IMG/VR virus record: IMGVR_UViG_3300005882_000544 | Span: 1-45,345 of that record | Direction: 5' to 3' (one strand) | Source: a virus | Length of the DNA stretch: 45,345 nucleotides | Shown here: piece after piece, positions 1 through 45,345 of the stretch | Layout: every line of letters starts with the position of its first letter | How positions within the stretch are numbered: position 1 is the stretch's first letter | Position numbers and translations under genes: made by a program | Notes under the pieces: generated by a model | Database searches by the model: none | Seen by the model: the letters and a program-made list of their open reading frames with translations, nothing else | What the model was told of the DNA's origin: nothing

Positions 1-468
1 TTAGTACCTCTTACATATATGCTCAGGAAAGATGCTAGTGGTATCATTGCATATTTTATTTCCAACCAAATAGGTGTTTGATAATACATAGTCTTTCAAG
101 CAGTCGTTGTTTTCTAGTAACAAATAGGATTGAGGAGCAACAAAATTAGGTACATTTTTGCGTAGAGAGTCTAAGGGGATAGGCTGTATCTCTTGAAAAG
201 CGATTATTTCTGCACCATACCTATATGAATCAATATGAGTATCAATTCTTTTTTGTATATTTGCATCATTTGAGTATTCGATTTTCCAATCTTCAAGTGA
301 ATGAATTTTTCCAAAATAAATGATTCCACATATAGCTTTTACAGGCTTACTAACATACATATATGCCATTTTACAATCATTAGGAAAGCGTCTACGATAC
401 TCTATTATTTTATTTTGAGATTTTATTTTTTTATAAATACTTGGCCAAAAGCTCATTACTGGGGTCAT
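1..468 (-). CDS. ASCH/PUA-like small protein, last gene of the defence operon
   Basis: A 155-residue protein on the minus strand whose stop codon lies at the left window edge. I chose ATG at 468 over the upstream GTG at 477 because GAGGTG lies about 7 nt before 468. The pattern near residues 20-55 (EYRRRFPN, then KMAYMYVSKPVKAICGII) is what I associate with ASCH/EVE-type PUA-fold domains, which bind RNA or modified nucleotides; a second conserved-looking block is FVAPQSYLLLENN near residue 110. No membrane segment or signal peptide is seen. It follows the helicase gene by about 50 nt on the same strand, so co-transcription is likely. The family call is by eye; a role in defence is inferred only from position. 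Confidence 0.6.
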   Translation of the reverse strand: MTPVMSFWPSIYKKIKSQNKIIEYRRRFPNDCKMAYMYVSKPVKAICGIIYFGKIHSLEDWKIEYSNDANIQKRIDTHIDSYRYGAEIIAFQEIQPIPLDSLRKNVPNFVAPQSYLLLENNDCLKDYVLSNTYLVGNKICNDTTSIFPEHICKRY

Positions 469-519
469 TAAGTTCACCTCTTTAATTTAGTTTAATGTTT
501 AAGACATTTTCAGGTTCTA

Positions 520-3132
520 TTATTCTATAAATAATTCAGGAACATTAAATTGAATGTCCTTTGCCTCTGTCTCAACACCTAAGTTGCCACACTCGAAGAT
601 GGAACGGTGGATTTTTATAACACCATTTTCTTCAATAAGGTACTTGGCACGATTTTTAGATTCCTCTATAAATGTTGAAACTTCTCTAGAAAACCCGTTT
701 TGCTGCAAAAATATAGTCAGTGGATTGGTGGTTCCGTATTCAACGTATTCATACCAGTCATTTGTAAAATGATTATTAACAACTTGTTCTGGATGAAGAT
801 TCATATATTCCAGAGAAAACTTTCTGAAATAATTCGAAATGCTGAATAAAAGAACATTTTCAATAACACCTAATGTTTCAGCAATAACATAATTCTTATG
901 CATCTTATCATTTTTATCATAAAATTCTGCATATTTTGTTTTGCCAACCCAAACACCAGTGTAAGGGTTCTTTTCCTTGTAATCGATGGCGTGGTAAATA
1001 ATTTGACTTAAACCATTTCCACGAATCCAGCGAAGTAAAATAACAGCATACCATCTAAGTACAGCATCAGATTTACCAATGGTTTCTCTTTCGTAAATAT
1101 TCCATTTGAAAACACGTTTTAACATCTTTAAAAATTCAATCAGTTCATCAAAGTCTACTTCATCATTTTCTCCCTTTAACTCAGGATATTTTGCACCACT
1201 GAGAATTGCATCATGTAAATTTGATGCCTGATCGTAGGAGAAAGTAATGTCATCGTTGGTTTTAGCTAATGGGAACTGCTGCAATATTTGATTTTCTTTT
1301 GCTTGTGTAATGTATTTAGAAAAGATATCTTTTACAGGAGAATCTACTCCAAGTGCAATATCCCTTGTATATATAAGTGCAAATTTTCTCATTGCATCAT
1401 ATTCTTTTCCTGTTGCATTTGTTAAGCAATCAGTTAATTCAATATCTCCATCTGCAAGACTTTCTATAACAGATTGGATTTGCTTAGTGTTTTCTGTCAG
1501 GTTTATTGATAATTCTTGTGGAGGAACATCTCGTTTTAATAATGATATATAGCGGTCTTCTTTAAGGGTATCATTTTCACGTATTAAGAATACATTTCCA
1601 TATAGGTTATATTTAATTCGACCAACACGCCCGATAAGGTTTCGGAATTCCACTTCATCCATATTAGCAGGACCATCTCGGTAGCTTGTGATAAACAAAT
1701 TATCAGCAGGGAGATTTACACCTTCTACCAATGTACTTGTACAAAAAATTGTACGAATAATGCCATCTTCAAAAGCTTTTTCTATGCGAAGACGAATATT
1801 AGCAGGAAGATACCCAACATGATATGCAACACCTTTAGTAATCAAATCGGCTAGGTAACAATCATTATGTACTTCTTGACGTATTTCTTTAGCCAAGGTT
1901 TGCAATTTTGCATCATCTGATGGATTTAATGATTTTGCATAAGCCACAGCGTAGGTTATAACTTTTTGTCTTGAACTACAATAAATGATATTTTGCTTTA
2001 TCTGTCCAACGCAAGTGATAATATCACTTAATGTATAATTGCATGGTATATTTTCCAAAAATGATAATGTTTTTGTATAATCATTGTGTTGATATATTTT
2101 ATTTGATGGAACATCAATAAAATATTTAAATTGGCATACAGGTGCATATTTTGATGCTAATTTTTTTATTTGTTCTGGTTGTATTCCTGGTATCAAGTTC
2201 AAATATACTTCAGGATTTGGTATGTTAGGAGATGCAAATACAATAGTAGGTCTCTGTTCTAAACGTAATAACTGAGAGATAACTTTATAATAATACGTAC
2301 TCCTTCCACCACGAAGTGATATTTTATGTGCCTCATCAATGAATAAAAAATCAATCTTTACCTTTGGCATTCCAATAAGAACATGAAGAAGTCTTTCAGG
2401 TGTCATGACAAAAATAAAGTGATGGTCTTGTTGTAAGACCAAATCTCCAGCAGCACTTACAACTCGGTAATTGGTCTCATTGAGTTTTGTTTGCAGGTCT
2501 TTGAAAAGACTGCTTCTGACTTCATTGATAAGTGCTTTTGTTGGAACTAGAACTGCATAATTTTTGCTGGATCCATTCTCAATTTGCTGTGTAATATAAG
2601 TTTGTACTACAAAAGATTTACCCATCGAAGTGGGACCAGAATAACTGAAGTATTGATAATTCAAACCATCATATACAGTTTTTTGGTCTCGGAAAAAATA
2701 CTCATCTTCTTTTCCTGGAATAAGTAATGCGTCTTTATCAAAAGAATAATACAATCGGTCTAGGATATCAGCACTTTGAAAATTACCAACTGATGGTGAT
2801 TTTAGACCTCTATAATTACCTACAGAAGATAAGACAGCACCTAGATAATGTTTAATGGTTTTGTTATCTGGATAAATCAAGTTTAAGAGGATAGCAATTT
2901 CCTGTCCCCATAATTTATATTTGTCTGCGTTTTCAACATTTGCAGCCTTGGAAAGGATATCTGCAAATCTTACAGCATGTGTTATATTTAATTCCTGTAA
3001 TGGTGTATCAATGTCAAATAAGCAAATAGAATAATTGTGCAAGAGAGAAGCATATATCTCCTGTAAATATTCATTGCAGTCTATATTACGATACAACTCT
3101 TCAGCAAGAGTACCGTTTCGTGGCAATTGCAT
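520..3132 (-). CDS. hamB: HamB-like DEAH superfamily 2 helicase of a Hachiman-type system
   Basis: An 870-residue helicase. Visible motifs in order are Walker A GPTSMGKS (about 166-173), DEAH box FIDEAHK (about 264-270), motif III-like FASPNIP (about 299-305), motif V region TSTLVEGVNLPA (about 465-476) and motif VI LIGRVGRIK (about 499-507). Length and motif set fit HamB, the ATP-driven helicase that partners HamA in Hachiman anti-phage defence. ATG at 3132 lies one nucleotide after the HamA stop and has GGGAGGG upstream, so translation is probably coupled. HamB is known to sense and move along DNA and to control HamA. Nothing appears truncated and all ATPase motifs are intact. Other Ski2-like or DEAD-box defence helicases are possible, but the HamA-like partner favours HamB. 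Confidence 0.85.
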   Translation of the reverse strand: MQLPRNGTLAEELYRNIDCNEYLQEIYASLLHNYSICLFDIDTPLQELNITHAVRFADILSKAANVENADKYKLWGQEIAILLNLIYPDNKTIKHYLGAVLSSVGNYRGLKSPSVGNFQSADILDRLYYSFDKDALLIPGKEDEYFFRDQKTVYDGLNYQYFSYSGPTSMGKSFVVQTYITQQIENGSSKNYAVLVPTKALINEVRSSLFKDLQTKLNETNYRVVSAAGDLVLQQDHHFIFVMTPERLLHVLIGMPKVKIDFLFIDEAHKISLRGGRSTYYYKVISQLLRLEQRPTIVFASPNIPNPEVYLNLIPGIQPEQIKKLASKYAPVCQFKYFIDVPSNKIYQHNDYTKTLSFLENIPCNYTLSDIITCVGQIKQNIIYCSSRQKVITYAVAYAKSLNPSDDAKLQTLAKEIRQEVHNDCYLADLITKGVAYHVGYLPANIRLRIEKAFEDGIIRTIFCTSTLVEGVNLPADNLFITSYRDGPANMDEVEFRNLIGRVGRIKYNLYGNVFLIRENDTLKEDRYISLLKRDVPPQELSINLTENTKQIQSVIESLADGDIELTDCLTNATGKEYDAMRKFALIYTRDIALGVDSPVKDIFSKYITQAKENQILQQFPLAKTNDDITFSYDQASNLHDAILSGAKYPELKGENDEVDFDELIEFLKMLKRVFKWNIYERETIGKSDAVLRWYAVILLRWIRGNGLSQIIYHAIDYKEKNPYTGVWVGKTKYAEFYDKNDKMHKNYVIAETLGVIENVLLFSISNYFRKFSLEYMNLHPEQVVNNHFTNDWYEYVEYGTTNPLTIFLQQNGFSREVSTFIEESKNRAKYLIEENGVIKIHRSIFECGNLGVETEAKDIQFNVPELFIE

Positions 3133-3133
3133 A

Positions 3134-4594
3134 TTAGTACCCTCCCGTCATTTCATCTATTAAATTTGTTCTCTCGTTTGGGGCATCGTTGAATGGAACG
3201 ATATAAAAATAAAAACTGTATCCCTCAAAAGAATTTGACTGTATTTGGCTTAAGATATAGGGCTCTATTGCCATAATGTCTTGTTGTAATTGTGTTTTTA
3301 CAGCATCTCGGAACTGGTTATTGTTCATTCCGGTTGGGTCAATGTTCATAGTGTATCCAAGAAATATTCCAAAGGACATATCAGGAACATTTGAATCAGT
3401 TTTCTGAGGAATAAGCAGTGAAAGCATATAATTCGTTGTTTCTTTGTCATAAATGCTGTTATGAGTTGTATTTTCAATCATCTGTAGTTCAGAGGTGCTA
3501 TTAGATTCAATGGATTTTATTCTATTGAAAGCACGGTCAACAGCGGTTTGCATATCTCCCACAATATTAGAAGCACCAAAAACAAGCTGGTGATATGGAA
3601 TACCAGAACTATTATCAGAAAGAAGATGAACTCCGTCACTTTTACTGACAACATCTCCACCTATATCATTTATTTCAATTTTACTCATTATCTTAGGGGC
3701 ATCTAATTCTTGTTCTAAAAAAATATAAAGCAACATTTCTCCAAGAACGGCATCAGCGTTTGTGGAGTATGCTCGTAAAAATTTTATAAGAGCCTGAGAA
3801 CCTGCTGCCATAGCTTTCTTTGATTTTTCGGATTCAGCTATCTTGGCTCGTGAAAGAACATAACTACCAATATTATCAAGAAGATAACTTTTTAAATCCT
3901 TAAATGCAAATTTGAAATTATTTATATTTGTGCTATAAATTTGTGCTGTTGTAGGATTTGATAAACCAATAATCTGGGTAGATGATACTTGCCGAAAGAC
4001 ACGACCAAAGTTAGGGTCATTCAATGTTTTCTGTAAAGGCCTAATCTCATCGGGTGTCTTGTTTTCAAAGTGAATTTCATCAGAGCCATTTTCGTACTTT
4101 TTAATTATGTTTTTATCAAGTGTTCTAATATCATTTGCACATGGTTGATTAGCAACTTCAACAATTGCAAAACGAAATACTGAAGATAAAAGACCAGCAA
4201 AATTAAAGGTAGAAGAATTGAGAATATTACTCTTTTCATATCCTGCGATGTACCCAATGACTGTTGAATCTATAATGTTTGAATCGTCTTTAAGAATATC
4301 TTTTATGGCACGAACAATTGCAAAGCGATAAGAATCTTTTACCAAAGGGACAACCGATTCTTGAAACTTTTTTTGCACATCGTTGAAATTACTGTTACGT
4401 GCTGCCTTAATAACATCTGGTGGAACATTATCATGTCCATTTTTTAGATGGCCTGGTAACGAACTGTCACGTAATTCAGTTGAATCTGCACCGAAGGCAC
4501 AAAATATAGCATCACATAATATTGGGTTTGTTACTTTTTGTGCTTTGGCCTGATACAAAATCGTAAAAAGAGTACCGAAACAGAGTCGTTTCAT
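3134..4594 (-). CDS. hamA: HamA-like (DUF1837) protein with long N-terminal extension
   Basis: A 486-residue protein; ATG at 4594 is preferred to GTG at 4606 because GGTGG sits 8 nt before it. The C-terminal third looks like the HamA/DUF1837 nuclease-like domain: GEMLLYIFLEQELDAPKI (about 285-302), KSDGVHLL (about 318-325) and QLVFGASN (about 336-343), then an alternating helical region. Classical HamA is roughly 250-300 residues, so residues 1-280 are an extra domain that I cannot name; it begins MKRLCFGTLF and contains NVPPDVI near 56-62. At the place where HamA proteins usually carry the ExK catalytic pair, this sequence reads FGASN, so nuclease activity is doubtful. It lies between the XRE gene and the helicase in one operon. 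Confidence 0.78.
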   Translation of the reverse strand: MKRLCFGTLFTILYQAKAQKVTNPILCDAIFCAFGADSTELRDSSLPGHLKNGHDNVPPDVIKAARNSNFNDVQKKFQESVVPLVKDSYRFAIVRAIKDILKDDSNIIDSTVIGYIAGYEKSNILNSSTFNFAGLLSSVFRFAIVEVANQPCANDIRTLDKNIIKKYENGSDEIHFENKTPDEIRPLQKTLNDPNFGRVFRQVSSTQIIGLSNPTTAQIYSTNINNFKFAFKDLKSYLLDNIGSYVLSRAKIAESEKSKKAMAAGSQALIKFLRAYSTNADAVLGEMLLYIFLEQELDAPKIMSKIEINDIGGDVVSKSDGVHLLSDNSSGIPYHQLVFGASNIVGDMQTAVDRAFNRIKSIESNSTSELQMIENTTHNSIYDKETTNYMLSLLIPQKTDSNVPDMSFGIFLGYTMNIDPTGMNNNQFRDAVKTQLQQDIMAIEPYILSQIQSNSFEGYSFYFYIVPFNDAPNERTNLIDEMTGGY

Positions 4595-4623
4595 CCTTAT
4601 GACCACCTTTCTGTTACTATTAT

Positions 4624-4824
4624 CTATAAAATAATGTCAACGATATCTCCAATGTTGCATTGAAGTGCAGTACATATTTTCCCGAGAACTTCCATGCTAA
4701 CAGGTTGATTTTTACCCATTTTAGCCATAGTAGAAGAAGTGATTCCAGCTTTGGCCATAAGGTCTTTTTTTAACATGCTTTTATCTATCAATATTTTCCA
4801 TAGTTTATTGTAGCTGAATTGCAT
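4624..4824 (-). CDS. Small Cro/C1-family (XRE, YozG-like) regulator
   Basis: A 66-residue protein that is almost entirely one helix-turn-helix: a helix near residues 17-24 (MLKKDLMAK), a recognition helix around AGITSSTMAKMGKN, then EVLGKICTALQCNIGDIVDI. Single-domain XRE proteins of this sort are common at the head of restriction and defence operons. GGAGGG lies 8 nt before the ATG on the minus strand. The HamA-like gene starts about 30 nt downstream, so this is the first gene of the operon and probably its autoregulator. It is too small, and too tightly placed with the defence genes, to be assumed the prophage CI repressor, though that alternative cannot be excluded. Confidence 0.85.
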   Translation of the reverse strand: MQFSYNKLWKILIDKSMLKKDLMAKAGITSSTMAKMGKNQPVSMEVLGKICTALQCNIGDIVDIIL

Positions 4825-4873
4825 TAATGTAGCCCTCCTTCAATATTGGCATACAAAATAAATCGTTTTAAAT

Positions 4874-4902
4874 ATTATATCACTAAAATTCGCAAACTAC
4901 AA
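4874..4902 (-). promoter_or_regulatory. Candidate promoter of the defence operon
   Basis: Read on the minus strand, TTGTAG (4902-4897), a 17-nt spacer and a perfect TATAAT (4879-4874) lie about 50 nt before the XRE start. The -35 half is weak. The 9-mer AAACTACAA (plus-strand reading) covers the -35 at 4894-4902 and recurs at 4948-4956, which makes it a candidate operator for the XRE protein. This is inferred from spacing and repetition only. Confidence 0.5.
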
Positions 4903-5027
4903 TTTAAACTGTGCATTTTTATATGTGACCTTTCAAGAAATCTAAGAAAACTACAAAAATGCAAAGTTTTATATAGTTAAAATCAGTGATTTTGACTAGC
5001 AATCAAATATACAGTTAATTACTTAGG

Positions 5028-5060
5028 TCTCCTGTTCAATTATTGAATAGGAGATTTTTT
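5028..5060 (+). terminator. Strong intrinsic terminator
   Basis: Arms TCTCCTGTTCAA (5028-5039) and TTGAATAGGAGA (5043-5054) pair over 12 bp with one G-T wobble and a 3-nt loop, followed by six T residues. It faces rightward although no plus-strand gene precedes it in the window. It may insulate the early genes, or it may be the end of a host or leader transcript. Confidence 0.85.
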
Positions 5061-5183
5061 GTTTTCCATGTTTCTCCCATACTTTACCCATACTACATCC
5101 ATTTTTTTAAAGAATGAAAAAACCTATTATATAGAGGAAGGTAGAAAAAGCCTATCAAATAAATCATAAAGGAGGTGCGTAAA

Positions 5184-5324
5184 ATGTCAAAGAATTTAAA
5201 ACAAACTTCAAAAGCTGTGGCTACTAAAGCAAGTAAAGTTTTGAGAGATGGACGTTACAGCAATACATCAAAGTCTGTAGCTGGAAGTGCATTATCACAA
5301 ACAAGACCAGGAAAGAAAAAGTAG
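5184..5324 (+). CDS. Small basic conserved phage/ICE protein (46 aa)
   Basis: ATG at 5184 is preceded by a perfect AAGGAGG about 8 nt upstream. The product starts MSKNLKQTSKAVATKASKV, has a central LRDGRYSNTSKSVAGSALSQ, and ends with GKKK. It is rich in Lys, Ser, Thr and Ala, has no membrane segment and no recognisable domain. I recall near-identical small proteins near the early end of Clostridia integrative elements, always without function. Its DNA- or RNA-binding nature is only suggested by charge. It is the first plus-strand gene of the element. Confidence 0.75.
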   Translation: MSKNLKQTSKAVATKASKVLRDGRYSNTSKSVAGSALSQTRPGKKK

Positions 5325-5603
5325 TCTGGTAAAAAGTGGTGTGGTGCGTGATTGGATAATCAACCCACACCTTCCCAAAAGGGAAATCAATAAACAAACA
5401 ATATCACAGGCCTGATTAGCTATAGGGTACTGGGATACAGATATCGAAACCATCGCAGCAATTGCTGTTGTGACAGGTGCGATTGAAGTACCCTTATTTT
5501 CCTATACCTTTTTCAGGTAAAGTAGGTCGGTACTTCAACAGTGCCGACCTTTATTTGTATCCCAGCCCTCTGCGAGAACCAGGCGGAAAGGCTAGGGAAA
5601 TTA
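5325..5603 (+). promoter_or_regulatory. Structured leader upstream of the sigma-like gene
   Basis: A long untranslated-looking stretch with several inverted repeats. GGGTAC (5425-5430) can pair with GTACCC (5488-5493). CTGGGATAC (5430-5438) can pair with GTATCCCAG (5557-5565), and this crosses the first pairing. AGGTCGG (5524-5530) pairs with CCGACCT (5544-5550) over a 13-nt loop. Two short open stretches without good starts are also present: 5416-5520 (reading ...ETIAAIAVVTGAIEVPLF) and 5477-5629 from a GTG (reading ...RYFNSADLYLYPSP). They may be remnants or leader peptides. Confidence 0.4.
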
Positions 5604-6227
5604 ATGAAAATCCGAAAAACAAGAATTGATGAACGCAGTACTTATCGCTACCCAGTTGATGTAGTAGATGGAAAAGGAGGTTACAGAACTGAATACATTA
5701 CCATTCATCCAGGAGAAGATGGCGTAACAGAGGCTGATATAAAGACTCTACATTCTTTGGATGATAGCGAGGTGTATTACAACAATAAAAATCTTCGACC
5801 AGAAAAAACAGAAGAAGAAAAGGCTGCTATGGAAGTTTGGAGAAAGCATTATGTAGACAAGACAACATCTGAACGTGGTTATGCACCAAGTAAAGATGAA
5901 GTAGAAGATGCTGTACAAGAGGCATTTCCAAGTAACTGGAATTTATCCTTAGATTTTATTGTAGGTGATGATGAGGAAGGTTCAGATAAAAGCAAAGTAC
6001 TTTATGAGGCATCATTGACTACTGTTGAAAGCACGGATTCATCAGTAGAACATTTATATGAAGTGATGGAATCCATGACAGGCAAGCAACGTGAAGTCCT
6101 TCGTATGGTTAAATTAGAAGAACGTACATTAACCGAAGTAGCACAGCTACTTGGGACAAGCATTCCTAATGTTAAGAAGCATTTGGACAAGGCTGTCGAA
6201 CATATAAAAAAGAATTACTACAAATAA
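5604..6227 (+). CDS. Sigma-70-like DNA-binding protein (region 4 at the C-terminus)
   Basis: A 207-residue protein. The C-terminal 55 residues (MESMTGKQREVLRM, then RTLTEVAQLLGTSIPNVKKHL) form a sigma-region-4 helix-turn-helix; the N-terminal 130 residues are acidic and not recognised. The open frame extends back to GTG 5541, but ATG 5604 has AGGGAAA upstream and the extension overlaps a hairpin, so 5604 is preferred. Proteins like this are often annotated as sigma factor-like or ArpU-type regulators in Clostridia elements. It precedes the whole replication operon, so it probably activates early phage transcription; that is inferred from position. Regions 2 and 3 of a full sigma factor are absent. 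Confidence 0.7.
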   Translation: MKIRKTRIDERSTYRYPVDVVDGKGGYRTEYITIHPGEDGVTEADIKTLHSLDDSEVYYNNKNLRPEKTEEEKAAMEVWRKHYVDKTTSERGYAPSKDEVEDAVQEAFPSNWNLSLDFIVGDDEEGSDKSKVLYEASLTTVESTDSSVEHLYEVMESMTGKQREVLRMVKLEERTLTEVAQLLGTSIPNVKKHLDKAVEHIKKNYYK

Positions 6228-6242
6228 ATTTAAACTTTTTTA

Positions 6243-6303
6243 GGACGAGGTTAAAATCTTGTCCTTTTTCTTTGCCTGTGACTTGTAAGGGAGAACACCT
6301 TAC
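6243..6303 (+). promoter_or_regulatory. Dispersed leader element, copy 1 (terminator-like hairpin plus second hairpin)
   Basis: GGACGAG (6243-6249) pairs with CTTGTCC (6258-6264), followed by TTTTTC. The sequence CTTTGCCTGTGACTT (6270-6284) is shared with copies at 10806 and 41937. A second hairpin follows: GTAAGG (6285-6290) with CCTTAC (6298-6303). It separates the sigma-like gene from the next gene and could be a terminator or an attenuator. Confidence 0.65.
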
Positions 6304-6322
6304 AGAAAGCGAGGTGCAGGAT

Positions 6323-6526
6323 ATGGCATTGAAACACAAGATTACTATCAATGTTTCTGACCCGAACGGAAAGAAAGCAACTGTTCTCAAAGGTGCAGAT
6401 ATGCGACTTCCATCAAGAATCGTTAGATTTCTTTTTGGGGATTTTACGCAAGTGTATTTATTAGCACCAGGACAGACGGTTGAATCCGTTGATGTCAGAG
6501 AGTTAAAGGAAGGAGGTAGCCTATGA
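6323..6526 (+). CDS. Small conserved phage protein (67 aa), unknown function
   Basis: ATG at 6323 follows GAGGTGCAGG; the open frame continues back to 6272 but that part overlaps the leader hairpin. The product starts MALKHKITINVSDPNGKK and ends VRELKEGGSL. It looks like a small beta-rich soluble domain. The next gene begins 4 nt inside its end (ATGA-type overlap), and downstream genes are replication accessories, so it belongs to the early operon. I do not recognise a function. Confidence 0.7.
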   Translation: MALKHKITINVSDPNGKKATVLKGADMRLPSRIVRFLFGDFTQVYLLAPGQTVESVDVRELKEGGSL

Positions 6527-6870
6527 GCAAAGTAAAGTTATTACTTGATGTAATTTCTGATGTACGTTCTTTAGCAGATAGTTTGCAGGCAGTAGCAGAT
6601 GCAATAACGGTAAACGAATCTACAACAGTGGATGCAACTCCAACACAGGACCCTGTGAAAGAAGAAAAGCAGCCTATTAAAAAGAATGCTGCTAAAAAGG
6701 AATACACATTAGAAGATGTAAGAGGCATTCTTGCTATAAAAAGTCAGAATGGTCTTACAGCAGAAGTAAAGGGATTGATTGAAAAATATGGTGGCACTAA
6801 GTTATCAGATATCGACCCTACGCATTATGCAGACATTATGAAAGATGCGGAGGTACTTGGTAATGAGTAA
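6523..6870 (+). CDS. Conserved phage protein (115 aa), unknown function
   Basis: The start ATGAGC overlaps the preceding stop, with GGAGG 7-10 nt before it. The N-terminal 35 residues are predicted helical (DVISDVRSLADSLQAVADA). A Thr/Lys-rich linker follows (about 36-60), then a compact C-terminal domain with EYTLEDVRGILAIKSQNG and IEKYGGTKLSDIDP. Homologues are often labelled 'rRNA biogenesis protein rrp5', which I consider an uninformative transfer. The gene overlaps the DUF2800 gene by 8 nt and is always next to it in my recollection, suggesting a shared role in phage DNA metabolism. Confidence 0.7.
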   Translation: MSKVKLLLDVISDVRSLADSLQAVADAITVNESTTVDATPTQDPVKEEKQPIKKNAAKKEYTLEDVRGILAIKSQNGLTAEVKGLIEKYGGTKLSDIDPTHYADIMKDAEVLGNE

Positions 6871-7999
6871 ACACGCATTCCTTTCCCCATCAAGTTCTCA
6901 TAGATGGCTTAATTGTACTAAAAGTGCAATGCTAGAATCAGAATTTGAAAACAAAACAAGCCAGGCAGCAGAAGAAGGAACAGCTGCTCATGCAATGTGC
7001 GAACACAAATTAAAGAAGGCATTGCATATGAGAAGTAAACGTCCCATATCAGGATATGATAGTGACGAAATGCAGGAACATACTGATGCCTATGTGGATT
7101 TTGTTATGGAGCAAGTTGATATCGCAAAGCAGTCATGCAAGGATTCATTGGTACTGATTGAACAGCACGTTGACTTTTCTGCCTATGTGCCAGATGGCTA
7201 TGGAACAGCAGACTGTTTGATTGTATCTGATGATAAGCTGCATATTATTGATTTTAAATATGGTCTTGGAGTATTGGTGGATGCTCATGAAAATCCACAA
7301 ATGAAATGCTATGCACTAGGTGCTCTTGCAATCTATGATAGCTTATATGACATCAAGGAAGTATCGATGTCTATCTTTCAGCCACGTAGAGAAAATGTCA
7401 GTACATGGACAATTCCAGTAGAAGAATTAACACAGTGGGCAGAAGAAGTATTAAAGCCAAAGGCTAATATGGCAATCAATGGCGAAGGTGATTATTGTCT
7501 TGGTGAGTGGTGTACTTTCTGCAGGGCAGCAGTCAGATGCAGAGCAAGAGCAGAAGAAAAAATGAAATTGGCACAGGAAGAATTTAAACTTCCACCGCTT
7601 TTATCGGATGAGGAAATCGAAGACGTATTATCGGTTATTCCTGATCTAACAAAGTGGGCAAATGAAATTATGGCTTATGCAACGGATTCTGCTATTAACC
7701 ACGGAAAACAGTGGAGTGGATTTAAAGTTGTAGAAGGTCGTTCCGTTCGTAAGTACAAGGACGAAACAGCAGTGGCAGAGGCAGCAGTAGCAAATGGATA
7801 TAAAGATATTTATCGTCAGAGTCTTATCACACTTACGGATATGCAAAAACTGATGGGTAAAAAGCAATTTGAGGAAATACTGGGTGACCTCATTTACAAA
7901 CCACCTGGAAAGCCTACTCTTGTTTCAAATATGGATAAAAGACAGGCAATTAATGTATCAGACGCCAAAAACGAATTTAACGAAATTATGGAGGATTAA
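6863..7999 (+). CDS. DUF2800 protein, Cas4/RecB-like PD-(D/E)XK nuclease
   Basis: A 378-residue protein starting MSKHAFLSPSSSHRWLNCTKSA, the typical opening of the DUF2800 family. ATG 6863 has GGAGG upstream; the open frame starting at 6845 is too early. Nuclease features include GYGTADCLIVSDDKLHIIDFKYG near residues 112-134 (D...D-x-K pattern) and a Cys cluster CLGEWCTFCRAAVRCRAR near 210-230, as in iron-sulfur Cas4/AddB-like nucleases. It is probably a phage exonuclease that makes single-stranded ends, paired with the DUF2815 protein that follows 5 nt later. The iron-sulfur cluster is inferred. Confidence 0.8.
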   Translation: MSKHAFLSPSSSHRWLNCTKSAMLESEFENKTSQAAEEGTAAHAMCEHKLKKALHMRSKRPISGYDSDEMQEHTDAYVDFVMEQVDIAKQSCKDSLVLIEQHVDFSAYVPDGYGTADCLIVSDDKLHIIDFKYGLGVLVDAHENPQMKCYALGALAIYDSLYDIKEVSMSIFQPRRENVSTWTIPVEELTQWAEEVLKPKANMAINGEGDYCLGEWCTFCRAAVRCRARAEEKMKLAQEEFKLPPLLSDEEIEDVLSVIPDLTKWANEIMAYATDSAINHGKQWSGFKVVEGRSVRKYKDETAVAEAAVANGYKDIYRQSLITLTDMQKLMGKKQFEEILGDLIYKPPGKPTLVSNMDKRQAINVSDAKNEFNEIMED

Positions 8000-8004
8000 T
8001 TATT

Positions 8005-8553
8005 ATGGCAAACGTAAACAAAACTAAAGTTATTACTGGTAAGAACACAAGACTTTCTTATTTTCACGGATGGGAGCCGGTATCTATTAACAATGGTCCT
8101 GAAAAGTACAGCGTATCTGTATTGATTCCAAAGGATGATAAGGAAACAGTAGATGCAATTAATGTAGCAATTGATGCTGCTATTGAAGAAGGTGTAGCAA
8201 AATTTGGAGGCAAGAAACCAAACAAAGCAGCAATTAAACTTCCTTTAAGAGATGGAGATGTAGAGCGTGAAGATGAGGCCTATAAAGGTCATTGGTTCAT
8301 CAATGCAAATAGTACAACAGCACCTCAGATTGTGGACAAGGCTGTAAAACCTATCCTTGACCGTGATGAAGTATACAGTGGTTGCTATGCTCGTGTATCA
8401 CTTAATTTCTACGCATTTAATTCCAATGGTAACAAAGGTGTAGCTTGTGGTCTTGGCAATATTCAGAAACTCAGAGATGGAGAATCACTTGGTGGTCGCA
8501 GCAGTGCTACTGATGATTTCACAACTGAGGCTGATGATGATTTCTTAGCATAA
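8005..8553 (+). CDS. DUF2815 protein, probable single-stranded DNA-binding protein
   Basis: A 182-residue protein with an acidic tail (TDDFTTEADDDFLA), the classic mark of a single-stranded DNA-binding protein that recruits partners. The body includes NTRLSYFHGWEP, SVLIPKDDKET and VSLNFYAFNSNGNKGVACGLG, matching the DUF2815 family, which I relate to T7 gp2.5-like OB-fold proteins. It follows the DUF2800 nuclease and precedes the DNA polymerase, which fits a replication or recombination role. The start is well placed with GGAGG about 12 nt before. The OB fold is inferred from family knowledge. Confidence 0.8.
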   Translation: MANVNKTKVITGKNTRLSYFHGWEPVSINNGPEKYSVSVLIPKDDKETVDAINVAIDAAIEEGVAKFGGKKPNKAAIKLPLRDGDVEREDEAYKGHWFINANSTTAPQIVDKAVKPILDRDEVYSGCYARVSLNFYAFNSNGNKGVACGLGNIQKLRDGESLGGRSSATDDFTTEADDDFLA

Positions 8554-8566
8554 GGAGGTCTAAAAC

Positions 8567-8701
8567 ATGACTACAGTACAAAGTTTAATGCTTTCTGTAT
8601 GCTTTGGTGCAGTGATAGGGACTTTCATAGGAAATATCGTTGTACTGATTAAGATGAAAGTTGATGAGCGTAAGAGTAAAAAGAATAATACATCGAAATA
8701 G
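8567..8701 (+). CDS. Small single-span membrane protein (44 aa)
   Basis: ATG 8567 is preceded by AAGGAGG with 7-8 nt spacing. The product is MTTVQSLMLSVCFGAV..., with one hydrophobic segment (about residues 7-30) and a basic tail (KMKVDERKSKKNNTSK). It would be a single transmembrane protein with a positively charged cytoplasmic end. No family is recognised. It sits in the 210-nt gap between the DUF2815 gene and the DNA polymerase. Confidence 0.6.
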   Translation: MTTVQSLMLSVCFGAVIGTFIGNIVVLIKMKVDERKSKKNNTSK

Positions 8702-8765
8702 AATTAGTAGTACAGGCGGTGGAGGAAACTTCACTGCCTTTGCTTATATGGAAAGGAATGATTAC

Positions 8766-10754
8766 ATGAAAAGTTTATCTATTGATATTGAAACCTACAG
8801 CAGTGTTAGTTTGCAAAAGTCAGGGGTCTATCGTTATGCAGAAAGCGATGACTTTGAAATATTACTGTTTGGATATTCGGTAGATGGTGGCGAAGTGAAA
8901 GTTATAGATTTGGCTATGGGAGAACAGATTCCAAAAGATATTATTGTAGCACTCACAGATGAAACTGTTGTAAAATGGGCATTTAACGCTCAGTTTGAAC
9001 GTGTGTGTTTATCGAGATACTTATCTGATTTGGGTATCAGTCTTGACCCCTATTATGATAGCAATCCGTTATCACAGGAGTGTGCAAGATACCTCAATCC
9101 ATCATCTTGGCACTGCACCATGATATGGTCTGCAACATTGGGATTGCCATTATCACTAGAAGGAGTCGGTGCTGTACTTGGTCTTGAAAAGCAGAAACTC
9201 TTAGATGGGAAAAACCTCATCAAATACTTCTGTGTTCCCTGCACTCCAACAAAAGTGAATGGTGGTCGCACTCGTAATTTGCCAGAACATGATATGGATA
9301 AGTGGAGGCAATTTAAATTATACAATGTCAGAGATGTTGAAACAGAGATGGGTATTCAGGATAAATTATCAAGATTTCCTGTAACAGAGAGTGTGTGGGA
9401 TGAGTATCACTTGGATCAGGAAATCAATGACCGTGGTATAGGTATTGATATGCAGCTTGTAGCCTATGCAATTGCATTTGATGAACGTAGCAAAAAGCAA
9501 TTAACTCTTCAAATGCAAAATCTTACGAACCTGGAAAATCCTAATTCGGTGCAGCAGATGAAAGGATGGCTTGCGGATAATGGATTAAAGACAGATACAC
9601 TTGGTAAAAAGGCAGTAGCAGATATGATAAAGACAGCACCTGAACAGCTTGCTGATGTACTGTCACTTAGAAGTCAGCTGGCTAAATCATCGGTAAAGAA
9701 ATACACGACTATGGAAAATGCCATATGTAAGGATGGACGAGCAAGAGGAATGTTTCAATTTTATGGAGCTAATAGAACTGGAAGATTCAGTGGTAGATTG
9801 ATACAATTGCAGAATTTACCACAAAATCATATATCAGACTTAGCAGAGGCACGTGGTTTGGTGCGTTGTGGAAACTATAGTGCGATGGATATGCTGTATG
9901 AGGATATACCAGATACCCTCTCGCAATTAATCCGTACAGCATTTATTCCACAAGGGAATAGAAAATTTATAGTAGCTGACTTTTCAGCTATCGAGGCACG
10001 TGTACTTGCTTGGCTTGCAGGCGAGAGATGGAGAATTCAGGTGTTTGCTGAAGGAAAAGATATCTATTGCAGCAGTGCATCACAGATGTTTGGAGTTCCG
10101 GTTGAAAAGCATGGTGTTAATGGGCATCTTCGTCAAAAGGGAAAAATTGCTGAATTAGCACTTGGTTATGGTGGATCCGTTGGAGCATTAAAAGCTATGG
10201 GAGCATTGGATATGGGCTTAACGGAAGAAGAATTGCAGCCACTTGTTACAGCATGGAGAAACTCTAATCCTTGTATTACAGCTTTATGGTGGGATGTGGA
10301 TAATGCCGTAAAAACCTGTGTTAAGCAGAGGATAACAACGAAAACACATGGAATTCGATTTGACTATCAGAGTGGATTTCTATTTATCACATTACCATCA
10401 GGAAGAAGACTTGCTTATGTAAAGCCACGTATGGGTGAGAATCAATTTGGTGGTGAGGCAGTTACTTATGAAGGTGTTGGTGGCACGAAGAAGTGGGAAC
10501 GATTAGAAAGTTATGGACCTAAATTTTGTGAGAATATTACGCAGGCAATTGCCAGGGATATTTTAATGTATTCCATGCAGACATTAAGGCATTGTTCTAT
10601 CGTGGCTCATGTTCATGATGAAATGATTATTGAATGTGATAAGCAGGTGTCACTTGATGCTGTATGTGAGCAAATGGGAAGAACACCACCTTGGGCAAAA
10701 GGACTGCTCCTTCGTGCTGACGGTTATGAATGCAACTTCTATAAAAAGGACTAA
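8766..10754 (+). CDS. Phage family A DNA polymerase
   Basis: A 662-residue polymerase. The N-terminal 3'-5' exonuclease starts MKSLSIDIETYSS (Exo I), with FNAQFERV (Exo II) and YNVRDVETEM (Exo III). Polymerase motif A is DFSAIEARVLAWLAG (D near 405), motif B includes RQKGKIAELALGYGG, and motif C is VAHVHDEMIIE (HDE near 616-619). ATG 8766 is the family start and has GGAAAGGA upstream; the upstream open stretch to 8661 overlaps the small membrane protein gene. It would replicate the phage genome together with the primase-helicase downstream. All catalytic motifs are intact. Confidence 0.95.
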   Translation: MKSLSIDIETYSSVSLQKSGVYRYAESDDFEILLFGYSVDGGEVKVIDLAMGEQIPKDIIVALTDETVVKWAFNAQFERVCLSRYLSDLGISLDPYYDSNPLSQECARYLNPSSWHCTMIWSATLGLPLSLEGVGAVLGLEKQKLLDGKNLIKYFCVPCTPTKVNGGRTRNLPEHDMDKWRQFKLYNVRDVETEMGIQDKLSRFPVTESVWDEYHLDQEINDRGIGIDMQLVAYAIAFDERSKKQLTLQMQNLTNLENPNSVQQMKGWLADNGLKTDTLGKKAVADMIKTAPEQLADVLSLRSQLAKSSVKKYTTMENAICKDGRARGMFQFYGANRTGRFSGRLIQLQNLPQNHISDLAEARGLVRCGNYSAMDMLYEDIPDTLSQLIRTAFIPQGNRKFIVADFSAIEARVLAWLAGERWRIQVFAEGKDIYCSSASQMFGVPVEKHGVNGHLRQKGKIAELALGYGGSVGALKAMGALDMGLTEEELQPLVTAWRNSNPCITALWWDVDNAVKTCVKQRITTKTHGIRFDYQSGFLFITLPSGRRLAYVKPRMGENQFGGEAVTYEGVGGTKKWERLESYGPKFCENITQAIARDILMYSMQTLRHCSIVAHVHDEMIIECDKQVSLDAVCEQMGRTPPWAKGLLLRADGYECNFYKKD

Positions 10755-10778
10755 AAAAATATTTTTGAAAAAGTTTTA

Positions 10779-10837
10779 GGGCGAGGTTAAAATCTCGTCC
10801 TTTTTCTTTGCCTGTGACTTAGGAGGCAAGGGTCTCC
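10779..10837 (+). promoter_or_regulatory. Dispersed leader element, copy 2
   Basis: GGGCGAG (10779-10785) pairs with CTCGTCC (10794-10800), loop GTTAAAAT, then TTTTTC. The bases differ from copy 1 at two stem positions but pairing is kept (wobble and Watson-Crick exchanges). The shared CTTTGCCTGTGACTT follows, then a weak GGAG/CTCC stem (10822-10837). It lies between the polymerase and the antirepressor gene. Confidence 0.65.
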
Positions 10838-10862
10838 AAAAAATCATAGGAGGTAATTCGCA

Positions 10863-11624
10863 ATGAACGAATTAATCAGAATCAGTTTTGACAGTGACCG
10901 TCCTACTGTGAGTGGACGAGAATTACATGCTGCATTAGAAATAGGCAGCAATTATACAACATGGTTTAGCCGCATGTGTGATTACGGATTTGTAGAAGGT
11001 ATTGATTATATATCTTGCTTTCCAAATTTGGAAAGCGAGTCGCATGGAGGTCAAAACAAAATCGACCATCAGCTAACAATTGATATGGCAAAACAAATTT
11101 GTATGATTCAGCGTACTGAAACAGGTAGAAAGTTCCGTCAATATTTCATCAAAGTTGAAGAGGCATGGAATTCTCCAGAGGCGGTTATGGCAAGAGCATT
11201 ACAGTTTGCGAATAACCAGCTTGCATTGATGCAAAAGAAAAATGCAGAACTAATTGGAACTGTTGCAATTCAGAATCAGCAGATTACAGAAATGAAACCC
11301 AAAGCTAGTTATTACGATGTTGTACTTAATTGTAAAGACCTTATTTCTACATCCGCAATTGCAAAAGATTATGGAAAATCTGCAATTTGGATGAACCGTT
11401 ATCTCCATGAAAAAGGTGTGCAGTTTAAACAAGGCGATATTTGGCTTTTATATCAGAAGTATGCAGAAAAAGGTTATACAAGCACGAAAACACACAGTTA
11501 TCCAGGAACAGATGGAAATGTCCATACAAAGGTTCATACCTATTGGACTCAAAAAGGAAGATTGTTTATTTACGGATTAATGAAGGCTGATGGAATGCCT
11601 CCAATTATCGAGCAGGAGGTGTAA
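10863..11624 (+). CDS. Phage antirepressor, AntA/AntB plus KilAC domains
   Basis: A 253-residue protein. The N-terminal half carries the AntA/AntB domain (SGRELHAALEIGSNYTTWF, TIDMAKQICMIQRTETGRKF, near residues 19-105). After a helical linker (residues 115-145), the C-terminal KilAC DNA-binding domain has SAIAKDYGKSAIWMNRYL and YTSTKTHSYPG. Such proteins usually counter a repressor or act as early regulators. GGAGG lies before ATG 10863. It follows the second copy of the leader element. Which repressor it would target is unclear, since no CI-like gene is visible. Confidence 0.9.
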   Translation: MNELIRISFDSDRPTVSGRELHAALEIGSNYTTWFSRMCDYGFVEGIDYISCFPNLESESHGGQNKIDHQLTIDMAKQICMIQRTETGRKFRQYFIKVEEAWNSPEAVMARALQFANNQLALMQKKNAELIGTVAIQNQQITEMKPKASYYDVVLNCKDLISTSAIAKDYGKSAIWMNRYLHEKGVQFKQGDIWLLYQKYAEKGYTSTKTHSYPGTDGNVHTKVHTYWTQKGRLFIYGLMKADGMPPIIEQEV

Positions 11625-11628
11625 TGGC

Positions 11629-12069
11629 ATGGGTATTGATAAGTACAATCACGAAGGTTACTCAGACCCAACAACATATGAGGCACTTACCAATATCCAC
11701 CGTGAGGAGATGGCAGCTGATAAAAAGGCTGCCTATCGTCCTTTGGTGTATGTCTGTAGTCCATATGCGGGAGATATTGAAAACAATATAAACAATGCCC
11801 GTAAGTTCAGTCGATTTGCAGCAGAAAAAAATGGTATTCCTGTAACGCCACATTTGATGTATCCACAATTTTTAGATGATGGAGAGCAGGAAGAAAGAGA
11901 AATGGCTATGCATTTTAATTATGTATTACTTGGAAAATGTAATGAATTATGGGTGTTTGGTGGAGTTATCAGTAAAGGTATGGCTCGTGAAATAGGAGTT
12001 GCAAAGAAAAGAAGAATGAAGATTCGTTGGTTCAACTGGGAGATGAAGGAGGTTGAAGAATATGCTTAA
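11629..12069 (+). CDS. DUF4406-like, nucleoside 2-deoxyribosyltransferase-fold protein
   Basis: A 146-residue protein starting MGIDKYNHEGYSDPTTYEAL; ATG 11629 is chosen because GGAGG lies 10-14 nt before it, while the open frame to 11590 overlaps the antirepressor. The core RPLVYVCSPYAGDIENNINNA followed by PVTPHLMYPQFLDDG, and CNELWVFGGVISKGMAREI, match the DUF4406 group of the nucleoside 2-deoxyribosyltransferase-like superfamily. A role in nucleotide metabolism or nucleotide binding is inferred from the fold. It overlaps the primase-helicase start by 8 nt, so it is translated as part of the replication operon. Confidence 0.75.
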   Translation: MGIDKYNHEGYSDPTTYEALTNIHREEMAADKKAAYRPLVYVCSPYAGDIENNINNARKFSRFAAEKNGIPVTPHLMYPQFLDDGEQEEREMAMHFNYVLLGKCNELWVFGGVISKGMAREIGVAKKRRMKIRWFNWEMKEVEEYA

Positions 12070-14317
12070 GTTCACTCTATATACAGCAGACTGTGTTGGT
12101 AATAGTGGTAATTGTCTGTATCCACATGAAATGGTGGTTACGGATAAGGATAGTTTTATTGCAGCTATTTCTTCAGACCATGTGACTGCCAAATATAAAG
12201 GGAATTATCGCAGTAAGGATAATTTTGAAGAGGCAGATAATATCCCCCTTGATTGTGATAATGACCATTCTGATAATCCGAAGGATTGGCTTACCCCACT
12301 AGATGTGGCACTTGCTTTCCCAGGCGTTTCTTTCGCAGCATCATATAGTAGAAACCATATGAAACCAAAAGGAGATAAATCTCCAAGACCTAGATTTCAT
12401 GTGTTTTTTGTTATTCCGATAGTTACTGATGCGGATGTATACACAGCACTAAAAAAGAGAATTACACTGTTTTTTCCATACTTTGATACCAATGCTCTTG
12501 ATGCTGCAAGATTCCTATATGGAACAAGTGCAACAGATGTTGAGATTTATGATGGTGATAAAAATATTGTAGATTTTCTAGATGCAGATGATTTTGCAGA
12601 GTTTGATGCTCAGATGGAGCAAGTACCGGAAGGACAAAGAAACAGTACTATGAGTCATATAGCAGGCAAACTCATCAAGCGTTATGGCAATAGTGAAGAT
12701 GCCTATTCCCTATTCATCAAACAGGCAGAAAAGTGTAATCCTCCTTTGCCTGAAAGCGAATTGAAGGTGATATGGAATAGTGCATCAAAATTTGGAACAA
12801 AGGTAGCAACACAGGAAGGATATATTTCTCCTGAAAAATATAATGCAGATTATAAATTAAAACCAGATGACTTCTCTGATGTAGGTCAAGCTACGGTGTT
12901 GGCAAAAGAGTATGAAGGAATTCTTCGTTATTCCCCATCAACAGATTATATGGTTTACAACAACAGCTATTGGGAAGAGTCCAAACCAAAGTCACAGGGT
13001 GTATCACAGAATTTAACGGAACGCCAGCTGGAAGAGGCTGAAGTAGAAATGAAAAAGGCTATGGATGAACTTGTGAAAAATGGTGGTATGGAAATTCTGG
13101 TATCAGTAGGTCCTAAAAAAGCAGAGCAGATGTTTAATAAGCAGCAGTCTCATGCCTTTGAACAGTATACACAGGCAATCGAATATAAGAAATATGCAAT
13201 CAAACGCAGAGATTCTAAATATATTGCTGCCACATTAAAAGAGGCAAGACCCATGCTTGAAGTGGAGCAACGCAGCTTGGATTCTGACGAGTTCTTGTTA
13301 AATACACCTGAATTTACCTATGACCTTAGAAAAGGGATGCGTTCTCCGATAGAGCATAATCCCGAACATTTTATTACAAAACAGACTGCTGTTAATCCCG
13401 ACTTTGAAGGACAGGATATATGGCAATCAGCACTTGATACTTTCTTTTTAAAGGATAAGGACTTAATCGAATATGTTCAGAGGATGGTAGGTCTATCTGC
13501 TATCGGTAAAGTTTATGTTGAGGCACTGATTATTGCTTATGGCGAGGGACGTAATGGTAAGTCCACTTTTTGGAATGTGATATCGAGAGTCCTTGGTAGT
13601 TACAGTGGCAATATCTCCGCTGATATGTTGACCGTTGGATGCAGAAGAAATGTAAAACCAGAACTTGCTGAGGCTAAAGGAAAACGAATGTTAATTGCAG
13701 CAGAGCTAGAAGAAGGCATGAGATTAAACACTGCTAATGTCAAACAACTTTGTTCTACAGATGAAATTTATGCAGAGAAGAAATATAAGGATCCATTTTC
13801 CTATATTCCTACACACACTCTTGTGCTTTATACCAACCACCTGCCAAAAGTCGGAGCAATTGATAAAGGTACATGGCGAAGACTCATTGTAATTCCATTT
13901 GATGCAAAAATTGAAGGCAGCGCAGATATTAAGAATTATGCGGATTATTTATATGAAAAAGCAGGTGGAACAATTCTGGCTTGGGTGATTGATGGAGCAA
14001 TGAAGGTAATACAAGATGAGTATCGAATCGAACCGCCACAAAAGGTGCGTGATGCTATTGAACATTACAAGGAAAGTAATGATTGGCTTTCATATTTCTT
14101 GATGGAGCGTTGTGAGGTGGATGAATCCTATGTATCTAAATCGGGTGAGGTTTATAACGAATATCGTTTGTTTTGCACCCAAGTGGGTGAATTTATTCGT
14201 AGTACAGCAGATTTCTATACTGCCTTGGAATCGGCAGGATTCGAAAGGTTCAGAAACACAAAAGGCAGATATATAAAGGGACTAAAGCTAAAAGCAGACT
14301 TCTTTCCGGAAGACTAA
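12062..14317 (+). CDS. Primase-helicase, D5/P4-like superfamily 3
   Basis: A 751-residue replication protein. The N-terminal part (about 1-200) is primase-like, with IPLDCDNDHSDNP, FAASYSRNHMKP and RPRFHVFFVIP, as in archaeo-eukaryotic-type primases. A primase C-terminal helical region follows (RNSTMSHIAGKLIKRYGN). The C-terminal D5 helicase has Walker A YGEGRNGKSTFW (about 493-504), Walker B-like RMLIAAELEEG and sensor region LVLYTNHLPKV. ATG 12062 has AAGGAGG upstream. It would unwind and prime phage DNA for the polymerase at 8766. All motifs are intact and length is normal. Confidence 0.9.
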   Translation: MLKFTLYTADCVGNSGNCLYPHEMVVTDKDSFIAAISSDHVTAKYKGNYRSKDNFEEADNIPLDCDNDHSDNPKDWLTPLDVALAFPGVSFAASYSRNHMKPKGDKSPRPRFHVFFVIPIVTDADVYTALKKRITLFFPYFDTNALDAARFLYGTSATDVEIYDGDKNIVDFLDADDFAEFDAQMEQVPEGQRNSTMSHIAGKLIKRYGNSEDAYSLFIKQAEKCNPPLPESELKVIWNSASKFGTKVATQEGYISPEKYNADYKLKPDDFSDVGQATVLAKEYEGILRYSPSTDYMVYNNSYWEESKPKSQGVSQNLTERQLEEAEVEMKKAMDELVKNGGMEILVSVGPKKAEQMFNKQQSHAFEQYTQAIEYKKYAIKRRDSKYIAATLKEARPMLEVEQRSLDSDEFLLNTPEFTYDLRKGMRSPIEHNPEHFITKQTAVNPDFEGQDIWQSALDTFFLKDKDLIEYVQRMVGLSAIGKVYVEALIIAYGEGRNGKSTFWNVISRVLGSYSGNISADMLTVGCRRNVKPELAEAKGKRMLIAAELEEGMRLNTANVKQLCSTDEIYAEKKYKDPFSYIPTHTLVLYTNHLPKVGAIDKGTWRRLIVIPFDAKIEGSADIKNYADYLYEKAGGTILAWVIDGAMKVIQDEYRIEPPQKVRDAIEHYKESNDWLSYFLMERCEVDESYVSKSGEVYNEYRLFCTQVGEFIRSTADFYTALESAGFERFRNTKGRYIKGLKLKADFFPED

Positions 14318-14460
14318 TGCCAATTGCAATGTCACTCTATGCTACTTATATATATAACTTTTTATAAGAAGAAAAAAATAATTATATATATAAAAGTATT
14401 AGAAATACCCTACATAGAGCGACATACCCCATAAATATATCCCTGATGGAGGTAACGAAA
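14318..14460. other. AT-rich intergenic region with nested repeats, possible replication origin
   Basis: No ORF with a good start. The palindrome TTATATATATAA appears twice (near 14346 and 14382), separated by an A/T-rich spacer. The outer sequence TCACTCTATG (near 14331) and CATAGAGCGA (near 14414) form an imperfect inverted repeat enclosing both. Position directly after the primase-helicase gene makes an origin or an RNA hairpin plausible; neither is proven. Confidence 0.4.
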
Positions 14461-14742
14461 ATGCGTGAAAAAGAAGTAGAGCAGAAATTAGTTAAGGCAG
14501 TGAAGTCAGCAAAAGGTATCTGCTTAAAATTTACATCTCCTGGAGTGGATGGAGTACCAGATAGATTGGTACTTCTGCCATTTGGGAAGATGGCTTTTGT
14601 AGAGGTAAAGGCTCCAGGCAAAAAGCCAAGACCCTTACAGATAAAACGAATGAAACAATTATCGACACTAGGTTTTCAATGTTATGTGCTTGATGATATA
14701 GAAAAGATTGGAGGAATGCTTGATGAAATACAATCCTCATGA
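14461..14742 (+). CDS. VRR-NUC domain nuclease
   Basis: A 93-residue single-domain protein. The PD-(D/E)XK signature is GVPDRLVLLP (D near residue 32) and MAFVEVKAPGKKP (E and K near 46-48), with an upstream Glu in EVEQKLVKAVK. These are the VRR-NUC features of phage and FAN1-type nucleases that act on branched DNA. GGAGGT is 6-8 nt before ATG 14461. It overlaps the SNF2 helicase start by about 20 nt; the pair VRR-NUC plus SNF2 is a standard phage module, probably for resolving replication or recombination intermediates. Confidence 0.9.
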   Translation: MREKEVEQKLVKAVKSAKGICLKFTSPGVDGVPDRLVLLPFGKMAFVEVKAPGKKPRPLQIKRMKQLSTLGFQCYVLDDIEKIGGMLDEIQSS

Positions 14743-16090
14743 ATATCAGAAGTATGCAACTAACTTTATTTTGGAACATCCTGTTGCAGCAGTTCTGCTT
14801 GAAATGGGTCTTGGAAAAAGTGTAATTACATTAACGGCTATTCTAGAACTTATGTATGAACGATTTGAAATAGGCAAAGTTCTAGTCATTGCACCACTAA
14901 GAGTTGCAAGAGATACATGGCCTGCAGAAATAGAAAAGTGGGAACATCTTCATGGTCTTAGCTATTCAGTTGTTATTGGAACAGAGGCAGAAAGAAAAGC
15001 AGCACTTAGGACAAAAGCTAGTATTTATCTTATCAACAGAGAAAATGTGGACTGGCTAATTACAAAGAGTGGTTATCCGTTTGATTTTGATATGGTTGTC
15101 ATTGATGAATTATCATCGTTCAAATCAGCATCTGCAAAAAGATTCAAGAGTTTGTTAAAGGTAAGACCAAAAGTTAAACGAATTGTAGGACTTACAGGAA
15201 CTCCAAGCAGCAATGGACTTATGGACTTGTGGGCAGAGTTCAGACTCCTAGATATGGGAGAACGGCTTGGAAGATATATTAGCCATTATCGTATGAACTT
15301 CTTTGTTCCCGATAAACGCAATCAGCAGATGATATTCTCCTACAAACCAAGAGATGGTGCTGAAGATGCAATTTATAGATTAATTTCAGATATAACCATA
15401 TCTATGAAATCTGCAGATTTTCTAAAGATGCCAGAATGTATCCTAAATGAAGTTGAAGTTCATCTATCTGAAAAAGAATGGGAGCAATATGACGGACTAA
15501 GACAGGATATGGTCTTATCCCTAGAAGATACAGAAATTGATGCAGTCAATGCAGCTGCATTATCGGGAAAACTTCTCCAAATGGCCAATGGTGCTGTATA
15601 TGATGAGGATACTACAGCTATTCATATTCATGACCGTAAACTAGATGCACTTGAAGATTTGATTGAAGGTGCAAATGGAAAGCCACTGCTTATTGCATAT
15701 TGGTACAACCATGATTTACAACGAATTAGAGAAAAATTTCATGTTCGTGAGATAAAGACATCGAAGGATATTAAGGATTGGAATAATGGTGCAATTCCTG
15801 TAGCAGTTATTCATCCCGCAAGTGCTGGACATGGACTAAATCTTCAAAGTGGTGGTTCCACTCTTGTGTGGTTCGGATTAACTTGGTCACTAGAGTTATA
15901 TCAGCAGACCAATGCAAGATTATGGAGACAAGGTCAAAATGAAACAGTTGTCATTCATCATATTATTGCAAAAGGAACAATTGATGAAGATGTGATAAAG
16001 GCACTACGAAGAAAAGAAAAAACACAGTCAGACCTGATCCATGCGGTTAAGGCAAATCTAAAAATGGACGAGGAGGTACAAACTATATGA
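14723..16090 (+). CDS. SNF2-type DEAD/DEAH helicase
   Basis: A 455-residue helicase. Walker A EMGLGKSVIT is near residues 27-36, DELSSFK (motif II, DEL rather than DEAH) near 127-133, GLTGTPSSNGLMD near 163-175, and the C-terminal motifs include HGLNLQSGG and QTNARLWRQGQ, as in SNF2 translocases. ATG 14723 follows GGAGG with 7-8 nt spacing; the 14708 start is too early. It is probably the DNA translocase partner of VRR-NUC. The next gene starts at the stop codon (ATGA overlap at 16087). Confidence 0.92.
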   Translation: MKYNPHEYQKYATNFILEHPVAAVLLEMGLGKSVITLTAILELMYERFEIGKVLVIAPLRVARDTWPAEIEKWEHLHGLSYSVVIGTEAERKAALRTKASIYLINRENVDWLITKSGYPFDFDMVVIDELSSFKSASAKRFKSLLKVRPKVKRIVGLTGTPSSNGLMDLWAEFRLLDMGERLGRYISHYRMNFFVPDKRNQQMIFSYKPRDGAEDAIYRLISDITISMKSADFLKMPECILNEVEVHLSEKEWEQYDGLRQDMVLSLEDTEIDAVNAAALSGKLLQMANGAVYDEDTTAIHIHDRKLDALEDLIEGANGKPLLIAYWYNHDLQRIREKFHVREIKTSKDIKDWNNGAIPVAVIHPASAGHGLNLQSGGSTLVWFGLTWSLELYQQTNARLWRQGQNETVVIHHIIAKGTIDEDVIKALRRKEKTQSDLIHAVKANLKMDEEVQTI

Positions 16091-16518
16091 CAGCAAAGGA
16101 ATACTTAAAGCAGGCATATCGTCTGCATGAAAGAATAGATGCACATATTGCGGAACTAGAAGAACTTCGTGATATGTCTACCCGAATACAAGGTGTTAGT
16201 TTTGAAGAGCATTTTTCTTCTACAAGAAATACGGATGCTCCCTTTGTAAAACTGATTGGTAAGATTATGGATATGGAGGCTAGAATCAATTCTGAAATTG
16301 ACCGTCTTGTGGATTTAAAAGCAGAGATGGATATGGTAATAGAACAGGTGGAGGATATTGAAGAGCGTTTACTTCTTCGTTATCGTTACCTTGATAATAT
16401 GACATGGGATGATATAGCAACCAGACTAAGTGTTTCAAGTCGTACCGTACATCGTATCCATTCAGCTGCATTACAGAATTTTGTAGTGCCAGAAGAAGGT
16501 TGGCACACTTTGCCGTAG
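16087..16518 (+). CDS. DUF1492/ArpU-like late-gene regulator
   Basis: A 143-residue protein with a long coiled-coil-like N-terminus (EYLKQAYRLHERIDAHIAEL, and IVDME...DMVIEQVEDIEERL) and a C-terminal sigma-region-4-like helix-turn-helix (LRYRYLDNMTWDDIATRL, then SVSSRTVHRIHSAAL). This is the architecture of DUF1492 and ArpU proteins that switch on phage late transcription. GAGGAGG is before the ATG. The 120-nt gap after it contains a promoter-like sequence, a terminator and then the packaging genes, which fits a late activator acting on that region. Confidence 0.8.
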   Translation: MTAKEYLKQAYRLHERIDAHIAELEELRDMSTRIQGVSFEEHFSSTRNTDAPFVKLIGKIMDMEARINSEIDRLVDLKAEMDMVIEQVEDIEERLLLRYRYLDNMTWDDIATRLSVSSRTVHRIHSAALQNFVVPEEGWHTLP

Positions 16519-16519
16519 A

Positions 16520-16544
16520 TTGACATAGCACATATGCATATAAT
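16520..16544 (+). promoter_or_regulatory. Promoter-like boxes with a short spacer, possible late promoter
   Basis: A perfect TTGACA (16520-16525) and a perfect TATAAT (16539-16544) are separated by only 13 nt, 4 fewer than the usual 17. A spacer this short would not work well alone, so an activator such as the adjacent ArpU-like protein may be needed. Alternatively only one of the boxes is used. Confidence 0.4.
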
Positions 16545-16581
16545 GGTAGTATAGAAAATTATAAAAAAGCGGTAACGCACG

Positions 16582-16612
16582 AGCCTCATGGGAGCAATCC
16601 TGTGGGGCTTTT
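16582..16612 (+). terminator. Hairpin with GCAA tetraloop and T-run
   Basis: Arms AGCCTCATGGGA (16582-16593) and TCCTGTGGGGCT (16598-16609) form a 12-bp stem with three G-T wobbles around the loop GCAA, followed by a short T-run. It would terminate read-through from the replication operon, or act as an antitermination target at the late switch. Confidence 0.75.
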
Positions 16613-16638
16613 GTTATACCGTGATTGGAGGTGGAAAC

Positions 16639-16998
16639 GTGCCAAGAAAACCAAAGCGACCCTGCTCTTTCCCTAGTTGTCCTAATTTAACAGATGGACG
16701 CTTTTGTGAGGAACATGAAAAGCAAGAGAACAAACGCTACGAGAAGTATGACAGAGACCCTGCTGTACGCCGTAGGTATGGACGAGCGTGGAAACGCATT
16801 CGTGATAGCTATGCAGCATCACATCCTTTATGTGAGGAGTGCCTTAAGCAAGGTCACTACTCAAAGACTGAAGAGATACATCACAAACTACCATTGTCAC
16901 AAGGTGGAACGCATGACAGAGATAACTTGATGGCTTTGTGTAAAAGTTGTCATGCAAAGATTCATGCTAACAGTGGTGATAGATGGCACAACCATTAA
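16639..16998 (+). CDS. HNH endonuclease
   Basis: A 119-residue protein beginning at GTG 16639 (VPRKPKRPCSFPSCPNL) with GGAGGTGG before it. Zinc-binding Cys pairs occur at CSFPSCPN and CEECLKQGHY; the HNH core is EEIHHKLPLSQGGTHDRDNLMALCKSCHAKIH (His-His, Asn and the final Cys/His shown in parts near residues 77-110). Phage HNH proteins next to the small terminase assist cohesive-end cutting during packaging in HK97-like phages. It is intact, and it is followed by a hairpin-rich gap and the small terminase. Confidence 0.92.
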   Translation: MPRKPKRPCSFPSCPNLTDGRFCEEHEKQENKRYEKYDRDPAVRRRYGRAWKRIRDSYAASHPLCEECLKQGHYSKTEEIHHKLPLSQGGTHDRDNLMALCKSCHAKIHANSGDRWHNH

Positions 16999-17063
16999 CG
17001 AGGTAGGGGTGGTTCGAATCTCTATTGTTAATGGTCCCGTGGAACGGGCGTGGGGTCTTACGC
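16991..17063 (+). other. Inverted-repeat cluster between HNH and small terminase, candidate packaging site
   Basis: ACCATTAAC (16991-16999) and GTTAATGGT (17027-17035) form a perfect 9-bp inverted repeat that contains the HNH stop codon. CCCGT (17036-17040) pairs with ACGGG (17044-17048) over GGA, and GCGT (17048-17051) with ACGC (17060-17063). The three sit back to back where cos sites are found in related phages. The function is inferred from location. Confidence 0.4.
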
Positions 17064-17121
17064 ACAAAAAGAAAAAATCAAACGGGGTATTAACCAAGGT
17101 CCCATAAAGCGAGGTGATAGT

Positions 17122-17661
17122 ATGGCAAAGGACGGTACTGCTAGAGGCGGTCAAAGAGTTGGTGCCGGACGTAAGTCAAAGGCACTCGTAGATAAAATCA
17201 ATGATGGAAGTTTAAATGGCGCAACGGTTCTTCCAGAGCCTACAGACATTGAAGGGATTGATGTACCTCCCATCAAAGAATATCTGAAATCAAAACAGAA
17301 AAATGGAAAAGACCTGTGTGCTGAATCTGTGTTTAAGGATACTTACACATGGCTAAAAGCAAGAGGTTGTGACAAGCTAGTTAGTTCTCAGTTGATAGAG
17401 CAATACGCCATGTCAGTTTCGAGATGGATTCAATGTGAGGAATGTATATCGGAATTTGGATTCTTAGCAAAGCATCCAACCACAGGCAATGCCATCGCAT
17501 CTCCTTATGTTGCGATGAGCCAATCCTATATGAAACAGGTTAATCAATCCTGGTATCAGATTTACCAGGTAGTAAAAGAAAATTGCTCCGTAGAATACAG
17601 CGGTGGAACACCACAGGATGATGTGATGGAAAGACTGCTCAGAGCAAGGAAAGGAAACTAA
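17122..17661 (+). CDS. terS: Terminase small subunit, P27 family
   Basis: A 179-residue protein starting MAKDGTARGGQRVGAGRKSK, the P27-family opening with a Gly/Arg-rich DNA-binding segment. The middle, KDLCAESVFKDTYTWLKARG and QLIEQYAMSVSRWIQCEE, is helical and typical of P27 proteins; the tail has DVMERLLRARKG. ATG 17122 has GAGGTGATAG upstream and the longer 17050 start is not supported. It recognises the packaging site and recruits the large terminase, which lies 6.7 kb downstream instead of directly next to it. Confidence 0.88.
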   Translation: MAKDGTARGGQRVGAGRKSKALVDKINDGSLNGATVLPEPTDIEGIDVPPIKEYLKSKQKNGKDLCAESVFKDTYTWLKARGCDKLVSSQLIEQYAMSVSRWIQCEECISEFGFLAKHPTTGNAIASPYVAMSQSYMKQVNQSWYQIYQVVKENCSVEYSGGTPQDDVMERLLRARKGN

Positions 17662-17664
17662 ACA

Positions 17665-18450
17665 ATGATAGAAAAAGTGAATCCGTGTCACCCTGATAAG
17701 GTGGCAGATAGAATTGCAGGTGCTATTGTAGATCAGGCATATGCGAAAGATGATAATCCCAAAATTGCAGTCGAAGTTTTAATTGGTCATGGTATTTGTC
17801 ATGTAATTATTGAAACCACAGTAAGCAATCTTGATGAAGATGTGATTGTTGATGCGATACATAGAATTGTAGGAGCAGTTGAAACTGACATTGTTATTGT
17901 TCCACAGGATATGCATCTGTCAGATAATCAGGCAGAGAAAATAAAATGTGGTGATAATGGCATTTTTAAGGGGATGCCACTTACAGAAGAGCAGAAAGCC
18001 ATGTCGAAGATTGCCCATGATATTTTCTCGAAGTACCCGACGGATGGAAAGTACATTATTGATGGTGCAAGAATGATTTTGTGTCAGAGTAATGTAAATA
18101 CACAGATTTTAAAAAATGAATATCCAACAGCAGAGGTTAATCCATTAGGTGATTGGACTGGAGGAACTGATGTTGATACGGGTGCAACCAATAGAAAACT
18201 TGGTTCTGATATGGCAGATTCCATCACGGGTGGAGGACTGCATGGTAAGGACTTATCCAAAGCAGATGTTTCTGTAAATATCTATGCATTTCTAAAAGCA
18301 CAGAAAACAGGAAAGCCAGTAGAACTTGTATGTGCAATTGGAGATACAGAGATTGATGGGCATCCATATTCAGAAATCGTAGATATTGCAAAAGACTTTA
18401 TTTGTTCCATTGGTGGATTTGAAAAATTCGCTGAATGGGGATTGTATTAG
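17665..18450 (+). CDS. metK: Compact phage S-adenosylmethionine synthetase (MetK homologue)
   Basis: A 261-residue protein clearly related to methionine adenosyltransferase but about two thirds of the usual ~390 residues. Conserved pieces are NPCHPDKVADRIAGAIVDQ (the GHPDK ATP-site motif, with Cys replacing Gly), KCGDNGIFKGM (GDQG-like loop), GDWTGGTDVDTGATNRK (GD..LTGRK-like) and ITGGGLHGKDLSKADVS (the GGGAFSGKDPxKVDRS-like motif). The C-terminal domain of the bacterial enzyme is missing. It would make SAM from methionine and ATP for the two methyltransferases downstream; whether it is active at this length is unproven. It starts 3 nt after the small terminase stop. Confidence 0.88.
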   Translation: MIEKVNPCHPDKVADRIAGAIVDQAYAKDDNPKIAVEVLIGHGICHVIIETTVSNLDEDVIVDAIHRIVGAVETDIVIVPQDMHLSDNQAEKIKCGDNGIFKGMPLTEEQKAMSKIAHDIFSKYPTDGKYIIDGARMILCQSNVNTQILKNEYPTAEVNPLGDWTGGTDVDTGATNRKLGSDMADSITGGGLHGKDLSKADVSVNIYAFLKAQKTGKPVELVCAIGDTEIDGHPYSEIVDIAKDFICSIGGFEKFAEWGLY

Positions 18451-18461
18451 GGGTGATTGGT

Positions 18462-19727
18462 ATGGCAAAGACAACAACACAGATGCAATTAGTATCTATC
18501 GAGAAATTAGTGCCTTATGTAAATAATGCAAGAACACATTCTCCAGAACAGATTACAAAGCTGCGTTCCTCTCTTCGTGAGTTTGGCTTTATTAATCCTG
18601 TCATCATTGATAAGGAATATGGAATAATCGCAGGACACGGAAGAGTACTTGCAGCCAAAAAAGAAGGCATTGAAGAAGTGCCATGTGTTTTAGTGGATTA
18701 TCTTACTGAGGCACAGAAGAAAGCTTATATTATTGCAGATAACCGATTTGCACAGGATGCAGGTTGGGATGAGGAATTATTGAAGATTGAAATAGAATCT
18801 CTCCAAGGTGAGGACTTCGATGTTTCACTTACAGGCTTTGAAGATGATGAAATTGCAGACCTATTTATGGGAGATAGTAAATCAGATGCAAAAGATGATG
18901 ATTTTGATTTATCGGCTGCACTTGAAAAGGCTGCCTTTGTAGAGAAAGGCGATGCTTGGACAGTAGGTAGACACAGATTATATTGTGGTGATGCTACAAA
19001 TGCAGATGATGTAACTGCACTTATGGATGGAAAGAAAGCAAATCTTATCGTAACGGATCCACCGTATGGTGTATCTTTTAAGTCCTCTGATGGCCTTACA
19101 ATTCAGAACGATTCCATCAAGGGGGATGATTTTTATAACTTTTTACTTGCTGCATTTCAAAATGTAGTAGCACATATGGAGGGTGGAGGTGCAGCTTATA
19201 TCTTCCATGCTGATACGGAAGGCCTTAATTTTAGAAAAGCATTTATAGAGGCAGGATTCCATCTTGCAGGGTGCTGCATTTGGGTTAAGAATTCCTTGGT
19301 GCTTGGCAGAAGTGATTATCAGTGGCAACACGAACCGGTGCTTTACGGTTTTTTGAAGAATGGCAAACACAACTGGTATTCTGACCGTAAGCAGACAACT
19401 ATTTGGAATTATGATAAGCCAAAGCGAAATAAGAATCATCCGACTTCTAAGCCACTTGATTTGCTTGGATATCCTATTTCAAATTCTTCACAAGAAAATG
19501 GAATTGTGGTAGATACCTTTGGTGGCAGTGGTTCAACATTGATGGCTTGTGAGCAGACAAATCGTATCTGTTATATGATGGAACTTGATGAAAAGTATGC
19601 ATCTGTAATTCTTAGAAGATATGTTGAAGATGGTGGTAATCCAAATGATGTATATGTTGAGAGAAACGGAGAAAAACTCATGTACTCTGACTTGGTAAAG
19701 CAGGTGGAGGAAGAGGATGCAGAATAA
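18462..19727 (+). CDS. ParB-like domain fused to a DNA adenine/N4-cytosine methyltransferase
   Basis: A 421-residue protein. Residues 1-125 form a ParB/Srx-like domain (SIEKLVPYVNNARTHS, GFINPVIIDKEYGIIAGHGR). The C-terminal methyltransferase has motif IV DPPYGVSF (about 199-206) before motif I DTFGGSGSTLMACE (about 350-363), the beta-class order typical of N6-adenine or N4-cytosine enzymes; HPTSKPLDLLGYPI lies between. ATG 18462 has GGGGTGATTGG before it. This architecture is frequent in prophages and is thought to protect phage DNA from restriction. It follows MetK and overlaps the next methyltransferase by 11 nt, which implies a modification operon. Confidence 0.92.
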   Translation: MAKTTTQMQLVSIEKLVPYVNNARTHSPEQITKLRSSLREFGFINPVIIDKEYGIIAGHGRVLAAKKEGIEEVPCVLVDYLTEAQKKAYIIADNRFAQDAGWDEELLKIEIESLQGEDFDVSLTGFEDDEIADLFMGDSKSDAKDDDFDLSAALEKAAFVEKGDAWTVGRHRLYCGDATNADDVTALMDGKKANLIVTDPPYGVSFKSSDGLTIQNDSIKGDDFYNFLLAAFQNVVAHMEGGGAAYIFHADTEGLNFRKAFIEAGFHLAGCCIWVKNSLVLGRSDYQWQHEPVLYGFLKNGKHNWYSDRKQTTIWNYDKPKRNKNHPTSKPLDLLGYPISNSSQENGIVVDTFGGSGSTLMACEQTNRICYMMELDEKYASVILRRYVEDGGNPNDVYVERNGEKLMYSDLVKQVEEEDAE

Positions 19728-21387
19728 TTTAACACTTGGAAGTCTGTTCGATGGCAGTGGAGGATTTCCTTTAGGAGGCTTGCTTTCTGGTATTACCCCT
19801 TTGTGGGCATCAGAAGTCGAGCCTTTTCCTATTCGAGTTACAACAAAAAGACTGCCACAGATGAAACATATGGGTGATATTTCTACCATCAATGGTGGTG
19901 AGATTGAACCTGTAGATATCATCACATTTGGCTCGCCTTGTCAGGATATGTCCGTGGCAGGTAAAAGAAATGGACTAGATGGTTCTCGTTCAAGTCTGTT
20001 TTATGAGGCAATCAGAATTGTAAAGGAAATGAGGTGTGCAACGAATGGACAATATCCAAGATTTATCGTTTGGGAAAACGTGCCAGGAGCATTCTCCAGT
20101 AATAAAGGAGAAGATTTCAAAGCAGTCCTCGAATCCATATGCTCAGTCAAAGAAGATACCATTTCTGTTCCTAAGCCTAAAAAGTGGACAGGAGCAGGAC
20201 ATCTTGTGGGAGATGGATTCGATATTGCCTGGCGAACAGTCGATGCTCAGTATTGGGGAGTACCCCAAAGAAGAAGACGTATCTATCTTGTCGCAGATTT
20301 TGCAAGTGGGTGTGCCGGAAAAATACTATTTGAGTCAGAAGGCTTGTCAGGGTATTCTTCGAAGAGCCGATGCTCGTGGGAAGGAACTGCCGCCACTACT
20401 AAAGGTAGCACTGATGAAACAAGCACAGTCAACTTAGGTGATCAGGGCAATGTACATCCAGCTTTTGTCTTTGAAAATCATTCACAGGATGCAAGATATA
20501 CAGGACCTCTTGATGTGGCTCAGACAGTTCTTTCTACGTTTGGCACTGGTGGAAATAATCAACCGTTTGTAATTGAAGTTCCACAGGCATTTGGTATCTG
20601 TGCTAAGGCTAGTAATTCCATGCAGTCAAATAATCCTCACAGTGGATTCTATACAGCGGATACGGCTCGTACCCTTGATGCAAATGGTGGTAATCCAAAT
20701 TGCAATCAAGGTGGAATAGCTGTTGTAGCTTTGCAGGGTTCAATGATTGGGAGAAAAGATAAGAATGGACCTAATGGAGATGGAGTTAACGAAAATACCT
20801 GCTATACCTTAAATACGGTAGACAGGCATGGTGTTGTGTATGCCATCGACCGAGAAACAATTAATTGTGGTAAGAATTTCTACAGGAATTTGGGTATCAG
20901 CGCTGATGGTGTAAATGCCACTTTAAAAGCATCAGGACCTGATGCAGTTGCAGTTCCTAGCTATTCTATGACAACAGGCAGTTTCATGCAGATTAATACA
21001 GAAAAAGCAGCAACACTTGCTGCAAGAGATTATAAAGACCCACCCCTTGTAAATGATGTGGATGGAGAACTGGAATATATCGTAAGAAGACTTACTCCAA
21101 TAGAATGTGCAAGACTACAAGGTTTTCCTGATTGGTGGTGTGATGACCTTGGCATTAAAGTTCCCTCGGAGGAAGAACTAGACTTCTGGGCAGATGTATT
21201 TGAAACACATCGTAAAATTGTCGGTACTTCTACAAAACCAAAAACAAGAAAGCAGATATTCAAATGGTTACAAAATCCTAATTCTGACTCGGCTGAGTAT
21301 AAGATGTGGGGTAATGGAGTAGCCTTACCGAATGTCTGCTTTGTGCTTTCAGGCATTGTGTATTACACACAAAATACAGGAGAATAA
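19717..21387 (+). CDS. DNA (cytosine-5-) methyltransferase
   Basis: A 556-residue C5 methyltransferase. Motif I is LGSLFDGSGGFPLGG (about 6-20), motif IV FGSPCQDMS (Cys near 74), motif VI VWENVPG, motif VIII VPQRRRRIYLVAD, motif IX RRLTPIECARLQGFP, and motif X WGNGVALPNVCFV. A long variable segment of about 250 residues between motifs VIII and IX, with several repeats of G/N-rich character, is the target recognition domain and is longer than average. All catalytic motifs are present. It begins inside the previous gene (ATG 19717 with GGAGGAAGAGG), so the two enzymes are probably co-translated. Confidence 0.93.
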   Translation: MQNNLTLGSLFDGSGGFPLGGLLSGITPLWASEVEPFPIRVTTKRLPQMKHMGDISTINGGEIEPVDIITFGSPCQDMSVAGKRNGLDGSRSSLFYEAIRIVKEMRCATNGQYPRFIVWENVPGAFSSNKGEDFKAVLESICSVKEDTISVPKPKKWTGAGHLVGDGFDIAWRTVDAQYWGVPQRRRRIYLVADFASGCAGKILFESEGLSGYSSKSRCSWEGTAATTKGSTDETSTVNLGDQGNVHPAFVFENHSQDARYTGPLDVAQTVLSTFGTGGNNQPFVIEVPQAFGICAKASNSMQSNNPHSGFYTADTARTLDANGGNPNCNQGGIAVVALQGSMIGRKDKNGPNGDGVNENTCYTLNTVDRHGVVYAIDRETINCGKNFYRNLGISADGVNATLKASGPDAVAVPSYSMTTGSFMQINTEKAATLAARDYKDPPLVNDVDGELEYIVRRLTPIECARLQGFPDWWCDDLGIKVPSEEELDFWADVFETHRKIVGTSTKPKTRKQIFKWLQNPNSDSAEYKMWGNGVALPNVCFVLSGIVYYTQNTGE

Positions 21388-21390
21388 TTA

Positions 21391-21426
21391 ATAGCAATTC
21401 TACTACATAATGAGTTGCTATTTTTC
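21391..21426 (+). terminator. Terminator after the methyltransferase genes
   Basis: ATAGCAA (21391-21397) pairs with TTGCTAT (21415-21421) over a 17-nt loop, followed by a TTTTT run. The right arm begins the GAGTTGCTATTT repeat that is shared with 22493-22505. Confidence 0.65.
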
Positions 21427-21460
21427 CTTTGTAGAGTGATATATGTATGTACCAAAAGCC
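21411..21460 (+). repeat. Leader repeat A (GAGTTGCTATTT ... TAGAGTGATATATGTA)
   Basis: The stretch TGAGTTGCTATTT, a 10-nt variable part, then TAGAGTGATATATGTA and a TACC-AAAG-like tail also occurs at 22493-22539 before the amidoligase gene. Here it is followed by an AGCCAA/TTGGCT hairpin (21457-21473) and then GGAGG for the gene at 21495. It is a shared 5' leader element. Confidence 0.6.
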
Positions 21461-21494
21461 AATCAAGTTGGCTTAAATAAAGGAGGTACTTCAC

Positions 21495-22223
21495 ATGGAA
21501 ATTAATTATGGTGTGACAGGTAAGCAAAGAAAAGCACTGGTTATGGCAATTGCAGAAATAACTGGTGCGGAGGCAATTTATAAAGGTGTTCCAACCTGCT
21601 CTTATGAGGTTGATTATTTTACTATCGATAGATACGGAACGGTATCATTTGATGACAGAGCAGACAGTGAGGAAATTGAACATCTTCTTGAAAGTATTTC
21701 TGAAAGAGGCTTTACAGCCGAAATAACTGTCCAGGTTGAGCCATTGGAATTAGGCAAGGATTTATCCAAGGAAACGAAAGAAAGCAAACAAAACGAAACT
21801 GTGGGGCTTACAGTGGCACTTCCACTTGATAAGGTTTCAGTTGAAAATCTGAATGCATTGCTTGATGCTAAGGGACATTTGCTTAAGAAGGCGCTTGGAA
21901 TTGATGAATTACCAATTGAAGTCAGTGAGGATAGGGTTTCATTTCCTTGGTTTACACAGACATTTGATGCAGACAGCACCAAAGCCTATACACATCTGAT
22001 TGCTGCACTTGGTGAGATGAGTATGAAACAAAAGCGAATCAATAACACAGAGAAAAATGTGGAAAATGAAAAGTATGCATTTCGATGCTTTCTTCTAAGG
22101 CTTGGCTTTATTGGAGCAGAATATAAGGCAGAAAGAAAAATACTTCTTCAAAATCTTTCAGGGTCATCTGCTTTTAAAAGTGGAGAGAAGAAGGAGGTGG
22201 TAGCAGATGAGATTTCCGAGTAA
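21495..22223 (+). CDS. 'Virulence-related' phage/ICE protein with a C-terminal module shared with the amidoligase
   Basis: A 242-residue protein. The N-terminal 80 residues (GVTGKQRKALVMAIAEITGAE) and the middle (ALPLDKVSVENLNALLDAKG) are the conserved blocks of a family often annotated only as virulence-related protein. The C-terminal residues 190-230 (YAFRCFLLRLGFIGAEYK) match the C-terminus of the amidoligase encoded at 22568 by eye at nearly half of positions. No catalytic residue can be assigned. GGAGG is before the start and the next gene overlaps its end by 17 nt. A regulatory or partner role with the amidoligase is only inferred. Confidence 0.7.
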   Translation: MEINYGVTGKQRKALVMAIAEITGAEAIYKGVPTCSYEVDYFTIDRYGTVSFDDRADSEEIEHLLESISERGFTAEITVQVEPLELGKDLSKETKESKQNETVGLTVALPLDKVSVENLNALLDAKGHLLKKALGIDELPIEVSEDRVSFPWFTQTFDADSTKAYTHLIAALGEMSMKQKRINNTEKNVENEKYAFRCFLLRLGFIGAEYKAERKILLQNLSGSSAFKSGEKKEVVADEISE

Positions 22224-22434
22224 AGAAATTGTGGAACATATCCGCAAAGAATATCCCCAAGGAACAAGGGTCGAGCTAGTGCAGATGGATGATATCCAAG
22301 CACCACCGACAGGAACAAAGGGTACGGTAGTGGGAGTAGATGATATAGCCTCAATTATGGTGCATTGGGATAACGGTAGTGGTCTCCATATAGTCTACGG
22401 AGAAGATAAATGCAGGAAAATTGACGAGGAATAA
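22207..22434 (+). CDS. DUF4314 protein (small SH3-like domain)
   Basis: A 75-residue protein MRFPSKEIVEHIRKEYPQG followed by TRVELVQMDDIQAPPTGTKG and a WDNGSGLHIVYGEDK pattern, which I recognise as DUF4314. The beta-rich core recalls small SH3-like domains. It overlaps the upstream gene by 17 nt with an internal GGAGGTGG as its ribosome site, so translational coupling is likely. It is usually found next to amidoligase and virulence-related genes in Clostridia mobile elements; function is unknown. Confidence 0.85.
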   Translation: MRFPSKEIVEHIRKEYPQGTRVELVQMDDIQAPPTGTKGTVVGVDDIASIMVHWDNGSGLHIVYGEDKCRKIDEE

Positions 22435-22567
22435 AAGTTATAATCCACACAGTTTTTTTTGGCAAAAGATTGTGTAGATTATTATTCGTAATTGAGTTGC
22501 TATTTATGTTGTTTAGAGTGATATATGTACTACCGAAAGGAAATACATCAAACACGGAGGAAAAATC
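22435..22567 (+). promoter_or_regulatory. Amidoligase leader with hairpin and leader repeat B
   Basis: AATCCACACA (22443-22452) and TGTGTAGATT (22471-22480) form a hairpin with one mismatch and a T-rich loop. Repeat B (22493-22539) follows, with TGAGTTGCTATTT and TAGAGTGATATATGTA and a TACCGAAAG tail, then AAACACGGAGG before the ATG. It may be a shared promoter or RNA control site. Confidence 0.55.
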
Positions 22568-23515
22568 ATGAACGAAAAAATAGCAAACCAGATTGATGAA
22601 ATGAAGAAACAGACCATCGGAGTTGAGGTCGAAATGAATAACATAACAAGGGATAAAGCAGCAAAGCTTGCGGCTACATTCTTTGGAACAGGAAGATTTG
22701 AAAATACCGCAGGGAGAAACGGATACTACACTTGGTCAGCATGGGATGAGCAAGGCAGAGAATGGAAATTTCAAAGAGATGTGAGCATAAGCGGACCCGA
22801 CAGTCAGAAATGCGAAATGGTAACCCCAATTCTTACTTATAATGATATTGAAATATTACAAGAACTGCTTAGAAAACTTAGACATGCAGGTGCAAAAAGT
22901 GATGCTACAAGAGGATGTGGGGTCCACATTCATATCGGAGCAAACGGACATACACCTCAGACACTAAGAAATCTAGCCAACATCATGGCAAGTCATGAAA
23001 GCCTCTTAGCAGATGCCTTAAGCTTAGATAGAGGAAGAATGCACAGATATTGCAGAACGGTCGACCCCCGTTTCTTAGAATTGCTAAATAAAAGAAAACC
23101 AAAGACGATGGCTAAATTGGCAGACATTTGGTACACAAGTCAAAATGCAGCTTACGGCAGAGACCATCATTACAATGATAGCCGATACCATATGCTTAAC
23201 TACCATGCAACCTTTACTAAGGGAACTGTAGAATTCAGACTTTTCCAATTTGATGCTCCTGCAGATGGCAAACTGAATGGACTTCACGCAGGTCAATTAA
23301 AAAGCTACATTCAGCTTTGCTTAGCACTTAGCCAAATGGCAAAAACAGTAAAGACGGCAAGTCCAAAGCCACAACAAAATGAAAATCCAAAATACGCAAT
23401 GAGAACTTGGCTCCTTCGCATGGGATTCATTGGAGAAGAATTTGCAACAGCAAGAGAAACACTTACAAAAAGACTTGCAGGTGACACGGCATTTAGAAAT
23501 GGAAGAATTGCTTGA
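22568..23515 (+). CDS. Amidoligase (ATP-dependent COOH-NH2 ligase family)
   Basis: A 315-residue protein of the amidoligase_2 group, a glutamine-synthetase-like ligase family. Family marks are the opening IGVEVEMNNITRDKAA, then WKFQRDVSISG and CEMVTPILTYNDI, GCGVHIHIGANGHTP (about 116-130) and VEFRLFQFDAP (about 223-233). The C-terminal module YAMRTWLLRMGFIGEEF resembles the end of the protein at 21495. The enzyme would form an amide or peptide bond on a small molecule or protein. It sits before a gamma-glutamylcyclotransferase gene, a pairing recorded for these ligases in bacteria and phages. The substrate is unknown. Confidence 0.88.
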   Translation: MNEKIANQIDEMKKQTIGVEVEMNNITRDKAAKLAATFFGTGRFENTAGRNGYYTWSAWDEQGREWKFQRDVSISGPDSQKCEMVTPILTYNDIEILQELLRKLRHAGAKSDATRGCGVHIHIGANGHTPQTLRNLANIMASHESLLADALSLDRGRMHRYCRTVDPRFLELLNKRKPKTMAKLADIWYTSQNAAYGRDHHYNDSRYHMLNYHATFTKGTVEFRLFQFDAPADGKLNGLHAGQLKSYIQLCLALSQMAKTVKTASPKPQQNENPKYAMRTWLLRMGFIGEEFATARETLTKRLAGDTAFRNGRIA

Positions 23516-23591
23516 AGAACACGCAGGAATTAGCCTCCTGCCACTTTATAACAATGACCGCTACGGCGGTCTTAAGGTGGTAGAAGGGTAA
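23499..23591 (+). CDS. Possible 30-residue protein overlapping the amidoligase end
   Basis: ATG 23499 begins MEELLEEHAGISLLPLYN and ends GGLKVVEG; it overlaps the amidoligase gene by 17 nt and lies in another frame. There is no strong ribosome site, so it would rely on coupling. It could be a remnant of a longer gene. Similar short frames occur at this place in my recollection, but I cannot confirm it is made. Confidence 0.45.
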   Translation: MEELLEEHAGISLLPLYNNDRYGGLKVVEG

Positions 23592-23615
23592 TCCCTTCGG
23601 AAAGGACGGATTATT

Positions 23616-24104
23616 ATGGAGAAACGTTATTACATTGCTTATGGCAGCAACCTTAATATCAGACAAATGAGGATGCGATGCCCATCAGCACGAATCATTG
23701 GTACATCGAAGATTCAAGATTATGAATTACTTTTTAAAGGCAGTCGAACAGGCTCTTACCTAACCATTGAGCCAAAGGATGGAAGCAGTGTTCCTGTTGC
23801 AATATGGTCAGTCACTAAGGAAGATGAGGATGCACTTGACCATTATGAAGGATTCCCAATCTTTTATTACAAGAAGGAAATGGAACTACCGATTAAAAGT
23901 ATTAAGTCTGGAAAGATACGAATCAGAAAATGCTTTGTGTATATCATGCATGAGGAGAGTGAAATAGGAGTTCCTTCCCTATCGTATGTCAGCACTTGTC
24001 TGGAGGGATATATCAACTTTGGCTTTGATGAACATTTTCTTTCGGAGGCACAACTTAAATCAGAGGAGGCATTTAGCTATGGAAAAAGAAATAAGCGAAA
24101 CTAA
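23616..24104 (+). CDS. Gamma-glutamylcyclotransferase-like (AIG2 family) protein
   Basis: A 162-residue protein with the signature YIAYGSNLNIRQM (about 5-17) and the acidic loop DEDALDHYEGFPIFYYKKEM, which contains the catalytic Glu (near 79). GGAAAGGA precedes the ATG. In this family the enzyme releases 5-oxoproline from gamma-glutamyl amides or cleaves related conjugates. Its position directly after an amidoligase suggests that one makes and the other breaks an amide-linked product, perhaps a modification of protein or DNA-linked amines. The real substrate cannot be read from the sequence. The next gene overlaps its end by 26 nt. Confidence 0.9.
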   Translation: MEKRYYIAYGSNLNIRQMRMRCPSARIIGTSKIQDYELLFKGSRTGSYLTIEPKDGSSVPVAIWSVTKEDEDALDHYEGFPIFYYKKEMELPIKSIKSGKIRIRKCFVYIMHEESEIGVPSLSYVSTCLEGYINFGFDEHFLSEAQLKSEEAFSYGKRNKRN

Positions 24105-24282
24105 AATATGTCCAAGGTGTGGAAAGGCATACCATTCTGCTCCAGCATTATCCCGTGTGGATAATCAAACGCTTATCTGCCCTGATTGTGGAACAAGGGA
24201 GGCACTTGAGAGTATGGGGGTAGATCAGGCAGAACAGGAACAGATATTAGATACCATCCACAGATGTGGCAGTAACAAATAA
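24079..24282 (+). CDS. Small zinc-ribbon protein (67 aa)
   Basis: ATG 24079 follows GAGGAGG and begins MEKEISETKICPRCGKAY. Two Cys pairs, CPRC and CPDC, separated by 23 residues form one zinc ribbon. The tail (ESMGVDQAEQEQILDTIHRC) is helical with a final Cys. It overlaps the upstream gene by 26 nt. A DNA- or protein-binding helper role is probable, but no specific function is known. Confidence 0.75.
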   Translation: MEKEISETKICPRCGKAYHSAPALSRVDNQTLICPDCGTREALESMGVDQAEQEQILDTIHRCGSNK

Positions 24283-24298
24283 AAAGTAAAGATATTTA

Positions 24299-24355
24299 AG
24301 AGCAGTTCTTTCGGGGACTGTTCTTTGTGTAGTCGCTATTATGGCGGCTATTTTT
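24299..24355 (+). terminator. Two tandem terminator-like hairpins before the large terminase
   Basis: AGAGCAGT (24299-24306) pairs with ACTGTTCT (24317-24324), extended by TC/GG. AGTCGC (24331-24336) pairs with GCGGCT (24344-24349), followed by ATTTTTATT. They separate the cargo block from the packaging operon; one or both may act as an attenuator rather than a full stop. Confidence 0.6.
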
Positions 24356-24379
24356 ATTGCGAGGAAGGAGGCAACGATA

Positions 24380-25981
24380 GTGAGAAAGTTAAAGAAATAT
24401 ACACCAACTAAATTCAAAGAAAAATCATCTGTCTATGATAAGGATGCAGCTGATTATGCAGTGAATTTTATCGAGTGCCTCTGTCATACAAAAGGTACAT
24501 GGGCAGGAAAGTCTTTTGAATTAATAGATTGGCAAGAAAAAATAATTCGAGATGTATTTGGAACTTTAAAGCCAAATGGATATCGTCAGTTTAATACAGC
24601 TTATATTGAAATTCCAAAGAAACAAGGTAAATCAGAACTTGCAGCTGCCGTGGCACTTCTTCTTTGTTGTGGTGATGGAGAAGAAAGAGCAGAGGTATAC
24701 GGATGTGCAGCAGATAGACAACAGGCAACCATCGTATTTGATGTGGCAGCAGATATGGTGAGAATGTGTCCGGCTCTTTCCAAAAGAGTGAAGATACTTG
24801 CCTCACAAAAACGAATTGTATTCCAACCTACAAATAGCTTTTATCAGGTGTTATCGGCAGAGGCATACAGTAAGCATGGATTTAATATTCATGGAGTTGT
24901 ATTTGATGAATTGCATACACAACCGAATAGAAAATTATTTGATGTTATGACAAAAGGTTCTGGTGATGCCAGAATGCAGCCACTGTATTTCTTGATTACT
25001 ACAGCTGGTACGGATACGAATTCAATTTGTTATGAAACCCATCAAAAAGCAAAGGATATTTTGGAAGGAAGAAAAAATGACTCGACCTTCTACCCTGTTA
25101 TCTATGGTGCTGATGAAAGTGATGATTGGACGGATCCTAAGGTATGGAAGAAAGCAAATCCATCACTTGATATTACAGTAGGTATTGATAAGGTTAAAGC
25201 CGCCTGTGAATCAGCAAAGCAAAATCCAGGTGAGGAGAATTCATTTAGACAGTTGAGATTAAATCAATGGGTTAAACAGGCAATCAGATGGATGCCTATG
25301 GATAAATGGGATGCATGTTCCTTTAAAGTGGATGAGGAGGATTTGGAAGGGCGTGTATGCTATGGTGGTCTCGACCTTTCATCTACAACAGATATTACGG
25401 CATTCGTATTAGTATTCCCTCCTGTTGATGAGGAAGATAAATTTGTAGTATTACCGTATTTTTGGATTCCAGAAGAAACACTCGACCTTCGTGTTAAAAG
25501 AGACCATGTTCCCTATGATGTCTGGGAGCGACAAGGTTACCTTCAGACAACAGAGGGCAATGTAGTTCATTATGGTTATATTGAAAAGTTTATTGAATCA
25601 CTTGGAGAAAAATATAACATCCGAGAAATTGCATTTGACCGTTGGGGTGCGGTTCAGATGGTACAGAATCTAGAAGGAATGGGATTTACAGTAGTTCCTT
25701 TTGGGCAGGGATTTAAGGATATGAGTCCTCCGACAAAGGAATTGATGAAATTAACATTAGAGCAGAAACTCGCTCATGGTGGACATCCTGTTCTTCGCTG
25801 GATGATGGATAACATTTTCATCAGGACAGACCCTGCGGGAAATATTAAAGCTGATAAAGAGAAATCCACAGAGAAGATTGATGGTGCAGTTGCAACAATT
25901 ATGGGACTGGATAGAGCAATTCGATGTGGAAACGAAGTCACGGCATCTGTTTATGATGAGCGTGGCATTTTGTTTATTTAG
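24380..25981 (+). CDS. terL: Terminase large subunit
   Basis: A 533-residue protein. GTG 24380 is chosen because AAGGAGG lies 9 nt before it, whereas the earlier ATG at 24341 is inside a hairpin. The ATPase has a deviant Walker A IPKKQGKSE (about 78-86) and Walker B GVVFDELH (about 169-176) followed by LITTAGTDTNS. The RNase H-like nuclease has CYGGLDLSSTTDI (Asp near 328), EIAFDRWG and KIDGAVATIM (Asp near 502). This is the HK97/phage terminase_1 type and drives DNA packaging with the small subunit at 17122. Confidence 0.95.
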   Translation: MRKLKKYTPTKFKEKSSVYDKDAADYAVNFIECLCHTKGTWAGKSFELIDWQEKIIRDVFGTLKPNGYRQFNTAYIEIPKKQGKSELAAAVALLLCCGDGEERAEVYGCAADRQQATIVFDVAADMVRMCPALSKRVKILASQKRIVFQPTNSFYQVLSAEAYSKHGFNIHGVVFDELHTQPNRKLFDVMTKGSGDARMQPLYFLITTAGTDTNSICYETHQKAKDILEGRKNDSTFYPVIYGADESDDWTDPKVWKKANPSLDITVGIDKVKAACESAKQNPGEENSFRQLRLNQWVKQAIRWMPMDKWDACSFKVDEEDLEGRVCYGGLDLSSTTDITAFVLVFPPVDEEDKFVVLPYFWIPEETLDLRVKRDHVPYDVWERQGYLQTTEGNVVHYGYIEKFIESLGEKYNIREIAFDRWGAVQMVQNLEGMGFTVVPFGQGFKDMSPPTKELMKLTLEQKLAHGGHPVLRWMMDNIFIRTDPAGNIKADKEKSTEKIDGAVATIMGLDRAIRCGNEVTASVYDERGILFI

Positions 25982-25999
25982 GAAGGAGCGTGGTCGCTT

Positions 26000-27382
26000 A
26001 TGGGAATTATATCGGGATTATTTAGGTCAAGAGATAAGCCTATGACCGATAGTACGAATGGCAGTGGATATCGTTTTTGGTTTGGTAGTTCAACAGCAGG
26101 AAAGCCGGTAAATGAAAGGTCTGCCATGCAGATGACCGCGGTGTATGCCTGTGTAAGAATATTATCAGAGGCTATTGCAGGACTTCCACTACACTTATAT
26201 CGCTATACAGATAACGGTGGCAAAGAAAAAGCGATGGACAATGCGTTGTACTTCTTACTTCATGATGAACCAAACCCTGAAATGACATCCTTTGTGTTTC
26301 GGGAAACATTAATGACTCATTTGCTTTTGTGGGGAAATGCCTATGCTCAGATTATTCGTAATGGTAAAGGAGAAGTTGTAGCGCTATATCCTCTTATGCC
26401 AAATCGAATGACTGTAGACAGAGATGATAAGGGGCATATTTATTATCAATATCAAGTATCGGATTCGGATGTTCACACTAGGAAAACAGGAACAGTGAAT
26501 TTAAAACCATCCGATGTTCTTCATGTTCCTGGTCTTGGATTTGATGGTCTTGTTGGATATTCTCCAATAGCTATGGCTAAGAATGCGATAGGTCTTGCCA
26601 TTGCCACAGAGGAATATGGAGCCAAGTTTTTTGCTAATGGAGCAACCCCAGGAGGATTACTTGAATATCCAGGAACAGTAAAGAATCCAGATGCCATTCG
26701 TGAAAGTTGGAATAAAGGTTTCAACGGAAACAACACTCACAAGGTTGCAATTTTAGAAGAAGGGATGAAGTATACACCGATTTCTATTTCTCCTAACGAG
26801 GCACAGTTCCTCGAAACAAGAAAATTTCAGATTGATGAAATAGCTCGAATCTTCAGAGTGCCACCTCATATGGTGGGTGATTTGGAGAAATCGAGCTTTT
26901 CTAATATTGAGCAGCAGTCTTTGGAATTTGTGAAGTACACTCTTGAGCCTTGGCTTGTACGGTGGGAGCAATCAATGATTCGTTCACTTGTTCCACAAAA
27001 AGATAAAGCTGCTTATTTTATCAAGTTCAATGTAGACGGACTTCTTCGTGGTGATTATGCAAGCCGTATGAGTGGCTATGCAACTGCGAGACAGAATGGT
27101 TGGATGAGTGCCAATGATATCCGTGAACTTGAGAACTTAGACCGTATCCCTGTGGAGCAGGGTGGTGACCTGTATCTTATCAATGGCAATATGACCAAGC
27201 TTGAGGATGCAGGGATTTTTGCAGTAAGTACAAATACAAACGGAGAGGAGGAAGATTCTGATGAAAACGAAGAAGTTCTGGAAATGGACAAACAGGATGG
27301 TAACGAATCAGGAAACGATGCAACAGACTCAGGAGAGAGTTCTGACAATAAACGGAACAATCGCAGAAGAAAGCTGGTTTGA
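26000..27382 (+). CDS. Portal protein, HK97 family
   Basis: A 460-residue portal protein: MGIISGLFRSRDKP start, then AMQMTAVYACVRILSEAIAG (about 42-61), a typical LLLWGNAYAQIIRNGKG, and the conserved FRVPPHMVGDLEKSSFSNIEQQ near 290. The C-terminus is disordered and charged (EEEDSDENEEVLEMDK, ending RRKLV). GGAAGGAGCG is upstream. It forms the dodecameric DNA gate of the capsid. The protease gene starts inside its end, giving a 122-nt overlap in another frame. Confidence 0.95.
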   Translation: MGIISGLFRSRDKPMTDSTNGSGYRFWFGSSTAGKPVNERSAMQMTAVYACVRILSEAIAGLPLHLYRYTDNGGKEKAMDNALYFLLHDEPNPEMTSFVFRETLMTHLLLWGNAYAQIIRNGKGEVVALYPLMPNRMTVDRDDKGHIYYQYQVSDSDVHTRKTGTVNLKPSDVLHVPGLGFDGLVGYSPIAMAKNAIGLAIATEEYGAKFFANGATPGGLLEYPGTVKNPDAIRESWNKGFNGNNTHKVAILEEGMKYTPISISPNEAQFLETRKFQIDEIARIFRVPPHMVGDLEKSSFSNIEQQSLEFVKYTLEPWLVRWEQSMIRSLVPQKDKAAYFIKFNVDGLLRGDYASRMSGYATARQNGWMSANDIRELENLDRIPVEQGGDLYLINGNMTKLEDAGIFAVSTNTNGEEEDSDENEEVLEMDKQDGNESGNDATDSGESSDNKRNNRRRKLV

Positions 27383-28022
27383 TGATGATGTTACCCCACA
27401 GCTGTTTAAGGATGAACTAAATGCAGGTACAGGAGATATCACGGTATGGATTAACAGTCCAGGTGGCGATTGTGTAGCGGCTGCTCAAATCTACAACTTA
27501 CTTGTGGATTATAAAGGGGCTGTCACAGTAAAGATTGACGGAATTGCAGCGTCAGCAGCATCTGTTATTGCAATGGCAGGTACAAAAGTTATGGTATCCC
27601 CTGTTTCCATGATGATGATTCACAACCCTGCAACAGTGGCATTTGGTAGTTCGGCAGAGATGCAAAAAGCTATTGCTATGTTGGAAGAAGTAAAAGAATC
27701 CATCATCAATGCCTACGAAATTAAAACAGGTATGAGTAGAGCCAAGTTATCACATCTAATGGATGCAGAAACTTGGATGGATGCACACAGTGCCGTCGAA
27801 CTTGGATTTGCAGACGAAATTATGAAACGTTCTGTGGATCAGGAGGAAGACGGAGAAGATGAAGAACAAAAAAAGGGTGTGACATTGTTCTCACCAATTG
27901 CTGTTACAAATTCGCTTATGGATAAGTTGGCAAAGAAATGCCATATAGAGAAACCCGAAGTCAAAGAACGCACTGTATCAGATTTGATGGAGCGTTTAGA
28001 AATTATCAAAAATCACATTTAA
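27261..28022 (+). CDS. Prohead protease, ClpP-like (S14)
   Basis: A 253-residue protease starting MKTKKFWKWTNRMVTN with GAGGAGGAAG before the ATG, 122 nt inside the portal gene. The core has WINSPGGDCVAAAQIYN (about 68-84), DGIAASAASVIAMAG with the catalytic Ser near 98, MMMIHNPAT with the His near 120, and later Asp in the helical region. Such ClpP-fold proteases cut the capsid scaffold domain. The tail is charged. Placement between portal and capsid is standard for HK97-type phages. Confidence 0.93.
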   Translation: MKTKKFWKWTNRMVTNQETMQQTQERVLTINGTIAEESWFDDDVTPQLFKDELNAGTGDITVWINSPGGDCVAAAQIYNLLVDYKGAVTVKIDGIAASAASVIAMAGTKVMVSPVSMMMIHNPATVAFGSSAEMQKAIAMLEEVKESIINAYEIKTGMSRAKLSHLMDAETWMDAHSAVELGFADEIMKRSVDQEEDGEDEEQKKGVTLFSPIAVTNSLMDKLAKKCHIEKPEVKERTVSDLMERLEIIKNHI

Positions 28023-28038
28023 TGGAGGAAGAAAAATT

Positions 28039-29220
28039 ATGACTATTTTAGAATTGCGTGAGAAACGTAACACAGCTTGGAATGCAGCTAAAGCATTCTT
28101 AGATTCACATCGTACTGAAAAAGGTACACTGACAGCTGAGGATGATGCAACATACGGACGTATGGAACAGGAAATCAATGACCTTGGTAAAGAGATTGCT
28201 CGTATGGAGCGTCAGGAACAAATGGAGGCAGAACTTAGTAAGCCAGTAAATACACCTCTTACTACTAAGCCTGGAATGAATAAAACAAAAGAAGAAAAGA
28301 CAGGACGAGCATCTGATGCGTATAAGGTAGCAATGCTTGATGCAATCCGTTCTAACTTCAAACGTGTTAATAACGTATTGCAGGAAGGTGTCGATGCTGA
28401 TGGTGGATTCCTTGTGCCAGAAGAATATGACCATCGTCTAATTGATGTTCTTGATGAAGAGAATATTGTTCGTACTCTTGCAACAAAGATTACTACAAGC
28501 GGAGAGCATAAAATCAATATTGCAGCTACAAAGCCTGCAGCATCATGGATTGAAGAAGGTGGAGCATTAACATTTGGAGATGCAACTTTTGACCAGATTT
28601 TAATGGATGCCCATAAACTTCATGTGGCTATCAAAGTTACAGAAGAATTGCTTTATGATAATGCTTTCGGTCTTGAAAACTATATCATCACTCAGTTTGG
28701 TAAGGCACTTGCTAATGCAGAAGAAGATGCGTTTTTAAATGGTGATGGTGTTGGTAAGCCACTTGGTATCTTTGCCACAACAGGTGGTGGAGTAGTAGAA
28801 GATACACTTACAGCAGCAATCAAATCAGATGATGTTATGGGACTTGTATATGCATTAAAACGTCCATATCGTAAAAATGCATCATTCATTATGAATGATA
28901 AGACACTTGCAGCGATTCGTAAGTTGAAGGATAACAACGGTGCTTATATCTGGCAGCCTTCCTATCAGCTTGGAGAACCTGATAGAATTCTTGGATATGC
29001 TGTTCACACATCAGCCTATGCTCCAGAAGATGCTATCGCATTTGGTGATTACAAATATTACAACATCGGTGACCGTGGCACTCGTTCTTTCAAGCAGCTA
29101 AATGAATTGTTTGCAGGAAATGGCATGATTGGTTATGTTGCAAAAGAACGTGTGGATGGAAAACTTGTACTCCCAGAGGCAGTTCAGATTTTGAAATTAC
29201 AGGCTACTACAAAAGCCTAA
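28039..29220 (+). CDS. Major capsid protein, HK97 fold
   Basis: A 393-residue capsid protein. Residues 1-75 form a coiled-coil delta domain (LRDKRNTAW-like start, MEQEINDLGKEIARMERQEQ), which the ClpP-like protease is expected to remove near residue 95-110. The HK97 shell follows: GGFLVPEEYDHRLIDVLDEE, ASWIEEGGALTFGDATFDQI, EDAFLNGDGVGKPLGIF. GGAGG precedes the ATG and a terminator hairpin follows it. Length and motifs are complete. Confidence 0.95.
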   Translation: MTILELREKRNTAWNAAKAFLDSHRTEKGTLTAEDDATYGRMEQEINDLGKEIARMERQEQMEAELSKPVNTPLTTKPGMNKTKEEKTGRASDAYKVAMLDAIRSNFKRVNNVLQEGVDADGGFLVPEEYDHRLIDVLDEENIVRTLATKITTSGEHKINIAATKPAASWIEEGGALTFGDATFDQILMDAHKLHVAIKVTEELLYDNAFGLENYIITQFGKALANAEEDAFLNGDGVGKPLGIFATTGGGVVEDTLTAAIKSDDVMGLVYALKRPYRKNASFIMNDKTLAAIRKLKDNNGAYIWQPSYQLGEPDRILGYAVHTSAYAPEDAIAFGDYKYYNIGDRGTRSFKQLNELFAGNGMIGYVAKERVDGKLVLPEAVQILKLQATTKA

Positions 29221-29227
29221 ATAAAAA

Positions 29228-29263
29228 CAGCAGTGTCACTTAGAAAACGGCACTGCTGATTTT
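29228..29263 (+). terminator. Terminator after the capsid gene
   Basis: CAGCAGTG (29228-29235) and CACTGCTG (29251-29258) form a perfect 8-bp stem with a 15-nt loop followed by ATTTT. It would lower expression of the connector genes relative to the capsid. Confidence 0.8.
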
Positions 29264-29286
29264 CATGATTAGAGGTGGTGATAGAT

Positions 29287-29562
29287 ATGATTGTGACATT
29301 AGAAGAAATGAAACAGTACCTTCGTGTGGATTATGAAGATGATGATTCCCTTATCGTGTACTTGATGCAAAGTGCAAAGAGAATTTGTATGGATATTATT
29401 AGAACGGATGATGCTGCTGTGTTTCAAGCAGATGATAATGCGAAGGCAGCCATGATGTATACGGTTGGTTATTTGTATGAACATAGAGAAGATGCAGACC
29501 ATCATGCCCTGATGATTACTCTTCGCTCACTGCTATTTGGCAGCAGACAGGAGGGATTCTAA
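29287..29562 (+). CDS. Head-tail connector, HK97 gp6-like
   Basis: A 91-residue helical protein (MIVTLEEMKQYLRVDYEDDD, then AAMMYTVGYLYEHRED). This is the usual gp6-like connector that attaches to the portal ring. ATG 29287 has GAGGTGGTG upstream; the ATG at 29275 belongs to the leader. Its stop shares bases with the next ATG (TAATG), so translation is coupled. Confidence 0.88.
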   Translation: MIVTLEEMKQYLRVDYEDDDSLIVYLMQSAKRICMDIIRTDDAAVFQADDNAKAAMMYTVGYLYEHREDADHHALMITLRSLLFGSRQEGF

Positions 29563-29894
29563 TGGAAATTGGATTATTAAATGTTTATGTAGTATTTCAG
29601 AAAAACGCTGTGGTGGTTGATGCCATTGGAAATCATACAAATACCTGGGAGGATTACTATTCATGTCACGCTACAGTGAGTGGCGAGGGGGGAAAAGAAG
29701 TATCCGTTGCAGGAATGATAGTGGATGATTCTGACCTGTCTTTTACAGTCAGATATTGTAGGAAGGCATCCGTAATTGAGTCCACAAAATACAGAATACT
29801 TTTTTCTGGAGAACTATATGACATCCTTTCTGTTGACCATATGAATTACAAAAAGAATAGTTTGAAATTCAAATGTAAGAAAGTGAGGAAGTAA
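29562..29894 (+). CDS. Head closure protein
   Basis: A 110-residue beta-rich protein (MEIGLLNVYVVFQK; ...YRILFSGELYDILSVDHMNY...). The pattern matches SPP1 gp16-type head closure proteins, which plug the connector after packaging. It overlaps the previous gene by one base and is followed 2 nt later by the gp10-like gene, so it belongs to the same translation unit. Confidence 0.82.
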   Translation: MEIGLLNVYVVFQKNAVVVDAIGNHTNTWEDYYSCHATVSGEGGKEVSVAGMIVDDSDLSFTVRYCRKASVIESTKYRILFSGELYDILSVDHMNYKKNSLKFKCKKVRK

Positions 29895-29896
29895 GT

Positions 29897-30277
29897 ATGA
29901 GTGACAGAGTTTCCATTGATTCAATGGCTACTGAAATTATGAAGGGACTGCAGGATTATGCAGACCTTGCTACAAGTGATTTAAAAAGTTCTGTTAGAAA
30001 AGCAGGTGCATCTGTAAGGAAAGAAATACAGGCAAACGCACCAAAGAATAAAGGCACTTATGCCAAAAGCTGGTCAGTAAAAAATACGAAGGAATCTGCA
30101 AATGTACTTGAAGTCACTGTCTATTCCAAGAACCGTTATCAGTTAGCACACCTTTTAGAATTTGGTCATGCAAAACGAGGTGGTGGAAGAACAACTGCTA
30201 AACCTCATATTGCACCAGCAGAAGAGAAAGCAATCTCGATTTTAGAACGAGAAATTGATAAAGCATTGGGAGGTTGA
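29897..30277 (+). CDS. HK97 gp10-like neck/tail protein
   Basis: A 126-residue protein with the HK97-gp10 family pattern: KAGASVRKEIQANAPKNKG, then LLEFGHAKRGGGR and KPHIAPAEEKAI. These proteins act at the neck between head and tail. The next gene starts at its stop (ATGA overlap at 30277). Confidence 0.9.
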   Translation: MSDRVSIDSMATEIMKGLQDYADLATSDLKSSVRKAGASVRKEIQANAPKNKGTYAKSWSVKNTKESANVLEVTVYSKNRYQLAHLLEFGHAKRGGGRTTAKPHIAPAEEKAISILEREIDKALGG

Positions 30278-30609
30278 TGATGGAAGAACTATTAACGATT
30301 TTAAAGAAATGTGGGATACCTTTTGCATATGACCATTTTGCAGAAGGAGAATCTCCTAATCCACCATTTATCTGTTATCTAATACCAGGTAGTGATAATT
30401 TTTCAGCGGATGGAAAAGCGTATTACAAAAAGAATGAAGTGAGAATAGAACTGTACACCGATACAAAGGACTTAGCGGTGGAACAGATGGTAGAGGATGC
30501 TCTTGATGCTGCCTCTATTTTTTATGGTAAATCCGAAACATGGATTGACAGCGAAAAGCTGTATGAAGTCCTATATCAATTTGAAATGGAGGGTACAAAC
30601 AATGCCTAA
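30277..30609 (+). CDS. Tail completion/terminator-like protein
   Basis: A 110-residue protein (MMEELLTILKKCGIPFAYDH; NPPFICYLIPGSDNFSADG; EVRIELYTDTKDLAVEQ). The order in the gene cluster (after gp10-like, before tail tube) and the pattern of a small alpha/beta protein fit a tail completion protein. TTG at 30274 was considered as a start; ATG 30277 overlaps the previous stop and is preferred. The tail tube gene starts 8 nt inside its end. Confidence 0.78.
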   Translation: MMEELLTILKKCGIPFAYDHFAEGESPNPPFICYLIPGSDNFSADGKAYYKKNEVRIELYTDTKDLAVEQMVEDALDAASIFYGKSETWIDSEKLYEVLYQFEMEGTNNA

Positions 30610-31240
30610 GAAAAACAAAGTTAAGTTTAATATCTGCAATGTCCATTATGCCCCAATTAGCGTGAGTGAGGAAGGAACAGTATCGTTTGAGACACCTGTG
30701 CCTATGCCTGGTGCTGTATCTATTGCAATGGATCCAACAGGAGAACCAGAATCATTTTATGCTGATGGAGTAGAATATTACACCATCAACAACAATCAAG
30801 GATATGAGGGTGATTTGGAACTTGCTATGATTCCAGAAGATTTTAGAACGGATATCTTAAAGGAAGAGGCAGATTCAAATAATGTACTTGTAGAAAATGC
30901 AAATAGTGAAACAGGAAGTTTTGCACTGTTATTCGAGTTTGATGGAGATATTCGTAAAATCCGTCATGTTCTTTATAACTGTTCTGCATCTCGTCCTACC
31001 ATTGAATCTAAAACCAATGAAGAGGATAAAGAAGTACAGACCGAAACACTGACTGTTAAAGCAAGACCTATGGCAAATGGATGTGTCAAAGCAAAAACAG
31101 GAGATAGCACCACTGATACAGTTTATACCAACTGGTACAAGAGTGTATATTCTCCAACAGTAGCAGTAGAAGAAACAGTGGCAACATTGTCGGCTACCAG
31201 TTCTACTAAGGCAACATCTACTACAACATCAAAAGCGTAA
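30602..31240 (+). CDS. Major tail (tube) protein
   Basis: A 212-residue tube protein. ATG 30602 (MPKKNKVKFNICNVHYAPIS) has GGAGG upstream; the 30497 extension lies in the previous gene. The body includes GAVSIAMDPTGEPESFYADG and YEGDLELAMIPEDFRTDIL, which are typical of phi13-type tail proteins. The last 20 residues are Thr/Ser-rich (ATLSATSSTKATSTTTSKA) and probably disordered. Abundant late protein. Confidence 0.9.
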   Translation: MPKKNKVKFNICNVHYAPISVSEEGTVSFETPVPMPGAVSIAMDPTGEPESFYADGVEYYTINNNQGYEGDLELAMIPEDFRTDILKEEADSNNVLVENANSETGSFALLFEFDGDIRKIRHVLYNCSASRPTIESKTNEEDKEVQTETLTVKARPMANGCVKAKTGDSTTDTVYTNWYKSVYSPTVAVEETVATLSATSSTKATSTTTSKA

Positions 31241-31253
31241 GGAGGATTAGCAG

Positions 31254-31631
31254 ATGAGCATGAAACAAAATATTGAGATTGATGGAAAGCAGGTGCCTTT
31301 TAGGGCATCTGCAGCAATTCCAAGAATTTATCGTATGAAGTTCCATCGTGATATTTATAAAGATTTGAGTTCACTTGAAAAGAGTATCGGTAATGGTGAT
31401 GCAGAGCAATCCAACTTGGATATGTTTTCTCTTGAAATGTTTGAGAATATTGCCTATATCATGGCCAAACACGCAGATGCATCAATTCCTGATACACCAG
31501 AAGAGTGGCTGGATGAGTTTAATACATTTTCTATATATCAGGTTCTTCCACAGTTAATTCAGTTATGGGGACTTAATATTCAAACTGAGGTAGATGCTAA
31601 AAAAAAGTTCGTCCAACAGACCGTGAAATGA
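31254..31631 (+). CDS. Tail assembly chaperone, gpG-like
   Basis: A 125-residue protein (QNIEIDGKQVPFRASAAIPRI, ...MFENIAYIMAKHADASIPDT..., ...FSIYQVLPQLIQLWGLN). It precedes the tape measure gene, as gpG does in lambda-like phages. Near its end, eight A residues (31599-31606) and the heptamer A-AAA-AAG give a -1 slip site, so a fused gpGT product is expected. The chaperone holds the tape measure during tail assembly. Confidence 0.88.
   Translation: MSMKQNIEIDGKQVPFRASAAIPRIYRMKFHRDIYKDLSSLEKSIGNGDAEQSNLDMFSLEMFENIAYIMAKHADASIPDTPEEWLDEFNTFSIYQVLPQLIQLWGLNIQTEVDAKKKFVQQTVK
31601..31607 (+). other. Programmed -1 frameshift site A AAA AAG
   Basis: The zero frame reads GCT AAA AAA AAG TTC. The heptamer A-AAA-AAG is the same as the dnaX slip site. 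A -1 shift carries translation into a frame that runs from 31607 to the stop at 31790-31792 and codes a 61-residue extension. Downstream pairing that would stimulate the slip was not evident. Confidence 0.7.
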
Positions 31632-31792
31632 CAACGCCATTATTCCTGCTAAGATGTGTGCAACTTGGCTTATCCATTCGTGACTTGGATTTACTTACGA
31701 TTGGAATGGTCAATGATATGTTCGCAGAAAGTAGGAATGATGATTATGAGTATGATACTCTTGCAACACAGGAGGACTTTGATAAATTTTAG
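31628..31792 (+). CDS. gpT-like extension of the tail chaperone (by frameshift, or restart at 31628)
   Basis: In the -1 frame from the slip site the product continues as ...REMTTPLFLLRCVQLGLSIRD, then LDLLTIGMVNDMFAES and ends EDFDKF. The sequence LSIRDLDLLTIGMV is typical of the T part of siphophage chaperones. An ATG at 31628 overlaps the gpG stop (ATGA), so a separate 54-residue protein is the alternative. The fused gpGT would be about 179 residues. Confidence 0.72.
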   Translation: MTTPLFLLRCVQLGLSIRDLDLLTIGMVNDMFAESRNDDYEYDTLATQEDFDKF

Positions 31793-31793
31793 C

Positions 31794-31822
31794 TTGACAT
31801 AGTTGCACAATGCCATTATAAT
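31794..31822 (+). promoter_or_regulatory. Consensus sigma-70 promoter of the inserted unit
   Basis: Perfect TTGACA (31794-31799), a 17-nt spacer and perfect TATAAT (31817-31822), starting 2 nt after the chaperone stop. This is the strongest promoter in the window and lies inside the tail operon. Confidence 0.9.
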
Positions 31823-31860
31823 AAATTCATAAACATAGTTGCACAACATCACAATGCAAC
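31797..31860 (+). promoter_or_regulatory. Repeated operator-like sites
   Basis: ACATAGTTGCACAA occurs twice in direct orientation at 31797-31810 (over the -35 and spacer) and 31833-31846 (after the -10), 36 nt apart, and an inverted TGCAAC half-site follows at 31855-31860. The placement suits repression by the ribbon-helix-helix protein encoded just downstream. Confidence 0.65.
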
Positions 31861-31883
31861 ATAAATTAAAGGAGGAATTAGCT

Positions 31884-32300
31884 ATGGCACGTATTAATTT
31901 ATCTATCGATGATGATTTGTTTGAATTGTTACAAGGAGATGCAAATGAACATAATTGCACAGTAAATGTTTATCTTATTACTTTGCTGGAAAAAATGTAT
32001 AAACAAAATCCTTTTGATTATCAAACTGCGCTTGAAACGCTTGAGGAAGAGGCCAAGTCTCAACCTATTGATGTGGATTTTACTTTAGTAGAATTACCAT
32101 CATTTGCAGAAATTTCTGTAGTTAAGGCAGAAGATGCAAATTTAAAACCCTCTATTGTAAGAGCGAGATTGGGTAAAATGTTCAATTCTCGTGTTAGAGA
32201 AGGAAAAGTTGGTAATGTTAAAAGAAGCATGGATGCGAATGGAGATTTAAAATTTACATCTAGAGCAGCAGTGTATGTTGTTAGTGGAAAGGATGAGTAA
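31884..32300 (+). CDS. Ribbon-helix-helix DNA-binding protein, moron-like
   Basis: A 138-residue protein. The N-terminal 45 residues (MARINLSIDDDLFELLQGD, then CTVNVYLITLLEKM) are a ribbon-helix-helix domain. The middle (about 55-95) is acidic, and the C-terminus (NLKPSIVRARLGKMFNSRV, then LKFTSRAAVYVVSG) looks like a second nucleic-acid-binding or dimer domain that I cannot name. AAAGGAGG is 8 nt before ATG 31884. It has its own promoter and repeated sites, so autoregulation is likely. It is not a normal part of the tail operon, and could act as a lysogeny-phase regulator, an antitoxin-like protein without a visible toxin, or a defence gene. Confidence 0.72.
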   Translation: MARINLSIDDDLFELLQGDANEHNCTVNVYLITLLEKMYKQNPFDYQTALETLEEEAKSQPIDVDFTLVELPSFAEISVVKAEDANLKPSIVRARLGKMFNSRVREGKVGNVKRSMDANGDLKFTSRAAVYVVSGKDE

Positions 32301-32307
32301 ATAAATT

Positions 32308-32397
32308 ATGGATGAGAACTATATCTATGAAGAATTTGAACTCTATGGTTTATCAGAAGATGAACAGGCTGAGATATTTGATGGCTATGATGATTAA
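32308..32397 (+). CDS. Possible 29-residue acidic protein
   Basis: ATG 32308 starts MDENYIYEEFELYGLSEDEQ and ends with GYDD. About one third of the residues are Asp or Glu and none are basic. It follows the ribbon-helix-helix gene by 7 nt. The ribosome site is weak (GGATGAG further upstream). It could be a real partner of the preceding gene; the short length keeps the call open. Confidence 0.5.
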   Translation: MDENYIYEEFELYGLSEDEQAEIFDGYDD

Positions 32398-32427
32398 AAC
32401 TTTTCAAATAGCAATATAAGATATAAG

Positions 32428-32484
32428 GCATCTATCAGAAATGGTAGGTGCTTTCTTTATGCTCGGACAAGTCCGGGCATTTTT
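32428..32484 (+). terminator. Twin intrinsic terminators closing the inserted unit
   Basis: GCATCTATC (32428-32436) pairs with GGTAGGTGC (32443-32451), 9 bp, then TTTCTTT. GCTCGGA (32461-32467) pairs with TCCGGGC (32472-32478), 7 bp with loop CAAG, then ATTTTT. They end the moron-like unit just before the tape measure gene. Confidence 0.82.
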
Positions 32485-32514
32485 AATACCCATTTTTGAA
32501 AGGAGGTATACTTA

Positions 32515-35376
32515 ATGGCGAATAGAATCAAAGGTATCACAGTTGAAATTGGTGGAGATACTACAAAACTTCAAACGGCTCTTAAGGGAGTAAATTCGTC
32601 CATTAAGGACACTCAGTCCCAATTAAAGGATGTTGAGAAACTTCTGAAAATGGATCCAGGTAATGTGGAACTTCTTTCGCAAAAGCAAAAATTACTTGCT
32701 GATGCAGTATCTGAAACAAAAGAGAAATTAACAACATTAAAAACGGCAGCAGAGCAAGCTAATACAGCACTTGCTAATGGAGATATTTCACAAGAGCAAT
32801 ATGATGCACTTCAAAGAGAAATCATTGAAACAGAGAATGATTTAAAAAAGTTAGAAACTCAGGCAAATCAATCAGCCACTGCAGTTCAGAAGATTGCTGC
32901 TACGGGTGAAAAACTAAAAACCACAGGGGATAATATCTCAAGTGCTGGTAAGAAGTTACTTCCTGTTACGGCAGGTGTTACGGCTTTAGGGACAGCAGCA
33001 GTAACTACAGCTGCGAATTTTGAATCATCTATGTCACAGGTTCAGGCAACAATGGGAATCACGAAAGATTCCATGTCTATGGTCAATGGTCAGTCTGTGA
33101 ATACGATGGATACCCTTGGAGAACTTGCTAAAAAGATGGGTTCAGAAACGGCCTTTTCTGCTAGTGAGTGTGCTGAGGCTTTAAATTACTTAGCACTGGC
33201 AGGCTATGATACAGAACAAATGTGTACCACATTGCCGACTGTATTAAACTTGGCAGCTGCAGGTGGTATTGATTTGGCATCGGCATCTGATATGGTTACG
33301 GATGCTATGTCTGCTCTTGGAATGGAAGTAAGTGATGCAGATACAATGGTTGACCAGATGGCTAAAACAGCATCAACAACTAATACTTCTGTAGCACAAT
33401 TAGGAGAAGGGATTCTTACCATTGGTGCAACTGCAAAATCAATAAAAGGTGGTACAGCAGAATTAAATACGGCTCTTGGTATCTTAGCCAATAATGGTAT
33501 CAAAGGAGCAGAAGGTGGTACGCATCTTCGTAATATCATTTTGTCTTTGCAAAATCCGACAGATGCAGCCGCTAAGTCCATGAAATCCCTTGGTGTGGAT
33601 GTATATGATTCTCAAGGAAATATGAGGAGCATGAATGACATACTTGGTGATTTGAATAAAAGTATGGATGGTATGACCTCTGAAGAAAAATCCAATATTA
33701 TCAGTAATATCTTTAATAAGACCGACTTATCTTCAGTAAATGCTCTGTTAGCAAATACGGGTTCAACTTGGGATGATTTGCAAAAATCTATTACTGATAG
33801 TGGTGGTGCTGCTCAACAGATGGCTGATACACAACTGGATAACTTACAGGGACAATTAACAATTTTGAAATCAGCGTTAGAAGGTCTTGCGATTTCCTTT
33901 GGACAGCTTTTAATGCCATCTATTAAGTTGATTGTTGGATGGATTCAGAAATTTGTAGATTGGCTTAATAGCCTTGACGAAGGAACGAAAAAAGTAATTG
34001 TTACGGTGGCTCTCATTGTAGCTGCTCTTGGTCCTGTGCTGATAGTTATTGGTAAAGTTATATCGGCAGTGGGAACGATTATGACTATCGTTCCAAAGAT
34101 AGCAGGTGTTATCAATACAGTGAAAACAGCATTTATGGCCTTGAATACAACCATGCTTGCTAATCCAATTGTTCTGATTATTGCAGCTATAGCGGCATTG
34201 GTCGCAGCTTTCATTTATCTTTGGAATAACTGCGATGGATTCAGACAGTTTTGGATTGATTTATGGAATAACATCAAAGAGATAGCAGTGGCAGTTTGGA
34301 ATGGACTAAAAGAATTCTTTTCAGCTGCATGGCAGGCAATTGTTAGTGTAGCTACAGCTATTTGGACTGGACTATCAACATTCTTCTCTACAATTTGGGA
34401 AGGAATAAAGACAATATTTAATACCGTGCTGACAATTATCAGTACTATTATTACAACCTATTTCAATATTTATAAGACCATAATCACTACGGTATTTACA
34501 GCAATTCAGACAATTGTTTCTACAGTATGGAATGCAATTAAGACAGTGATTACTACGGTGGTAACAGCAATATCAACATTCCTAACAACGGCTTGGAATA
34601 CTATCAAGACGGTAATAAGTACAGTGCTGACGGCAATTCAAACAGTATTTACAACTGTGTGGAATGCGATAAAGACGGCAGTGACAACGGTTGTGAATGG
34701 AATCAAGACAACAATTACTACGGTGTGGAATGCTATCAAAACTACAGTAACAACTGTGGTCAATGGAATCAAAACAGCAGTATCTACGGCATTCTCTACT
34801 ATGTGGAATAGTATCAAGACTACAATTTCAGGCATTTATAATACCATCAAAGGTGGATTTGATAATGCAGTAGGATTCATCAAAAGTCTTGCATCATCCG
34901 CATTTAGCTGGGGTTCAGATATCATCAACGGAATTGTAAATGGTATTAAGAGTTGCATTGGTAAGGTAAAAGATGCTGTTGGTAACGTGGCAGATACCAT
35001 TAAATCCTTCCTACATTTTTCTGTTCCAGATGAAGGACCTCTTACCGATTATGAATCATGGATGCCCGACTTTATGGGAGGACTTGCAAAAGGAATTGAG
35101 AAGAGCCGTGGAATGGTAGAAAAGGCAGTAGGAAATGTGGCATCAGATATGATGATTAATCCAAAAGTCGGAGCAATGGACTATGTAGCACCAAATGGAG
35201 CAACAGCTACGGGAGATGCACTTGCAGGTATTACTTCAGCAATTACATCTGCTCTCGAAGGAATGAATCATCAAGGTGGGGATATTGTAATCCCTGTGTA
35301 TCTTGGGGGAACGATGTTAGATGAAATAGTAGTCAATGCCCAGCAAAGAACGAATCTAAGAAGTGGAGGTAGATAA
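32515..35376 (+). CDS. Tape measure protein
   Basis: A 953-residue tail-length protein. The N-terminal 130 residues are coiled coil (QSQLKDVEKLLKMDPGNV, VSETKEKLTTLKTAAEQ). A TMP core follows (SSMSQVQATMGITKDS, SETAFSASECAEALNYLAL, GGIDLASASDMVTDAMSALG). Hydrophobic membrane-like segments occur near 495-565. The region 610-775 is made of repeated TVWNAIKT-like units. The gene directly follows the inserted unit. Length implies a flexible tail of roughly 140 nm if the usual 0.15 nm per residue holds. Confidence 0.93.
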   Translation: MANRIKGITVEIGGDTTKLQTALKGVNSSIKDTQSQLKDVEKLLKMDPGNVELLSQKQKLLADAVSETKEKLTTLKTAAEQANTALANGDISQEQYDALQREIIETENDLKKLETQANQSATAVQKIAATGEKLKTTGDNISSAGKKLLPVTAGVTALGTAAVTTAANFESSMSQVQATMGITKDSMSMVNGQSVNTMDTLGELAKKMGSETAFSASECAEALNYLALAGYDTEQMCTTLPTVLNLAAAGGIDLASASDMVTDAMSALGMEVSDADTMVDQMAKTASTTNTSVAQLGEGILTIGATAKSIKGGTAELNTALGILANNGIKGAEGGTHLRNIILSLQNPTDAAAKSMKSLGVDVYDSQGNMRSMNDILGDLNKSMDGMTSEEKSNIISNIFNKTDLSSVNALLANTGSTWDDLQKSITDSGGAAQQMADTQLDNLQGQLTILKSALEGLAISFGQLLMPSIKLIVGWIQKFVDWLNSLDEGTKKVIVTVALIVAALGPVLIVIGKVISAVGTIMTIVPKIAGVINTVKTAFMALNTTMLANPIVLIIAAIAALVAAFIYLWNNCDGFRQFWIDLWNNIKEIAVAVWNGLKEFFSAAWQAIVSVATAIWTGLSTFFSTIWEGIKTIFNTVLTIISTIITTYFNIYKTIITTVFTAIQTIVSTVWNAIKTVITTVVTAISTFLTTAWNTIKTVISTVLTAIQTVFTTVWNAIKTAVTTVVNGIKTTITTVWNAIKTTVTTVVNGIKTAVSTAFSTMWNSIKTTISGIYNTIKGGFDNAVGFIKSLASSAFSWGSDIINGIVNGIKSCIGKVKDAVGNVADTIKSFLHFSVPDEGPLTDYESWMPDFMGGLAKGIEKSRGMVEKAVGNVASDMMINPKVGAMDYVAPNGATATGDALAGITSAITSALEGMNHQGGDIVIPVYLGGTMLDEIVVNAQQRTNLRSGGR
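34380..34840 (+). repeat. Tandem degenerate repeat inside the tape measure gene
   Basis: The coding sequence repeats a unit of about 11 residues centred on T-V/A-W-N-A/T-I-K-T followed by a V/I/T-rich stretch (for example TTVWNAIKTVITTVVTAI and TTVWNAIKTTVTTVVNGI). At least ten units can be counted. Tape measure repeats of this kind set tail length; a gain or loss of units is expected among relatives. Confidence 0.8.
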
Positions 35377-35377
35377 G

Positions 35378-35740
35378 ATGGCATTTATTCAATATTTAAA
35401 GTTTGATGCATTGAATCTGCCTTTGCCTGATTCCTATGATGTATCTCTTTCTGATGTGGAGGCAGATTCTTCTGGAGAAACAGAGGCAGGTACTACGCAA
35501 CGAGATGTGGTCAGAAGTGGCATTGTTACCATCTCTGTTTCGTTTTCAGTTAGTTCTAAATGGCTGAAAATACTGTCAGCCTATGCAAAGAAAAATAAAA
35601 TCCAGGTTCAGTATTTTGATACGGATGAATTGCAATTGAAAGAAACAGAGATGTACATCAGCGAATATAAGGCAAAGTTGGAAAAAGATACTTCATACAA
35701 AGGATTATGGACAGTATCTTTTACATTAAATGAATTTTAG
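35378..35740 (+). CDS. Minor tail protein of unknown role (120 aa)
   Basis: ATG 35378 follows GGAGGT and begins MAFIQYLKFDALNLPLPDS. Beta-rich, with TTQRDVVRSGIVTISVSF and a tail of KDTSYKGLWTVSFTLNEF. It lies 1 nt after the tape measure gene and 15 nt before the tail-tip protein, the place of small distal-tail or connector proteins. No catalytic motif is seen. Confidence 0.72.
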   Translation: MAFIQYLKFDALNLPLPDSYDVSLSDVEADSSGETEAGTTQRDVVRSGIVTISVSFSVSSKWLKILSAYAKKNKIQVQYFDTDELQLKETEMYISEYKAKLEKDTSYKGLWTVSFTLNEF

Positions 35741-35755
35741 GATGGGAGGAATTAG

Positions 35756-38005
35756 ATGTACACAGTATCAGATGAATATTTGAATACAATACAAGAGTCC
35801 TCCCGTAATTTCTATTGGAGTGGACTCATAAAAACGAAAAATGAAAAAGAGTATGCGTTTGATAATAACAGCATTGTCAAGGGTTCCGGATATATTTTAA
35901 GGCAATGTTCTGGTACATCAGAAATTGAACTTGGTTCTGTATATTCCGCGGAACTGGGGTTTAGTTTATTTTCTGAAATAGATCGCTACACCCTTGATGA
36001 CGCAATAGTTTATATAAATTTTCATCTTGTACTTCCAAATGGAGCGTTAGAAACTGTTCCTATGGGAGTCTTTTATATTGTTGAAGCAAACCGTCATGTA
36101 AAGACAATTGAAATAAAGGCCTATGATACAATGCTTAATCTGGAAAAGAATTTCAATAAAGGATTATCAAGTGCATCCGCTTATGAGTTTCTTACATTAC
36201 TTGCAAAAGCTTGCCATGTGGAACTTGCTCAAACACAGGAAGAGATAGAAAGATTACCGAATGGCACAGAACTATTTGGTATTTACCAAGAGAACGATAT
36301 TGAAACCTGGCGAGATTTTTTACACTACCTTACACAGGCACTTGGCTGCTTTGCTGTTATCGATAGATCAGGAAAGCTAAGACTTCAAGGCTATGGAAAT
36401 ACAGAATCGCAGGTGGTGGATAGCCGTCATAGATTTTCCAGTAGCTTTTCTGATTTTGTAACACGATATACAGCTATTAGTTCTACAAACAAGAAAACAG
36501 AAACTGCTGAATACTATGCTAAAGAGCTAGACGATGGTTTGACTATGAATCTTGGTATCAATCCACTTCTTCAATTTGGTCTTGATGAGACGAGAAAAAG
36601 AATCATCAATAATCTTTTGGATGTTGTATCTTCCGTAGAGTATGTACCGTTTGAATCCGATACGATTGGTAATCCGGCACTTGACTTAGGTGATGTTCTA
36701 AAATTTACAGGTGGTCAAGCAGATGAAACTAAGCGTTCTGCTATTACCTCTATCAATACGAAAATCAACGGTAAGCAGACAATCAAGTGTGTTGGTAAGA
36801 ACCCAAGACTAGCAGAAGCAAAGAGTAAAAACGACAAGAATATCACAGGGCTTATAAATTCCATCAGTGAGAATAGACTGAGTATTTATACTTACACGAA
36901 TGCCCTAGAGTTAGAACTTAGAGAAGAAAAACTGTCTATTATCAATATGGAATTTGCATCGGGTGATGAAACCAATGCACAGTTCCATGGGGAGGCTGTC
37001 ATTGATATTACAAGCTCTCCTATTACTCATAACTTGAAAGCAGAAACCGTTCTCGATTTAGGTGGTTCAACTGACGAGGAAGGAAACACAGTAGAAAACA
37101 AACATATTATTTCTTTTCCTTTAAGCTTTGAAGAAAAAGGCTCGGCAGAAATAGTAGTTCAGTATATGCTCGATGGCCATGAAATTGAAGAATATCATCC
37201 GGTTGAAACTTGGGAGAGTGGAAAACATCTGCTTAATCTGTATTATCCGATTTTGGAACTAGAAGCAAACCAGCTTCATACCTTTGAGGTTTTACTTTCT
37301 ATTACAAATGGCACAGCAAAGATTGCTGCACAGAATGTAATGGCAACTATTACTGGTCAGGGACTTGGCGTTCAGGAAAGATGGGACGGTCGAATTACTG
37401 CGAGTGAAGAGTTGATTCCTTTTGTTATGACTGCAATGCCTGTAAAGAAATTAAAAGAGGCCGTAACTACAAAGCTTATAAAACCAACACCATGCGCTAT
37501 TTCAGATTCTTTTGGAAAGGTTGCACTTGTAGGTATGCCGTTGTTTGGATTTACAGATACGGTCAGCTTATTCGCACCAATTGTTCACGATGTTGTAGAA
37601 ATGCAGGATAAGAAAAAGATGGTCTATGATAAGAACTTTGTACTTGATGATGATATTTTCGCACTTCGTAAAGATTATGCAATTGAAGGTGGCGTGGAAT
37701 CAAGGATTAATCGTGGACGTATGGATAAGCTTACAATTCCTACAGGTAACTTTGACAGCTTAACCACAATTCATGTTTTACCTTTTGATACACAGCCTTT
37801 TGTAAATATGAAGGTAATTCGTGCTAAGAGTATTGAAGTAACACAATTCTCAAAATTCGAGGATGATGCAATATCTTTGAAAGCTGAAACTAAGCGATTA
37901 CTATATGGCGAAGATATGGAAATTGAACGAGGCCGTTTAGCTGTGTTCTCTCTTGGGCTTGAGGAGATGGAAACACTAGAAAATTTGGAGGTGACTTATG
38001 GTTGA
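35756..38005 (+). CDS. Tail tip / tail-associated structural protein
   Basis: A 749-residue protein. The N-terminal 350 residues have the pattern of a baseplate hub or Tal-like fold (YDTMLNLEKNFNKGLSSASA, WRDFLHYLTQALGCFAVIDR, RLQGYGNTESQV). A central part is beta-rich (FHGEAVIDITSSPITHNL). The end carries EDMEIERGRLAVFSLGLEEM. It overlaps the next gene by 8 nt. No lysozyme or peptidase motif was noted. Confidence 0.82.
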   Translation: MYTVSDEYLNTIQESSRNFYWSGLIKTKNEKEYAFDNNSIVKGSGYILRQCSGTSEIELGSVYSAELGFSLFSEIDRYTLDDAIVYINFHLVLPNGALETVPMGVFYIVEANRHVKTIEIKAYDTMLNLEKNFNKGLSSASAYEFLTLLAKACHVELAQTQEEIERLPNGTELFGIYQENDIETWRDFLHYLTQALGCFAVIDRSGKLRLQGYGNTESQVVDSRHRFSSSFSDFVTRYTAISSTNKKTETAEYYAKELDDGLTMNLGINPLLQFGLDETRKRIINNLLDVVSSVEYVPFESDTIGNPALDLGDVLKFTGGQADETKRSAITSINTKINGKQTIKCVGKNPRLAEAKSKNDKNITGLINSISENRLSIYTYTNALELELREEKLSIINMEFASGDETNAQFHGEAVIDITSSPITHNLKAETVLDLGGSTDEEGNTVENKHIISFPLSFEEKGSAEIVVQYMLDGHEIEEYHPVETWESGKHLLNLYYPILELEANQLHTFEVLLSITNGTAKIAAQNVMATITGQGLGVQERWDGRITASEELIPFVMTAMPVKKLKEAVTTKLIKPTPCAISDSFGKVALVGMPLFGFTDTVSLFAPIVHDVVEMQDKKKMVYDKNFVLDDDIFALRKDYAIEGGVESRINRGRMDKLTIPTGNFDSLTTIHVLPFDTQPFVNMKVIRAKSIEVTQFSKFEDDAISLKAETKRLLYGEDMEIERGRLAVFSLGLEEMETLENLEVTYG

Positions 38006-39107
38006 TTATGAATCTATAGAAGATATTCTACAAAGCACTACAAATATGACGATAACGAGAAGTAATTCCCTTCAGGACGATGGCACTGACACAATTGCTG
38101 GTGTTTCTTGGTTTAAATATAACAGGAATATAGCTAGCAGTCTTTATGTAAGTGGTAACTCTTGGATTGGGTTTGGCTCAAACTCAGAACAACTTAAAAT
38201 TGTACGAAGAGACGCCGACCTTATGACACTTCGAAGAGAAGAAGGTTTTTTGATGGGGATGTATAAATTCCTTCGTGTTCGCTGGGAGGGTTACTCAGTT
38301 CACGGGAACAGAATAGAGGCAACCCGTATGATCTGGGAGGCAATATTATTTGATACTGGAGATATCTGTGTTTACTTTGAAACCATTCCTACAAATGCCA
38401 GTTACCTTGCTGATTCAACACTTGTTACAGGAAATGGAAATATTTCATTTATTCCTTTTAGTGGCAAGATTATATCTTTTAAGGCAAAGGATACAGAAGG
38501 TGTAGGGTATGACTATCAAGACCATGCACCGACTTTCTTGGATCCGTATAACAGACGATATTTGTTTGCTGATGCAAAAGATGCACTTTATACAATTGAA
38601 GAAGGCGTACTTGTAAAGCTTGAAGAAACAGAGCTTACAGCAGAGCTGTTTGAAAACTATGGAATTCAGGAAATCGAGAATGCCAATGTACTCACGGTAT
38701 TAAAAGACCCAGCTATTCTTTATTGGCATGACTCAGAGAATAGATTTCCACCATTTCGTGCTACTTACACAGGAATTCCTAAACCACAGGTGCTTTTTAC
38801 TGAAAATATCGATATGAGTGATTCGACCATTATTGGTATTGAAAAAGTCATAGCGGATTGCGATGAGAATGTGTTGTTTGCCATTTCGTTTGATGATGGT
38901 GAAAGTTGGTGGGGGTATCTTGATAATGCCTGGGTACGATTATCCGAAGATAAATCAGGAATTTCCAAAGCCGCACTTGAGGCAATTAGCGTGGATGCCT
39001 GGGCAGAGAAGGCTATAACAGGACAGATTAAATACCGTTTTGTTGTGAGTGGTGAGGATGGCTACTTAAAATCCATCACTACAGATTACTTGAATGTGGA
39101 GGAATAA
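37998..39107 (+). CDS. Tail fibre-type protein (369 aa)
   Basis: A 369-residue protein (SLYVSGNSWIGFGSNSEQ, FLRVRWEGYSVHGNR, FISFDDGESWWGYLDNAW). The sequence is beta-rich with aromatic residues, as in proteins that bind surface sugars. It lies between the tail-tip protein and another fibre-like protein, and starts 8 nt inside the former. No named domain is recognised; assignment to the tail fibre rests on position and composition. Confidence 0.7.
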   Translation: MVDYESIEDILQSTTNMTITRSNSLQDDGTDTIAGVSWFKYNRNIASSLYVSGNSWIGFGSNSEQLKIVRRDADLMTLRREEGFLMGMYKFLRVRWEGYSVHGNRIEATRMIWEAILFDTGDICVYFETIPTNASYLADSTLVTGNGNISFIPFSGKIISFKAKDTEGVGYDYQDHAPTFLDPYNRRYLFADAKDALYTIEEGVLVKLEETELTAELFENYGIQEIENANVLTVLKDPAILYWHDSENRFPPFRATYTGIPKPQVLFTENIDMSDSTIIGIEKVIADCDENVLFAISFDDGESWWGYLDNAWVRLSEDKSGISKAALEAISVDAWAEKAITGQIKYRFVVSGEDGYLKSITTDYLNVEE

Positions 39108-39109
39108 GA

Positions 39110-40516
39110 ATGCTAAAAGGAAAAACAGTAATAGAACTTACAAATGTCCATACCGGTGAGAAAGAGGTCTATGAGGATACAAACCTTGTAACCAACGCCG
39201 TGATGGACATTTTTAATACCAATATCATGGGAATGCTTTATAACAATACAAGCTTTAATGGTTCAAGTGGTGAAAACTGGATGATGCCGATTAAAAAGAA
39301 TTTGATGGGTGGTCTTTTGATTTATCAGAATGAAATCGAAGAGAATCCAGATAATTTATATGCACCACTTACTAATCCTTTGATTGGCTATGCATCCGAT
39401 GATGCAAATAATACTCAAGATGTTAGACGAGGCAGCAGAAACCTTACAGAGAGTAAGGCAGTTGATGATGGTTTCCGTTTCGTTTGGGACTTTCAGACTT
39501 CACAAGCAAATGGCACTATTTCTGCTGTGTGCCTTTCTAACGTATTGGCTGGAAGCGGAACGCAGTATGACAATAATTATATGGTACGAATCGGTTCTTG
39601 GTCTTGTGGAACGATGTCATATACACCTTCATGCTTTAGAAATAATAAGCGTCTGTTTATCGAAGAAGGCTATAGGTTGGAGATGACAACACCTAATAAT
39701 CAAACGAAAGCATATCTAAGAAGATATAATGATGATTTCCTTCATGCAAGATTAATGTATCGAAGTTTAACAAGAATACTTTTAACTCCGGATGAGGAGA
39801 CGGTTATTGAACTTGGTCATTACCCTTTGTACTACAGCTATACTGGTGGAAGCAAGGACGGAACAATTGAACCTTACAGCTCAAGCACTGATCCTAGAGA
39901 TTATTTGTATCATGCTGCTGATGGTAAATGGTATGGATTGTGCAGAAGGGATAATCAGACCTACAGTTATACAAGTGGTAGCAGAGAGTATTATAACCAC
40001 GTAAGCTATGAATGGTTTATTGATATCATCGATGGCGATAAATGTACCACAAGGAAAATCGTAGCTCCTAGTGGAATTTCAGATTTCACAAGCATTGGCA
40101 TGAGTGGAAAGTGGCTCATGTGCTATACGGGAAGTACAGTTTATCGAATCGATACTACAAATATTGCAAACATTGAGCAGGTACCAAATTTCACATATAC
40201 TTCTTCACATCTTCAGACTTATATTGTTGATGATGATATTGTAATTAGCGGTTGGTATTTCTACAACGGTGAACCTAAGCTTTATATCCGAGATACAGCT
40301 GACCAAAGTTATGTGTCTTATGGACGTGGCCAAATGACCAGATACAAGACTTACGGAGTTAGGGAATGGATTTATAGATACAGCGATTATACTTTGTATA
40401 AAGAATTGTACCTTTATACACCTTATCTAGCTACCATCAATAACTTGGGAACTCCAGTTATTAAGACAGCAGATAAGACTATGAAAATAACATACACGAT
40501 TACAGAGGTGGAATAG
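39110..40516 (+). CDS. Tail fibre / receptor-binding candidate (468 aa)
   Basis: A 468-residue protein starting MLKGKTVIELTNVHTGEKE and containing several Tyr-, Gly- and Ser-rich segments (SYTGGSKDGTIEPYSSSTDP, YSYTSGSREYYNHVSYE). Repeated beta-propeller-like segments are visible. It is the last structural gene before the lysis genes, where receptor-binding proteins usually sit. The stop codon is part of a terminator stem (40515-40536). Host receptor unknown. Confidence 0.72.
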   Translation: MLKGKTVIELTNVHTGEKEVYEDTNLVTNAVMDIFNTNIMGMLYNNTSFNGSSGENWMMPIKKNLMGGLLIYQNEIEENPDNLYAPLTNPLIGYASDDANNTQDVRRGSRNLTESKAVDDGFRFVWDFQTSQANGTISAVCLSNVLAGSGTQYDNNYMVRIGSWSCGTMSYTPSCFRNNKRLFIEEGYRLEMTTPNNQTKAYLRRYNDDFLHARLMYRSLTRILLTPDEETVIELGHYPLYYSYTGGSKDGTIEPYSSSTDPRDYLYHAADGKWYGLCRRDNQTYSYTSGSREYYNHVSYEWFIDIIDGDKCTTRKIVAPSGISDFTSIGMSGKWLMCYTGSTVYRIDTTNIANIEQVPNFTYTSSHLQTYIVDDDIVISGWYFYNGEPKLYIRDTADQSYVSYGRGQMTRYKTYGVREWIYRYSDYTLYKELYLYTPYLATINNLGTPVIKTADKTMKITYTITEVE

Positions 40517-40541
40517 CAGTCATTCATTTGGCTGCTTTTTT
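40515..40541 (+). terminator. Terminator overlapping the fibre stop codon
   Basis: AGCAGTC (40515-40521) and GGCTGCT (40530-40536) form a 7-bp stem with an 8-nt loop, followed by TTTTT. It separates structural from lysis genes. Confidence 0.75.
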
Positions 40542-40575
40542 CATACAAAAAATCATAGAAAGAGAGGAATTTAAA

Positions 40576-40989
40576 ATGAAAGAATTCTGGAACACGATTC
40601 AACTTGTATTTGCAGGCATCGGTGGATGGCTAGGGTATTTCCTTGGAGGATGCGATGGCTTGCTCTTTGCACTTTTAGCTTTTGTGGTAGTTGATTACAT
40701 CACAGGAGTAATGTGTGCCATTTCTGACCATACGCTATCAAGTGAGGTTGGATTCAAAGGTATATGTAGAAAGGTACTAATTTTTCTGCTTGTAGGGATT
40801 GCAAATATCCTTGATGTGCAGATTATTGGGACAGGCAGTGTCCTTAGAACGGCAGTAGTGTTTTTCTACATTTCCAATGAAGGTATTTCCCTTTTGGAGA
40901 ATGCAGGACACCTTGGCTTGCCTATCCCAGAGAAGATGAAAGTTGTATTAGAACAGCTACATGACCGTAGCGAGAAAGGAGATGAATAA
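40576..40989 (+). CDS. Phage holin, toxin-secretion/lysis holin type
   Basis: A 137-residue protein with hydrophobic segments near 8-24 (LVFAGIGGWLGYFLGG), 28-46 (GLLFALLAFVVVDYITG) and 69-90. The motif DYITGVMCAISDHTLSSEVG after the second segment is that of the holin_4_1 family. AGAGAGGAATTT is upstream of ATG 40576. It would form the membrane hole that releases the amidase encoded 3 nt downstream. Confidence 0.9.
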   Translation: MKEFWNTIQLVFAGIGGWLGYFLGGCDGLLFALLAFVVVDYITGVMCAISDHTLSSEVGFKGICRKVLIFLLVGIANILDVQIIGTGSVLRTAVVFFYISNEGISLLENAGHLGLPIPEKMKVVLEQLHDRSEKGDE

Positions 40990-40991
40990 GT

Positions 40992-41858
40992 ATGGGATAC
41001 ACAAATAGTACATTAGTGTCATATACTAAACTTAGTCCAAATCATTCAGGACAAAGAACACATTCTCTTGACCGAATAACACCACACTGTGTTGTGGGAC
41101 AATTGTCTGCAGAAAGCATCTGTGGATGTTTTACAAGTACATCAAGACAGGCAAGCTGCAATTATGGAATAGGTACGGATGGTAGAGTATCTTTATGTGT
41201 GGAAGAGAAGAACCGTTCTTGGTGTTCTTCTACTAATGCAAATGACCAAAGGGCTATCACAATTGAATGCTCAAGTGATAAAACCGAACCATATGCAATG
41301 AATGATGCAGTTTACAATTCGCTTATTAAACTTTGCACTGACATTTGCAAAAGGAATGGAAAGAAAAAATTGCTGTGGTTTGTAGATAAGGACAAGTCCC
41401 TAAACTATACACCGAAATCTGATGAAATGGTAATTACAGTACATCGTTGGTTTGCTAATAAAAGTTGTCCAGGTAATTGGCTATATGCAAGACTTGGAGA
41501 TTTAGCATCTAAGGTTACAGCTGCACTTGGCGGTACTACTCAAACTCCATCAGCAGATACATCAACATGGTATCGTGTCCGTAAATCCTGGGAGGATGCC
41601 AAATCTCAGATTGGTGCATATCACAATCTTGATAATGCCAAGAAGTGTGCTGACGCCAATAGTGGTTATAAGGTATTCGATGGATCAGGAACTGCTGTTT
41701 ATCCAACAATAGTTTCTACATCTAAATCAATTGATACAGTTGCAAGAGAAGTGATTCAAGGCAGCTGGGGCAATGGTGCAGAACGTAAGCAAAGACTGAC
41801 AGCAGCAGGTTATGATTACGCAACAGTTCAAGCAAGAGTCAATGAAATATTAAGATAG
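40992..41858 (+). CDS. Endolysin: N-acetylmuramoyl-L-alanine amidase with a C-terminal CW_7 domain
   Basis: A 288-residue endolysin. The amidase_2 domain (residues 25-175) has RITPHCVVGQLSAESI with His near 32, AITIECSS and VHRWFANKSCPGNWLY with the second His near 155. A linker (about 178-195) leads to a SPOR-like segment (WYRVRKSWEDAKSQIGAY, KKCADANSGYKVFDGSG). Residues 247-288 are a CW_7/Cpl-7 repeat (DTVAREVIQGSWGNGAERKQ), which binds cell-wall muropeptide. No signal peptide is present, in line with holin-dependent export. Confidence 0.93.
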   Translation: MGYTNSTLVSYTKLSPNHSGQRTHSLDRITPHCVVGQLSAESICGCFTSTSRQASCNYGIGTDGRVSLCVEEKNRSWCSSTNANDQRAITIECSSDKTEPYAMNDAVYNSLIKLCTDICKRNGKKKLLWFVDKDKSLNYTPKSDEMVITVHRWFANKSCPGNWLYARLGDLASKVTAALGGTTQTPSADTSTWYRVRKSWEDAKSQIGAYHNLDNAKKCADANSGYKVFDGSGTAVYPTIVSTSKSIDTVAREVIQGSWGNGAERKQRLTAAGYDYATVQARVNEILR

Positions 41859-41862
41859 CTAT

Positions 41863-41908
41863 AATGCCTACTGAAGGATGATTTCCTTTGGTGGGCGTTA
41901 TTTTTTTT
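41863..41908 (+). terminator. Very strong terminator after the lysis genes
   Basis: AATGCCTACT-G-AAGGA (41863-41878) pairs with TCCTT-T-GGTGGGCGTT (41884-41899), about 16 bp with some G-T wobble, followed by eight T residues (41901-41908). It ends the late operon. Confidence 0.9.
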
Positions 41909-41910
41909 GC

Positions 41911-41982
41911 TCTGAGGTTAAAATATCGTTCATTTTCTTTGCCTGTGACTTAGGAGAATTGAATCCAAATTAAGCAATTCTC
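41911..41982 (+). promoter_or_regulatory. Dispersed leader element, copy 3
   Basis: GAGGTTAAAAT and the shared TTTTCTTTGCCTGTGACTTA are kept (41915-41952), but the first stem found in copies 1 and 2 is lost. A perfect 8-bp hairpin follows: GAGAATTG (41954-41961) with CAATTCTC (41975-41982). Then GGAGG and the gene at 42000. Confidence 0.6.
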
Positions 41983-41999
41983 GGATTGGAGGAATACCT

Positions 42000-42218
42000 A
42001 TGCAGGTTACAAAGATTATGAATGGAAATGAACGTCCGGCTATGGTTAATAAGAATTTTACGGAAGAGGAATTACAACAGGAGTTTAACTATATTTTGTC
42101 TCAGCAAATGCTAAAAAAGATGCTTGATAAGATGCTGATATCAGCGGATGAATTCAACAAAATCACAGAGAAAAACCGACAAATTTTCTCTCCCCATCTT
42201 AGCAGAATTATGCCCTAA
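42000..42218 (+). CDS. SHOCT-like small protein (72 aa)
   Basis: A 72-residue protein. The C-terminal half (EEELQQEFNYILSQQMLKKM, then LISADEFNKITEKNRQI) has the SHOCT pattern of a short helical pair. GGAGG is before ATG 42000. Such genes often sit ahead of the serine recombinases of Clostridia elements, so a helper role in recombination is possible. The exact function is not known. Confidence 0.75.
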   Translation: MQVTKIMNGNERPAMVNKNFTEEELQQEFNYILSQQMLKKMLDKMLISADEFNKITEKNRQIFSPHLSRIMP

Positions 42219-42279
42219 ATGACTTGATATATAGCGTCTTCTACGGGAATATGTCTATACCGAAAGTGAGGTGAAATGA

Positions 42280-43833
42280 ATGAAAAAGGTAACTAAAATC
42301 GAACAGGCAGAATTGGCCTCGTTAAAGAAAATCAGAGTTGCCGCCTACTGCCGTGTTTCTACTGCAAGTGATGACCAGATGCTTAGTCTTTACGCACAAA
42401 AGGAGCATTATGAAAACTATATCAAATCAAATACGGATTGGGAGTATGCAGGCCTTTATTATGATGAAGGTATATCTGGAACAAAGAAAGAATCCCGTGA
42501 GGGTCTGCTTAATCTTGTAGATGACTGCGAAAAAGGGTTAATAGATCTGGTGATAACAAAATCCATCAGTAGATTCAGCAGAAATACTACAGACTGTCTT
42601 GAATTGGTTAGGAAATTATTGACCTTGGATATTGCCGTATATTTTGAAAAGGAAGATATTAATACATCCTCTATGGAAAGTGAGTTGATGCTTTCTATTC
42701 TTGCAAGCATGGCGGAAGAAGAATCGGTATCCATATCACAAAATTCCAAATGGAGCGTTAAAAAGAGGTTTGAAACAGGTACCTTTAAAATATCCTATCC
42801 ACCATATGGCTATGACAATGTGTGTGGGGAGATGGTGATTGTTCCTGAACAGGCAGAAGTAGTTAAACGAATCTTTGCAGATACTCTTGTAGGGAAAAGT
42901 ACTCATGTTATTGCAAAAGCACTTAATGAAGTTGGTGTAAAAACCAAAAGAGGTGGAAAGTGGAGTGCTGGTACAGTAAAGGGAATCATCGGTAATGAAA
43001 AATATACAGGAGATGTTCTCTTTCAAAAGACTTTCACAGATGATAATTTTAATCGACATACCAATTATGGAGAACATGAGCAGTATTTCTGTAAAAATCA
43101 TCATACAGCCATTATTAGTCATGAGACATTTGATAAAGCAAATGCTGCAATGAGGCAGCGTGGACTTGAAAAGGGTAACACGGGTGACAGAAAGAAATAT
43201 CAACAACGATATGTTTTTTCAGGAAAAATAAAATGTGGCGAATGTGGTGGCACATTTAAGAGAAGAAAACATTATACACCGAGTGGCTCATATATTGCCT
43301 GGTGTTGTGCTAACCACATTGATAATGCTGATGCCTGCTCTATGAAATACATCAGGGATGATGCCATAAAGAATGCTTTTATCATAATGATGAATAAGCT
43401 GCGATATGGAAGTGACCTTGTTTTGAAACCATTATTGATTGCCATATGTACAACGAATGAGGATAAGAATAAATCAAGGCTTTCAGAACTTACTCCATTG
43501 ATTGAGCGAAATGTCGAGCAAAGAAAAAATATCAGTGAGTTGCTTTCCAAAGGATATCTCGATAGTTCCGTGTTTATCAAAACCAACAATGACCTACTTA
43601 TGGAATATTCCAGACTACAGGGAGAACGAGATTTCATTATTAAGGTTGATGAAACAGGTTATTCAGCGGAACAGGATGTAAAGAATTTGATTAGTTATTT
43701 AAATAAGCAAGAGTGTGTTATGGATTTTGAAGAAGATACATTTTTAACTTATATAGATGGCATTACGGTTCCTTCAAGAGAAGAGATATGCTTTGAATTT
43801 AAGTGTGGATTGAAATTAACAGAAAGGGTGTGA
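42280..43833 (+). CDS. Large serine recombinase 1
   Basis: A 517-residue serine recombinase. The resolvase domain has [11 protein letters not shown] with the catalytic Ser near 27, YYDEGISGTKKESR, and SISRFSRNTTDCLELV with the conserved Arg pair. A recombinase domain follows (GKSTHVIAKALNEVGVKTKR, GIIGNEKYTGDVLFQK), then a zinc ribbon (KCGECGGTFKRR) and a helical C-terminal coiled coil (residues 400-470). All catalytic residues are present. It is expected to integrate or excise the element, possibly with the second recombinase at 44254. Confidence 0.95.
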   Translation: MKKVTKIEQAELASLKKIRVAAYCRVSTASDDQMLSLYAQKEHYENYIKSNTDWEYAGLYYDEGISGTKKESREGLLNLVDDCEKGLIDLVITKSISRFSRNTTDCLELVRKLLTLDIAVYFEKEDINTSSMESELMLSILASMAEEESVSISQNSKWSVKKRFETGTFKISYPPYGYDNVCGEMVIVPEQAEVVKRIFADTLVGKSTHVIAKALNEVGVKTKRGGKWSAGTVKGIIGNEKYTGDVLFQKTFTDDNFNRHTNYGEHEQYFCKNHHTAIISHETFDKANAAMRQRGLEKGNTGDRKKYQQRYVFSGKIKCGECGGTFKRRKHYTPSGSYIAWCCANHIDNADACSMKYIRDDAIKNAFIIMMNKLRYGSDLVLKPLLIAICTTNEDKNKSRLSELTPLIERNVEQRKNISELLSKGYLDSSVFIKTNNDLLMEYSRLQGERDFIIKVDETGYSAEQDVKNLISYLNKQECVMDFEEDTFLTYIDGITVPSREEICFEFKCGLKLTERV

Positions 43834-43837
43834 GAAT

Positions 43838-44251
43838 ATGGCACACATACCATTTGGATATAAGATTGTGGATGGACGAGCTGCTATTGATGAAGAACAG
43901 GCAACGCAACTGAAAGTTATTTATGCCAATTACCTCGATGGAAAAGGATTAGTAGAGGCGGCTAAAGAGGCGGGGATTGATAGTTGTCACGGTTCAGTCG
44001 GAAGAATGCTTGATAATAAAAAATATCTTGGTACAGATTACTATCCACAGATAATTGATGCTGGTACATTTGCAAAAGTACAGGAAGAGAGAAAAAGAAG
44101 AGCCACGGTACTTGGCAGAACTGATTTGATTAAGGAAAAAGAGCAAGAACTACTTACCTTTGAGTTTCATTTCAATATGCCAAAAAAAGAATTTAAGGAT
44201 CCATATGCACAAGCAGCATATATTTACAGTTTAATAGAAAGCGAGGGATAA
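43838..44251 (+). CDS. Recombinase-domain protein lacking the catalytic domain
   Basis: A 137-residue protein that resembles only the recombinase (DNA-binding) domain of large serine recombinases: [60 protein letters not shown]. The N-terminal catalytic resolvase domain is absent and it ends in a helical tail. It starts 4 nt after recombinase 1 and is followed 2 nt later by recombinase 2, so all three form one operon. It may be a directionality or DNA-binding partner. A decayed remnant is less likely, as the frame and ribosome site are intact. Confidence 0.78.
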
Positions 44252-44253
44252 GA

Positions 44254-45345
44254 ATGGCAGGAACAAAAAGTGTTACAGTAATTCCAGCACGAAAGCGTGT
44301 AGGTAATCTTGCCAAAACAGAAGACAAGCCAAGATTAAAAGTCGCAGCGTATTGCCGTGTCAGTACTGACAGCGATGAACAGGCTACAAGCTATGAGGCA
44401 CAGGTAGAACACTATACGGAATTCATCAAAAAGAATGCTGATTGGGAATTTGCAGGGATATACGCAGATGATGGAATAAGTGGTACGAACACTAAAAAGC
44501 GTGAAGAATTTAATCGCATGATTGAAGAGTGCATGGCGGGTAAAATAGATATGATAATAACCAAGTCCATCAGCCGATTTGCGAGAAATACCCTGGATTG
44601 CTTAAAGTATATCAGGCAGCTAAAGGAAAAGAACGTACCCGTATATTTTGAAAAAGAGAACATAAATACAATGGATTCCAAAGGAGAGGTTCTGCTTACC
44701 ATAATGGCATCATTAGCACAGCAGGAATCAGAATCTTTGAGTAAGAATGTAAAGTTGGGATTGCAGTTTAGATACCAAAATGGAGAAGTACAGGTAAACC
44801 ATAATTGGTTTTTGGGCTATACTAAGGATGAGGACGGGCATTTAATTATCGACCCAGAGCAAGCAGAGATAGTAAAGAGAATATACCGTGAATACCTTGA
44901 AGGAAAAAGTCTGATGCAGATTGCAAGAGGACTGATGGCAGATGGAATTCATACGGCTGCAGATAAACCGACTTGGAGACCAGAAGGTGTTCGAAAAATT
45001 CTGACCAATGAAAAATATATGGGAGATGCACTTCTTCAAAAAACTTATACAGTTGATGTTCTTACAAAAAAGCGAGTTACTAATAACGGTATCGTTCCCC
45101 AGTATTATGTAGAAAATAACCATGAGGCAATTATACCCCGTGACCTTTTTATGCAGGTGCAGGAAGAACTGGTTAGACGAGCAAATCTTAGGACAAATAA
45201 GGATGGGACAAAGCGAGTTTACAGTAGCAAATATGCCTTGTCCAGTAGATTGTATTGTGGCAAATGTGGAGATACGATGCGAAGAATTGCAGAGCAAAGT
45301 CATGGTAAGAAATATCCTAAATGGAAATGTGCCACGAGAGTGAAT
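44254..45345 (+). CDS. Large serine recombinase 2 (cut by the window edge)
   Basis: An open frame of 364 codons from ATG 44254 with no stop before the window ends, so the C-terminus is missing. The catalytic core is [13 protein letters not shown] (Ser near 37), [15 protein letters not shown] and [13 protein letters not shown]; a recombinase domain follows ([35 protein letters not shown]) and a zinc ribbon begins ([12 protein letters not shown]). It is related to but clearly different from recombinase 1. Full length is expected to be about 500-550 residues. Confidence 0.93.

What the first reader, a model, noticed from the sequence alone, without database searches (positions are those of the whole stretch)
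1..4824. Four-gene Hachiman-type operon: XRE regulator, extended HamA, HamB, ASCH-like protein
The order XRE, HamA-like, HamB-like, ASCH-like is tight (one-nucleotide hamA-hamB spacing) and transcribed away from the phage genes. Classical Hachiman is described as hamA plus hamB. The extra regulator and PUA-fold gene suggest an enlarged version with its own control and possibly a nucleotide or RNA sensor.
Basis: partly seen in the sequence, partly recalled or inferred. Interest (0 to 1): 0.68.

Follow-up and report, generated by a model that had tools for sequence, protein, structure and literature searches.

The report
Hachiman variant with a swappable effector

Summary
The four ORFs are real and co-directional: XRE (4824-4624), HamA (4594-3134), HamB (3132-520) and ASCH (477-1). 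The window is a virus record that ends on the ASCH stop codon. The reading 'Hachiman enlarged by ASCH' is not supported. All six close ASCH relatives found (56-65% identity) sit beside restriction-modification (RM) genes; in five a C5 methyltransferase starts exactly 3 nt downstream. [quoted passage not shown] ASCH probably starts an RM operon cut off by the record edge. (1) HamA belongs to a clade in which the nuclease motif GExK is lost in 21/21 members (retained, some degenerate, in 16/16 outsiders). (2) HamAB of this clade sits with type I, II, III or LlaJI RM genes in 14/17 informative loci, against 2/15 for other Hachiman and 11/50 for the same phage slot without hamAB. (3) HamA's ~190-residue N-terminus is a portable all-helical domain without a PDB match, also fused to two ABC-3C (Lamassu-like) C-terminal domains and to NACHT; TIR replaces it in related HamAs. 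Best reading: an RM-coupled, effector-swapped Hachiman variant. Nothing was tested experimentally.

The parts
4624..4824 (-). Small XRE/Cro-type regulator (66 aa, HTH_26), first gene of the cassette
   Evidence: PF13443 1.1e-18; 74% identical to the XRE before hamAB in L027 and 71% to the XRE before an ABC-3C cassette in L177
3134..4594 (-). HamA fusion protein, 486 aa from the conserved ATG (the mechanical ORF starts at GTG 4606): N-terminal domain plus catalytically degenerate HamA domain
   Evidence: PF08878 8.3e-44 at residues 236-472; PADLOC PDLC00164; clade of 21
4001..4594 (-). N-terminal portable domain of HamA (residues 1-198), all-alpha, presumed effector; invariant Cys5 and Asp104, Lys121 in 19 of 20
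   Evidence: AF2 pLDDT 88.1, pTM 0.87; no PDB or BFVD match; fused to ABC-3C CTD11/CTD6 and NACHT elsewhere
3191..3901 (-). HamA (DUF1837) domain, predicted catalytically dead, HamB-binding adaptor
   Evidence: PF08878 match residues 236-472
3566..3580 (-). FGASN at the place of the canonical GExK motif (Glu to Ala, Lys to Asn)
   Evidence: alignment of 37 HamA proteins
520..3132 (-). HamB, 870-aa Ski2-like SF2 helicase, presumed DNA-damage/DNA-end sensor; Walker A GPTSMGKS and DEAH present in the sequence
   Evidence: PDLC00190 E=0; closest solved complex 9wh1_B (partner of AbpA) 4e-71 and HamB 8vx9_B
1..477 (-). ASCH-domain protein (158 aa; conserved ATG at 468), probably first gene of an RM operon truncated by the record edge; not a Hachiman component
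   Evidence: 5gus/5guq profile match; all six close relatives adjoin RM genes
5184..5325 (+). Small basic conserved ORF at the border between the defence slot and the phage core
   Evidence: homologous small ORF in L054 11433-11603; DNA matches at 5199-5327 in Streptococcus phage Javan630 and Clostridioides phage phiC2
5541..6227 (+). Sigma-like factor, first large phage-core gene beside the slot (context)
   Evidence: Sigma70_r4 1.4e-09; from 5400 on 95-96.5% identical to Terrisporobacter phage TPDSL_ph1

Best explanation
The locus is a prophage-borne defence cassette: a small XRE regulator, then an effector-swapped Hachiman (an N-terminal helical effector fused to a nuclease-dead HamA, plus the HamB helicase), then what is most likely a type II RM operon beginning with ASCH and continuing past the record edge. 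Proposed mechanism: HamB patrols DNA and is triggered by DNA ends or ssDNA, such as those made by restriction of invading phage DNA or by damage. It then releases or rearranges the dead HamA domain, which acts only as an adaptor and unleashes the fused N-terminal domain to stop infected cells. The RM system is the first line, HamAB the abortive backup. Shown here by sequence: the parts, loss of the HamA motif across the clade, RM adjacency, portability of the N-terminal domain. Inferred: that the N-terminal domain is toxic, that RM products trigger HamB, and that the ASCH operon holds a methyltransferase and nuclease.
For: GExK lost in 21/21 clade members, retained (including GQAK, MEAK, FEAK variants) in 16/16 others. 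HamB tree: clade 100/100; RM-coupled label clustered, 0 of 500 shuffles as low. RM genes contiguous with hamAB in 14/17 informative clade loci, of types I, II, III and LlaJI/McrBC, against 2/15 randomly drawn other Hachiman loci (Fisher p=1.2e-4) and 11/50 same-slot phages without hamAB (p=1.6e-5). L054/L056 (type I) and L055 (type III) have 83-88% identical HamB, so the RM partner was exchanged while coupling persisted. N-terminal domain also fused to ABC-3C CTD11, CTD6 and NACHT, positions where effectors sit in LmuA (PMC10586767); replaced by TIR in L029/L030 HamA. HamB as end/ssDNA sensor and HamA as effector: PMC12278908. Nuclease-dead HamA in fusion systems: PMC12278908 (AbpA), PMC12799240.
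Against: All clade loci come from a few related phage families and mostly share an integration slot, so some RM linkage may be cassette shuffling in a hotspot; the 14 loci are not fully independent (LlaJI group, L029/L030, L067/L068). Three informative loci lack contiguous RM genes (L028, L058; L003 is IS-disrupted). Short HamAs without the N-terminal domain (L010, L028, L067, L068) are also motif-dead, so they must act through another partner or differently. The MTase/REase beside the window's ASCH has not been seen.
Confidence: 0.68

Rival explanations
1. Enlarged Hachiman: ASCH is a dedicated nucleotide/RNA sensor or accessory of HamAB.
For: Co-directional, 42 nt (from the conserved ATG about 51 nt) after HamB; ASCH/PUA folds bind modified nucleic acids (PMC7641849) and ZmASCH is an RNase (PMC5615036).
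Against: 0 of 6 close ASCH relatives adjoin hamAB; all 6 adjoin RM genes, five with the same 3-nt junction to a C5 MTase. No other locus of the clade has a stand-alone ASCH beside hamAB.
Confidence: 0.07
2. Pure hotspot effect: the phage slot collects unrelated defence cassettes (Hachiman, ABC-3C, NACHT, RM) and their adjacency has no functional meaning; HamAB acts alone.
For: The slot is variable: sister phage TPDSL_ph1 has other genes there, including ASCH plus two C5 MTases; L014 has ASCH-RM without hamAB.
Against: Same slot without hamAB holds RM in only 11/50 loci; RM-hamAB gaps are operon-like; RM type changes while coupling stays.
Confidence: 0.22
3. The N-terminal domain is not an effector but an adaptor or regulator that docks the sensor to the RM complex or to the XRE repressor.
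For: The N-terminal domain co-occurs with the same small XRE and with RM genes regardless of sensor type in most cassettes; it is all-helical with only a few invariant polar residues.
Against: It occupies the effector position in ABC-3C LmuA-like proteins and is replaced by TIR in HamA relatives. If adaptor, those systems would lack any recognisable effector.
Confidence: 0.2
4. Ordinary Hachiman in which the HamA nuclease still works through a rearranged active site.
For: SDGVHLL...FGAS is strongly conserved; PD-(D/E)xK sites can migrate (general knowledge).
Against: The motif Glu and Lys are replaced in 21/21 members; in the studied Hachiman, E138A/K140A abolished defence (PMC12278908).
Confidence: 0.08

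Closest known systems
Hachiman HamAB (ECOR31 type; PDB 8vx9; PMC12278908)
   Same: HamA-domain gene followed by a HamB Ski2-like helicase in a tight operon
   Different: HamA here has lost GExK, carries an extra N-terminal domain, and the clade is RM-coupled
AbpAB (PDB 9wh1; PMC10732053, PMC12278908)
   Same: Best sequence match among solved structures; N-terminal fusion to a nuclease-dead HamA domain plus helicase
   Different: AbpA's N-terminus is described as Cap4-like nuclease; here it is an all-helical domain without a PDB match
HamMAB protease-HamA fusions (PMC12799240)
   Same: Degenerate HamA motif, effector function moved to a fused N-terminal domain
   Different: No trypsin-like domain and no MBL nuclease gene here; L049 in the background set looks like the HamMAB kind
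Hachiman type II with HamC (PMC8565338)
   Same: hamAB plus one extra gene
   Different: HamC is DUF3223; the extra gene here is ASCH, whose relatives belong to RM operons
ABC-3C / Lamassu systems (PMC10586767)
   Same: The same N-terminal domain is fused to ABC-3C CTD11 or CTD6 proteins in L160, L177-L181, L184-L186, with small XRE (in the CTD11 cassettes) and RM genes
   Different: Sensor is an SMC-like ATPase, not HamB
LlaMI-type RM operons with a leading ASCH gene (L005, L006, L008, L012, L014)
   Same: 59-65% identical ASCH, directly before a C5 MTase
   Different: No hamAB; in the window the MTase side lies beyond the record edge

Membership tests
Hachiman (classical nuclease HamAB) | HamA (DUF1837/PF08878) domain | tested here: met
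   8.3e-44 at residues 236-472
Hachiman (classical nuclease HamAB) | HamB Ski2-like helicase directly downstream | tested here: met
   PDLC00190 E=0, 1-nt gap
Hachiman (classical nuclease HamAB) | D-GExK nuclease motif in HamA | tested here: not met
   Glu and Lys replaced (FGASN); lost in 21/21 clade members
Hachiman (classical nuclease HamAB) | Protection against phage | not testable with these tools
   needs cloning
AbpAB-like Hachiman fusion variant | N-terminal extension fused to nuclease-dead HamA, plus helicase | tested here: met
AbpAB proper | Cap4-like endonuclease N-terminus | tested here: not met
   All-alpha model (pLDDT 88), no PDB fold match at E<=0.001; sequence match to AbpA only in the HamA part
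HamMAB | Trypsin-like domain fused to HamA and MBL nuclease gene upstream | tested here: not met
   no protease family hit; upstream gene is XRE
Hachiman type II (PADLOC) | HamC, DUF3223 | tested here: not met
   ORF 1-477 has no DUF3223 hit
PDC-M11 (PADLOC candidate) | PDC-M11B together with its partner gene(s) | tested here: inconclusive
   B component hit 4e-10; no partner seen, edge of record
Type II RM operon with ASCH leader | C5 MTase and REase directly after ASCH | not testable with these tools
   record ends at the ASCH stop codon; no overlapping contig found

The most novel reading that the evidence does not exclude
The HamA N-terminus is a previously undescribed portable effector domain of new fold, shared by Hachiman, two kinds of ABC-3C/Lamassu and NACHT systems. 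In this phage family these sensors are functionally wired behind RM systems, so that restriction products trigger an abortive second line of defence.
Probability: 0.35. Interest if true: 0.8.

Novelty: new variant of a known kind. Interest (0 to 1): 0.58.

Why it matters
If right, one phage slot shows interchange of three parts of immunity: sensor (HamB, ABC-3C ATPase, NACHT), effector (new helical domain or TIR) and primary RM system. That would make it directly testable whether RM-cut DNA is the physiological trigger of Hachiman-type genome-integrity sensors, and would add a new effector domain to look for elsewhere. It also shows how the edge of a viral contig can create a false 'new component' of a defence system.

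Tried and rejected
ASCH as Hachiman component: rejected from neighbour data. Finding the DNA beyond the left edge: two exact DNA patterns from the window (in ASCH and in XRE) found no other viral contig; kin genomes could not be drawn because G000 is a virus record. Identifying the N-terminal domain: no Pfam hit, no PDB or BFVD fold match, no plasmid match, only HamA in viral contigs; resolved in part by phage records and genome searches. The full-length HamA model was poor (pLDDT 73.5, pTM 0.52) and was not used. L021's upstream ORF only weakly resembles LlaJI (7.7e-5), so it was left out of the RM count. Promoter-like sites were not above shuffles (22 against 27 expected). L007, an ASCH hit over 30 residues, was discarded as a chance match inside a phage structural-type gene.

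Full report
OBSERVATION. The minus-strand ORFs are real. XRE 4824-4624 is HTH_26; HamA carries PF08878; HamB matches PADLOC PDLC00190 at E=0; the 158-aa ORF has no Pfam hit but matches PADLOC PDC-M11B, and a profile of it and its relatives matches the Zymomonas ASCH structures 5gus/5guq at about 8e-10. HamA and HamB are 1 nt apart, XRE and HamA 29 nt from the conserved ATG, HamB and ASCH 42 nt. The window is an IMG/VR virus record whose first base is the last base of the ASCH stop codon, so what follows ASCH is unknown.

ASCH. Close relatives were sought in viral contigs, plasmids and genomes. At 56-65% identity there are six: L005, L006, L008, L012, L013, L014. In L005, L006, L008, L012 and L014 the ASCH stop is followed after exactly 3 nt by a gene for a C5 DNA methyltransferase (Pfam-confirmed for L005, L008, L012 and L014) and then a LlaMI-type nuclease (Pfam-confirmed for L005, L008 and L014). 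L013 has an MvaI/BcnI-like nuclease and a methyltransferase-like gene nearby (by similarity and inspection). In L002 an ASCH domain (30%) is fused to a C5 methyltransferase. The sister phage TPDSL_ph1 (96.5% identical to the window over 19 kb of phage core) has a 36% ASCH followed by two C5 methyltransferases in the same slot. None of these stand-alone ASCH genes adjoins hamAB. The ASCH gene therefore most likely opens an RM operon. In general ASCH/EVE proteins are known RM and modified-base companions (PMC7641849).

HAMA IS DEAD. Twenty-one relatives including the window carry FGAS, CGAS, FGTS or FGKS where canonical HamA has GExK, while 16 other HamA proteins, most of them drawn from 400 genomes, keep GESK, GEAK, GEVK, GEGK, GQAK, MEAK or FEAK. 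The sister-clade protein in L033 still reads FGESK. In the studied Hachiman this motif (E138/K140) is required for defence (PMC12278908). Loss is typical of fusion systems: AbpA (PMC12278908) and protease-HamA (PMC12799240). Among solved structures the closest are AbpA and its helicase partner, 9wh1.

RM COUPLING. In the window's clade (HamB tree, 19 rows, support 100/100) hamAB adjoins RM genes in 14 of 17 informative loci: LlaJI/McrBC-type (L002, L011, L063), type II (L004, L062), type III (L010, L027, L055), type I (L029, L030, L054, L056, L067, L068); not in L028 and L058, nor in L003, which is broken by an IS. Censored by contig ends or unclear: window, L021, L064, L066. Background: 2 of 15 other Hachiman loci (L040, L048), two more with RM genes nearby (L045, L047); Fisher p=1.2e-4, or 2e-3 counting the near ones. 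Against the same phage slot without hamAB: 11 of 50, p=1.6e-5. These p-values ignore relatedness. L054 and L056 (type I) and L055 (type III) share 83-88% HamB identity, so partner types have changed recently while coupling stayed. L027 has the window's own order: phage core, XRE, HamA, HamB, then RM (type III Mod, a transposase, Res).

N-TERMINAL DOMAIN. Residues 1-198 were predicted with confidence (pLDDT 88.1, pTM 0.87) as all-helical, without any PDB or viral fold match. The domain recurs fused to ABC-3C CTD11 (L160, L177, L181 Pfam-confirmed; L178, L179, L180, L185 by close similarity), ABC-3C CTD6 (L184, L186) and NACHT (L182 with SNaCT14, L183). Type III (with CTD11) or type I (with CTD6) RM genes lie downstream in the ABC-3C cassettes, which mostly lie beside the same kind of phage core; a small XRE precedes the CTD11 ones. 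Cys5 and Asp104 are invariant in 20 aligned copies, Lys121 in 19. In L029 and L030 a TIR domain replaces it in HamA (L029 Pfam-confirmed). In Lamassu/ABC-3C the N-terminal part of LmuA is regarded as the effector and the C-terminal part as docking (PMC10586767); hence the effector reading. This is inference, not proof.

MECHANISM AND CAVEATS. HamB is an end/ssDNA-activated sensor in the studied system (PMC12278908). A nuclease-dead HamA with a swapped effector, next to an RM system that makes ends, suggests a layered defence: restriction first, abortive effector second. Hotspot shuffling remains a serious rival. Short dead HamAs without the domain (L010, L028, L067, L068) need another effector, perhaps the RM enzyme or neighbours such as the GmrSD-like gene in L067. 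Literature search was limited to open-access papers; PMC12799240 mentions other HamA fusions each arising once in a supplementary figure that could not be read, so part of this may be listed there. No paper found describes the RM coupling or the shared domain.

Noticed in passing
L160, L177-L181, L185: ABC-3C (CTD11) cassettes with small XRE, the window's HamA N-terminal domain, MC7-like small protein, DUF2326 ATPase and a type III-like methyltransferase, most beside a phage core like the window's; L160 also has a Macro-domain gene downstream.
   Followed up: partly
L182 5243-8218, L183 72-2096: The same N-terminal domain fused to NACHT NTPases (L182 with SNaCT14), beside similar phage-core genes.
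   Followed up: partly
L029 7433-8920, L030 10109-11614: TIR-HamA fusions between type I RM genes and hamB, with an NBR1-Ig-like protein gene upstream and a DUF4357 gene downstream of hamB.
   Followed up: partly
L054 5904-6146, L056 7422-7643, L063 13405-13629: A PC4-like (presumed ssDNA-binding) small protein encoded between the RM genes and HamA or near them (Pfam-confirmed in L054 only).
   Followed up: no
window 5184-5325: Small conserved basic ORF at the border of the defence slot; similar ORF in L054 and similar DNA in phages Javan630 and phiC2.
   Followed up: no
L159 (PP197246.1 22000-42000): Sister phage TPDSL_ph1 carries in the same slot a PADLOC candidate helicase (PDC-S53), an LmuA-like protein, ASCH and two C5 methyltransferases: alternative contents of the hotspot.
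   Followed up: partly
L058 15806-17101: Protein with a weak Shedu-type nuclease C-terminus downstream of hamAB; a possible modification-dependent restriction enzyme in a locus counted as RM-negative.
   Followed up: no
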